In this document: in pieces, positions 1 to 34,516 of the stretch
Position numbering within the stretch: position 1 is the first letter of the stretch
Layout: every line of letters starts with the position of its first letter
Source: Acidimicrobiaceae bacterium
Lineage (GTDB): Bacteria > Actinomycetota > Acidimicrobiia > Acidimicrobiales > Ilumatobacteraceae
Direction of reading: 5' to 3'
NCBI GenBank assembly: GCA_002698945.1
Contig: NZZV01000061.1
Location: 1 to 34,516 of the forward strand
DNA: 34,516 nt
Made by a program: the position numbers and the translations under genes
Notes under the pieces: model-generated
Database searches by the model: none
Seen by the model: the letters and a program-made list of their open reading frames with translations, nothing else
What the model was told of the DNA's origin: nothing

Positions 1-91
1 AGAACCCGTCAGGCAACCGGCTCGACGTCGATGACGCAACGACGGTCATCGACGGGAGAACCCGTCAGGCAACCGGCTCGACGTCGATGAC
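1..91. repeat. 35-bp direct repeat, partial duplication of the rpmA 3' end
   Basis: Bases 1-35 are repeated exactly at 57-91, a period of 56 bp. The second copy contains the last codons and stop of rpmA (minus strand); the first copy lies just downstream of the gene. The copies diverge after base 35/91. This looks like a local tandem duplication of the gene end, although an assembly artefact at the contig or window edge cannot be excluded. Confidence 0.85.
26..54 (-). terminator. Hairpin downstream of rpmA, possible terminator
   Basis: A perfect 10-bp inverted repeat (26-35 with 45-54) encloses a 9-nt loop, starting about 11 bp beyond the rpmA stop codon in the transcript. There is no U-tract, as is common for actinobacterial terminators. 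The upstream arm comes from the duplicated rpmA end. It could end the rplU-rpmA transcript or act as a 3' stabiliser. Confidence 0.4.
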
Positions 92-319
92 CTTGCGGCC
101 CTTGCGTTCGCCGAAGGAGACCGAGCCGTCGACGAGCGAGAACAGCGTGTCGTCGCCGCCCTTGCCGACGTTCTTGCCGGGGTGGAACTTGGTACCGCGC
201 TGGCGCACCAGGATGGTGCCGGCGGTGATCTTGGTACCGGCGTAGACCTTCACACCCAGACGCTGGGCGTTGGAGTCACGACCGTTGCGGGTTGAACCGC
301 CACCCTTGGTCTTCGACAT
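65..319 (-). CDS. rpmA: 50S ribosomal protein bL27
   Basis: The 84-aa product is a full-length bL27, a large-subunit protein whose N-terminal tail reaches the peptidyl-transferase centre. The start [16 protein letters not shown] and the block [19 protein letters not shown] are family signatures. The N-terminus begins directly with the mature tail, without the cleaved extension known from Firmicutes. The ATG at 317-319 has a strong AAGGAG ribosome-binding site 7 nt upstream. It lies 24 bp after rplU, the usual rplU-rpmA operon. The 3' end is partly duplicated immediately downstream. Confidence 0.98.
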
Positions 320-343
320 TGCTGGCTCCTTCCGTGGCGACCG

Positions 344-652
344 TTACTTGGAGATCTTGGTGATCTCGACGACGGTGTAGTTCTGACGATGGCCGTAACG
401 ACGGCGCTGATTGGTGCGGCGCTTGTAGGTGAACCCGTTGATTTTCGGGCCCTTGGTCGTACCGACGATCTTGCCGGTGACCGACACACCCGCGAGGGCG
501 TCGGTGCCGGCCAGGACGTTCTCGCCGTCGACGAGCAGGACGGGGGTCAGCGAGACTTCGCTGCCCTCGTCGCCGTCGAGCAGCTCGAGCGCGACCTGCT
601 GACCTTCGGTGACCTTTTCCTGCTTGCCGCCAGAGGCGATCACTGCGTACAT
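344..652 (-). CDS. rplU: 50S ribosomal protein bL21
   Basis: The 102-aa product starts MYAVIASGGKQEKV and carries the family block GFTYKRRTNQRRRYGHRQNYT that binds 23S rRNA. An open frame extends 33 codons further upstream, but MYAVI is the conserved bL21 N-terminus, so the ATG at 650-652 is the start. It is the first gene of the rplU-rpmA pair and stands downstream of RNase E/G as in most Gram-positives, here separated by three inserted genes. The only good Shine-Dalgarno run lies unusually far upstream (670-676), across a small hairpin. Confidence 0.98.
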   Translation of the reverse strand: MYAVIASGGKQEKVTEGQQVALELLDGDEGSEVSLTPVLLVDGENVLAGTDALAGVSVTGKIVGTTKGPKINGFTYKRRTNQRRRYGHRQNYTVVEITKISK

Positions 653-676
653 AGCTTGAGAGATGCTATCTCCCCC
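653..676 (-). promoter_or_regulatory. rplU ribosome-binding region with small hairpin
   Basis: Read on the minus strand, a GGGGGAG run (676-670) lies about 17 nt before the rplU ATG, too far for normal pairing. Between them is a 5-bp hairpin (660-664 with 668-672, 3-nt loop). When folded it would bring the purine run to an effective distance of about 7 nt. The stem partly overlaps the purine run, so it might also mask it. This is inference from base pairing only. Confidence 0.3.
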
Positions 677-934
677 ATGAGGGCGTCCCAACCGAGCGAC
701 GGCAACCCTGGCGTGGCGTCGACCGCGTGGCATCCACCGACCGACGGGCACCGAACCTCAACGGGTGCCGAGCCGGCCCCCGAGACGTGGTCGTGATCGA
801 CCGTCGCGCCCGGGGTGCCAGCCGGCACCGGGGCCCGCCGCCCCGTCGACATGAACAGTATCGTTCACTCGAGACGGTGACACGTCGCGCGGCGGACCGG
901 CCGAACCGCGGCCCTCGACCGGCAGCGCGGTACG
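677..934 (-). promoter_or_regulatory. rplU upstream region with possible -10 element
   Basis: There is no convincing gene in this 258-bp stretch. A minus-strand GATACT (857-862) is the best -10-like hexamer and would give an rplU leader of roughly 200 nt. No good -35 hexamer was seen at 16-18 bp. Open frames crossing the stretch are compositional. Confidence 0.25.
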
Positions 935-1249
935 TCAGCACGAGCCGCGTGGCGCATATGCCGGACGATGCGGTTCGTCCGAGAGCTCCACGGCGAGCTG
1001 TTTCACGAAGCGTCCCTTGGTGACGATGCGCATCTGCGACGCGATCCCCGACAGCACCGGACTCACCAGGATCGTGAAGTCGGGATGCCGGACCTGCGTG
1101 TACGGCGCCAGATTCTTGTTCGTCGTGTTGGTGTCGACCGACACCTCGGCGATCTTGCCTCAACCGGTCGGGCGGATGAAGTCGATCGACAGCGTTCCAC
1201 CACGCTTGTGCAGGAGGGCAGCTGCGTCGTCGGTGATCTCGAGTTCCAC
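935..1249 (-). CDS. HesB/IscA-like protein with in-frame TGA (candidate selenoprotein)
   Basis: Read through one TGA (1160-1162), this frame gives 104 aa from GTG at 1249: VELEITDDAAALLHKRGG, then a strand ending RPTG, the TGA at position 30, then GKIAEVSVDTNTT and a conserved-looking C-terminal half. The segment aligns by eye with IscA: IRPTG-TGA-G against VRTSGCSG, so the TGA occupies the place of the first cluster-binding Cys. The downstream half stays in the same frame for 74 codons. HesB-like selenoproteins are a described bacterial group. A SECIS-like hairpin follows the TGA by 14 nt. The usual C-terminal CGC is absent; a lone Cys is the last residue. An alternative GTG start is at 1279. 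The other explanation is a nonsense-mutated pseudogene. Confidence 0.55.
1130..1145 (-). promoter_or_regulatory. SECIS-like hairpin after in-frame UGA
   Basis: In the minus-strand RNA, GGUGUC-GGUC-GACACC forms a perfect 6-bp stem with a GGUC loop beginning 14 nt after the UGA. The loop starts with GG followed by U, and the GU lies about 20 nt from the UGA. These features match what is known of bacterial SECIS elements; E. coli fdhF has an AGGUCU loop on a similar stem 11 nt after its UGA. GTCGAC-type palindromes are common in this GC-rich DNA, so chance is possible. Confidence 0.5.
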
Positions 1250-1329
1250 ACGTGCACCGTACCGCGACCGGGTGGTCACGCCGCGTGACCCGAAGGTGGG
1301 ACGAACGTCACCTGATTGAATGAACGGCA

Positions 1330-1914
1330 ATGGGGCAGTCGACGCGTCCACGGGGTGGTTCGTCCCCCGATCCGACGGTCCGAACTCGCGTCCTCGAAGC
1401 CTTCGCCGATCAGGTCGAACGCCTCGGCCTCCCCAATGTGTCGATCGATCAGGTCGCCCGCCAGGCGGGCGTGTCGAAGGTCACCCTCTACAAGCGTTGG
1501 CCCACCCGCCGCGACCTCGTCGTCGACGCGTTCCGGTTGGTCGGCCAGAGTGCACCGGAGCTGTCGGCGGGCAGCACCGTCCGCGACATCGTCGACGTCG
1601 TGTTCGCTCGCGCCGACGAGGGCCCACGCCACCTCCAGCTGAGGCAGTTGACCGCCGAACTCGTCGCAGCGTCGGAGTACGACGAGGTCGCCAAACAGGT
1701 CCTCTTCGATCGCCAGGCCATGTGGCGCAGGCTGATTCGCGACGTGATCGAGCTCGGCAAGCGCACCGGCGAGGTGCCGGCGGATCGCGACGTCGACGTG
1801 CTCGTCGACGTCGTCGCAGCCATCACGACGGCCGGCTATCTCATCAAGGATCGACCGACGTCGGAGATGTCGGACCTCACCTGGCGGGTCCTCACCGCCG
1901 AGCACCCGCTCTGA
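1330..1914 (+). CDS. TetR/AcrR-family transcriptional regulator
   Basis: The 194-aa product has a TetR-type N-terminal DNA-binding domain (about residues 17-63): VLEAFADQVERLGLPNVSIDQVARQAG, then VSKVTLYKRWPTRRDLVVDAF, the helix-turn-helix with the family KVTLYKRW recognition segment. The remainder is an all-helical ligand/dimerisation domain of ordinary size. The ligand cannot be inferred. It diverges from the HesB-like gene and precedes a lipoprotein gene on the same strand, both plausible targets. A TTGAAT hexamer (1316-1321) ends 8 nt before the ATG, and no Shine-Dalgarno is visible, so the mRNA may be leaderless. Confidence 0.9.
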   Translation: MGQSTRPRGGSSPDPTVRTRVLEAFADQVERLGLPNVSIDQVARQAGVSKVTLYKRWPTRRDLVVDAFRLVGQSAPELSAGSTVRDIVDVVFARADEGPRHLQLRQLTAELVAASEYDEVAKQVLFDRQAMWRRLIRDVIELGKRTGEVPADRDVDVLVDVVAAITTAGYLIKDRPTSEMSDLTWRVLTAEHPL

Positions 1915-1975
1915 CGGCTGCCCCTCGCCTGCGCGTCGAAAGGATTCCGAAAGGCGCGGCCGGGATCGTGTCGGC

Positions 1976-2569
1976 ATGCAGCAACGAACCTCACACCGAC
2001 TCGCTCCGCTGGCGATCATCGCCGCGCTCACCCTGGCGGCCTGCGGCGACGACGCCGACGGCACCGCCACGCCCGTCCAGGCCGACACCGACACGACCGA
2101 CACCGACACGACCGACGCCGACACGACCGACACCGGGTCGACCGGCGTCCTCCAGGTGGAGATGGCCGACTTCCACTATGGCGATCTGCCCGACGAAGTG
2201 CCGTCGGGAACCCGGATCGAGGTGACCAACAGCTCCGAGAGCGAGATCCACGAGTTCGTCGCCGTTCGACTCGCGGACGACGACAACCGGCCCGTGGCCG
2301 ACATCATCGCCGACCTCGAGGCGTTGCTCGGCAGCGGGCCGCCGACGGCGGTACTGCTCGCCGCACCGGGCGGTGAGCAGATCGCAGCGGTCGGCGACGG
2401 CACGCTGGACGAACCGGGCCGATACATCATCGTGTGCGTCATCCCGACCGGTGCGGATCCCGCGGAGTACCTTGCGGCCGCGGCCGACAGTGACGGTCCG
2501 CCCGACGTCGACGGCGGAGCGCCACACGTCATGAACGGCATGTACGCCGAACTGACGGTGACGGGCTGA
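1976..2569 (+). CDS. Predicted secreted lipoprotein with cupredoxin-like domain
   Basis: The 197-aa product starts with a basic n-region and a hydrophobic stretch ending in lipobox TLAAC (Cys23), so export and lipid anchoring are expected. A linker of repeated Asp-Thr units (residues 37-54) follows. The C-terminal part has beta-rich segments and a possible type-1 copper ligand set: His in SEIHEF, Cys in YIIVCVIP, then His and Met in PHVMNGMYAEL. The H..C..H..M order and spacing fit blue copper proteins, but this assignment is by eye. The C-terminal YAELTVTG strand is typical of the fold. It lies 61 bp after the tetR gene. It may act in periplasmic electron transfer or copper handling. Confidence 0.6.
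   Translation: MQQRTSHRLAPLAIIAALTLAACGDDADGTATPVQADTDTTDTDTTDADTTDTGSTGVLQVEMADFHYGDLPDEVPSGTRIEVTNSSESEIHEFVAVRLADDDNRPVADIIADLEALLGSGPPTAVLLAAPGGEQIAAVGDGTLDEPGRYIIVCVIPTGADPAEYLAAAADSDGPPDVDGGAPHVMNGMYAELTVTG
2084..2134 (+). repeat. 15-bp tandem repeat inside the lipoprotein gene
   Basis: Three copies of a 15-bp unit (2084-2098, 2099-2113, 2114-2128, the third with one substitution) plus a 6-bp partial copy encode the Asp-Thr-rich linker. The unit length is a multiple of three, so copy-number change would lengthen or shorten the linker without a frameshift. Confidence 0.8.
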
Positions 2570-2587
2570 CGGGCTGACGGCCGCCGG

Positions 2588-2603
2588 GCCGCGGAACCGC
2601 GGC
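2588..2603. terminator. GC-rich hairpin between convergent genes
   Basis: GCCGCG-GAAC-CGCGGC is a perfect stem-loop in the 35-bp gap between the lipoprotein stop and the RNase E/G stop. Its position between convergent genes suggests a bidirectional terminator. There is no U-tract. Confidence 0.45.
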
Positions 2604-2604
2604 G

Positions 2605-4689
2605 TCAGTCGAGCATGCTGTGGTCGACCAGGACGCCGCGACCCTCGCAGTCGGGACAGATCTCCGAGAACTCGGTGAGGAGCCCCTCGCCGATCCGCTT
2701 ACGGGTCATCTCGACCAGACCGAGATCGGAGATGTCGAACACCTGGGTCCGGGTCTTGTCGCGAGCCAGCGCCTCCCGGAACTGGCCGACGACCTTGGCC
2801 CGGTTGTCCTTGATCTCCATGTCGATGAAGTCGATCACGATGATGCCGCCGATGTCGCGCAGGCGGAGCTGCTTGGCGATCTCGACGGCGGCCTCCATGT
2901 TGTTGTGGAACACCGTCTCTTCGAGGTTGTGCTTGCCGACGTTCTTGCCGGTGTTGACGTCGATGACCGTCAGCGCCTCGGTGTGTTCGATGATCAGCGA
3001 TCCGCCCGACGGCAGCCACACCTTGCGGTCGAGTGCCTTGTGGACCTGCTCGTGCACGTGGAACCGCTCGAACACCGACAACCCTTCGGCCTCGGCGTCG
3101 TAGTACTCGATCCGGTCGGCGAGTTCGGGATTGAACGCCTTCACGTAGGCGTGGACCTCGTCGAACAGACGCTTGTCGTCGATCACGACACCGCGGTAGT
3201 CGGGGTTGAACTCCTCGCGGATCACCCGCACGGCCAGTTCGGGTTCTCGGTACAGCAACGCCGGCTTGTTCGCCTTGGCCGCCTTGGCCTCGATATCGGC
3301 CCACTGCTGCAGCAGCAGCTGCATGTCGGCTTCCAGATCGGCCTCGGTGGCGTGCTCGGCCGCGGTGCGGACGATCAGCCCGTGCTGTTCGGGCTTGACG
3401 CGGTCGAGGATGTTGCGCAGCCGCTTGCGGGTGTCGTCGGGCAACCGCTTCGAGATGCCGTACGTCTTCGAGTTCGGAATGAGCACGACGAACCGTCCGG
3501 GCAGCGAGACTTCCTGGGTCAGGCGCGCGCCCTTGGCCCCGATCGGGTTCTTCGTGACCTGGCACATGATCATCTGCCGGGCCTTGAGGATGTCTTCGAT
3601 CCGGGCGTTCTTGCCCTTTTCTTCGATGTCCTCCGGGTCGTACTGCACGTCGCCCCGGTACAGGACAGCATTCTTCGGTGTGGCGATGTCGACGAAGGCG
3701 GCCTCCATACCCGGCAGCACGTTCTGGACCCGACCGAGGTAGATGTTGCCGTGGATCTGGCTGATGTCGTCCGCGGGACGTGACACGTAGTGCTCGATCA
3801 GGTTGCGTCCCTCGAGCACTGCGACCTGGCTGACGCCGGGTCGGACCTGGACGCACATGAAGTATCGACCGACCGGTTTGCCGTTGCGCTCGCGACCACC
3901 GCGCTGGGCGACGAGCTCACGTTCGGCATCGGTCATCTTCTTCTTGCCACGGCCGCCGCGGCGGCGCTTCTTCTGACCGCCGTCTCCACCGTCGTCGTTC
4001 GACTCGTCCCGCCCGGCACGTTCCTGACGGTCCGACTGCTGACCGTTGCTGGGCTGACCGCCGCTCTGCTGACCGCCCTTGTTGCGCGCCTTGCCGCCGC
4101 GGCGGCGACGCTTGTTGCCGGATCCGCCTCCCGACGACGTCTCGGCGTCACCGGACCCACGCTGGTTCGACGTGTTCGGCTTCGTCCCGTCTTGTTTCGA
4201 TACGTCCTGTTTCGACGAGGACGTGGCCGGCCCCGGGGGTGGGACCGACGGGCGCGGCGGAGCGTCGCGGACGTCGCCGACCTGCGGCTTGCGCACGAGC
4301 GACTGCTCGGCGACGGCCGGGTCGTGCACCTTGCCCTCGCTGATCCGCTCGGGAAGTTCGTCGGGATCGCGTCCGTTCGACGCAACGTGGGAGGAGCTGT
4401 CGTTCGAGGCGTCGTCGCCGGTCTGGTCGGGGCGCTTGCGGCCCTGACCGCCGCGCGATCCGCGACGGCGCTTGCGTTGGCCCGACGACGTTCCGTCGCC
4501 GGAACCGTTCGAGTCGCTCGAGTCGTCGGAACCGCCGGTGTCGTTCGTGGCTCGTTGGTCGGATGCTTCGGCCGAGTTGTCCGTTGCGGGGGTGCCGGAG
4601 CGTTCGTGGTTACCGGGCGAGTCGCTCGCTGTCCCGGTGGTCTGGTTCGGTGAGTCCGGCTGATCGCCGGTTCGTGTGGGGTCGTCCAT
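2605..4689 (-). CDS. rne: Ribonuclease E/G
   Basis: The 694-aa product is an endoribonuclease for rRNA/tRNA maturation and mRNA decay. Residues 1-255 are a disordered, charged extension with KRRRRGGK-type basic clusters, as in actinobacterial enzymes and unlike E. coli, where the long tail is C-terminal. An S1 RNA-binding segment follows (about 310-395, HGNIYLGRVQNVLPGMEAAFVDI). The DNase-I-like catalytic core has Mg-binding Asp577 in TVIDVNTGKN and Asp620 in IIVIDFIDM, and the Zn-link CPDCEGRG lies at 678-685. There is no C-terminal degradosome scaffold. The ATG at 4687-4689 has an AAGGAA site 5-6 nt upstream. It follows the TIGR03936 gene by 12 bp, in the usual order. Confidence 0.96.
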   Translation of the reverse strand: MDDPTRTGDQPDSPNQTTGTASDSPGNHERSGTPATDNSAEASDQRATNDTGGSDDSSDSNGSGDGTSSGQRKRRRGSRGGQGRKRPDQTGDDASNDSSSHVASNGRDPDELPERISEGKVHDPAVAEQSLVRKPQVGDVRDAPPRPSVPPPGPATSSSKQDVSKQDGTKPNTSNQRGSGDAETSSGGGSGNKRRRRGGKARNKGGQQSGGQPSNGQQSDRQERAGRDESNDDGGDGGQKKRRRGGRGKKKMTDAERELVAQRGGRERNGKPVGRYFMCVQVRPGVSQVAVLEGRNLIEHYVSRPADDISQIHGNIYLGRVQNVLPGMEAAFVDIATPKNAVLYRGDVQYDPEDIEEKGKNARIEDILKARQMIMCQVTKNPIGAKGARLTQEVSLPGRFVVLIPNSKTYGISKRLPDDTRKRLRNILDRVKPEQHGLIVRTAAEHATEADLEADMQLLLQQWADIEAKAAKANKPALLYREPELAVRVIREEFNPDYRGVVIDDKRLFDEVHAYVKAFNPELADRIEYYDAEAEGLSVFERFHVHEQVHKALDRKVWLPSGGSLIIEHTEALTVIDVNTGKNVGKHNLEETVFHNNMEAAVEIAKQLRLRDIGGIIVIDFIDMEIKDNRAKVVGQFREALARDKTRTQVFDISDLGLVEMTRKRIGEGLLTEFSEICPDCEGRGVLVDHSMLD

Positions 4690-4701
4690 GTGAGTTCCTT
4701 G

Positions 4702-5409
4702 TCATGCGAGCACCTCGACGGGGCGCGCATCGAGACCGGCGGGGAGCGGGAGGAGTTCCTCCGGCTGGCCGTCGCAGTCGATCCATTGGTGGGTACGGAG
4801 CGCCCGGACCAGGACGGGGTCGAGGTCCGGGTAGGCCAGCCGCGCGAACTCTGCGGGTCGCAGCGCTCGTCCGACGGTGGCCAGACGGATGACCAACCGG
4901 TCGTCCGTCGCGGTGGGTTGCGCTTCGAGGATCATCGGGCGGACGTCGTCGACGCTCCGCTTCCCCTTGCGTTCCCGTTCCAACTCGAGCACGTCGGCGT
5001 CGAGGAGCCGACATGCGTCGATGTGTGCGTCACGATCGAGGTCCGGCGCCCAGAGTTCCCAGGTGACGGAGGTGACGGCTTCTTGCAGCGACGCGGTGCC
5101 CTGGTGCCGCTCGGCCACGACGAGGACGTCGAAACCGGTCGGGAGCGCTGTCGACAGCCGCTCGGGCAAGGCGTCGAGATCGACATCGGCCGCGTCTTCG
5201 CGAAGTTCGATGTCGACGTACTCGGCGATCGACTCGGCGCCCGTCGGGAGCGCCAGGCCGAAGCTGATCTTGGGTCGTGGAGTGAATCCTTCGGTCGCAG
5301 CGACCGGCAGTTCGGCCCGCCGCAGGGCCCGCTCCCAGATGCGGGCGGCGTCGCGGTGGCTCGTGAAACGGACCTTGCCGAGCTTGGTCGAGCGGCACCG
5401 GAGCTTCAC
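4702..5409 (-). CDS. TIGR03936-type radical-SAM-linked protein (DUF2344)
   Basis: The 235-aa product matches the family that accompanies or is fused to TIGR03960 radical SAM proteins. It starts VKLRCRSTKLGKVRFTSHRDAARIWERALRRA and continues with GFTPRPKISFGLALPTGAES, the typical signature. The function is unknown; the pairing suggests a partner or substrate-binding subunit in an unidentified, possibly RNA-related, modification. The GTG start at 5407-5409 overlaps the stop of the upstream radical SAM gene as GTGA, indicating translational coupling. An open frame extends upstream, but it only shadows the neighbour. Confidence 0.9.
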   Translation of the reverse strand: MKLRCRSTKLGKVRFTSHRDAARIWERALRRAELPVAATEGFTPRPKISFGLALPTGAESIAEYVDIELREDAADVDLDALPERLSTALPTGFDVLVVAERHQGTASLQEAVTSVTWELWAPDLDRDAHIDACRLLDADVLELERERKGKRSVDDVRPMILEAQPTATDDRLVIRLATVGRALRPAEFARLAYPDLDPVLVRALRTHQWIDCDGQPEELLPLPAGLDARPVEVLA

Positions 5410-7406
5410 GTGGACGCCCCGGCGGGTGTCGGGCGCCGCATGATCTCGACCGGCACCTCCCCGCCCCGACTCAGGTCTTGGCCCGTGCCCTGGCTGCCGC
5501 CGGCGGGCGCGATCGGCGACGCGACGACGTGCTCGATGCCGTACCCGGTGCAGACGCCACAGTCGTAGCACGGTGTCCAGCGGCAGTCCTCGACGCCGGC
5601 TTCGGCGAGCGAGTCCTGCCAGTCCCCCCACAGGAAGTCCTTGTGGAGGCCGGCGGTGAGATGCTCCCACGGCAGGATCTCGTGTTCGTCACGGTGGCGG
5701 TACACGTACCAGTCGAGCGAGAGTCCTTCGGCGTCCATCGCCTCGGTCCACAAGGAGAGGTCGAAGTGCTCGCCCCACTCCTGGAACAGGCCGCCGTTGC
5801 GCCAGACCCGCTCGATGACGGCGCCGATGCGCCGGTCGCCGCGGCTCGTGATGCCTTCGGCGGTGGTGGCGGCAGCGTCGTGCCACTTGACCTGCACCCC
5901 TTTGGCCTTCTTGGCGGCGTCCTTCGCGAGGCCGATCTTGCGCCGGAGCTCCTCGTGGGTGTTCTGCCCGAACCACTGGAACGGGGTGTGCGCCTTCGGG
6001 ACGAACCCGCCCAGGCTGACGGTGACCGACGCCCGGTTGGTGTACTGCTTGCCGATCCGTACACAGTTGGCGGCCAGCTCGACGATGCCGAGCGTGTCCT
6101 CGTCGGTCTCGGTCGGGAGTCCGGTGAGGAAGTACAGCTTCATCCGGCTCCAGCCCTGGCTGAACGCCGACTCGACCGCGCCGTACAGGTCTTCTTCGGT
6201 GATCAGCTTGTTGATCACCTTGCGGAGCCGCCACGAGCCGCCTTCGGGGGCGAACGTGAGGCCGCTGCGACGCCCGGTCTGGACCTCGCCGGCCAGCCCG
6301 ACCGTGAACGCGTCGACGCGCAGTGACGGGAGGCTGATCGTGAGCGTGTCGCACGAGTTCTCGGCGGCGGCGTTGTCGGCGATGATGCCCTTGACGACCG
6401 GTTCGATGTCGGAGAAGTCCGCGGTGCTCAGCGACGTCAGGCTGACCTCGTCGTAGCCGGCACGGCGCAGGCCGTCGTTCACCATCGTGCGCACCTGTTC
6501 GGCGGGGCGCTCGCGCACCGGGCGGGTGATCATGCCCGCCTGACAGAAGCGGCAGCCGCGCGTGCAGCCGCGGAAGACCTCGACGCTGAGTCGGTCGTGG
6601 ACGACCTCGGTGAGCGGCACGAGCGGCGTCTTCGGGTACGGCCACTCCCCCAGGTCGGCGACGGTGCGCTTGTCGACCGTCGGCGGGACGTCGGGGTGGC
6701 GTGGCGTGACGGCAGCGACGGCGCCGATCGGATCGTCGTCGGTCGGGTCGTGGTACGTGACCTCGTACATCGACGGCACGTACACACCCGGGACCTGTGC
6801 CAGGCGACGCAACATGTCGACGCGGTCGGTGCGTCCGGAACGCTTCCACTCGCCGAGCACCTCGGTGATCTCGCTCACGACCTCCTCGCCCTCACCGAGC
6901 ACCGCAGCATCGATGAAGTCGGCCAGCGGCTCGGGGTTGAACGCCGCGTGGCCACCGACGATGACGACGAGGTCGTCGTCGCCGCGGTCGGCGGCGTGAA
7001 CCGGGGCGCCGGCGAGGTCGATCATCTCGAGCACGTTCGTGTAGACGAGTTCGGACGACAGGTTGAACGCCAGCACGTCGAAGTCGGCGGCCGAGCGGTG
7101 GGTGTCGACGCTGAACAGGGGGACCTCGGCGGCCCGCATCTCGGTCAGGAGATCGGTCCAGGGCGCGTAGGTGCGTTCCGCGACGGCGTCGTCGCGTTCG
7201 TTCAGGATCTCGTAGAGGATCTGGAGCCCCTGGTTCGGCAGGCCGATCTCGTAGGTGTCGGGATAGGCGAGCAACCAGGCCACCGTGTCCCCGTCGTCGA
7301 GCTTGTCGTGCCGGGGGGTGGTGGCACCGTCCTCGCAGCCGATGTAACGAGCTGGCTTTTGCACCTTGGCCAGGAGCGGTTCGATCCGCGGCCACAGCGT
7401 AGACAT
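5406..7406 (-). CDS. B12-binding-domain radical SAM protein, TIGR03960 type
   Basis: The 666-aa product has an N-terminal Rossmann-like, B12-binding-type region (about 40-190, with NPEPLADFIDAAVLGEGEE). A radical SAM core follows, with the CX3CX2C motif at Cys281, Cys285 and Cys288 (RGCTRGCRFCQAG), which binds the [4Fe-4S]/SAM centre. The C-terminus has a further Cys cluster (DCRWTPCYDCGVCTGYG, about 617-633) that may hold another metal or cluster. The substrate is unknown. The block radical SAM - TIGR03936 - RNase E/G - L21 - L27 is conserved in many Gram-positives, which hints at a ribosome or RNA connection. The ATG is at 7404-7406. Confidence 0.93.
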   Translation of the reverse strand: MSTLWPRIEPLLAKVQKPARYIGCEDGATTPRHDKLDDGDTVAWLLAYPDTYEIGLPNQGLQILYEILNERDDAVAERTYAPWTDLLTEMRAAEVPLFSVDTHRSAADFDVLAFNLSSELVYTNVLEMIDLAGAPVHAADRGDDDLVVIVGGHAAFNPEPLADFIDAAVLGEGEEVVSEITEVLGEWKRSGRTDRVDMLRRLAQVPGVYVPSMYEVTYHDPTDDDPIGAVAAVTPRHPDVPPTVDKRTVADLGEWPYPKTPLVPLTEVVHDRLSVEVFRGCTRGCRFCQAGMITRPVRERPAEQVRTMVNDGLRRAGYDEVSLTSLSTADFSDIEPVVKGIIADNAAAENSCDTLTISLPSLRVDAFTVGLAGEVQTGRRSGLTFAPEGGSWRLRKVINKLITEEDLYGAVESAFSQGWSRMKLYFLTGLPTETDEDTLGIVELAANCVRIGKQYTNRASVTVSLGGFVPKAHTPFQWFGQNTHEELRRKIGLAKDAAKKAKGVQVKWHDAAATTAEGITSRGDRRIGAVIERVWRNGGLFQEWGEHFDLSLWTEAMDAEGLSLDWYVYRHRDEHEILPWEHLTAGLHKDFLWGDWQDSLAEAGVEDCRWTPCYDCGVCTGYGIEHVVASPIAPAGGSQGTGQDLSRGGEVPVEIMRRPTPAGAST

Positions 7407-7460
7407 GTCGCGACCCAGCCTACCTGCCAGCAGATTCAGTCCCAGCCATGCTCAACATCC

Positions 7461-7520
7461 CGGGTCGGGTGATCTCCGTGAACGCCGACTCCGTCGTCGT
7501 CCCCTCCGACACCCGACCCG
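7461..7520. repeat. 11-bp perfect inverted repeat upstream of the radical SAM gene
   Basis: Arms 7461-7471 and 7510-7520 are exact reverse complements separated by 38 bp, within the 239-bp gap between rodA and the radical SAM gene. They lie 55-115 bp upstream of that gene's start, so they could be an operator or form a leader structure. A shorter 6-bp hairpin (7572-7577 with 7585-7590) sits nearer the rodA end and might terminate it. No gene was found in the gap. Confidence 0.45.
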
Positions 7521-7645
7521 TACTGTTGAAGCCTCCACCACGCGAGCGGCTACGCGCAGTCGACCGCACCCTGCCGAACCGCTCTCGGCAAGTCCGTGAA
7601 ATCAGACATGACGGAACGCCGCGATCGGCGTCATCCAGGGCCCGC

Positions 7646-8800
7646 TCAGCGCATGCGGCGCATGTGGACGGACTGCACGATGCCCATCATGGCGAAGTAG
7701 CTGAGCAGGCTCGACCCGCCGTAGGAGATGAAGGGCATGGGTAATCCGGTGACCGGCATGATGCCGAGGGTCATGCCGACGTTCTGGAACACCTGCCAGA
7801 GCAACATGGTGAACACGCCGGCGCACAGGTACGTACCGAGCAGATCCTTCGACAGTGACGCGATGCGCCAGATCCGGGCGAGCATCACCATGAACAGGAA
7901 CAGCAGGACGAAGCATCCGACCAGCCCGAACTGCTCGCCGACCGCGGCGAACGGGAAGTCGGCCCACATGACGGGCACGCTGCCGTCGTTGGTGAGTTGC
8001 CCTTCGAGCCACCCCTTGCCGAACACACCACCCGTGCCGAGCGCCCGGATGGCGTTGCGCACCTGGTAGATCGAGTTCTCGTCGGTGTTCTGGCCGAAGA
8101 AGACCCGGAAGCGTTCCTTCTGGTACTCGTTGACGAACCCGCCGACGAACGCTCCGGCGACGGTCATCACGGCCAGGAACGAGATCAGGCCGATGTAGCG
8201 CGCCTTGGCGCCGGCGACCAGCAGCACGCCCATCGCGATCGAGATGATCACCGACGCCGACCCGAGGTCGGGCTGCAGGATGATCAGCACCGCCGGCAGT
8301 CCGACGAGGATCAGACCGCCGAGGAATCGGGGGTAGCTCACCTCGTCGCTGCGCTCCTCGGCCAGGTAGGAGGCCAGTGCGATCAGGGTGGTGAACTTGG
8401 CGAACTCGGCCGGCTGGAAGTTGATCGGCCCGAGGTCGAACGAGATGTCGCTCTGGGACGGCAGCACGACGCTCATGACGAGCAACAGGACCAGCAGCGC
8501 GATCGTGATGCTGTACAGCAGCGCAGCCCGCTCCTTGAAGAACTCGTAGTCGAGCGACATCACGACGACCATCACCACCGAGGCCGCGATCGCGAACACG
8601 ACCTGGCGGGTGACGAACGCGTACGGATCGCCCTCGATCCGGGTCCACGAAGCGGAGTAGACGACGAAGCAGCCCAGGATCGTCAAGATCCCCTGGGTGG
8701 TCATCAGCACCCAGTCGATGTTGCGGTACGGGTCGGCCGGGCTCGACCGGATGTTGCCGAGCCCGCTGTCGGGCTTGCGGACGAAGAAGCCGAGCGCCAT
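7646..8800 (-). CDS. rodA: SEDS peptidoglycan glycosyltransferase RodA
   Basis: The 384-aa polytopic membrane protein carries the FtsW/RodA signature near its C-terminus (GIMPVTGLPMPFISYGGSSLL) and the LGPINFQPAEFAKF segment. LQPDLGSASV lies in the conserved extracytoplasmic region that contains the catalytic Asp of RodA. It polymerises lipid II during lateral wall elongation together with the class B PBP encoded immediately upstream. Placement in the mre block supports RodA over FtsW. Only 4 bp separate the PBP stop from this ATG (8798-8800). Confidence 0.95.
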   Translation of the reverse strand: MALGFFVRKPDSGLGNIRSSPADPYRNIDWVLMTTQGILTILGCFVVYSASWTRIEGDPYAFVTRQVVFAIAASVVMVVVMSLDYEFFKERAALLYSITIALLVLLLVMSVVLPSQSDISFDLGPINFQPAEFAKFTTLIALASYLAEERSDEVSYPRFLGGLILVGLPAVLIILQPDLGSASVIISIAMGVLLVAGAKARYIGLISFLAVMTVAGAFVGGFVNEYQKERFRVFFGQNTDENSIYQVRNAIRALGTGGVFGKGWLEGQLTNDGSVPVMWADFPFAAVGEQFGLVGCFVLLFLFMVMLARIWRIASLSKDLLGTYLCAGVFTMLLWQVFQNVGMTLGIMPVTGLPMPFISYGGSSLLSYFAMMGIVQSVHMRRMR

Positions 8801-8804
8801 CGCC

Positions 8805-11048
8805 CTACTCGGTGCCCTGCGGGTCCGTCAGCACGCCGTTGTCGAACCGGGAGCTCCAGCACGCCGGCCCGCCCGGCTGGTCGGCGTCGGGCATCTGCTG
8901 CGGCTCAGCGGCGAGGGTGGAGTCGAGGTCGAGTGGCTCGGCGAGCTGGACCGGATCCATCTCGAGCAGCCCCGACAACGCCAGGAAGTTGCACTTCACG
9001 ACGGGTGCCGCGGCCTGCGACCCGTAGCCGGCCTTCTCCATGTAGGCGCTGACCACCCACGGGCGCGACTCGTCGGTGCTGAACGCCGCGAACGCCGACG
9101 AGTCGTTCCAGGGGTAGTTGCCGAAGCCCTGTGCGGTGCCGGTCTTGCCGGCGAGTGGGATCGCATCGGACGGGTAGTCGTAGAACAACCACTCGCCCGT
9201 GGTCTTGTGGTAGAAGTCGCTGTCGACACCGCAGCCCTGCTGTGGACAGATCACGCGTTCGAGACCACGCACGATGGGACCTCGGATGTCCTCCGGCATC
9301 GGGACCTGCCGGATCAGTTCCGGTTCGCTGCGGTCCTCGAACACCGTGCCTCGCGAGAAGTCGACGAACCCGACCTCCTCACTGTCGGGGAGGCCCGGAT
9401 TCCAGATCGCCTTGACGATCGTCGGCTTCAACACGAAGCCACCGTTGGCGAACGTGGCATAGCCGGTCGTGAGCTGGAGCGGGGTCGCCGACAGCAGACC
9501 CTGACCGATCGCGAGCTGCACATTGTCGCCGACGTAGTAGTCCTGTCCCTCCGACTCCGAGATCACCCCTCGCTCGGCGTAGATGCGCTTGAGTTCGGCG
9601 TCGGGCACGGTGCCGTCGAACTCGAACGGCAGCTCGATGCCGGTGTCGTCGCCGAACCCGAACAACCGCACCTGGTTCTGCAGCACGGGCTGGTAGTCGT
9701 TGCGCAGCATGATCTCTTCGCCGATGCGGTAGAAGAACGTGTCGGACGACACGGCGAGCGCACTCTCGACGTTGACGCTGCCGTACCGGCACGGCAGTCC
9801 GTTGCCGCAGGTGGCGTTCTTGTATTCGCACTTGACCAGTCCGGAGGTGCACTTGTCCGACGACACCGACTCGTCGCTCAGGGTGTAGCGACCCTGATCG
9901 AGGTAGACGTCGCCGGCGGAGAGCAGTCCGGTGTTCAACGCGCCGTAGGCGGTGAACGGTTTGAAGGTCGAGCCGAGGTTGTATCGGCCCTGCACCGCTC
10001 GGTTCACCAGGATCGACTTGTCGGGATCCTCCGTGATCGGGAAGACCTCCTGGAACTTGTCACCGGAGATGCCGGCTTCGAACCAGCGGTTGTCGAAGCC
10101 CGGGTAGCTCGCCATGGCGAGGACCTCGCCGGTGGTGTAGTCCATGATCACGCCGGAGGCCGCCGGCGCCTTGTAGTCCACCCGCTCGGGCAGTTCGGGG
10201 TCCATCCGCTCGCGGGTGCCGTCCGGCTTGGTCACGATCGGGTTGTCGGCGCTCTGACCGCGTCGCGCCTTGAGCGTGGTCTCGAGCGACTGTTCGAGGT
10301 ACTGCTGGGCCTCCAGATCGATCGTGAGCTGGACATCGAAGCCGTTGATCGGCGGCACTTCTTCGAGGATGCGGACGGGCCGATTGGCGGCGTCGACCTC
10401 GATGACGCGGTAGCCCCACGAACCGTGCAGCACCTGCTCCATGCTGCGCTCGACGCCGAACTGCCCGACCCGCTCGTCGAGCAGGTATCCGGCGTCGCGA
10501 AAGTCGTCGACCTGTGTCTCGGTGATCGCACCCATGTAGCCGACGATGTGCGCTGCGTGCTGACCGTACGGGTACTCGCGCTTCCAGCTCGTCTCGACCG
10601 ACACGCCCGGGAAGTCCTCGGCCCGCTCCAAGATCGCGATGGCGGTCGGTTCGTCGATGTCCTCACGGACGATGTACGGCAGGAACGGGTTGACGGTGCG
10701 ACCGGACGGGTCGAAGTTCTCCTCCATCGTCTCGACGGGTACGTCGATCCAGCCCGACAGCCGGGTGAAGATGTCGGTGCGTTCCGACTTCCGTCGGAGG
10801 ACGTCCCAGTCGATGCCGACCGACAGCACCCGCTCGTTGTCGGCGAGAATGCGACCCTCGACGTCGACGATGCGGCCCCGCTCGGGCGCCAGCTGCACGG
10901 TGCGGGTGCGGGACACCTCGATCGTCTCCTGCAGCTCGTCGGCCTTCACCGTCTGCAGGAACCAGAGGCGCACCCCGAGCAACGAGAACAGGCCCAGGCC
11001 GACGAGGGCGAGGACGCCCAGGCGCGCGGCGCGTCGATCAATCGCCAT
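8805..11048 (-). CDS. mrdA: Class B penicillin-binding protein 2 (elongasome transpeptidase)
   Basis: The 747-aa product has one N-terminal membrane anchor (about 9-31), a pedestal domain with RGRIVDVEGRILADN, and a transpeptidase domain with catalytic Ser360 in STFK, the SSD triad at 434-436 and KTGTAQ at 635-640. It cross-links peptidoglycan for elongation with RodA. It is longer than E. coli PBP2 (633 aa). A cysteine-rich segment between the first two motifs has Cys400, Cys407, Cys414 and Cys420, and there are Cys601 and Cys606 further on. Extracytoplasmic cysteines in this number are unusual and may form disulfides. The last 50 residues are a low-complexity tail. Confidence 0.95.
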   Translation of the reverse strand: MAIDRRAARLGVLALVGLGLFSLLGVRLWFLQTVKADELQETIEVSRTRTVQLAPERGRIVDVEGRILADNERVLSVGIDWDVLRRKSERTDIFTRLSGWIDVPVETMEENFDPSGRTVNPFLPYIVREDIDEPTAIAILERAEDFPGVSVETSWKREYPYGQHAAHIVGYMGAITETQVDDFRDAGYLLDERVGQFGVERSMEQVLHGSWGYRVIEVDAANRPVRILEEVPPINGFDVQLTIDLEAQQYLEQSLETTLKARRGQSADNPIVTKPDGTRERMDPELPERVDYKAPAASGVIMDYTTGEVLAMASYPGFDNRWFEAGISGDKFQEVFPITEDPDKSILVNRAVQGRYNLGSTFKPFTAYGALNTGLLSAGDVYLDQGRYTLSDESVSSDKCTSGLVKCEYKNATCGNGLPCRYGSVNVESALAVSSDTFFYRIGEEIMLRNDYQPVLQNQVRLFGFGDDTGIELPFEFDGTVPDAELKRIYAERGVISESEGQDYYVGDNVQLAIGQGLLSATPLQLTTGYATFANGGFVLKPTIVKAIWNPGLPDSEEVGFVDFSRGTVFEDRSEPELIRQVPMPEDIRGPIVRGLERVICPQQGCGVDSDFYHKTTGEWLFYDYPSDAIPLAGKTGTAQGFGNYPWNDSSAFAAFSTDESRPWVVSAYMEKAGYGSQAAAPVVKCNFLALSGLLEMDPVQLAEPLDLDSTLAAEPQQMPDADQPGGPACWSSRFDNGVLTDPQGTE

Positions 11049-11155
11049 CCCACCATCCTCGCATCGTCACCGACGGAACGCGCGTCGCGCCGGCGGGCCA
11101 CGTCGCTGTGACACTCATCCAAGTCTCAGGCAGGCTCGTCGCAGGCCCGCACCGG

Positions 11156-11686
11156 TCAGGCATCGGCCGGCACCTTCCACTCGGGCCGCGCGAGTCCGAG
11201 CGACCAGCGCGCCAGTGGAACGAACGCGATGCTCATGACCGCGGACGAGACCGCCACCACCGGCACGATCGTCCACATCTCCGGGACGAATGCGTCCTCC
11301 TCGCCGATGAACCTCCGGATGACGGGCACCGACGTCTCACCGACCGCGGCGCCGACGCCCACGAAGATCGCCGAGATCCACCAGGTGGCGTCGATCCGGA
11401 TCAGATGGACCGTGCCGGCGACCCAGGCGGCGAGGCCCATCGCGATCGACGACGACCCGAGCGGTGTGCCGATGGCGAGGTCGAACATGATCCCGAGCAC
11501 GAACCCGGCCAACGCGCCGCGCTCCGAGCCACCCGCCGCCCCGGCCGAGGCGGCGAACGCCAGCACGAGCTGCAAGATGACGCCGAACGGTTGCAGGTCA
11601 ACGAACAGCGTCTTCTGCAACGCGAGCAGGATCATCCCGATCGGGATCAGCCGCGGCAGCGGACTGTGGAGCAGCGCCGCCAGCAT
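11156..11686 (-). CDS. mreD: Rod shape-determining protein MreD
   Basis: The 176-aa hydrophobic protein has five or six predicted membrane helices and GFVLGIMFDLAIGTPLG, which resembles the conserved MreD core. MreD is a small integral membrane component of the elongasome that works with MreC to activate RodA-PBP2. It begins one base after the mreC stop. About 107 bp without a gene separate it from the PBP2 start. Similarity to MreD is loose, as in most actinobacteria, and position supports the call. Confidence 0.85.
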   Translation of the reverse strand: MLAALLHSPLPRLIPIGMILLALQKTLFVDLQPFGVILQLVLAFAASAGAAGGSERGALAGFVLGIMFDLAIGTPLGSSSIAMGLAAWVAGTVHLIRIDATWWISAIFVGVGAAVGETSVPVIRRFIGEEDAFVPEMWTIVPVVAVSSAVMSIAFVPLARWSLGLARPEWKVPADA

Positions 11687-11687
11687 G

Positions 11688-12821
11688 TCAGAGCGATGAT
11701 CCCTGGGGCGGCAGGTAGAGCACGACCGTCAGGAAGTTGAGCCGATCGAGGTCGGCGTTGAGTTCGACCTCGAGTTCCTGGCCCTCCACCCCGGCGTTCC
11801 GGATGACGTTGGCCACCCGGCCGATCGGGATGTTAGGCGGCGCCAGGCTGTCGCTGCCGCCCGAGGTGAGCACGGCGTCGCCTTCGGCGATCCGGCCGAA
11901 CTGGGGCGAGTCGGCGATGAATCGGACACGCGGCAGGCGATCTCCGCCGAAACCGTCGAGGACACCCGTCTCCCGGGTGATGATCACGGGCGGCAACGTC
12001 GTCGTGGTCGTCGAGGTCGTCGACGTCGTGGACGTGGTCGACGTCGTCCCACCCGGGGCCGCCGGATCGTCTGGGGTCGACCCGCCTGGCCCTGCCGCAT
12101 CGTCGGGCAGTGTCGTCGAGGTCGTGGAGGTCGACGACGTCGTGGTCGTGGTCGTGGTGGACGTCGAGGTCGAGGTGGTCGTGCTGTCCCCCGTCAACTC
12201 GTCGATCGGGACGCCGCTCGGCGTCGTGGTGACCGGCTCCGGTTCGAAGTCCGCCGCCGGGATCTCCGCGACGACCTTCACCTGCACGTGGTACTGCTGA
12301 TCGGTCGCGAGCATCACGACCGCGGTCGTCGGATTCACCTGGGTGATACGGCCGACCAGGCCCGCCGAGTTCACCACCGGCATACCGATCCGGATACCGT
12401 CGTTCGACCCGGCGCTGATCTCGACACGTTGGTCGTAGTTGCTCGGCGACGAGCCGATGATCGACGCCTGCACGAGATCGAAGTTGGCGACGGACTCGAT
12501 GTCGAGCAGATCGCGCAGCTCGCGGTTCTCGATCAGAGCGTTGTCGCCGGCGATCGACGCCTGGCGCTGACGGTCGACGACCTCTTGGAGGCGTTCGACC
12601 TCCGCTTCGAGATCGTCGACCTCGGTGATGCCGCTCCACACCCGGTCGATCGGACGCGCGACGACCTCGCCGGCGATCTCGAACGGGCGGAAGGCGTACT
12701 CGAACCCGGAACGGATGCCGTTGAAGACGGCGTTGCCGCGCAGGTCGAGGGTGATGAGCAGGACCGACGTCAGCAGCAGGATGAGGATCGTGCGGCGCCG
12801 TCCGGCGGAATAGATCGCCAT
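11688..12821 (-). CDS. mreC: Rod shape-determining protein MreC
   Basis: The 377-aa product has an N-terminal membrane anchor (about 10-27), then a coiled coil (about 65-90, EVDDLEAEVERLQEVVDRQRQ). The periplasmic beta-barrel domain includes ASIIGSSPSNYDQRVEISAGSNDGIRIGMPVV, characteristic of MreC, which scaffolds PBP2 outside the membrane. A Ser/Thr/Pro-rich insertion (about residues 205-275) splits the second barrel and makes the protein longer than typical. Such stretches are often O-glycosylated in actinobacteria, which is inference here. It lies 13 bp after mreB. Confidence 0.93.
   Translation of the reverse strand: MAIYSAGRRRTILILLLTSVLLITLDLRGNAVFNGIRSGFEYAFRPFEIAGEVVARPIDRVWSGITEVDDLEAEVERLQEVVDRQRQASIAGDNALIENRELRDLLDIESVANFDLVQASIIGSSPSNYDQRVEISAGSNDGIRIGMPVVNSAGLVGRITQVNPTTAVVMLATDQQYHVQVKVVAEIPAADFEPEPVTTTPSGVPIDELTGDSTTTSTSTSTTTTTTTSSTSTTSTTLPDDAAGPGGSTPDDPAAPGGTTSTTSTTSTTSTTTTTLPPVIITRETGVLDGFGGDRLPRVRFIADSPQFGRIAEGDAVLTSGGSDSLAPPNIPIGRVANVIRNAGVEGQELEVELNADLDRLNFLTVVLYLPPQGSSL
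11998..12183. repeat. Low-complexity Thr/Ser-coding repeat within mreC
   Basis: Two runs of short imperfect repeats (about 11998-12052 and 12112-12183), rich in gtc/gac/gtg trinucleotides on the plus strand, encode the Thr/Ser tracts of MreC. They are separated by a Pro/Gly/Asp-rich piece. Such runs are prone to length variation in frame. Confidence 0.75.
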
Positions 12822-12834
12822 GGGGCTGCCGGGG

Positions 12835-13869
12835 TCAGTCGTCGCCGCCGAGCGACATCAGCCCCCGCATGGCGTCGATGTTCTCGAGCGCTCGTCCGGA
12901 TCCGATCACCACGCTGTACAGCGGCTCCTCGGCGGAGCGGATCGGCATGCCGGTCTCGTGGGCCAGGCGTTGCTCGAGACCACCGAGCAGCGCGCCACCG
13001 CCGGTGAGCATGATGCCGTCTTCCATGATGTCGGCGGCCAGCTCGGGCGGAGTCTTGTCGAGTGTCGTCTTCACGGCGTCGATGATCGCGCCAACCGGCT
13101 CCGCGAGGGCTTCGCGCACGTGCTCGGTCGTCAGCTGGATCGTGCGCGGCAGACCCGAAACCAGGTCGCGTCCGCGGATGTCGGCGGTGAGTTCTTCTTC
13201 CATCGGCCACGCCGAGCCCATCTGGATCTTGATCTCCTCGGCGGTGCGGTCGCCGATCGCGAGCGAGTACTCCTTCTTGACGTACTGCATGATCGCGTCG
13301 TCGAGTTCGTCGCCCGCGACCCGAACCGACTGGGCGGTCACGATGCCGCCGAGCGAGATGACGGCGACCTCGGTCGTGCCACCGCCGATGTCGACCACCA
13401 TGTTGCCGCTCGGCTCGTGGACCGGCAGGTCGGCACCGATCGCAGCTGCCATCGGCTCTTCGATGATGTGCACCGGCTTGCGGGCACCGGCGTACTCGGC
13501 CGCGTCCTGCACGGCGCGTTGTTCGACGCCGGTGATGCCGGACGGGACGCAGATCACCATGCGCGGCTTGGACCACTTGCTGCCATGGACCTTCTGGATG
13601 AAGTAGCGCAGCATCTTCTCGCACACTTCGAAGTCGGCGATCACGCCGTCTTTCAGCGGCCGGATCGCCTTGATGTGGTTGGGCGTGCGACCCATCATGC
13701 GCTTGGCCTCGAGGCCGACGGCGACCGGGCGGCCGTCGTTCACGTTGATCGCCACCACCGACGGTTCGTCGAGGACGATGCCCTGCCCGCGCGCGTAGAT
13801 CAACGTGTTGGCGGTGCCGAGGTCGATCGCGAGGTCGCGACCCAATCCGAGCGGGTTCCCACGTGCCAT
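12835..13869 (-). CDS. mreB: Actin-like rod shape-determining protein MreB
   Basis: The 344-aa product has actin-fold ATPase motifs: phosphate-1 [11 protein letters not shown] (about 15-25), phosphate-2 [15 protein letters not shown] and adenosine motif [10 protein letters not shown]. Length and motifs are those of canonical MreB, the cytoskeletal filament that guides lateral peptidoglycan synthesis. The ATG at 13867-13869 is preceded by an excellent GGAGAGGAGG ribosome-binding site. It heads the mreBCD-PBP2-rodA run. Confidence 0.97.
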
Positions 13870-13950
13870 TTCGACGACCTCCTCTCCTGCATCGACGTCT
13901 GAACGGCGTTGTCCAGGTCGCGCAGTCCAGTCTCGCGCGACCTCCCGAGG

Positions 13951-14361
13951 TTACAAGTTCGGGAAGAAGATGCCGATCTCGCGCTCGGCGCTGGCGAGGC
14001 TGTCGGAGCCGTGGACCAGGTTCTCGGTGAACAAGATGCCGAGATCGCCGCGGATCGTGCCGGGTTCGGCGGTGCGCGGGTTGGTCGCGCCCATCATCTT
14101 GCGCACGACTTCCCAGGTGTCTTCGGGACCCTCCACGACCATTGCGACGACGGGGCCGCGCGACATGAAGGCGACCAGATCGTCGTAGAAGCCCTTGCCG
14201 ACGTGCTCCTCGTAGTGGCGGGCGAGCGTGTCGGCGTCGAGCTGACGGAGTTCCATCGCGACGATGTCGAGGTGCTTGGCCTCGAAGCGCGACACGACTT
14301 CGCCGACGAGCTTGCGCTCGACCGTGTCGGGCTTGAGCAGGACCAGGGTGCGATCAGACAT
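13951..14361 (-). CDS. ndk: Nucleoside diphosphate kinase
   Basis: The 136-aa product starts MSDRTLVLLKPDTVERKLVGEV and carries the active-site block with phospho-acceptor His117 in NLVHGSDS. It balances NTP/dNTP pools by transferring gamma phosphates. The length is standard for the family. It sits 81 bp before mreB; ndk-mreB is the usual actinobacterial order. A GGAGG lies only 2 nt from the ATG (14359-14361), an unusually close spacing. Confidence 0.98.
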   Translation of the reverse strand: MSDRTLVLLKPDTVERKLVGEVVSRFEAKHLDIVAMELRQLDADTLARHYEEHVGKGFYDDLVAFMSRGPVVAMVVEGPEDTWEVVRKMMGATNPRTAEPGTIRGDLGILFTENLVHGSDSLASAEREIGIFFPNL

Positions 14362-14496
14362 GGCCTCCGAGGCTACCCGGATCGCGACCCGCCCCGGCCT
14401 GCGAACAATCGCGTTATCGACGGTGACCGCCGCCCGTCGTCCTCAGGTGGACTTCAGCGGCGAGCTACCGTCGCGGCATGGAAACGGGAGAGCGTC

Positions 14497-14943
14497 GTGC
14501 GTGAACCGGTGCCACGCGACGAGTCCGTGCCCGACCGGATGATCGCTCCGCCCCGCTGGCGGTACCGCACCACACCCGAGCGCCGCCACCGCGCAGCGGT
14601 GTTCACGTTCGTCGTCGTGCTCGTCGTCGGCATGGCGATCATGCTCGGCCTCTGGTGGATCGAGTCCGCGGTCGACCTGTCGACGTTCGTGCGGGTCCAG
14701 GTCTGGCTGATCCCGACGGTCGCCGTCCTCGTGTGGACGATCGTCGCGCCGAGCGCGGCCGAGTCGACCGACGACAACGACACCCAGACCTGGCCCGGGT
14801 ATGCCATCCGCTACGTGCTCGTCGGCGAGGACACTGTGCGCCCCCTCCCCGCCCGACTGGCGGCGGCGGCCCTGTTCGGCGCGCCCGTCGGTTGGGCGCT
14901 CGTGATCGTCGGACTGCTCACCCTCCTCGGCCTGACGGAGTAG
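14497..14943 (+). CDS. Small membrane protein of unknown function
   Basis: The 148-aa product begins at GTG 14497, with GGGAG 6 nt upstream; no in-frame ATG fits better near the N-terminus. After a basic head (RWRYRTTPERRHR) there are three predicted membrane helices: about residues 34-54, 67-84, and a C-terminal one ending LLTLLGLTE. A short hydrophilic segment with DDNDTQTWPGYAIRYVLVGED separates the second and third. No family is recognised. It diverges from ndk and converges with the MarR gene. Confidence 0.6.
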   Translation: MREPVPRDESVPDRMIAPPRWRYRTTPERRHRAAVFTFVVVLVVGMAIMLGLWWIESAVDLSTFVRVQVWLIPTVAVLVWTIVAPSAAESTDDNDTQTWPGYAIRYVLVGEDTVRPLPARLAAAALFGAPVGWALVIVGLLTLLGLTE

Positions 14944-14976
14944 GACGACGGAGACGCCCGGGCGTGCCCCTCGGGC

Positions 14977-15486
14977 TCACGCCGGGCGGAGCCAGGGAAG
15001 TCGTGGCGCCATCACGTCGAACAGCATCGAACGCAGGACGGTCCGTTGTTCGTTCGTCAACGGAGCGAGGTACTCCTCCTGCACTGCGGTCGCGGCTTCG
15101 ATCGCGTCCGTCCGGACCCGCTCGCCGGCCGGCGTGAGCACGAGCATGTTGCGACGTCGGTCGTCGGGGTCTTTCGCGCGCCGGACGAGATCGCGTTCCT
15201 CCAAGCCGTCGACGAGGCCGACGACCAACGTCGGATCGAGCGCGAGGCGATCGCTGAGTTCCTGTTGTGACAACCCCTCGAGGCAGGCGACGAAGCTCAG
15301 CACGAGCAGATCGCGCATCGACAGACCGAGCTCGCGCATCGCCTGTTCGATCTCGTTACCGACGTGGATGCCGGCCTTCAGGAGGAGGTAGCCGGTCGAG
15401 CCCAGCACCGCGTCGTCGGCCAACGCCACGAGCCGGTCCCCGACCGGATCGACGGACGTGTTGGTGCGCGGCCTCTCAGGCGACAT
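14977..15486 (-). CDS. MarR-family transcriptional regulator
   Basis: The 169-aa product has a winged helix-turn-helix: LRDLLVLSFVACLEG-like helices, LSQQELSDRLALDPTLVVGLVDGLEERDLV as recognition helix and wing entry, and the basic wing DPDDRRRNMLVLTPAGE. Flanking helices would form the dimer. It diverges from the LLM oxidoreductase gene across 59 bp that contain a perfect palindrome, so it probably represses that gene and perhaps itself. The ligand is unknown. Confidence 0.92.
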   Translation of the reverse strand: MSPERPRTNTSVDPVGDRLVALADDAVLGSTGYLLLKAGIHVGNEIEQAMRELGLSMRDLLVLSFVACLEGLSQQELSDRLALDPTLVVGLVDGLEERDLVRRAKDPDDRRRNMLVLTPAGERVRTDAIEAATAVQEEYLAPLTNEQRTVLRSMLFDVMAPRLPWLRPA

Positions 15487-15513
15487 GACGACAATCTATG
15501 CGAACGGGCGATC

Positions 15514-15528
15514 ATCGAACTGTTCGAT
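15514..15528. promoter_or_regulatory. Palindromic operator, probably for the MarR protein
   Basis: ATCGAAC-T-GTTCGAT is a perfect 7+1+7 inverted repeat midway between the divergent marR and oxidoreductase starts. It lies just upstream of the -10 hexamer of the oxidoreductase, a classic repressor position. MarR sites are commonly 14-20 bp near-palindromes. A direct repeat of CGATCATC also spans it. Confidence 0.6.
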
Positions 15529-15532
15529 CATC

Positions 15533-15538
15533 TATAGT
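15533..15538 (+). promoter_or_regulatory. -10 element TATAGT of the LLM oxidoreductase
   Basis: TATAGT matches five of six consensus bases in otherwise GC-rich DNA. Initiation 6-8 nt downstream would fall at or next to the ATG at 15546, so the mRNA is probably leaderless. No clear -35 hexamer is present. Confidence 0.55.
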
Positions 15539-15545
15539 GTCAATC

Positions 15546-16562
15546 ATGATCGAACCCAATCGCATCCCTCGCCCCACCACCCGCCTCGGTCTCCAGATCC
15601 CCAACTTCACCTACGACGGCGTCGCGCCCGAGCGGCTGTTCGGCGCCGTTGCGGATCAGGCGGTCGCTGCCGAACAGAGCGGCTTCGACTCCATCTTCGT
15701 GATGGACCACTTCTTCCAGCTGCCGATGCTCGGTCCCACCGACAACGAGATGTTCGAGGCGTACACCTTGCTCGGCGCCCTCGCCGCCCGCACCCAATCC
15801 GCCCGACTCGGCACCCTGGTGACCGGTGTGACGTACCGGCATCCGGCCGTCCTCGCCAAGATCCTCTCGACCCTCGACGTGATCTCGGGCGGCCGCGCCC
15901 TGCTCGGCATCGGCGCCGCATGGTTCGACGTCGAGCATCACGCCCTCGGCATCCCGTTCCCGCCGATCACCGAACGATTCGAGCACCTCCGCGATGCGCT
16001 CGAGATCACGACCCGGATGTTCACCCGACCGACGAGCACGTACGACGGCGTCCACCACTCGATCGCCGAGGCGCACAACGCCCCGTCACCGATCCACGGC
16101 CGCATCCCGGTCATGATCGGTGGCGCCGGGGAACGCAAGACCTTCCGCCTCGCCGCCGAGTACGCCGACGAACTGAACGCGATCTGCAACTTCGCCGAGA
16201 TCCCGTCCAAGCTCGAAGCGCTCCAGGGGCATCTCGACGACCTCGGACGGTCCCGCTCCGACATCACCGTGTCGACGCTCGGCTTCCTGGCGATCGCCGA
16301 CACCGAGCAGGCGGCGCGCCGGCAGGTGCTCCCCTACGTCCAGGCGCTGGGCCTCGACCCCGACGACGTGTTCGCCGATCGCACCGCCGCCGAAGCGACG
16401 CTCGGACGCGTGATCTGGGGCGAGCCCGACCAGGTGGCCGACCAGGTCCGGCGCCTCATGGGGCTCGGTCTCGACTCGCTCATCGTCAACATGCCGTTCG
16501 ACCACGACCCCGACTCCGTCGCTCTCGCGGGCGAGACGCTCACCAAGGCCCTCGCCGGCTGA
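15546..16562 (+). CDS. LLM-class (F420-dependent type) oxidoreductase
   Basis: The 338-aa product has the luciferase-like TIM-barrel pattern: TRLGLQIPNFTYDG at the N-terminus, GFDSIFVMDHFF, LGTLVTGVTYRHPAVLAKILSTLDVISGGR, GIGAAWFDVEHHALGIPFP, and IPVMIGGAGERKTFRLAAEYADELN for cofactor phosphate binding. Actinobacterial members usually use F420 rather than FMN; which one applies here is not visible. The substrate is unknown. ATG 15546 is chosen because an upstream in-frame ATG (15498) would include the operator and -10. Its stop lies 3 bp from the convergent folC stop. Likely controlled by the divergent MarR. Confidence 0.9.
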   Translation: MIEPNRIPRPTTRLGLQIPNFTYDGVAPERLFGAVADQAVAAEQSGFDSIFVMDHFFQLPMLGPTDNEMFEAYTLLGALAARTQSARLGTLVTGVTYRHPAVLAKILSTLDVISGGRALLGIGAAWFDVEHHALGIPFPPITERFEHLRDALEITTRMFTRPTSTYDGVHHSIAEAHNAPSPIHGRIPVMIGGAGERKTFRLAAEYADELNAICNFAEIPSKLEALQGHLDDLGRSRSDITVSTLGFLAIADTEQAARRQVLPYVQALGLDPDDVFADRTAAEATLGRVIWGEPDQVADQVRRLMGLGLDSLIVNMPFDHDPDSVALAGETLTKALAG

Positions 16563-16565
16563 CGA

Positions 16566-17855
16566 TCAGTTGGCGAAGTGGCGCAGCGGTTCGCGGGCGG
16601 CACCGGCGACGTAGATGCTGCCGCACGCGAGGATCGCGTCGTCGGCGTCGGCGGACCGCAGCGCGCCCTTGCACGCCGACTCGACGTCGTCGTACACGTA
16701 GACCTCGTCGCACCCGAGGGCGCGAGCGGCCTTGGCGACCTCGGCGCCGGGAACCCCCCGCGGGGACGGCGCGGTACAGGCGTGCACCACGTCGAACTCG
16801 TCGGCTCGGAGCGCCGCGAGCATCTCACCGGGGTCCCGCAGCGTGCCGACGATCAGGATGCGACGGCCCTCCGGATGGAAGTCGTCGAAGAACACGCCGG
16901 CGCACACGTCGGCGCCGGGCGGGTTGTGGGCGCCGTCGATGATCGTCAGCGGCTGCACGCCCAGCACCTCGAAGCGGCCGGGCATCTCGACGTTGGCGAA
17001 TCCTTCGTTGACGACGTCGACTGCGAGCGGCGCCGCGAAGAACGTCTCGACCGCCGCCAACGCGACGGCGGCGTTGTCGCCCTGGTGGGCACCGTGCAGT
17101 GGGAGGAAGACGTCGTGGTAGATCGTGGTCGGCGTGCGCAGGTCGAGCGCCCGCCCGCCGATCGCGAGTGAGTTGTCGACCGTCTCGAAGTCGTCGCCGC
17201 GCACCAGCGTCGTAGCGGCACCTTCCTCGCGGAAGATCTGGACGAGGTGGGATGCCGTCTCGCCGACGATCGCGGCACTGCCTGGCTTGATGATGCCGGC
17301 TTTCTCGCGAGCGATGTCGGTCGTGGTCGGCCCGGCGAACTCGGTGTGGTCGAGGGCGATGTTGGTCACGACCGCGACCTGCGCCTGGACGATGTTGGTC
17401 GCGTCCCACCGTCCGAGCATCCCGACCTCGATCACCGCGACGTCGACGGCGACGTCGGCGAACCAGCGGAACGCGGCGGCGGTCACCGCCTCGAAGTACG
17501 TCGGACGTACCCCGGTGATCGCCTCCATGTCGGCGATGCCGGCGATGACCTCGCCGAACTCCTCGTCGCTGATCGGCTCACCGTTGCGCTTGATGCGCTC
17601 GTTGACCCGCTCGAGGTGCGGACTCGTGTACGTGCCGACCGTCAGGCCCTGCGCCATCAGCAGCCGACTGATCATCTGGACGGTCGACCCCTTGCCGTTC
17701 GTGCCCGTCACGTGGATGACCGGCTGGGCGAGATGGGGGTCGCCCATCGCCGAACTGAGTCGCGAGATCGGCTCGATCGACGGGCTGTCGACTCGACCGG
17801 TCTTGTCGTACGACGCGTGCTCGTCGAGATACGCGAGGGCGGACTCGTAGTCCAT
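16566..17855 (-). CDS. folC: Folylpolyglutamate synthase / dihydrofolate synthase
   Basis: The 429-aa Mur-ligase-family enzyme has P-loop GTNGKGST at 51-58, [18 protein letters not shown], the [11 protein letters not shown] block (usually GLGGRLDATN) and a C-terminal domain with [10 protein letters not shown]. It adds glutamates to folates and may also make dihydrofolate. It sits between clpX and ndk, as in other actinobacteria where valS-folC-ndk is usual. It follows clpX by 21 bp with the same direction and may be co-transcribed. Confidence 0.95.
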
Positions 17856-17876
17856 GGAGCAGCTCCGGTCGGGGGG

Positions 17877-19157
17877 TCAGCTGGCGGCGCGGCGAGGACG
17901 ACTCGACGAGCTCTTGCGCGGTACCAGCGTGGGGTTGGTCTTGTCGCGCACGGTGTCGGCGTCGATGACGACCTTGCTGACGTCGTCGCGACCCGGCAGC
18001 TCGTACATCGTGTTGAGCAGCACCTCTTCGAGGATGGCACGCAACCCGCGGGCGCCCGTGCCGCGCAAGATGGCGAGGTCGGCGACCGCCTCGAGGCCGT
18101 CGGCGGTGAACTCGAGCTCGACATCTTCGAAGCCGAACACCTTCTCGTACTGCTTGACGAGGGCGTTCTTCGGCTCGGTCAGGATCTGCATGAGCGCTTC
18201 GCGGTCGAGCGACCGGACGACGCCGACCATCGGCAGGCGACCGATGAACTCGGGGATCATGCCGAACTTGACGAGGTCTTCGGGCAGCACCCGTGCGAAC
18301 AGCTCGCCGGGATCGCGGTCGGTCTTCGACTTGACGGTCGCGTTGAACCCGACCCCCTGCTGGCCGATGCGCTGCTCGATGATCTGCTCGAGCCCCGCGA
18401 ACGCACCGCCGAGGATGAACAGCACGTTCGTGGTGTCGATCGTGATGAACTCTTGGTGCGGGTGCTTGCGGCCGCCCTGGGGCGGCACCGACGCCTGGGT
18501 CCCTTCGAGGATCTTGAGCAGAGCCTGCTGGACGCCTTCGCCGGAGACGTCACGGGTGATCGACGGGTTCTCGCTCTTGCGCGCCACCTTGTCGATCTCG
18601 TCGATGTAGACGATGCCGGTCTCGGCGCGCTTGGTGTCGAAGTCGGCGGCCTGGATCAGCTTGAGCAGGATGTTCTCGACGTCTTCGCCGACGTACCCCG
18701 CCTCGGTGAGCGCCGTTGCGTCGGCGACGGCGAATGGCACGTCGAGCATGCGCGCCAGCGTTTGCGCGAGGTGGGTCTTGCCGCAGCCGGTCGGGCCGAG
18801 CATGAGGATGTTCGACTTCTGCAGCTCGACGTCGTCGCGACGGCCGATGCCGCTCTGCTGCTGGTACTGGATGCGCCGGTAGTGGTTGTACACCGACACG
18901 GCGAGGATCTTCTTGGCGTCCTCCTGACCGACGACGTAGTCGTCGAGGAAGGCCCGGATCTCACGCGGATTGGGCAGCTGATCGAACGAGAGCTCATCGG
19001 TCTCGGTGAGCTCCTCTTCGATGATCTCGTTGCAGAGATCGATGCATTCGTCACAGATGTAGACGCCTGGTCCGGCGATCAGCTTCTTGACCTGCTTCTG
19101 CGATTTGCCGCAGAACGAGCACTTGAGCAGCTCGCCGGTGTCACCGAATTTCGCCAT
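17877..19157 (-). CDS. clpX: ATP-dependent Clp protease ATP-binding subunit ClpX
   Basis: The 426-aa AAA+ unfoldase has an N-terminal C4 zinc domain (Cys13, Cys16, Cys35, Cys38), Walker A GPTGCGKT at 121-128, pore loop GYVGED and Walker B YIDEIDK (about 184-190). An IGF-type loop for ClpP docking is expected in the C-terminal half, but I could not confirm it with certainty; the segment VGFNATVKS occupies the region. It delivers tagged substrates to ClpP, encoded 116 bp upstream. The ATG at 19155-19157 has AAAGGAG upstream. A short Ser/Arg-rich tail ends the protein. Confidence 0.97.
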
Positions 19158-19273
19158 CCGTGCCGCTCCTTTCCGACTGGGTTTCGTTCACGAGGACTTC
19201 ACGACGACATCGTCACACCGGAGCGATGTCTGAACCGTCGACCTTAGCGACCCGACACACCGGGTGGCGGCAA

Positions 19274-19924
19274 TCAACGAATGGCGGAGTTGACGTCGAC
19301 TGTGTCCCGCGACGAGATGACCGCGTCGATGATGCCATATTCGAGCGCCGCGTCGGCCTCCAGCACGAAGTCACGGTCGGTGTCGGTGTGGACCTTCTCG
19401 ATCGGCTGACCCGTGTGGTCGGCGAGGATCTTCTCGAGCAACTCTCGCATCCGCAGGATCTCGTTGGCGGCGAGCTCCAGGTCGGTGACCTGGCCGTAGC
19501 CGACCTGCCCGTACGGCTGGTGGAGCAGGATGCGGCTGTGCGGGAGCGCCAGTCGCTTGCCCTTGGTACCGGCGGCCAGCAGCACCGCAGCTGCCGACGC
19601 CGCCTGACCGAGACAGATCGTCGCGATGTCGTTGCGGACGAACTGCATCGTGTCGTAGATCGCGAACAGCGCCGTGATGTCACCACCGGGGCTGTTGATG
19701 TAGATGTTGATGTCCTTCTCGGGGTTCTCGGACTCGAGGTGGACCAGCTGTGCGCACAGCAACGACGCGATCTGGTCGTCGATCGGCGTCTGCAGGAAGA
19801 TGATGTTGTCCTTCAGCAGACGGCTGTACAGGTCGTACGCCCGCTCGCCGCGGCTCGTCGTCTCGACGACGTTCGGCACCAGATAGTTCTGGGCCGTGAG
19901 GGTGTCGCGGAGTTCCATGGTCAC
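19274..19924 (-). CDS. clpP: ATP-dependent Clp protease proteolytic subunit
   Basis: The 216-aa serine protease has the catalytic triad Ser110 ([14 protein letters not shown]), His135 (ILLHQPYGQ) and Asp185 ([16 protein letters not shown]). The SAAAVLL form resembles actinobacterial ClpP2. Many actinobacteria have two adjacent clpP genes; only one lies here, so a second copy may be elsewhere. The start is either GTG 19924, overlapping the tig stop as GTGA, or ATG two codons later (19918). Tight coupling to trigger factor is the standard tig-clpP-clpX arrangement. Confidence 0.96.
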
Positions 19925-21333
19925 TCGCTTTCGGTGTCGTCTTCGGTGTCGTCGACCGATTCGTGCTCGTGCTCGTGCTCGTGCCCGTGGTCGTGGTCGT
20001 GATCTTCGTCGTCGTCATGAGTATGGCCGAGGACGAGGTCACGATCGATCTCGTTCCCCTCGTGGTCGACCATCTCGACGTGGTGGAGCAGCCAGTCCAT
20101 CGCCTTCGACTTGCGGATCTGGGCGATCAGCTCGGGGACGGCGTCGTTCTGCTCGTAGGCGCGACGGATGTCTTTGGCCTTCTGGCCGTACTGCATCGCC
20201 ATCCGGGCGTACTCCATCTCGACGTCGGCATCGGTCGCCTCGAGCCCCTCGGCCACGGCGACGGCGCGGAGCGCCAGGTCGGCCTTGACGGCCTGCTCGG
20301 CCTGCGGGCGAGTGCCCTCGAGCATCTCCTCGACGCCTTGGCCGGTCGCCGACAGCCACGCTTCGGGATCGATCCCGTTCATCTGGAGCTGACGGAACAT
20401 GTTCTGCAGCTGGCTCTGCATCTCGCTGCGGACCATCGATTCGGGGGCCTCGACGTCGACCAGCTTCACGAGCGACTCGGTCAGCTGGCCCATCACCTGG
20501 CCGCGCACGGCGCCGAGCTGCTGCTCGACGAGGCGCTCGCGGATCGACGTCTCCCACTCCTCGACGGTGTCGAACTCACCCGTGTTCTCCGACACCCACT
20601 CGTCGGTGGGCTCGGGGAGCTCGAGCGCTTGAACGGCCTTGACCGTCACGGTGAAGTCGGCCGGTTCCTCGGTGCCCTTCGGCGTCGTGGTGAAGGTGAG
20701 GGTGTCGCCGGCGGCGGCGCCCTCGATCTGGCTGTCGAAGTCGTCGGCGACCCAACCCTGACCGAGTTCGTACGACCAGTCCTCGGTGTTGAGCCCCATG
20801 ACCTCCTCGCCGTCGCGGGTCGCCGCGAGGTCGAGGGTCAGGAAGTCGCCCGCCTGGGCGGGGCGATCGACGTCGGCGAGGCCGCCGTGTGCCTTCAGGT
20901 CGTCCTGCTTGGCCGACTCGACGTCGTCGTCGCTCGGTTGCGGCGAATCGAGCTCGATGCGCAGGCCGGCGTAGCCCGGCACCTCGATGACGGGGCGGAC
21001 CTCGCACTCGGCCTCGAACTCGACGACGCCGCTCTCCTGGCCGCCGGTGATCTCGACGTCGGGGGTGGCGACGAGATCGACATCGTGCTCACGCACCGCC
21101 TTGCCGAGGTACTGCGGGATCGAGTCGCGAAGCGCCTGTTCCCGAGCCGGTCCGAGACCGATGCGGGCTTCGAGCACCCGTCGCGGCACCTTGCCGTTCC
21201 GGAAGCCGGGCAGCTTGACCTCGTGTGCGATCGTCTTGAACGCAGCGTCGATGTCCTTGTCGAATTCCGCCTCGTCGACCTCGACGTAGACCTTGACCTT
21301 GTTCCCCTCGAGGGTTTCAACCGAAGATTTCAC
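19921..21333 (-). CDS. tig: Trigger factor, ribosome-associated chaperone
   Basis: The 470-aa product has an N-terminal ribosome-binding domain with the [17 protein letters not shown] signature, a central FKBP-like prolyl isomerase domain ([17 protein letters not shown]...[17 protein letters not shown]) and a helical C-terminal chaperone domain. It starts at GTG 21331-21333. The last 40 residues are an unusual acidic, histidine-rich tail with alternating His-Asp and His-Glu pairs (about 443-458), absent from well-known trigger factors and suited to binding divalent metals. It heads the tig-clpP-clpX cluster. Confidence 0.95.
19961..20004. repeat. 6-bp repeats coding the His-rich tail of trigger factor
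   Basis: Tandem hexamers (cgtgct then cgtggt types on the plus strand) encode alternating His-Glu, His-Gly and His-Asp pairs. The unit keeps the reading frame, so tail length could vary between strains. Confidence 0.75.
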
Positions 21334-21445
21334 AGGTCGAAAACCCTACCGGCGCGCACCCCACCCCGGCTCGCCCGCCGCCGTTCCCGCTGCGGCCGGT
21401 CACCGGGACGTGCATCGGGAGCCTCCGATCCGGCAGAATGTCGCC

Positions 21446-21739
21446 GTGCAGTTCTGGAAGCCACACTCCCTCGCCACGCCCCACGAGGGCCAACTCGACC
21501 TGAAGCTGGGCGACAAGGTGCGTGCGACGTCCGACCTGCCGTCCCCGGAACGCCCACTCGTTCCCGCCGGCACCGAGGGCAAGGTCATCCTCGCCAACGG
21601 GTTCAACTGGATGCGCTACCGCGTGCTGTTCGACAACGGCGGCGAGCTCGGCGACCTCGACCACCGCCACCTCGAACCGATCGGCCGCACGGCCAAGCGC
21701 CTCGCCAAGAACGCCAAGCGGGCCGCCCGCAGCGGCTGA
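21446..21739 (+). CDS. Small basic protein, possible SH3-like fold, unknown function
   Basis: The 97-aa product is read from GTG 21446 (VQFWKPHSLATPHEGQ). The centre alternates short strands and turns (LGDKVRATSDLP, VPAGTEGKVILANGFNWMRYRVLFDNG), a pattern seen in small SH3-like or KOW-like barrels. The C-terminus is strongly basic (RTAKRLAKNAKRAARSG) and could contact nucleic acid. I do not recognise a family. It diverges from tig across 112 bp. An open frame continues further upstream, but it overlaps tig and lacks a coding look. Confidence 0.6.
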   Translation: MQFWKPHSLATPHEGQLDLKLGDKVRATSDLPSPERPLVPAGTEGKVILANGFNWMRYRVLFDNGGELGDLDHRHLEPIGRTAKRLAKNAKRAARSG

Positions 21740-21778
21740 TCCCGGAACGGCTGATCCTGGAACGGCCGGGACGCGACG

Positions 21779-22762
21779 ATGGACCTCGACGAGTTCCTCG
21801 CCGCCGAAGCGGCCGTTGCCGAGTGCGAGTGGGCGCGCTCCCGGGCGACCGTGCTGCACGGTGAACTGAGCGCCGAACAGGAGACCTGCCAGCTGCTCCG
21901 TCGTCGACTCGACGAGACCCGCCGGCGCAGCAAGCTCTCGTCGACCTCGTTCATCGCCCGGCTCCTCGGGCGCCGCCCCGACCCGAGCGCACCACCCACG
22001 CCTGAAGTTGCAGCGCTCACGTCCGAGCTGGCCGCCCACGAGCGGGCGATGCAGCGGCTCTCGACGGAGTTCGCCTCGGCACGCGAGACCGCGGCCGGCC
22101 TCGACGCAGCGCGCGACCGGCTCGACGCCGCCACGGCGGCTCGTGCCGCGTCGATCGCCGAGGGCGGCGGCGACCGTTCCCGCCGACTGGCCTCGATCGA
22201 CGACGAACTCGCCGTGACCCGACGGGTGCGCGACGACCTCCGGGCGGTGGTCTCGTCAGCGCTGCGGGCCACCGGCGCGCTCGAGACCGCCATCGAGCGG
22301 TTCGGCACCGCCTCCGGCTGGTCGGTGGTCGACGTCGTCTCCGACCGCAGCGGCGGCTTCCGCCACGGCTCGCTTCGGTTCGGCGGCGACGTGGCCGGCA
22401 CGGCCAAGCACGACGCGCTCGACGCAACCGTCGTCCCGGTCGCGGAGGCGCACGCAGCACTCCTGTCGCTGCGATCCGAACTCGCCGACCTCGGCGGCTC
22501 CGGCGGCTCCGGCAACCCCGACGACGTGCACCGACCGAACATCCGCATGCCGTCGAGCGCGCTCGGCACCTGGGACGTCTGGTTCGACAACACCTTCAGC
22601 GACCTGATGGTGCACGACCGCATCGCCTCGTCCTCCGCCGAGCTCCGCCGAGCGGCCGCGAGCGTCGACGAGTTGATCACCGAACTGACGCCCGCCGCCG
22701 ACGCCGCCGCCGCCCAGACCACCGCCCTCGAGTCCCAGCGCGCCGACCTCCTCCGCCGCTGA
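21779..22762 (+). CDS. Coiled-coil protein of unknown function
   Basis: The 327-aa product is mostly Ala/Arg/Glu/Leu-rich helix with heptad-like runs (about 1-50, 75-170 and 280-327), separated by a more ordered middle (about 185-275, GWSVVDVVSDRSGGFRHGSLRFGGD and MPSSALGTWDVWFDNTFSDLMVHDRI). There is no signal peptide or membrane segment. A short insertion ARLLGRRPDPSAPPTP resembles a linker. No family is recognised. The ATG is 39 bp after the small basic gene, probably in the same transcript. Confidence 0.65.
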   Translation: MDLDEFLAAEAAVAECEWARSRATVLHGELSAEQETCQLLRRRLDETRRRSKLSSTSFIARLLGRRPDPSAPPTPEVAALTSELAAHERAMQRLSTEFASARETAAGLDAARDRLDAATAARAASIAEGGGDRSRRLASIDDELAVTRRVRDDLRAVVSSALRATGALETAIERFGTASGWSVVDVVSDRSGGFRHGSLRFGGDVAGTAKHDALDATVVPVAEAHAALLSLRSELADLGGSGGSGNPDDVHRPNIRMPSSALGTWDVWFDNTFSDLMVHDRIASSSAELRRAAASVDELITELTPAADAAAAQTTALESQRADLLRR

Positions 22763-22782
22763 CACGCCCCCGCCCCCGACGC

Positions 22783-22814
22783 ACCCGGACACCCGGACAC
22801 CCGGACACCCGGAC
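22783..22814. repeat. Four perfect 8-bp tandem repeats
   Basis: The unit ACCCGGAC occurs four times head to tail (22783-22814) just beyond the stop of the coiled-coil gene. It directly abuts the palindromic structure at 22816-22871. It lies outside coding sequence. Confidence 0.9.
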
Positions 22815-22815
22815 A

Positions 22816-22871
22816 CACAGGCGATTAAATCCACTGGGTGTCCACCGGTGGACGCACAGGCGATTTAATCG
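22816..22871. repeat. AT-rich direct/inverted repeat around a 14-bp palindrome
   Basis: CACAGGCGATTAAATC (22816-22831) recurs as CACAGGCGATTTAATC (22855-22870). The inner CGATTAAATC and GATTTAATCG are exact reverse complements (22822-22831 with 22862-22871), giving a 10-bp stem. The loop contains the perfect palindrome GTCCACCGGTGGAC (22840-22853). It lies between convergent genes, so a bidirectional terminator is possible, but the nested symmetry and local AT-richness also fit a protein-binding site or a mobile repeat unit. Confidence 0.75.
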
Positions 22872-22915
22872 ACCAGGAGTCCGGCGTGGCGTTCGGGCCC
22901 GAGCTGGGGCCCGGG

Positions 22916-24139
22916 TCAGCGCATGAGGGTGTGGAGCTGGTCGCTCGAGAGGGTGTTGGCGCCCATCGCTCGAACGTCGCGCACGATGGCCTGATCGTTG
23001 GTCACGACGACGACCTGGCGTGTCGGCGGTAGGCGACGAACCTCGTCACGGATGACGTCGTCAGCGATCACCCCGGCCGGCGAGTAGACGACGCGGGCCA
23101 CCCGGCGTTGATCGGCGGACGCTCCGACGACGTCGGCACCGTCGAACACCACGGTGATGTCACTGCCGTAGCGGCGAGCGAGATTCTCGACCGCGTCGAG
23201 CAGCACGACCCGCTGTCCTTCGAGATCGAGCTTCGGCCACGCCAGCTTGGCGACGTTGTACCCGTCGATGAGTACCGACGCACCGGAGCGCAGCAGGTAC
23301 TCCGCGGCTGCCTCGGAGTCGCCCATCACGCCTCCCGGCATCGGCAACGGCTTGCGCGCGACCGACGTCGGCTGGCCGGCGGTCGGCGGGGCGGCCAACG
23401 CGGCCAGCTGGGACGCGAGCGACTCGGCGTGAGCGGCCAGCCGCGCCAGCTCGGATCGCTCGGCCGCCAGCGCCGCCCGATCGGCGAGGACCTCGTCGCG
23501 GACGTTTTCAGCCGAACCCTGCGCCGCGACGGCGGCACTGCGCTGCGCCTCGGCATCTGCGAGCTTGGCGACGGCGGCGGCCTCGCGGTCGCGGGCGTGG
23601 CGCGCCTCGTTGCGGGTGTCGATCAGTTCGGCGCGGATGCCGTCGATCTCGTCGCGGAGCTTGACCAGGTCGGACCGGAGCCCCTCGATCACCTCGTCAC
23701 GTTCGGCGACCGACGTCTCGAGCACCACCAGTTCGGCGCGTGTCCGTGCGGCCACCTGCTCGGCCGCAGCCCGTCGCTTCTCGGCGCGCTTGAGCGCCTT
23801 GGCGGCCGATGCCTCCTCGGCGGCGGCGTCGGCCGCCGCGGCGAGCCGGGCGACCTCGTCGGACCAGCCGACCGGACGCGACAACCAGGCGCGGCCGAGC
23901 TCGTCGACCAGCTCGGGCACGGCGCCCTTCGCGATCCGCTTCCGGAACGTGTCGTCGCCGTCGATCGCCCGCGCCAACGTGGCGAGCACCGATGACGGGA
24001 TGCGGTCGGTGTCGAAGTAACGCTTGAGCGGTGCCGGATACGCGAGCGGTGGCTTGAACTTCTGACCCTCGCGCGCCATCAGCACGGCGTACTCGATCGC
24101 GGAGCGCAGGTGACGGGGTTCGACGACAGGGCGCTCCAT
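22916..24139 (-). CDS. NYN/PIN-domain (YacP-like) RNase with coiled coil
   Basis: The 407-aa product starts MERPVVEPRHLRSAIEYAV. An N-terminal helical region (1-100) is followed by a long Ala/Arg/Glu coiled coil (about 95-250). The C-terminal NYN domain has conserved acidic residues: Asp292 in VLIDGYNVAK, Asp333 in VVFDGADVV and Asp382 in VVTNDQAIVRD. This fold cleaves RNA in related YacP/Rae1 proteins. The substrate is not known. A much longer open frame continues upstream on this strand but only mirrors the opposite nuclease gene. A TACAGT hexamer (24146-24151) ends 6 nt before the ATG, suggesting a leaderless mRNA. Confidence 0.85.
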   Translation of the reverse strand: MERPVVEPRHLRSAIEYAVLMAREGQKFKPPLAYPAPLKRYFDTDRIPSSVLATLARAIDGDDTFRKRIAKGAVPELVDELGRAWLSRPVGWSDEVARLAAAADAAAEEASAAKALKRAEKRRAAAEQVAARTRAELVVLETSVAERDEVIEGLRSDLVKLRDEIDGIRAELIDTRNEARHARDREAAAVAKLADAEAQRSAAVAAQGSAENVRDEVLADRAALAAERSELARLAAHAESLASQLAALAAPPTAGQPTSVARKPLPMPGGVMGDSEAAAEYLLRSGASVLIDGYNVAKLAWPKLDLEGQRVVLLDAVENLARRYGSDITVVFDGADVVGASADQRRVARVVYSPAGVIADDVIRDEVRRLPPTRQVVVVTNDQAIVRDVRAMGANTLSSDQLHTLMR

Positions 24140-24228
24140 TGGTCCACTGTACCGCTGACGATCCGGTGGCCCGGGGACGGATCGCCACCCCACCGTCGAC
24201 GGTCCCGGACGACGCCCACGAGTCGCAT

Positions 24229-24261
24229 CGAACAAGCGTTCTTGACGCGAACACCTGTTCG
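24229..24261 (+). promoter_or_regulatory. Two LexA/SOS-box-like operators flanking a -35 element
   Basis: CGAACAAGCGTTCT (24229-24242) and CGAACACCTGTTCG (24248-24261) both fit the Gram-positive/actinobacterial SOS-box pattern CGAAC-N4-GTTC; the second is a perfect palindrome. TTGACG (24242-24247) lies exactly between them and suits a -35 hexamer, although the -10 (TTGGAT, 24265-24270) is poor. The arrangement predicts LexA repression of the downstream nuclease gene, and possibly of the divergent NYN gene. Confidence 0.75.
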
Positions 24262-24278
24262 TGATTGGATCTGCCGCC

Positions 24279-24356
24279 ATGATCACGTTGGGAGATCGAT
24301 AATGCCGGAGTTCCGATGATGCCGGAGTTCCGATGATGCCGGCGGCCGAACGATGA
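24279..24356 (+). promoter_or_regulatory. Leader of four overlapping mini-ORFs before the nuclease
   Basis: Consecutive mini-ORFs MITLGDR (24279-24302), MPEFR (24302-24319), MPEFR (24319-24336) and MPAAER (24336-24356) are joined by TAATG, TGATG and TGATG. The last stop overlaps the nuclease start as ATGA. The second mini-ORF has GGGAG 7 nt upstream; within each MPEFR unit a GGAG lies 8 nt before the next ATG. The nuclease ATG itself lacks a good site. The layout suggests translation by re-initiation or coupling. Confidence 0.55.
24302..24335 (+). repeat. 17-bp tandem repeat carrying start codon and GGAG
   Basis: Two exact copies of a 17-bp unit (24302-24318, 24319-24335) are followed by a degenerate third that begins ATGCCGG. 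Each unit brings its own ATG, GGAG and a stop completed by the next unit, which creates the mini-ORF chain. Confidence 0.85.
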
Positions 24357-26011
24357 CGGTGCGACCGATCCTCGGGCAGCGCAGTTTCGACGACCTGGGC
24401 ACGCCGTTGCACGAGGTGACGTTCTGCGTGCTCGACTTGGAGACGACCGGCGGCAGCCGGACCGACGACATGATCACCGAGGTCGGCGTCGTCAAGGTGC
24501 GCGGCGGTGAGTGCCTCGGCACGTTCCACACGCTCGTCAACCCCGGCCGCGCCATCCCACCCCAGATCACGGTGCTCACCGGCCTCACCGACGCCGTGGT
24601 GCGTACCGCACCCCGGATCGAGACCGTGCTCGGCACCTTGCGCGACTTCCTCGGCGACTCGGTGTTCGTCGCCCACAACGCGTCGTTCGACCTCGGCTTC
24701 CTCCGGGCGGCGTTCGAGCGCGACGGCCGCGGCGCGTACGAGCCGACGGTCGTCGACACGGCCGCCCTGGCCCGACGGATGCTGCGCGACGAGGTCCCGA
24801 ACTGCAAGCTGTCGACCCTCGCCTCCCGACTCCGGCTCGATCACACGCCGACCCACCGCGCCCTCGACGACGCACTCGCCACCACCGATCTGCTCCACTT
24901 GCTGCTCGAACGGGCCGCCGGCCTCGGCGTGCTGGGACTCGACGACCTGACGTCGGTCGCCAAGCTGGCCGGCCATCCCCAGGCCCGGAAACTCACGATG
25001 ACGACGTCGCTCCCCCGCACCCCCGGGGTGTACCTGTTCTGCGGTCACCGCGACGAGATCCTCTACGTCGGCAAGGCGACCAACCTCCGCCAGCGGGTCC
25101 GCAGCTACTTCGGGCGCGACGACCGACGTCGCATCGGCCCGATGCTGCGCGAGATGCAGACCGTCCGCCATCTCGAACTGCCCGACCCGCTGACGGCCGA
25201 GGTGATCGAGTCGCGCCTGATCGCCCGCCTCCTGCCGCGCTACAACCGGGCCGGGACGCGGGCCGACAAGTACTGCTACGTCCGACTCGACGCCGACTCG
25301 CCGTGGCCGCGGCTGTCGGTCGTCAAGGACCCGGGTGCGACGGGCGCCCACCTCGGCCCGCTGCCGTCGCGCAAGATGGCGGCACTGGTGGTCGAGGCGC
25401 TCCAGTCGGTCGTGCCGCTGCGGCGATGTTCGACCCGACTGTCGGCCAAGCACGTGCCCGCACCTGACGCCGTACCGTGCAGCTCGGCACAGCTCGGCGT
25501 GGCGATGTGCCCATGTGCGGGTGACGCCGATCGCGAGCGCTACGACGCCGCGGTGCGAGCCGTGATCCGGATCTTCGACGGCGACACCCAGCCGGCGGTG
25601 GCGCACCTCACGTCGCGCATGACCGAACTCGCCGCGGCACAGCGGTTCGAGGAAGCGGCGATGGTCCGCGACCGGTTGTCGGCACTGCTCGGGGCCGTGC
25701 GTCGACAACAACTCACCGACGTCCTTCGCGCTGCCGGTCGCTGCGTGGTGCGAGACGGCGACCGCTCGTGGGTGATCGAGTACGGCCGCCTGGTCGACGT
25801 CGTGGTCGACGGGACGGCCGGGCGCGCCCTCCCGGTCGACGCCCCCGACGCGGTAGCGGCCGGTCGCCCGCTCCCCCGCCGTCACGTCGACGAGACGTTG
25901 GTCCTCGCCAAGTACTTCGACAAGCACGCCCACCGTCTCGAGATCACGACGTGCAGCGGCGAGTGGCGTTTCCCACTCGCGTCCCCACCGGACCTCCGCC
26001 TGGCTGCTTGA
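24353..26011 (+). CDS. DEDD exonuclease fused to GIY-YIG/UvrC-N-like nuclease
   Basis: The 552-aa product has a DnaQ-like 3'-5' exonuclease domain (about 20-190) with VLDLETTGG (Asp28, Glu30), HNASFD (Asp113) and HRALDDA (His168, Asp172/173). A GIY-YIG domain follows (about 220-300: GVYLF at 225, YVGKATNLRQRVRSYF, Glu286), then UvrC-like cysteines (359, 376, 386, 388) and a UVR helix pair (about 418-447, AAQRFEEAAMVRDRLSAL). The UvrC C-terminal RNase-H nuclease is absent. Similar fusions are known in actinobacteria (mycobacterial Rv2191 type) and are thought to act in DNA repair. SOS boxes upstream support damage induction. It converges with the GHMP kinase gene across 9 bp. Confidence 0.92.
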   Translation: MTVRPILGQRSFDDLGTPLHEVTFCVLDLETTGGSRTDDMITEVGVVKVRGGECLGTFHTLVNPGRAIPPQITVLTGLTDAVVRTAPRIETVLGTLRDFLGDSVFVAHNASFDLGFLRAAFERDGRGAYEPTVVDTAALARRMLRDEVPNCKLSTLASRLRLDHTPTHRALDDALATTDLLHLLLERAAGLGVLGLDDLTSVAKLAGHPQARKLTMTTSLPRTPGVYLFCGHRDEILYVGKATNLRQRVRSYFGRDDRRRIGPMLREMQTVRHLELPDPLTAEVIESRLIARLLPRYNRAGTRADKYCYVRLDADSPWPRLSVVKDPGATGAHLGPLPSRKMAALVVEALQSVVPLRRCSTRLSAKHVPAPDAVPCSSAQLGVAMCPCAGDADRERYDAAVRAVIRIFDGDTQPAVAHLTSRMTELAAAQRFEEAAMVRDRLSALLGAVRRQQLTDVLRAAGRCVVRDGDRSWVIEYGRLVDVVVDGTAGRALPVDAPDAVAAGRPLPRRHVDETLVLAKYFDKHAHRLEITTCSGEWRFPLASPPDLRLAA

Positions 26012-26020
26012 TCAGGATGG

Positions 26021-26860
26021 TCAGATGCAGCAGGTGACGCCGTCGTGGTCGACGGCGAGCATCTTGGTGTGGCCGGTGTCGGGGAGACCGGCGGCGATGC
26101 GATTGGCGTCGCCGGGGTCGCACATCGCGGCCATGGTCGGACCACTCCCGGACAACCAGGCCGCCCAGGCGCCGAGATCGAGCGCGGCGTCGAGGGCCCT
26201 CGCTGTCTCCGGCACGGCGGCGAGTCGCGTCGGCTGGTGGAGCCGGTCGTCGGTCGCCATCCGGAGCGCGGCGGTGTCGCCCGCCGCACAGGCGGCGACG
26301 AAGGTAGCGACCCGTCCGAGGTTGAACACGGCGTCGGACCGCGACACCTCGGCAGCGAGCGTCGCCCGCGAGCGGTCGGTCGACGTGGTCGTGCCGTCGG
26401 GCACCCACACCACGATCGCCGGCTCGAACCCGAGCGGGACCGGCTGCACGTGATCGTCGGCACAGACGACGATGCCGCCGTAGATCGACGGGGCCACGTT
26501 GTCGGCGTGCCCCTCGAGCTCGGTAGCGGTCGCACAGATCTCGGCGAGCACGGTCGGGTCGTCGAGCGCGGCCGGGCCGTGACGTTGGACGGCGGCGACC
26601 GCGCACCCGCCGACGCGCACGGCCCCCGAGAACCCCATCCCGCGACCCATCGGGATGGGTGACTTCACCCACAGCGAGCCGCTACCCCCGGCGCGCCCGA
26701 ACGCGACCGAAGCGGGATGGCTCGGCTCGGCGATCCGTGCGCCGTCGGGCGGTGGACCGACACCGAGTTCGGCGTGGAGCGTGAGCGCGAGACCCAACAC
26801 GTCGAACCCTGCTCCGAGGTTCGCCGACGACGCCGGTACCCGCACCGACCAGTCGGTCAT
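26021..26860 (-). CDS. thrB: GHMP kinase, probable homoserine kinase
   Basis: The 279-aa product starts MTDWSVRVPASSANLGAGFDVLGLAL, the ThrB N-terminal signature. The ATP-binding loop reads SPIPMGRGMGFSGA (67-80), deviating from the usual P-x3-GLGSSAA, and the C-terminus has WLSGSGPTMAAMCD, the third GHMP motif. Homoserine kinase phosphorylates homoserine on the way to threonine. The altered loop leaves room for another small hydroxy substrate. It follows trpD by 16 bp on the same strand rather than hom/thrC, so genomic context does not confirm the function. An upstream open frame is out of the family alignment and was discarded. Confidence 0.8.
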   Translation of the reverse strand: MTDWSVRVPASSANLGAGFDVLGLALTLHAELGVGPPPDGARIAEPSHPASVAFGRAGGSGSLWVKSPIPMGRGMGFSGAVRVGGCAVAAVQRHGPAALDDPTVLAEICATATELEGHADNVAPSIYGGIVVCADDHVQPVPLGFEPAIVVWVPDGTTTSTDRSRATLAAEVSRSDAVFNLGRVATFVAACAAGDTAALRMATDDRLHQPTRLAAVPETARALDAALDLGAWAAWLSGSGPTMAAMCDPGDANRIAAGLPDTGHTKMLAVDHDGVTCCI

Positions 26861-26876
26861 CCGGTCGGGCCCGATC

Positions 26877-27929
26877 TCACCCGGCCGCCTCCTGCGACGC
26901 GGCGACGAGCCGGTCGAGCGTGGTCGCTGCGGCGCCGGAGTCGATCGCGTTCGCCGCCATCTCGATGCCGGCGGCAAGATCGGCGGCAGCGCCACCGACG
27001 ACGAGACCGGCACCGGCGTTGAGGACCACGATGTCGCGGTGCGGACCGGGTTGCCCGCTGAGCACGGCTCGGACGACGGCGGCGTTCTCGACCGGGTCGC
27101 CACCGACCAGGTCGTTCGACCGCGCCGGCGCGAGGCCCAATGCTTCGGCATCGACGTGGAAATGGCGCAGCTCACCGTCGACGAGTTCGGTCACCTGGCT
27201 CGGTCCGGTGGTGCTGAGTTCGTCCAGACCACTGCCGTGGACGACCCACGAGTGGATCGATCCGTGCGAACGGAGGGTCTCGACCATGCGCTCGGCGAAC
27301 GACGCGTTGGCGACGCCGATCACCTGCCGCCTGACACGCCCCGGGTTCGCCATCGGGCCGAGCAGGTTGAACACCGTCGGGATGCCGATCTCGCGTCGGG
27401 ACGGTCCGGCGAACCGGAACGCCGGATGGAACGAGGGGGCGAAACAGAAGCCCATGCCCGACTCGGCGATGCAGTGGGCGACGCCCTCGGGCGGCAGTTC
27501 GATCGCGACGCCCAGCGCCTCGAACACGTCGGCGGTGCCGCACTTCGACGAGGCGCTGCGAGCTCCGTGCTTGCAGACGGGAACGCCGGCCCCGGCGGTG
27601 ACGATCGCGGCCATCGTCGACACGTTGATCGAGTGCGACTGGTCGCCGCCGGTGCCGACGATGTCGACGCAGGCGGCCCGCTGCTCGGACGACAGGGGCA
27701 CGAGGGTGGCGTGCGCGAGCACGGCGTCGAGCAACCCGGACAGCTCGGCGGCGCTCTCGCCCTTCGCCCGGAGGGCGACCACGAACGCGATCAGCTGTGC
27801 CGGAGTGGCGTCACCGGCGAGGATCGTGGTCATCGCCGCGCGCGCCTGGTCCTCGGTCAGATGGCTGCGGTCGAGCAGCGCGGTGAGCAGTGCCGGCCAC
27901 CCGCCGACCTCGTCGATCGTGGTCGTCAT
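26877..27929 (-). CDS. trpD: Anthranilate phosphoribosyltransferase
   Basis: The 350-aa product starts MTTTIDEVGGWPALLTALLDR and carries the PRPP-binding motif VDIVGTGGDQSHSINVSTMAA and the KHGARSASSKCGTADVFEALG segment. FNLLGPMANPGRVRRQVIGV follows, all diagnostic for TrpD. It transfers phosphoribose to anthranilate in tryptophan synthesis. No other trp gene is nearby. The ATG is at 27927-27929; an in-frame extension upstream overlaps whiB and is rejected. Probably co-transcribed with the following kinase. Confidence 0.96.
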   Translation of the reverse strand: MTTTIDEVGGWPALLTALLDRSHLTEDQARAAMTTILAGDATPAQLIAFVVALRAKGESAAELSGLLDAVLAHATLVPLSSEQRAACVDIVGTGGDQSHSINVSTMAAIVTAGAGVPVCKHGARSASSKCGTADVFEALGVAIELPPEGVAHCIAESGMGFCFAPSFHPAFRFAGPSRREIGIPTVFNLLGPMANPGRVRRQVIGVANASFAERMVETLRSHGSIHSWVVHGSGLDELSTTGPSQVTELVDGELRHFHVDAEALGLAPARSNDLVGGDPVENAAVVRAVLSGQPGPHRDIVVLNAGAGLVVGGAAADLAAGIEMAANAIDSGAAATTLDRLVAASQEAAG

Positions 27930-27943
27930 GCCGGGCAGGCTAA

Positions 27944-27961
27944 CCGCCGACCACGCGGCGG
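27944..27961 (-). terminator. Hairpin between whiB and trpD
   Basis: CCGCCG and CGGCGG pair over a 6-nt loop within the 49-bp whiB-trpD gap. It would end the short whiB transcript in front of trpD. No U-tract follows. Confidence 0.4.
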
Positions 27962-27978
27962 GACCGAAGCGGTTCGCC

Positions 27979-28269
27979 TCAGGCGCTGCGTCGACGCTGA
28001 CGGAGGATGCGGCGCCGATCGCGCTCGGTCGCCCCGCCCCAGACGCCGGCTTTCTCGCGTTGGGCGAGGGCGTAGTCGAGACAGGTTTGCTGCACCGAGC
28101 ACTCGGCGCATACCTGCTTCGCGACGTCGGCGTCGTCGTCGCGGTCGGGATAGAAGATCGTCGGGTCGAGACCTCGGCACGCGCCGAGCATCCGCCACTC
28201 CAGTTCATGGGCTGACACGGTTCCCCCGGTTCGTCTCGTCCTGCTCGCCTGCTTGGGCTCGGGTGCCAT
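27979..28269 (-). CDS. WhiB-family Fe-S transcriptional regulator
   Basis: The 96-aa product has the four cluster cysteines Cys31, Cys54, Cys57 and Cys63 (ACRGLDPTIFYPD, then CAECSVQQTC), the GVWGG turn and the basic C-terminal ATERDRRRILRQRRR for DNA contact. WhiB proteins bind a [4Fe-4S] cluster and sigma factor region 4; they are found in actinobacteria and their phages. ATG 28269 is used because a TAGTCT -10-like hexamer (28278-28283) would give a leaderless start there. GTG 28218 with a GGGGGA site is an alternative that shortens it to 79 aa. Confidence 0.95.
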   Translation of the reverse strand: MAPEPKQASRTRRTGGTVSAHELEWRMLGACRGLDPTIFYPDRDDDADVAKQVCAECSVQQTCLDYALAQREKAGVWGGATERDRRRILRQRRRSA

Positions 28270-28432
28270 CGGTTCGGAGACTAGAACGGGTCAGCCGTCA
28301 TTTCCAGAGGTATCTGTGAATGGCGGGTTATCGATGGGCGCGTTGCCTGACCAGGTCCGACGCGTACGGGCAGTCGACTCGATCGCTCGAGAGGGCGACA
28401 TCGTCACGCTCGCCGGCGGCTCAGGGGCGCCG

Positions 28433-29824
28433 TCACCCTGGCGACGGACCGACGTCGAGGCCGTAGGCGCGGCGCATCAGGCTGAGCGGGTGCAGCGGCC
28501 GGTCGCCGACCTGCTCGGCGATGACGGTGTTGGCCAGGCTGGAGTCGCCGACGATCACGGTGTCGCCGGAGCCCGACCCCTCGTCGCCATCGTCGAGTCG
28601 CTCGATCTCGGCGGCGAGTGTCGTCGCCAGTCGTTGCGCGATCGGCACCGCGACCGCTTCGGTGCCGTGGCGCAGGCCCCACAGGCCGTCGACACCGGAC
28701 GACCGATCGACCGTGGTCACCGTCGCACCGGTCAGCGCCAAGAGGTCGTCGATCACTGGGCCTGACGCCCCCGACGAGCCCGTCGATCGGGTGGACCGTG
28801 ATGCGGACCTCGGGTCCGTGACGTGAACGATGTGGTCGGGCACCTTCCCGACGAACTCGGTGCCGAGCGGGACGGTTCCGCTCACATGCGACCACACGAG
28901 GTACGCCGACGCATCGAAGGTGTGCTCGACGAGGAGCAGCGCATCCGCACGACGCTCCGTGCTGCAGTAGCGCGGGTAGTCCTGACACAGCACGCGAGCA
29001 CACGAGGGCTGGGGCACGACGACATCGCCACCGTTCGAACGGATCTCGGCGGCGAGGGTGCGAACGTTCGCGTCGGCGATCCGTTCGAAGCGTCGGAGGT
29101 CGCCGGCGTGTAGCGACGGCGCGCCGCAGCAGCGAGCCGTCGACAACGTGCACTCGATCCCGTTGTGTTCGTACACCTGCACGAGGTCGCGACCGACCTC
29201 GACGTCCTGGTACTCCACGATGCAGGTCGGGAACACGGTGACACGCTGACGGGATCGACCGCCGAGGTCGCCCGTGCGCCGTGCGAACCACCCGGAGAAC
29301 CGTTCCCCGGCGAACCGCGGCAACGATCGCTTCGCCGACACGCCGGTGATCGTCGCCAGCAGCTTGCGGACGAGCGAGCCCGGCGCCGCCCCGGTGATGC
29401 GGTTCGCGAGGGGCGCGGTGAACGAACCGAGGCGGCCGATGGTGTCGGGGTGCGTCATCGTGCGGCGCGCGGTGCGCTGCGCTCGCGACTGGTGGCCGTT
29501 GACATGTCGCATCGCCTCGGCGCGCAGCATCAGGTGCGGGAAGTCGACCGCCGTCTCGTGCACCTCGGGCCGGTACGGACAGCCGACGGAGCATCGTGTG
29601 CACTGGAAGCACGCCTCCACCACCCGGTCCTGTTCGAGCGGTGTGAGCCGGCCGGCGTCTCGATCGTCGAAGCGGTCGAGCAGGTCGAAGAGGGTGGGGA
29701 ACGAGGCGCACAGGTCGACGCAGCGCCGGCATCCCTGACACACGTCGAACACGCGGGTCAGCTCGTCGCGGACGTCGGCCTCGTCGACGTAGGTCGGATG
29801 GTGCGGGTCGTAGGTCGTCGTCAT
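28433..29824 (-). CDS. GlpC-like Fe-S oxidoreductase with degenerate second CCG domain
   Basis: The 463-aa product has two ferredoxin-type [4Fe-4S] motifs (Cys29/32/35/39 and Cys72/75/78/82). A first CCG domain is intact (Cys201, CCG at 232-234, Cys275, Cys280). The second is altered: DPCHLAR-like reads DPRSASR (337-343), the CCG position reads SSG (375-377), and the final DCxxC-like site reads GDSSLA. GlpC-type subunits carry electrons from flavoprotein dehydrogenases to quinones. It diverges from the GlpD gene, so a role in glycerol-3-phosphate oxidation is likely but inferred. The ATG is at 29822-29824. The 163-bp gap to whiB shows no gene. Confidence 0.82.
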   Translation of the reverse strand: MTTTYDPHHPTYVDEADVRDELTRVFDVCQGCRRCVDLCASFPTLFDLLDRFDDRDAGRLTPLEQDRVVEACFQCTRCSVGCPYRPEVHETAVDFPHLMLRAEAMRHVNGHQSRAQRTARRTMTHPDTIGRLGSFTAPLANRITGAAPGSLVRKLLATITGVSAKRSLPRFAGERFSGWFARRTGDLGGRSRQRVTVFPTCIVEYQDVEVGRDLVQVYEHNGIECTLSTARCCGAPSLHAGDLRRFERIADANVRTLAAEIRSNGGDVVVPQPSCARVLCQDYPRYCSTERRADALLLVEHTFDASAYLVWSHVSGTVPLGTEFVGKVPDHIVHVTDPRSASRSTRSTGSSGASGPVIDDLLALTGATVTTVDRSSGVDGLWGLRHGTEAVAVPIAQRLATTLAAEIERLDDGDEGSGSGDTVIVGDSSLANTVIAEQVGDRPLHPLSLMRRAYGLDVGPSPG

Positions 29825-29966
29825 CGTCGCCGCCCACCCGCTCCGCCCCGCATCCCGGCGCCGGCTGTCTCGAGGCACTGCACCGCCGGAAGGTTCGCGC
29901 GGACGGTGCCGGTTCGCCAACCGAGCCGGACGCCCCGGTTACTCCACGCGCGACCCGGGCGGGGTG

Positions 29967-30022
29967 GCGCGGTCCCGTCGGCGCGGTCTCGTCGGCGCGG
30001 TCTCGTCGGCACGGTCTCGTAG
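29967..30022. repeat. Four 14-bp tandem repeats upstream of glpD
   Basis: Units at 29967-29980, 29981-29994, 29995-30008 and 30009-30022 share the pattern GCGCGGTCTCGTCG with one or two substitutions in the outer copies. They end 10 bp before the preferred glpD start, in the 208-bp divergent promoter region. Because 14 is not a multiple of three, copy change would shift any start located upstream. Confidence 0.85.
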
Positions 30023-30032
30023 GCTCCGGCTG

Positions 30033-31721
30033 GTGGACGACCGGGTGAACCACACGGGGGCAGCGCGGCCGTTCGAACGCGAGCGGATGATCGACGCGCT
30101 CCGTCGCGAGCGGTTCGACGTGCTCGTGATCGGCGGTGGCGTGACCGGATGCGGGGTGGCACTCGACGCCGCCAGTCGTGGTCTGTCGGTGGCGCTCGTC
30201 GAGCGCGACGACTTCGCGTCGGGCACCTCGTCGAAGAGCTCGAAGCTGATCCACGGCGGTCTCCGATACCTCCAGCAAGGCGACGTCCGCCTCGTCTACG
30301 AGGCGCTCCACGAACGTCAACGACTGCTCGGCAACGCGTCCCACCTCGTCGGCGTGTTGCCGTTCCTCATCCCGGTGCTCACCAAGGACGGGCCCGTGTC
30401 GGTCAAGATCGCCAAGGCGCTGCGGTCGGCACTCTGGATGTACGACCTCACCGGCGGGCTCCGCATCGGCCGCCGTCACCGACGGCTCGACGCCGCGGCG
30501 TCGCTGGCCCACTGCCCCACCCTCCCCGCCGACCGGCTGTCGTCGGGATTCGTCTACTACGACGCCCAGGCCGACGACGCCCGCCTCACGCTGACGATCG
30601 CCCGGACCGCCGCCGATCGCGGTGCGGTCGTGGCCAACGGCTGTCGAGTCGACCAGCTCGTGCACGGGGCGGGCGGCGCCGTCGCCGGGGCGCTGGTCGA
30701 AGCCAACGGCGAGCGGTTCGACGTGCGGGCCGACTGCGTCGTGTCCGCCGTCGGCGTGTGGGGCGACGACATCCGAGCGCTCGACGGCGCACCGGAACGA
30801 ACGCTGCGACCCGCCAAAGGTGTGCACGTGACCGTGCCGTGGGACTTGGTGCGCAACGACATCGCGGTGATCATCTCGGTCCCGGGCGACAAGCGCAGCC
30901 TGTTCCTCATCCCGTGGGGTCCACGTGGCGACGGCACGTTCGACCACTGCTATGTCGGTACGACCGACACCGACTACACCGGTGAGCTCGACGACCCGCA
31001 GACCGACGACGAGGACCTCGACTACGTCCTGCGCGCACTGGAGCACTCGATCCGCACCCCGTCGGGGGTCCCCATCACCCGCGACGACGTGACCGGCGTG
31101 TGGGCCGGTCTGCGGCCGCTCGTCCGCTCCGCCGAGTCGGGCCGGACCGCCGATCTGTCGCGGCGTCATCAGGTGACGACGTCGCCGAGTGGCGTCGTGA
31201 CGGTCACCGGCGGCAAGTTCACCACGTATCGCCAGATGGCGGAAGACACCGTCGACGCCGTCATGGCGCAGCTCGGTCGCTCAGGTCGCTGCCGGACGAA
31301 GCGGCTGCGGCTGCGCGGCGCACCGGCCCGGCGTCGCCAGGCCGACGGTGACCGGCTCTGGCACCGCTACGGCACCGACGCCACGGCGATCGGCGACCTG
31401 GTGGCATCCGATGCCACACTCGGCGAGCCGATGGTCCCCGGACTTCGGTACCTCCGGGCCGAAGCCGTGTACGCGGTGCGCCACGAGATGGCCCGCTCCC
31501 TCGTCGACGTGCTGACCCGACGGACGCGGGCCCACCTCGAAGACCGCGGCGCCTGCCGCCGCGCGGCGCGAGCTGTCGCCGAACTCCTGGCCGACGAGGC
31601 CGGGTGGGACGACGCACGCGTCGAGGCCGAGGTGGCGGCGTACGAGGCGTTGTGCAACGCTGAACTCGCTGCTGCCGAGCGCAGCGACGACCGATCCGCC
31701 GCCACGGAGCGAACCACATGA
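30033..31721 (+). CDS. glpD: FAD-dependent glycerol-3-phosphate dehydrogenase
   Basis: The product is about 562 aa from GTG 30033; other starts are GTG 29964 (through the repeats) or ATG 30087. It has the FAD-binding dinucleotide motif FDVLVIGGGVTGCGVALDAA, then SGTSSKSSKLIHGGLRYLQQGD, the GlpD signature, and PAKGVHVTVPWD plus VTGGKFTTYRQMAEDTVD in the substrate/FAD domain. A helical GlpD C-terminal domain follows. It oxidises sn-glycerol-3-phosphate to DHAP with quinone as acceptor. There is no BFD cysteine cluster as in GlpA. The next gene starts 10 bp on. Confidence 0.93.
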   Translation: MDDRVNHTGAARPFERERMIDALRRERFDVLVIGGGVTGCGVALDAASRGLSVALVERDDFASGTSSKSSKLIHGGLRYLQQGDVRLVYEALHERQRLLGNASHLVGVLPFLIPVLTKDGPVSVKIAKALRSALWMYDLTGGLRIGRRHRRLDAAASLAHCPTLPADRLSSGFVYYDAQADDARLTLTIARTAADRGAVVANGCRVDQLVHGAGGAVAGALVEANGERFDVRADCVVSAVGVWGDDIRALDGAPERTLRPAKGVHVTVPWDLVRNDIAVIISVPGDKRSLFLIPWGPRGDGTFDHCYVGTTDTDYTGELDDPQTDDEDLDYVLRALEHSIRTPSGVPITRDDVTGVWAGLRPLVRSAESGRTADLSRRHQVTTSPSGVVTVTGGKFTTYRQMAEDTVDAVMAQLGRSGRCRTKRLRLRGAPARRRQADGDRLWHRYGTDATAIGDLVASDATLGEPMVPGLRYLRAEAVYAVRHEMARSLVDVLTRRTRAHLEDRGACRRAARAVAELLADEAGWDDARVEAEVAAYEALCNAELAAAERSDDRSAATERTT

Positions 31722-31731
31722 CGTCACCACC

Positions 31732-33207
31732 ATGACCCGGCCCACCGCTCCGATCGAGTTGACCGGCACCGCGAGCCGTTTCGGCACTGCGGTTCGCCTG
31801 CCCGACGGATTCGTCGACGACCTCCGCTCGGTGTGCGAGGTCATCGACGACGAGCGGGCCACCGCCGAGGCGAGTCGGGACTGGTGGCCACTCGCGCTGC
31901 ACTGGTCGATCGCCGGCCAGGTCCCCAACCGCGCCGGGGCGGTCGTGCGACCGACCACGACCGAGCAGGTCGCTGCGGTCGTCCGGCGCTGCAACGAGTC
32001 ACACGTCCCGATCACCGCCGCGGGTGGACGGTCCGGCGTGTGCGGCGCCTCGGTGCCGGCGTTCGGCGGCGTCGTACTCGACACGACCGCCCTCGACCGG
32101 ATCGGCGACGTCGACGCCGCATCCGGCGTCGTGGAGGTCGGGTGCGGCGTGTTCGGGCCCGACCTCGAACGCGTCCTCAACACCCACCACGGGCTGACCG
32201 TCGGTCACTTCCCGCAGAGCTTCGACCTCGCCACGGTCGGCGGGTGGGTCGCGTGCCGCGGCGCCGGCCAGTACTCGACCCGATACGGGAAGATCGAGGA
32301 CATGGTGGTCGGGCTCGAGGTCGTCCTCGCCGACGGTCGCGTCGTCCGCACCGGCGGCGCCCCCGCCGCCGCCGTCGGACCGGACCTCACCCAGGTGTTC
32401 GTCGGATCGGAGGGCACCCTCGGCGTCGTGACGAGGATCTGGCTGCGAACCCATCCCGTGGCCGAGGTCGAACGTCGTGCGGCATACGTGTTCCCCACCC
32501 TGACCGTCGGATTCGAAGCGTGCCGACGCATCGTCCGCGCCGGCGCCACGCCGGCCGTGCTGCGGCTCTACGACGGCCCCGAATCTGCCCGCGGCCACGG
32601 GGGTGACGGCACCGAATGCGTCCTGCTCGTGCTCGACGAAGGTGACGAGACGATCGTCGACGCCGCGATGTCGGTCGTCGACACGATCGCGACGGAGCTC
32701 GGCCGAACCGGTGACGTCGGGCTGGTGGCCGCGTGGACCGCGCACCGCAACGACACCAGCGCGCTGCAGACCCTGACCCACAAGGGCTTCGTCGTCGACA
32801 CGATGGAGATCGCCGCCCCGTGGTCGCGTCTCGAAGCAATCCATGCGGCGACCACCGCCGCACTGATGGCGGTGCCCCACGCCCGTGCCGCCACCTGCCA
32901 CCTGTCGCACAGCTACCTCGACGGGGCCTGCCTCTACTTCACCTTCGCGGCGACGCCACCTCCCGATCAGGTCGACGCGACGTACGTCGCGCTCTGGGAC
33001 GCCGGCCAACGCGCCGTGCTCGGCGCCGGCGGCAACCTGTCGCACCACCACGGGGTCGGCCTGAACCGGGCTCGGTTCGTGCGCGAGGCGCTCGGGACGG
33101 CGTTCGACGTGTTGGTCGGACTCAAGACGACGCTCGACCCGAACGGCATCCTCAACCCCGGCAAGTTGGGGCTGCCCTCACCCTTCGGCGATCCTGCATG
33201 GCCATGA
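31732..33207 (+). CDS. FAD-binding oxidase, alkyl-DHAP synthase-like
   Basis: The 491-aa product has a PCMH-type FAD-binding domain (about 65-245: VVRPTTTEQVAAVVRRCNE, VPITAAGGRSGVCGASVP, GHFPQSFDLATVGGWVACRGAG, SEGTLGVVTRIWL) and a C-terminal cap. The cap holds the HHH motif at 438-440 (LSHHHGVGLNR) and the final LDPNGILNPGKLG. The triple His and the SRDWWPLAL segment are typical of alkyl-dihydroxyacetonephosphate synthases (AGPS), which make ether lipids from acyl-DHAP. D-lactate or glycolate dehydrogenase-like activity is the alternative. Position after glpD, which makes DHAP, supports the first. Confidence 0.85.
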   Translation: MTRPTAPIELTGTASRFGTAVRLPDGFVDDLRSVCEVIDDERATAEASRDWWPLALHWSIAGQVPNRAGAVVRPTTTEQVAAVVRRCNESHVPITAAGGRSGVCGASVPAFGGVVLDTTALDRIGDVDAASGVVEVGCGVFGPDLERVLNTHHGLTVGHFPQSFDLATVGGWVACRGAGQYSTRYGKIEDMVVGLEVVLADGRVVRTGGAPAAAVGPDLTQVFVGSEGTLGVVTRIWLRTHPVAEVERRAAYVFPTLTVGFEACRRIVRAGATPAVLRLYDGPESARGHGGDGTECVLLVLDEGDETIVDAAMSVVDTIATELGRTGDVGLVAAWTAHRNDTSALQTLTHKGFVVDTMEIAAPWSRLEAIHAATTAALMAVPHARAATCHLSHSYLDGACLYFTFAATPPPDQVDATYVALWDAGQRAVLGAGGNLSHHHGVGLNRARFVREALGTAFDVLVGLKTTLDPNGILNPGKLGLPSPFGDPAWP

Positions 33208-33635
33208 ACGACTCCCCTTCGATGCCGCAGCGCTGGGATCCGGTCGCACTGCGTGCCGGCGCCTCGGTCGCGCTCGTGTTCGCCGTGCCGTTCTCGATCG
33301 CTGCTCGTTGGGCCGCCGACAGCCAGGACGACTCGGGCCTCGCGATCTGGTTGTCGCTCGGGGCGGTCGTCGGCTTCGTTCTCGGTGCCGGGTGCGCGGC
33401 GTGGGTCCAACGACTTGATTTGCCGTACTCGCACGCATTGGCGACGGCGGTCGGCACCTACGTCGCGGCGCAAACCGTGTTCATCCTCATCCGCCTGATC
33501 CGCGGTTCGGACGTGAACTGGTTCGCCGCGTTCTTCAACTTGTCCGTCGTCGTCGGGGCGGGATACCTGGGCGGAGTGCTCGGGCAGTGGCTCCGACGCA
33601 AGGGTTTCCGACCGAGCGGGATGGAGGGCACATGA
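33204..33635 (+). CDS. Small four-helix membrane protein, unknown function
   Basis: The product is 143 aa from ATG 33204, which overlaps the preceding stop as ATGA (ATG 33198 would add two residues). Four hydrophobic stretches are visible: AGASVALVFAVPFSIAARWA, LAIWLSLGAVVGFVLGAGCA, ALATAVGTYVAAQTVFILIRL and FFNLSVVVGAGYLGGVLGQW. The C-terminus is basic. Its stop overlaps the kinase start (ATGA), so the three genes are tightly coupled. No family is recognised. Confidence 0.8.
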   Translation: MNDSPSMPQRWDPVALRAGASVALVFAVPFSIAARWAADSQDDSGLAIWLSLGAVVGFVLGAGCAAWVQRLDLPYSHALATAVGTYVAAQTVFILIRLIRGSDVNWFAAFFNLSVVVGAGYLGGVLGQWLRRKGFRPSGMEGT

Positions 33636-34516
33636 TCCTGGTGATCGACGTCGGCACGACCGGCCTGCGATCAGCGATCGTCGACGAGACCGGCGGCGTC
33701 GACCACGTCGAGTACCGACCGTTCGCTCCGGCGTCGCCGCTCCCCGGCATGGTCGAGTTCGACGCCACCGCGATGGCGACCCTCGTGGTGGATGCCGCCC
33801 ACGCGACCCTCGACGCCGCCGGGTCCCCCAGGATCACCGGCGTCGGGATCGCGAGCCAGCGTGCCTCGACCGTGCTGTGGGACCGCGCCTCCGGCGAGCC
33901 GCTCGCGCCGGCGATCGGCTGGCAGGACCTCCGCACCGTCGGCGAGTGCCTCACCGCCAAGGCCGAGCACGGGCTGGCGTTGGCCCCGAATCAGTCGGCG
34001 ACCAAGCTGCAGTGGCTCCTCGCGAACGCCGCCGCCGACCGGCGACCCGACGAGTTGTGCTTCGGCACGGTCGACTCGTGGGTCGCGTGGACGCTGTCGC
34101 AGGGTTCGGTGCACGTGACCGATCACAGCAACGCCGGTGTCAGCGGCCTCTACTCCTTGGAGCAGGCGGGATGGAACGAGCGCGTGTGCTCACTGCTCGG
34201 CATCGACCCCGTGCTGCTACCCGCCCTGGTCGACTCGAGTGGCGTGTTCGGCGAGGCGACGGCCCTCCCGGGATCGCCGCCGATGGCCGCGCTGATCGGC
34301 GATCAGCAGGGCTCACTGGTCGGACAAGGCTGCGTGGAGCCGGGCATGGCCAAGGTCACGTTCGGCACGGGCGGCATGCTCGATCTGTGCACCGGCCCCG
34401 ACCGGCCGGCGGTCGCCGAACGATCGCCGAACGGGACGTTCCCGATCATCGCATGGACCACTCCCGGCACCGCCACGTACGGGGTCGAGGCGATCATGCT
34501 CTCGGCCGGCACGAAC
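33632..34516 (+). CDS. glpK: FGGY-family kinase, glycerol kinase-like (3' end cut by window)
   Basis: The frame is open from ATG 33632 to the window end, giving 295 codons without a stop. The N-terminal phosphate motif is LVIDVGTTGLRSAIVDE; GWQDLRTVGECLTAK, TVDSWVAWTLSQGSVHVTDHSNAGVSGLYSL and IGDQQGSLVGQGCVEPGMAKVTFGTGG follow glycerol kinase blocks with several substitutions. It would phosphorylate glycerol to glycerol-3-phosphate for GlpD. Another FGGY substrate (a pentulose) is possible until the C-terminal half is seen. GGAGGG lies 3-4 nt before the ATG. Confidence 0.85.
   Translation, partial: MILVIDVGTTGLRSAIVDETGGVDHVEYRPFAPASPLPGMVEFDATAMATLVVDAAHATLDAAGSPRITGVGIASQRASTVLWDRASGEPLAPAIGWQDLRTVGECLTAKAEHGLALAPNQSATKLQWLLANAAADRRPDELCFGTVDSWVAWTLSQGSVHVTDHSNAGVSGLYSLEQAGWNERVCSLLGIDPVLLPALVDSSGVFGEATALPGSPPMAALIGDQQGSLVGQGCVEPGMAKVTFGTGGMLDLCTGPDRPAVAERSPNGTFPIIAWTTPGTATYGVEAIMLSAGTN

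Follow-up and report, generated by a model that had tools for sequence, protein, structure and literature searches.

Introduction

Selenocysteine (Sec) insertion at UGA in other bacteria is established to depend on SelB, which carries Sec-tRNA and binds a SECIS hairpin at the UGA codon. In IscA, Cys35 and the C-terminal cysteines bind metal or Fe-S. Published criteria for bacterial SECIS elements (bSECIS) describe a stem of 4-16 bp with a loop of 3-9 nt, a G in the first two loop positions, a distance of 16-37 nt from the UGA to the loop, and a minimum free energy at or below -7.5 (PMC13188914). The same source lists 119 prokaryotic selenoprotein families and subfamilies (PMC13188914), and HesB-like selenoproteins are described as small, with Sec placed in a HesB-type protein (PMC1794560, PMC13188914).

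The locus considered here lies in the window, the whole stretch of 34,516 nucleotides that was analysed from the genome of an Acidimicrobiaceae bacterium. A gene that seems to be broken by a stop codon is almost certainly an intact selenoprotein gene whose product has the shape of an IscA-type iron-sulfur carrier. Literature searches turned up no account of it from Ilumatobacter or Acidimicrobiia, although absence from the papers searched is not proof.

The reading frame and its homologs

The gene occupies positions 935-1249 on the minus strand, with a GTG start at 1249 and a terminal TGA at 935-937. From 1249 to 938 the frame encodes 104 residues, and its sole interruption is a TGA at 1160-1162 (minus strand, codon 30); the minus-strand sequence of 935-1249 is VELEITDDAAALLHKRGGTLSIDFIRPTG-TGA-GKIAEVSVDTNTTNKNLAPYTQVRHPDFTILVSPVLSGIASQMRIVTKGRFVKQLAVELSDEPHRPAYAPRGSC-TGA. 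Translation bore out the single in-frame TGA in an otherwise open frame that a preliminary description had reported, and 40 other distinct homologs could be aligned with the product over its full length. The terminal TGA, which directly follows Cys104, was considered as a second Sec codon and rejected for the window gene, because homologs also end at that place with TAG (L022).

A scan of genome contigs yielded five Ilumatobacter or Acidimicrobiaceae homologs with 56-86% identity. The gene was found in 18 of 100 relatives searched (the window genome is included in both numbers), and all 18 carry a single TGA at the same place. Alignment-based searches across the class and the phylum added more distant members from Actinomycetota, and after removal of identical genes the set comprised 41 distinct Actinomycetota sequences, the window gene included. 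The codon-30 column of this set holds TGA in 30 sequences and TGC or TGT (Cys) in the other 11, and nothing else; the 30 distinct sequences that share the TGA extend to identities below 40%. The preliminary description had proposed a search for homologs with Cys or TGA at position 30, and the members found are also conserved downstream of the column. This distribution is a classical Sec/Cys exchange. On a tree computed with the Sec and hairpin columns removed, three Sec/Cys changes are required, of which only one gives an independent contrast on well-supported branches. Some genomes with a Cys form lack a selA match (G222, G262); others retain one (G243, G427). One apparent homolog, L056 in G391, was discarded as a spurious match.

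Cys104, encoded at 938-940 (minus strand), is the proposed partner of Sec30. The tail Cys is invariant in alignments of 28 and of 41 sequences when the TGA of one homolog, L103, is entered as Cys; every other member has the Cys itself. In L103 (1486-1785, minus strand, genome G494), a second in-frame TGA stands precisely where the other members have the codon for the conserved C-terminal Cys (GPT-TGA-QH-TGA). The product would be either a two-Sec protein or one shortened by three residues at its end, the Cys among them; this case comes from a single draft genome.

Selection on the frame was compared on the two sides of the internal TGA, and dN/dS was well below 1 in each part. In comparison with the two nearest homologs, values of 0.09-0.10 were obtained before the TGA, and of 0.13 (codons 41-88) and 0.14 (codons 31-88) after it. 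By these ratios purifying selection acts on the frame both before and after the TGA, and the stretch beyond the TGA is therefore translated and needed.

A SECIS-like hairpin retained only with the TGA

Fourteen nucleotides after the TGA, at 1145-1130 of the minus strand, lies a hairpin, GGUGUC-GGUC-GACACC, with a perfect 6-bp stem and a 4-nt GGUC loop. When the 44 nt from the TGA onward are folded, the hairpin is part of the minimum-energy structure (-13.8 kcal/mol); the bare stem-loop has a folding energy of -8.1 kcal/mol, and its exact motif occurs once in the window. The earlier proposal of a SECIS-like stem at a typical bacterial distance held up: the hairpin agrees with all four published criteria, having a 6-bp stem, a 4-nt loop that starts with GG, 20 nt from TGA to loop, and an energy of -13.8 kcal/mol (PMC13188914), and its conservation is linked to the TGA. 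Taken by itself, the window hairpin is weak evidence, because a hairpin with a perfect 6-bp stem follows 6.9% of the window's TGA trinucleotides at +8 to +40, and because the fold z-score is only -1.3; the case rests on comparison with homologs. A scan of positions 600-1500 against Rfam gave chance matches only, and no Rfam family supports the hairpin.

The comparison was far more telling. The hairpin is kept in 30 of 30 TGA homologs and in none of the 11 Cys homologs (Fisher p = 3e-10, with relatedness ignored). All 30 TGA genes keep GUGUCGGUCGACA(C/U); at the DNA level, GTGTCGGTCGACA is found in every one of them, followed by C in 29 and by T in one. Codons 36-39 read GTG TCG GTC GAC in each of the 30, compared with a mean synonymous entropy of 0.98 bits at other conserved columns. 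The 11 Cys genes, which lack the hairpin, encode AAIDT, VAIDT, VAVDT, IAFDT or VVAD-type sequences at this place. Across the 27 distinct sequences in which pairing was scored, 100% of the pairing cells are kept. The stem changes that do occur all preserve pairing: in L042, where the spacer from TGA to stem is longer by three bases, a G-C pair is switched to C-G on both sides, and two further changes turn G-C into G-U. The hairpin is almost invariant, so the covariation support is thin, with one compensatory and two G-U changes. The Sec/Cys exchange and the matching loss of the hairpin amount to a clean natural experiment on the constraint that a SECIS element places on the encoded protein, with VSVDT in the Sec forms set against AAIDT, VAIDT or VVAD-type sequences in the Cys forms.

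A lone TGA in an otherwise open frame and the existence of Cys-bearing homologs might suggest that a Cys or other codon has recently been disabled by mutation. This reading can be dismissed with near certainty: the TGA is shared by 30 distinct sequences whose identities fall to below 40%, dN/dS beyond it is about as low as ahead of it, and the hairpin is retained only alongside it. The preliminary description had stated that a lack of sel genes, or an unrelated residue at the TGA position with no conservation downstream, would mark a nonsense pseudogene; neither was found, and the pseudogene is ruled out.

The selenocysteine machinery

The preliminary description had also proposed looking for selA, selB, selC (tRNA-Sec) and selD, and all four are present in the window genome, an incomplete draft (about 82%). 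The selA and selB genes are adjacent on contig C151 and selD lies on C25, each over curated cut-offs, and a tRNA-Sec gene with anticodon UCA is found on C216. Among the 100 relatives (window genome included), a selA match occurs in 76, of which 74 are over the cut-off. Every one of the 18 genomes with the gene has such a match (one of them a fragment at a contig end), compared with 58 of the 82 genomes without it (Fisher p = 0.005). Because selA matches were found in 76 of these 100 relatives (G000-G099), selenocysteine use is widespread in this order of Actinomycetota.

A rival reading is that UGA is decoded as another residue (Trp or a near-cognate one) or serves programmed leaky termination, in either case without selenocysteine. 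This reading is very improbable: Cys is the only other residue at the codon-30 column, the Sec machinery is present, the hairpin satisfies the bSECIS criteria, and TGA is not reassigned, because it also serves as the terminal stop of the window gene and of most homologs. Insertion of Sec in vivo at UGA-30 is, by contrast with such readthrough, strongly supported by these comparative data. SelB carrying Sec-tRNA would bind the downstream hairpin when the ribosome meets UGA-30, and the codon would be decoded as selenocysteine.

Predicted fold and the cluster-cysteine position

An AlphaFold2 model based on the 41-row alignment had a pLDDT of 83, with a low-confidence C-terminal tail. The closest structure was 2d2a (SufA), with Z 9.3 and 84 residues superimposed at 2.6 A, followed by 1r94, 1s98 and 1x0g (Z 9.1), and the next unrelated chain reached Z 2.3. 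IscA, SufA and their relatives were the only folds above background, and an earlier model from 20 rows agrees. The window protein is predicted from this modelling to have the IscA/SufA (HesB) fold.

Alignment with hhalign against the IscA-type proteins encoded by the window genome and by related ones placed Sec30 on the Cys of GGCSG (E 2e-4, with a probability of only 46%); the aligned motifs are RPTG-U-GK in the window protein and KPGG-C-SG in the IscA-type proteins. The resemblance to IscA is borne out by the predicted fold and by this profile-profile alignment, and the latter agrees with the earlier by-eye assignment of the TGA-encoded residue to the first IscA cluster cysteine, which would place Sec at a cluster-ligand position of the IscA fold. 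Pfam PF01521 gave no match for 20 members at E up to 10, and a sequence-profile search of solved structures gave none. Of the label "HesB/IscA-like selenoprotein", the part that stands is the HesB/IscA fold, by prediction and profile alignment; membership in the known HesB-like family does not, as neither PF01521 nor TIGR01911 matches. We regard it as highly probable that the locus is an intact 104-residue selenoprotein gene whose product has an IscA/SufA (HesB) fold.

Gene neighbourhood

Downstream of the selenoprotein gene, and likewise on the minus strand, lie rplU for ribosomal protein L21 (344-652; Pfam PF00829, E 2.7e-32) and then rpmA for ribosomal protein L27 (65-319; PF01016, E 2.3e-33). 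Upstream lies a gene of the RNase E/G family (2605-4689, minus strand; PF10150, E 2e-104). Among the 41 loci, RNase E/G is found upstream in 13, and directly so in most, and rplU and rpmA are downstream neighbours in 10 and 11, respectively. The neighbourhood RNase E/G-selenoprotein-rplU-rpmA is conserved in Acidimicrobiia, and this order was not seen at the more distant actinobacterial homologs. The window keeps the order, but two divergent plus-strand genes (1330-1914 and 1976-2569) intervene, one for a TetR-family regulator and the other for a small protein that is predicted to be secreted and has no Pfam match; in most relatives that show the order, unlike in the window, the RNase E/G and selenoprotein genes are direct neighbours. 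A direct repeat of about 35 bases (window 1-35 and 57-91), at the very end of the contig, where rpmA has its 3' end, is perhaps an artefact of the assembly end. Searches of plasmids and of viral contigs gave no relative, and the window gene thus shows no sign of mobility.

Proposed function

The selenol would sit at the place of the first IscA cluster Cys, in a P-T-G-U-G-K loop, and the conserved Cys would lie on a flexible C-terminal tail. Most likely, the product would be a small selenol/thiol protein whose Sec30 and Cys104 pair up, whether for redox chemistry or for binding a soft metal or Fe-S. Selenol/thiol chemistry as such is very likely, because of the Sec/Cys exchange seen in the alignment, and the choice between a redox role and a metal or Fe-S binding role is about evenly balanced.

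A more specific reading, which we consider unlikely, gives Sec the role of a ligand to Fe-S or a soft metal within an A-type carrier fold. The protein, encoded between the genes for RNase E/G and L21/L27 in Acidimicrobiia, would then be a natural Sec-ligated carrier or sensor that might couple RNA turnover or the assembly of ribosomes to selenium or to the redox state. A redox selenoprotein forming a Sec30-Cys104 selenenylsulfide, and not acting as a metal or Fe-S carrier in spite of its IscA fold, has a chance just short of even. The IscA-type CGCGxSF tail is absent, with one conserved tail Cys left, and Sec exchanges freely with Cys, a behaviour that redox selenols typically show (PMC1794560). 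Against this, Sec occupies the cluster-binding place of IscA in a fold that is that of Fe-S carriers, and the tail of several homologs holds two cysteines (CC or CxxC). Our preferred description is a small selenol/thiol protein with Sec30 and Cys104 acting as a pair, in redox or in metal or Fe-S binding.

Comparison with known systems

The hypothetical selenoprotein DG (NF049953) has a similar-looking short motif around Sec (GUxG). An identity with this family was rejected: its 172-position model finds nothing in the window genome and gave one weak match in seven genomes, located elsewhere.

The TIGR01911 HesB-like selenoprotein resembles the window protein in its small size and in carrying Sec within a HesB-type protein (PMC1794560, PMC13188914). 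It differs in its UxGP motif, which was not found in the window group, where nearly all members have UGK or UGG; the TIGR01911 model matched none of the 41 members at E up to 1.

With IscA and SufA (PF01521), the window protein shares the predicted fold, a first cluster Cys that aligns with Sec30, and a Cys-containing C-terminal tail. The CGCGxSF tail of the genome's own IscA-type protein is absent from the window family. The three-Cys set of IscA (GGCSG and the C-terminal CGC) is not found, the first being replaced by Sec and one tail Cys being common to nearly all members.

Pfam gave no match, and the sole consistent match is NCBIfam NF041239, the CC/Se motif (seleno)protein family of Moorella thermoacetica type, which was hit by all 41 sequences (best E 7.7e-10). 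For the window gene the match covers nearly the full protein length but reaches 17.6 bits, below the cut-off of 40; the best relative in the phylum search scores 34.9 bits. Lined up by eye, the second Cys of the family's G-C-C-G-G motif falls on Sec30, and in place of its first Cys the window gene has Gly (PTG-U-GK). The residue before Sec or Cys is Gly, rarely Ser, Thr or His, in all 41 members, none of which has the CC motif, and actinobacterial genes over the NF041239 cut-off have GCCGG. Two actinobacterial sequences below the cut-off, L083 and L087, carry CCGG and CCGA motifs and look intermediate between NF041239 and the window group. By these comparisons the window gene is homologous to NF041239, its nearest relative, yet it falls below the cut-off of that family.

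Because it neither reaches the NF041239 cut-off nor matches TIGR01911, the window group is best described as a new and apparently unannotated subfamily in actinobacteria. No model of NCBIfam release 20.0 or Pfam accepts the gene at its cut-off, and annotation pipelines would probably overlook it or call it truncated. The group extends the list of 119 families and subfamilies in PMC13188914 by one from actinobacteria, and, unlike NF041239, it is distinguished by a conserved C-terminal Cys and by the hairpin encoded within VSVDT.
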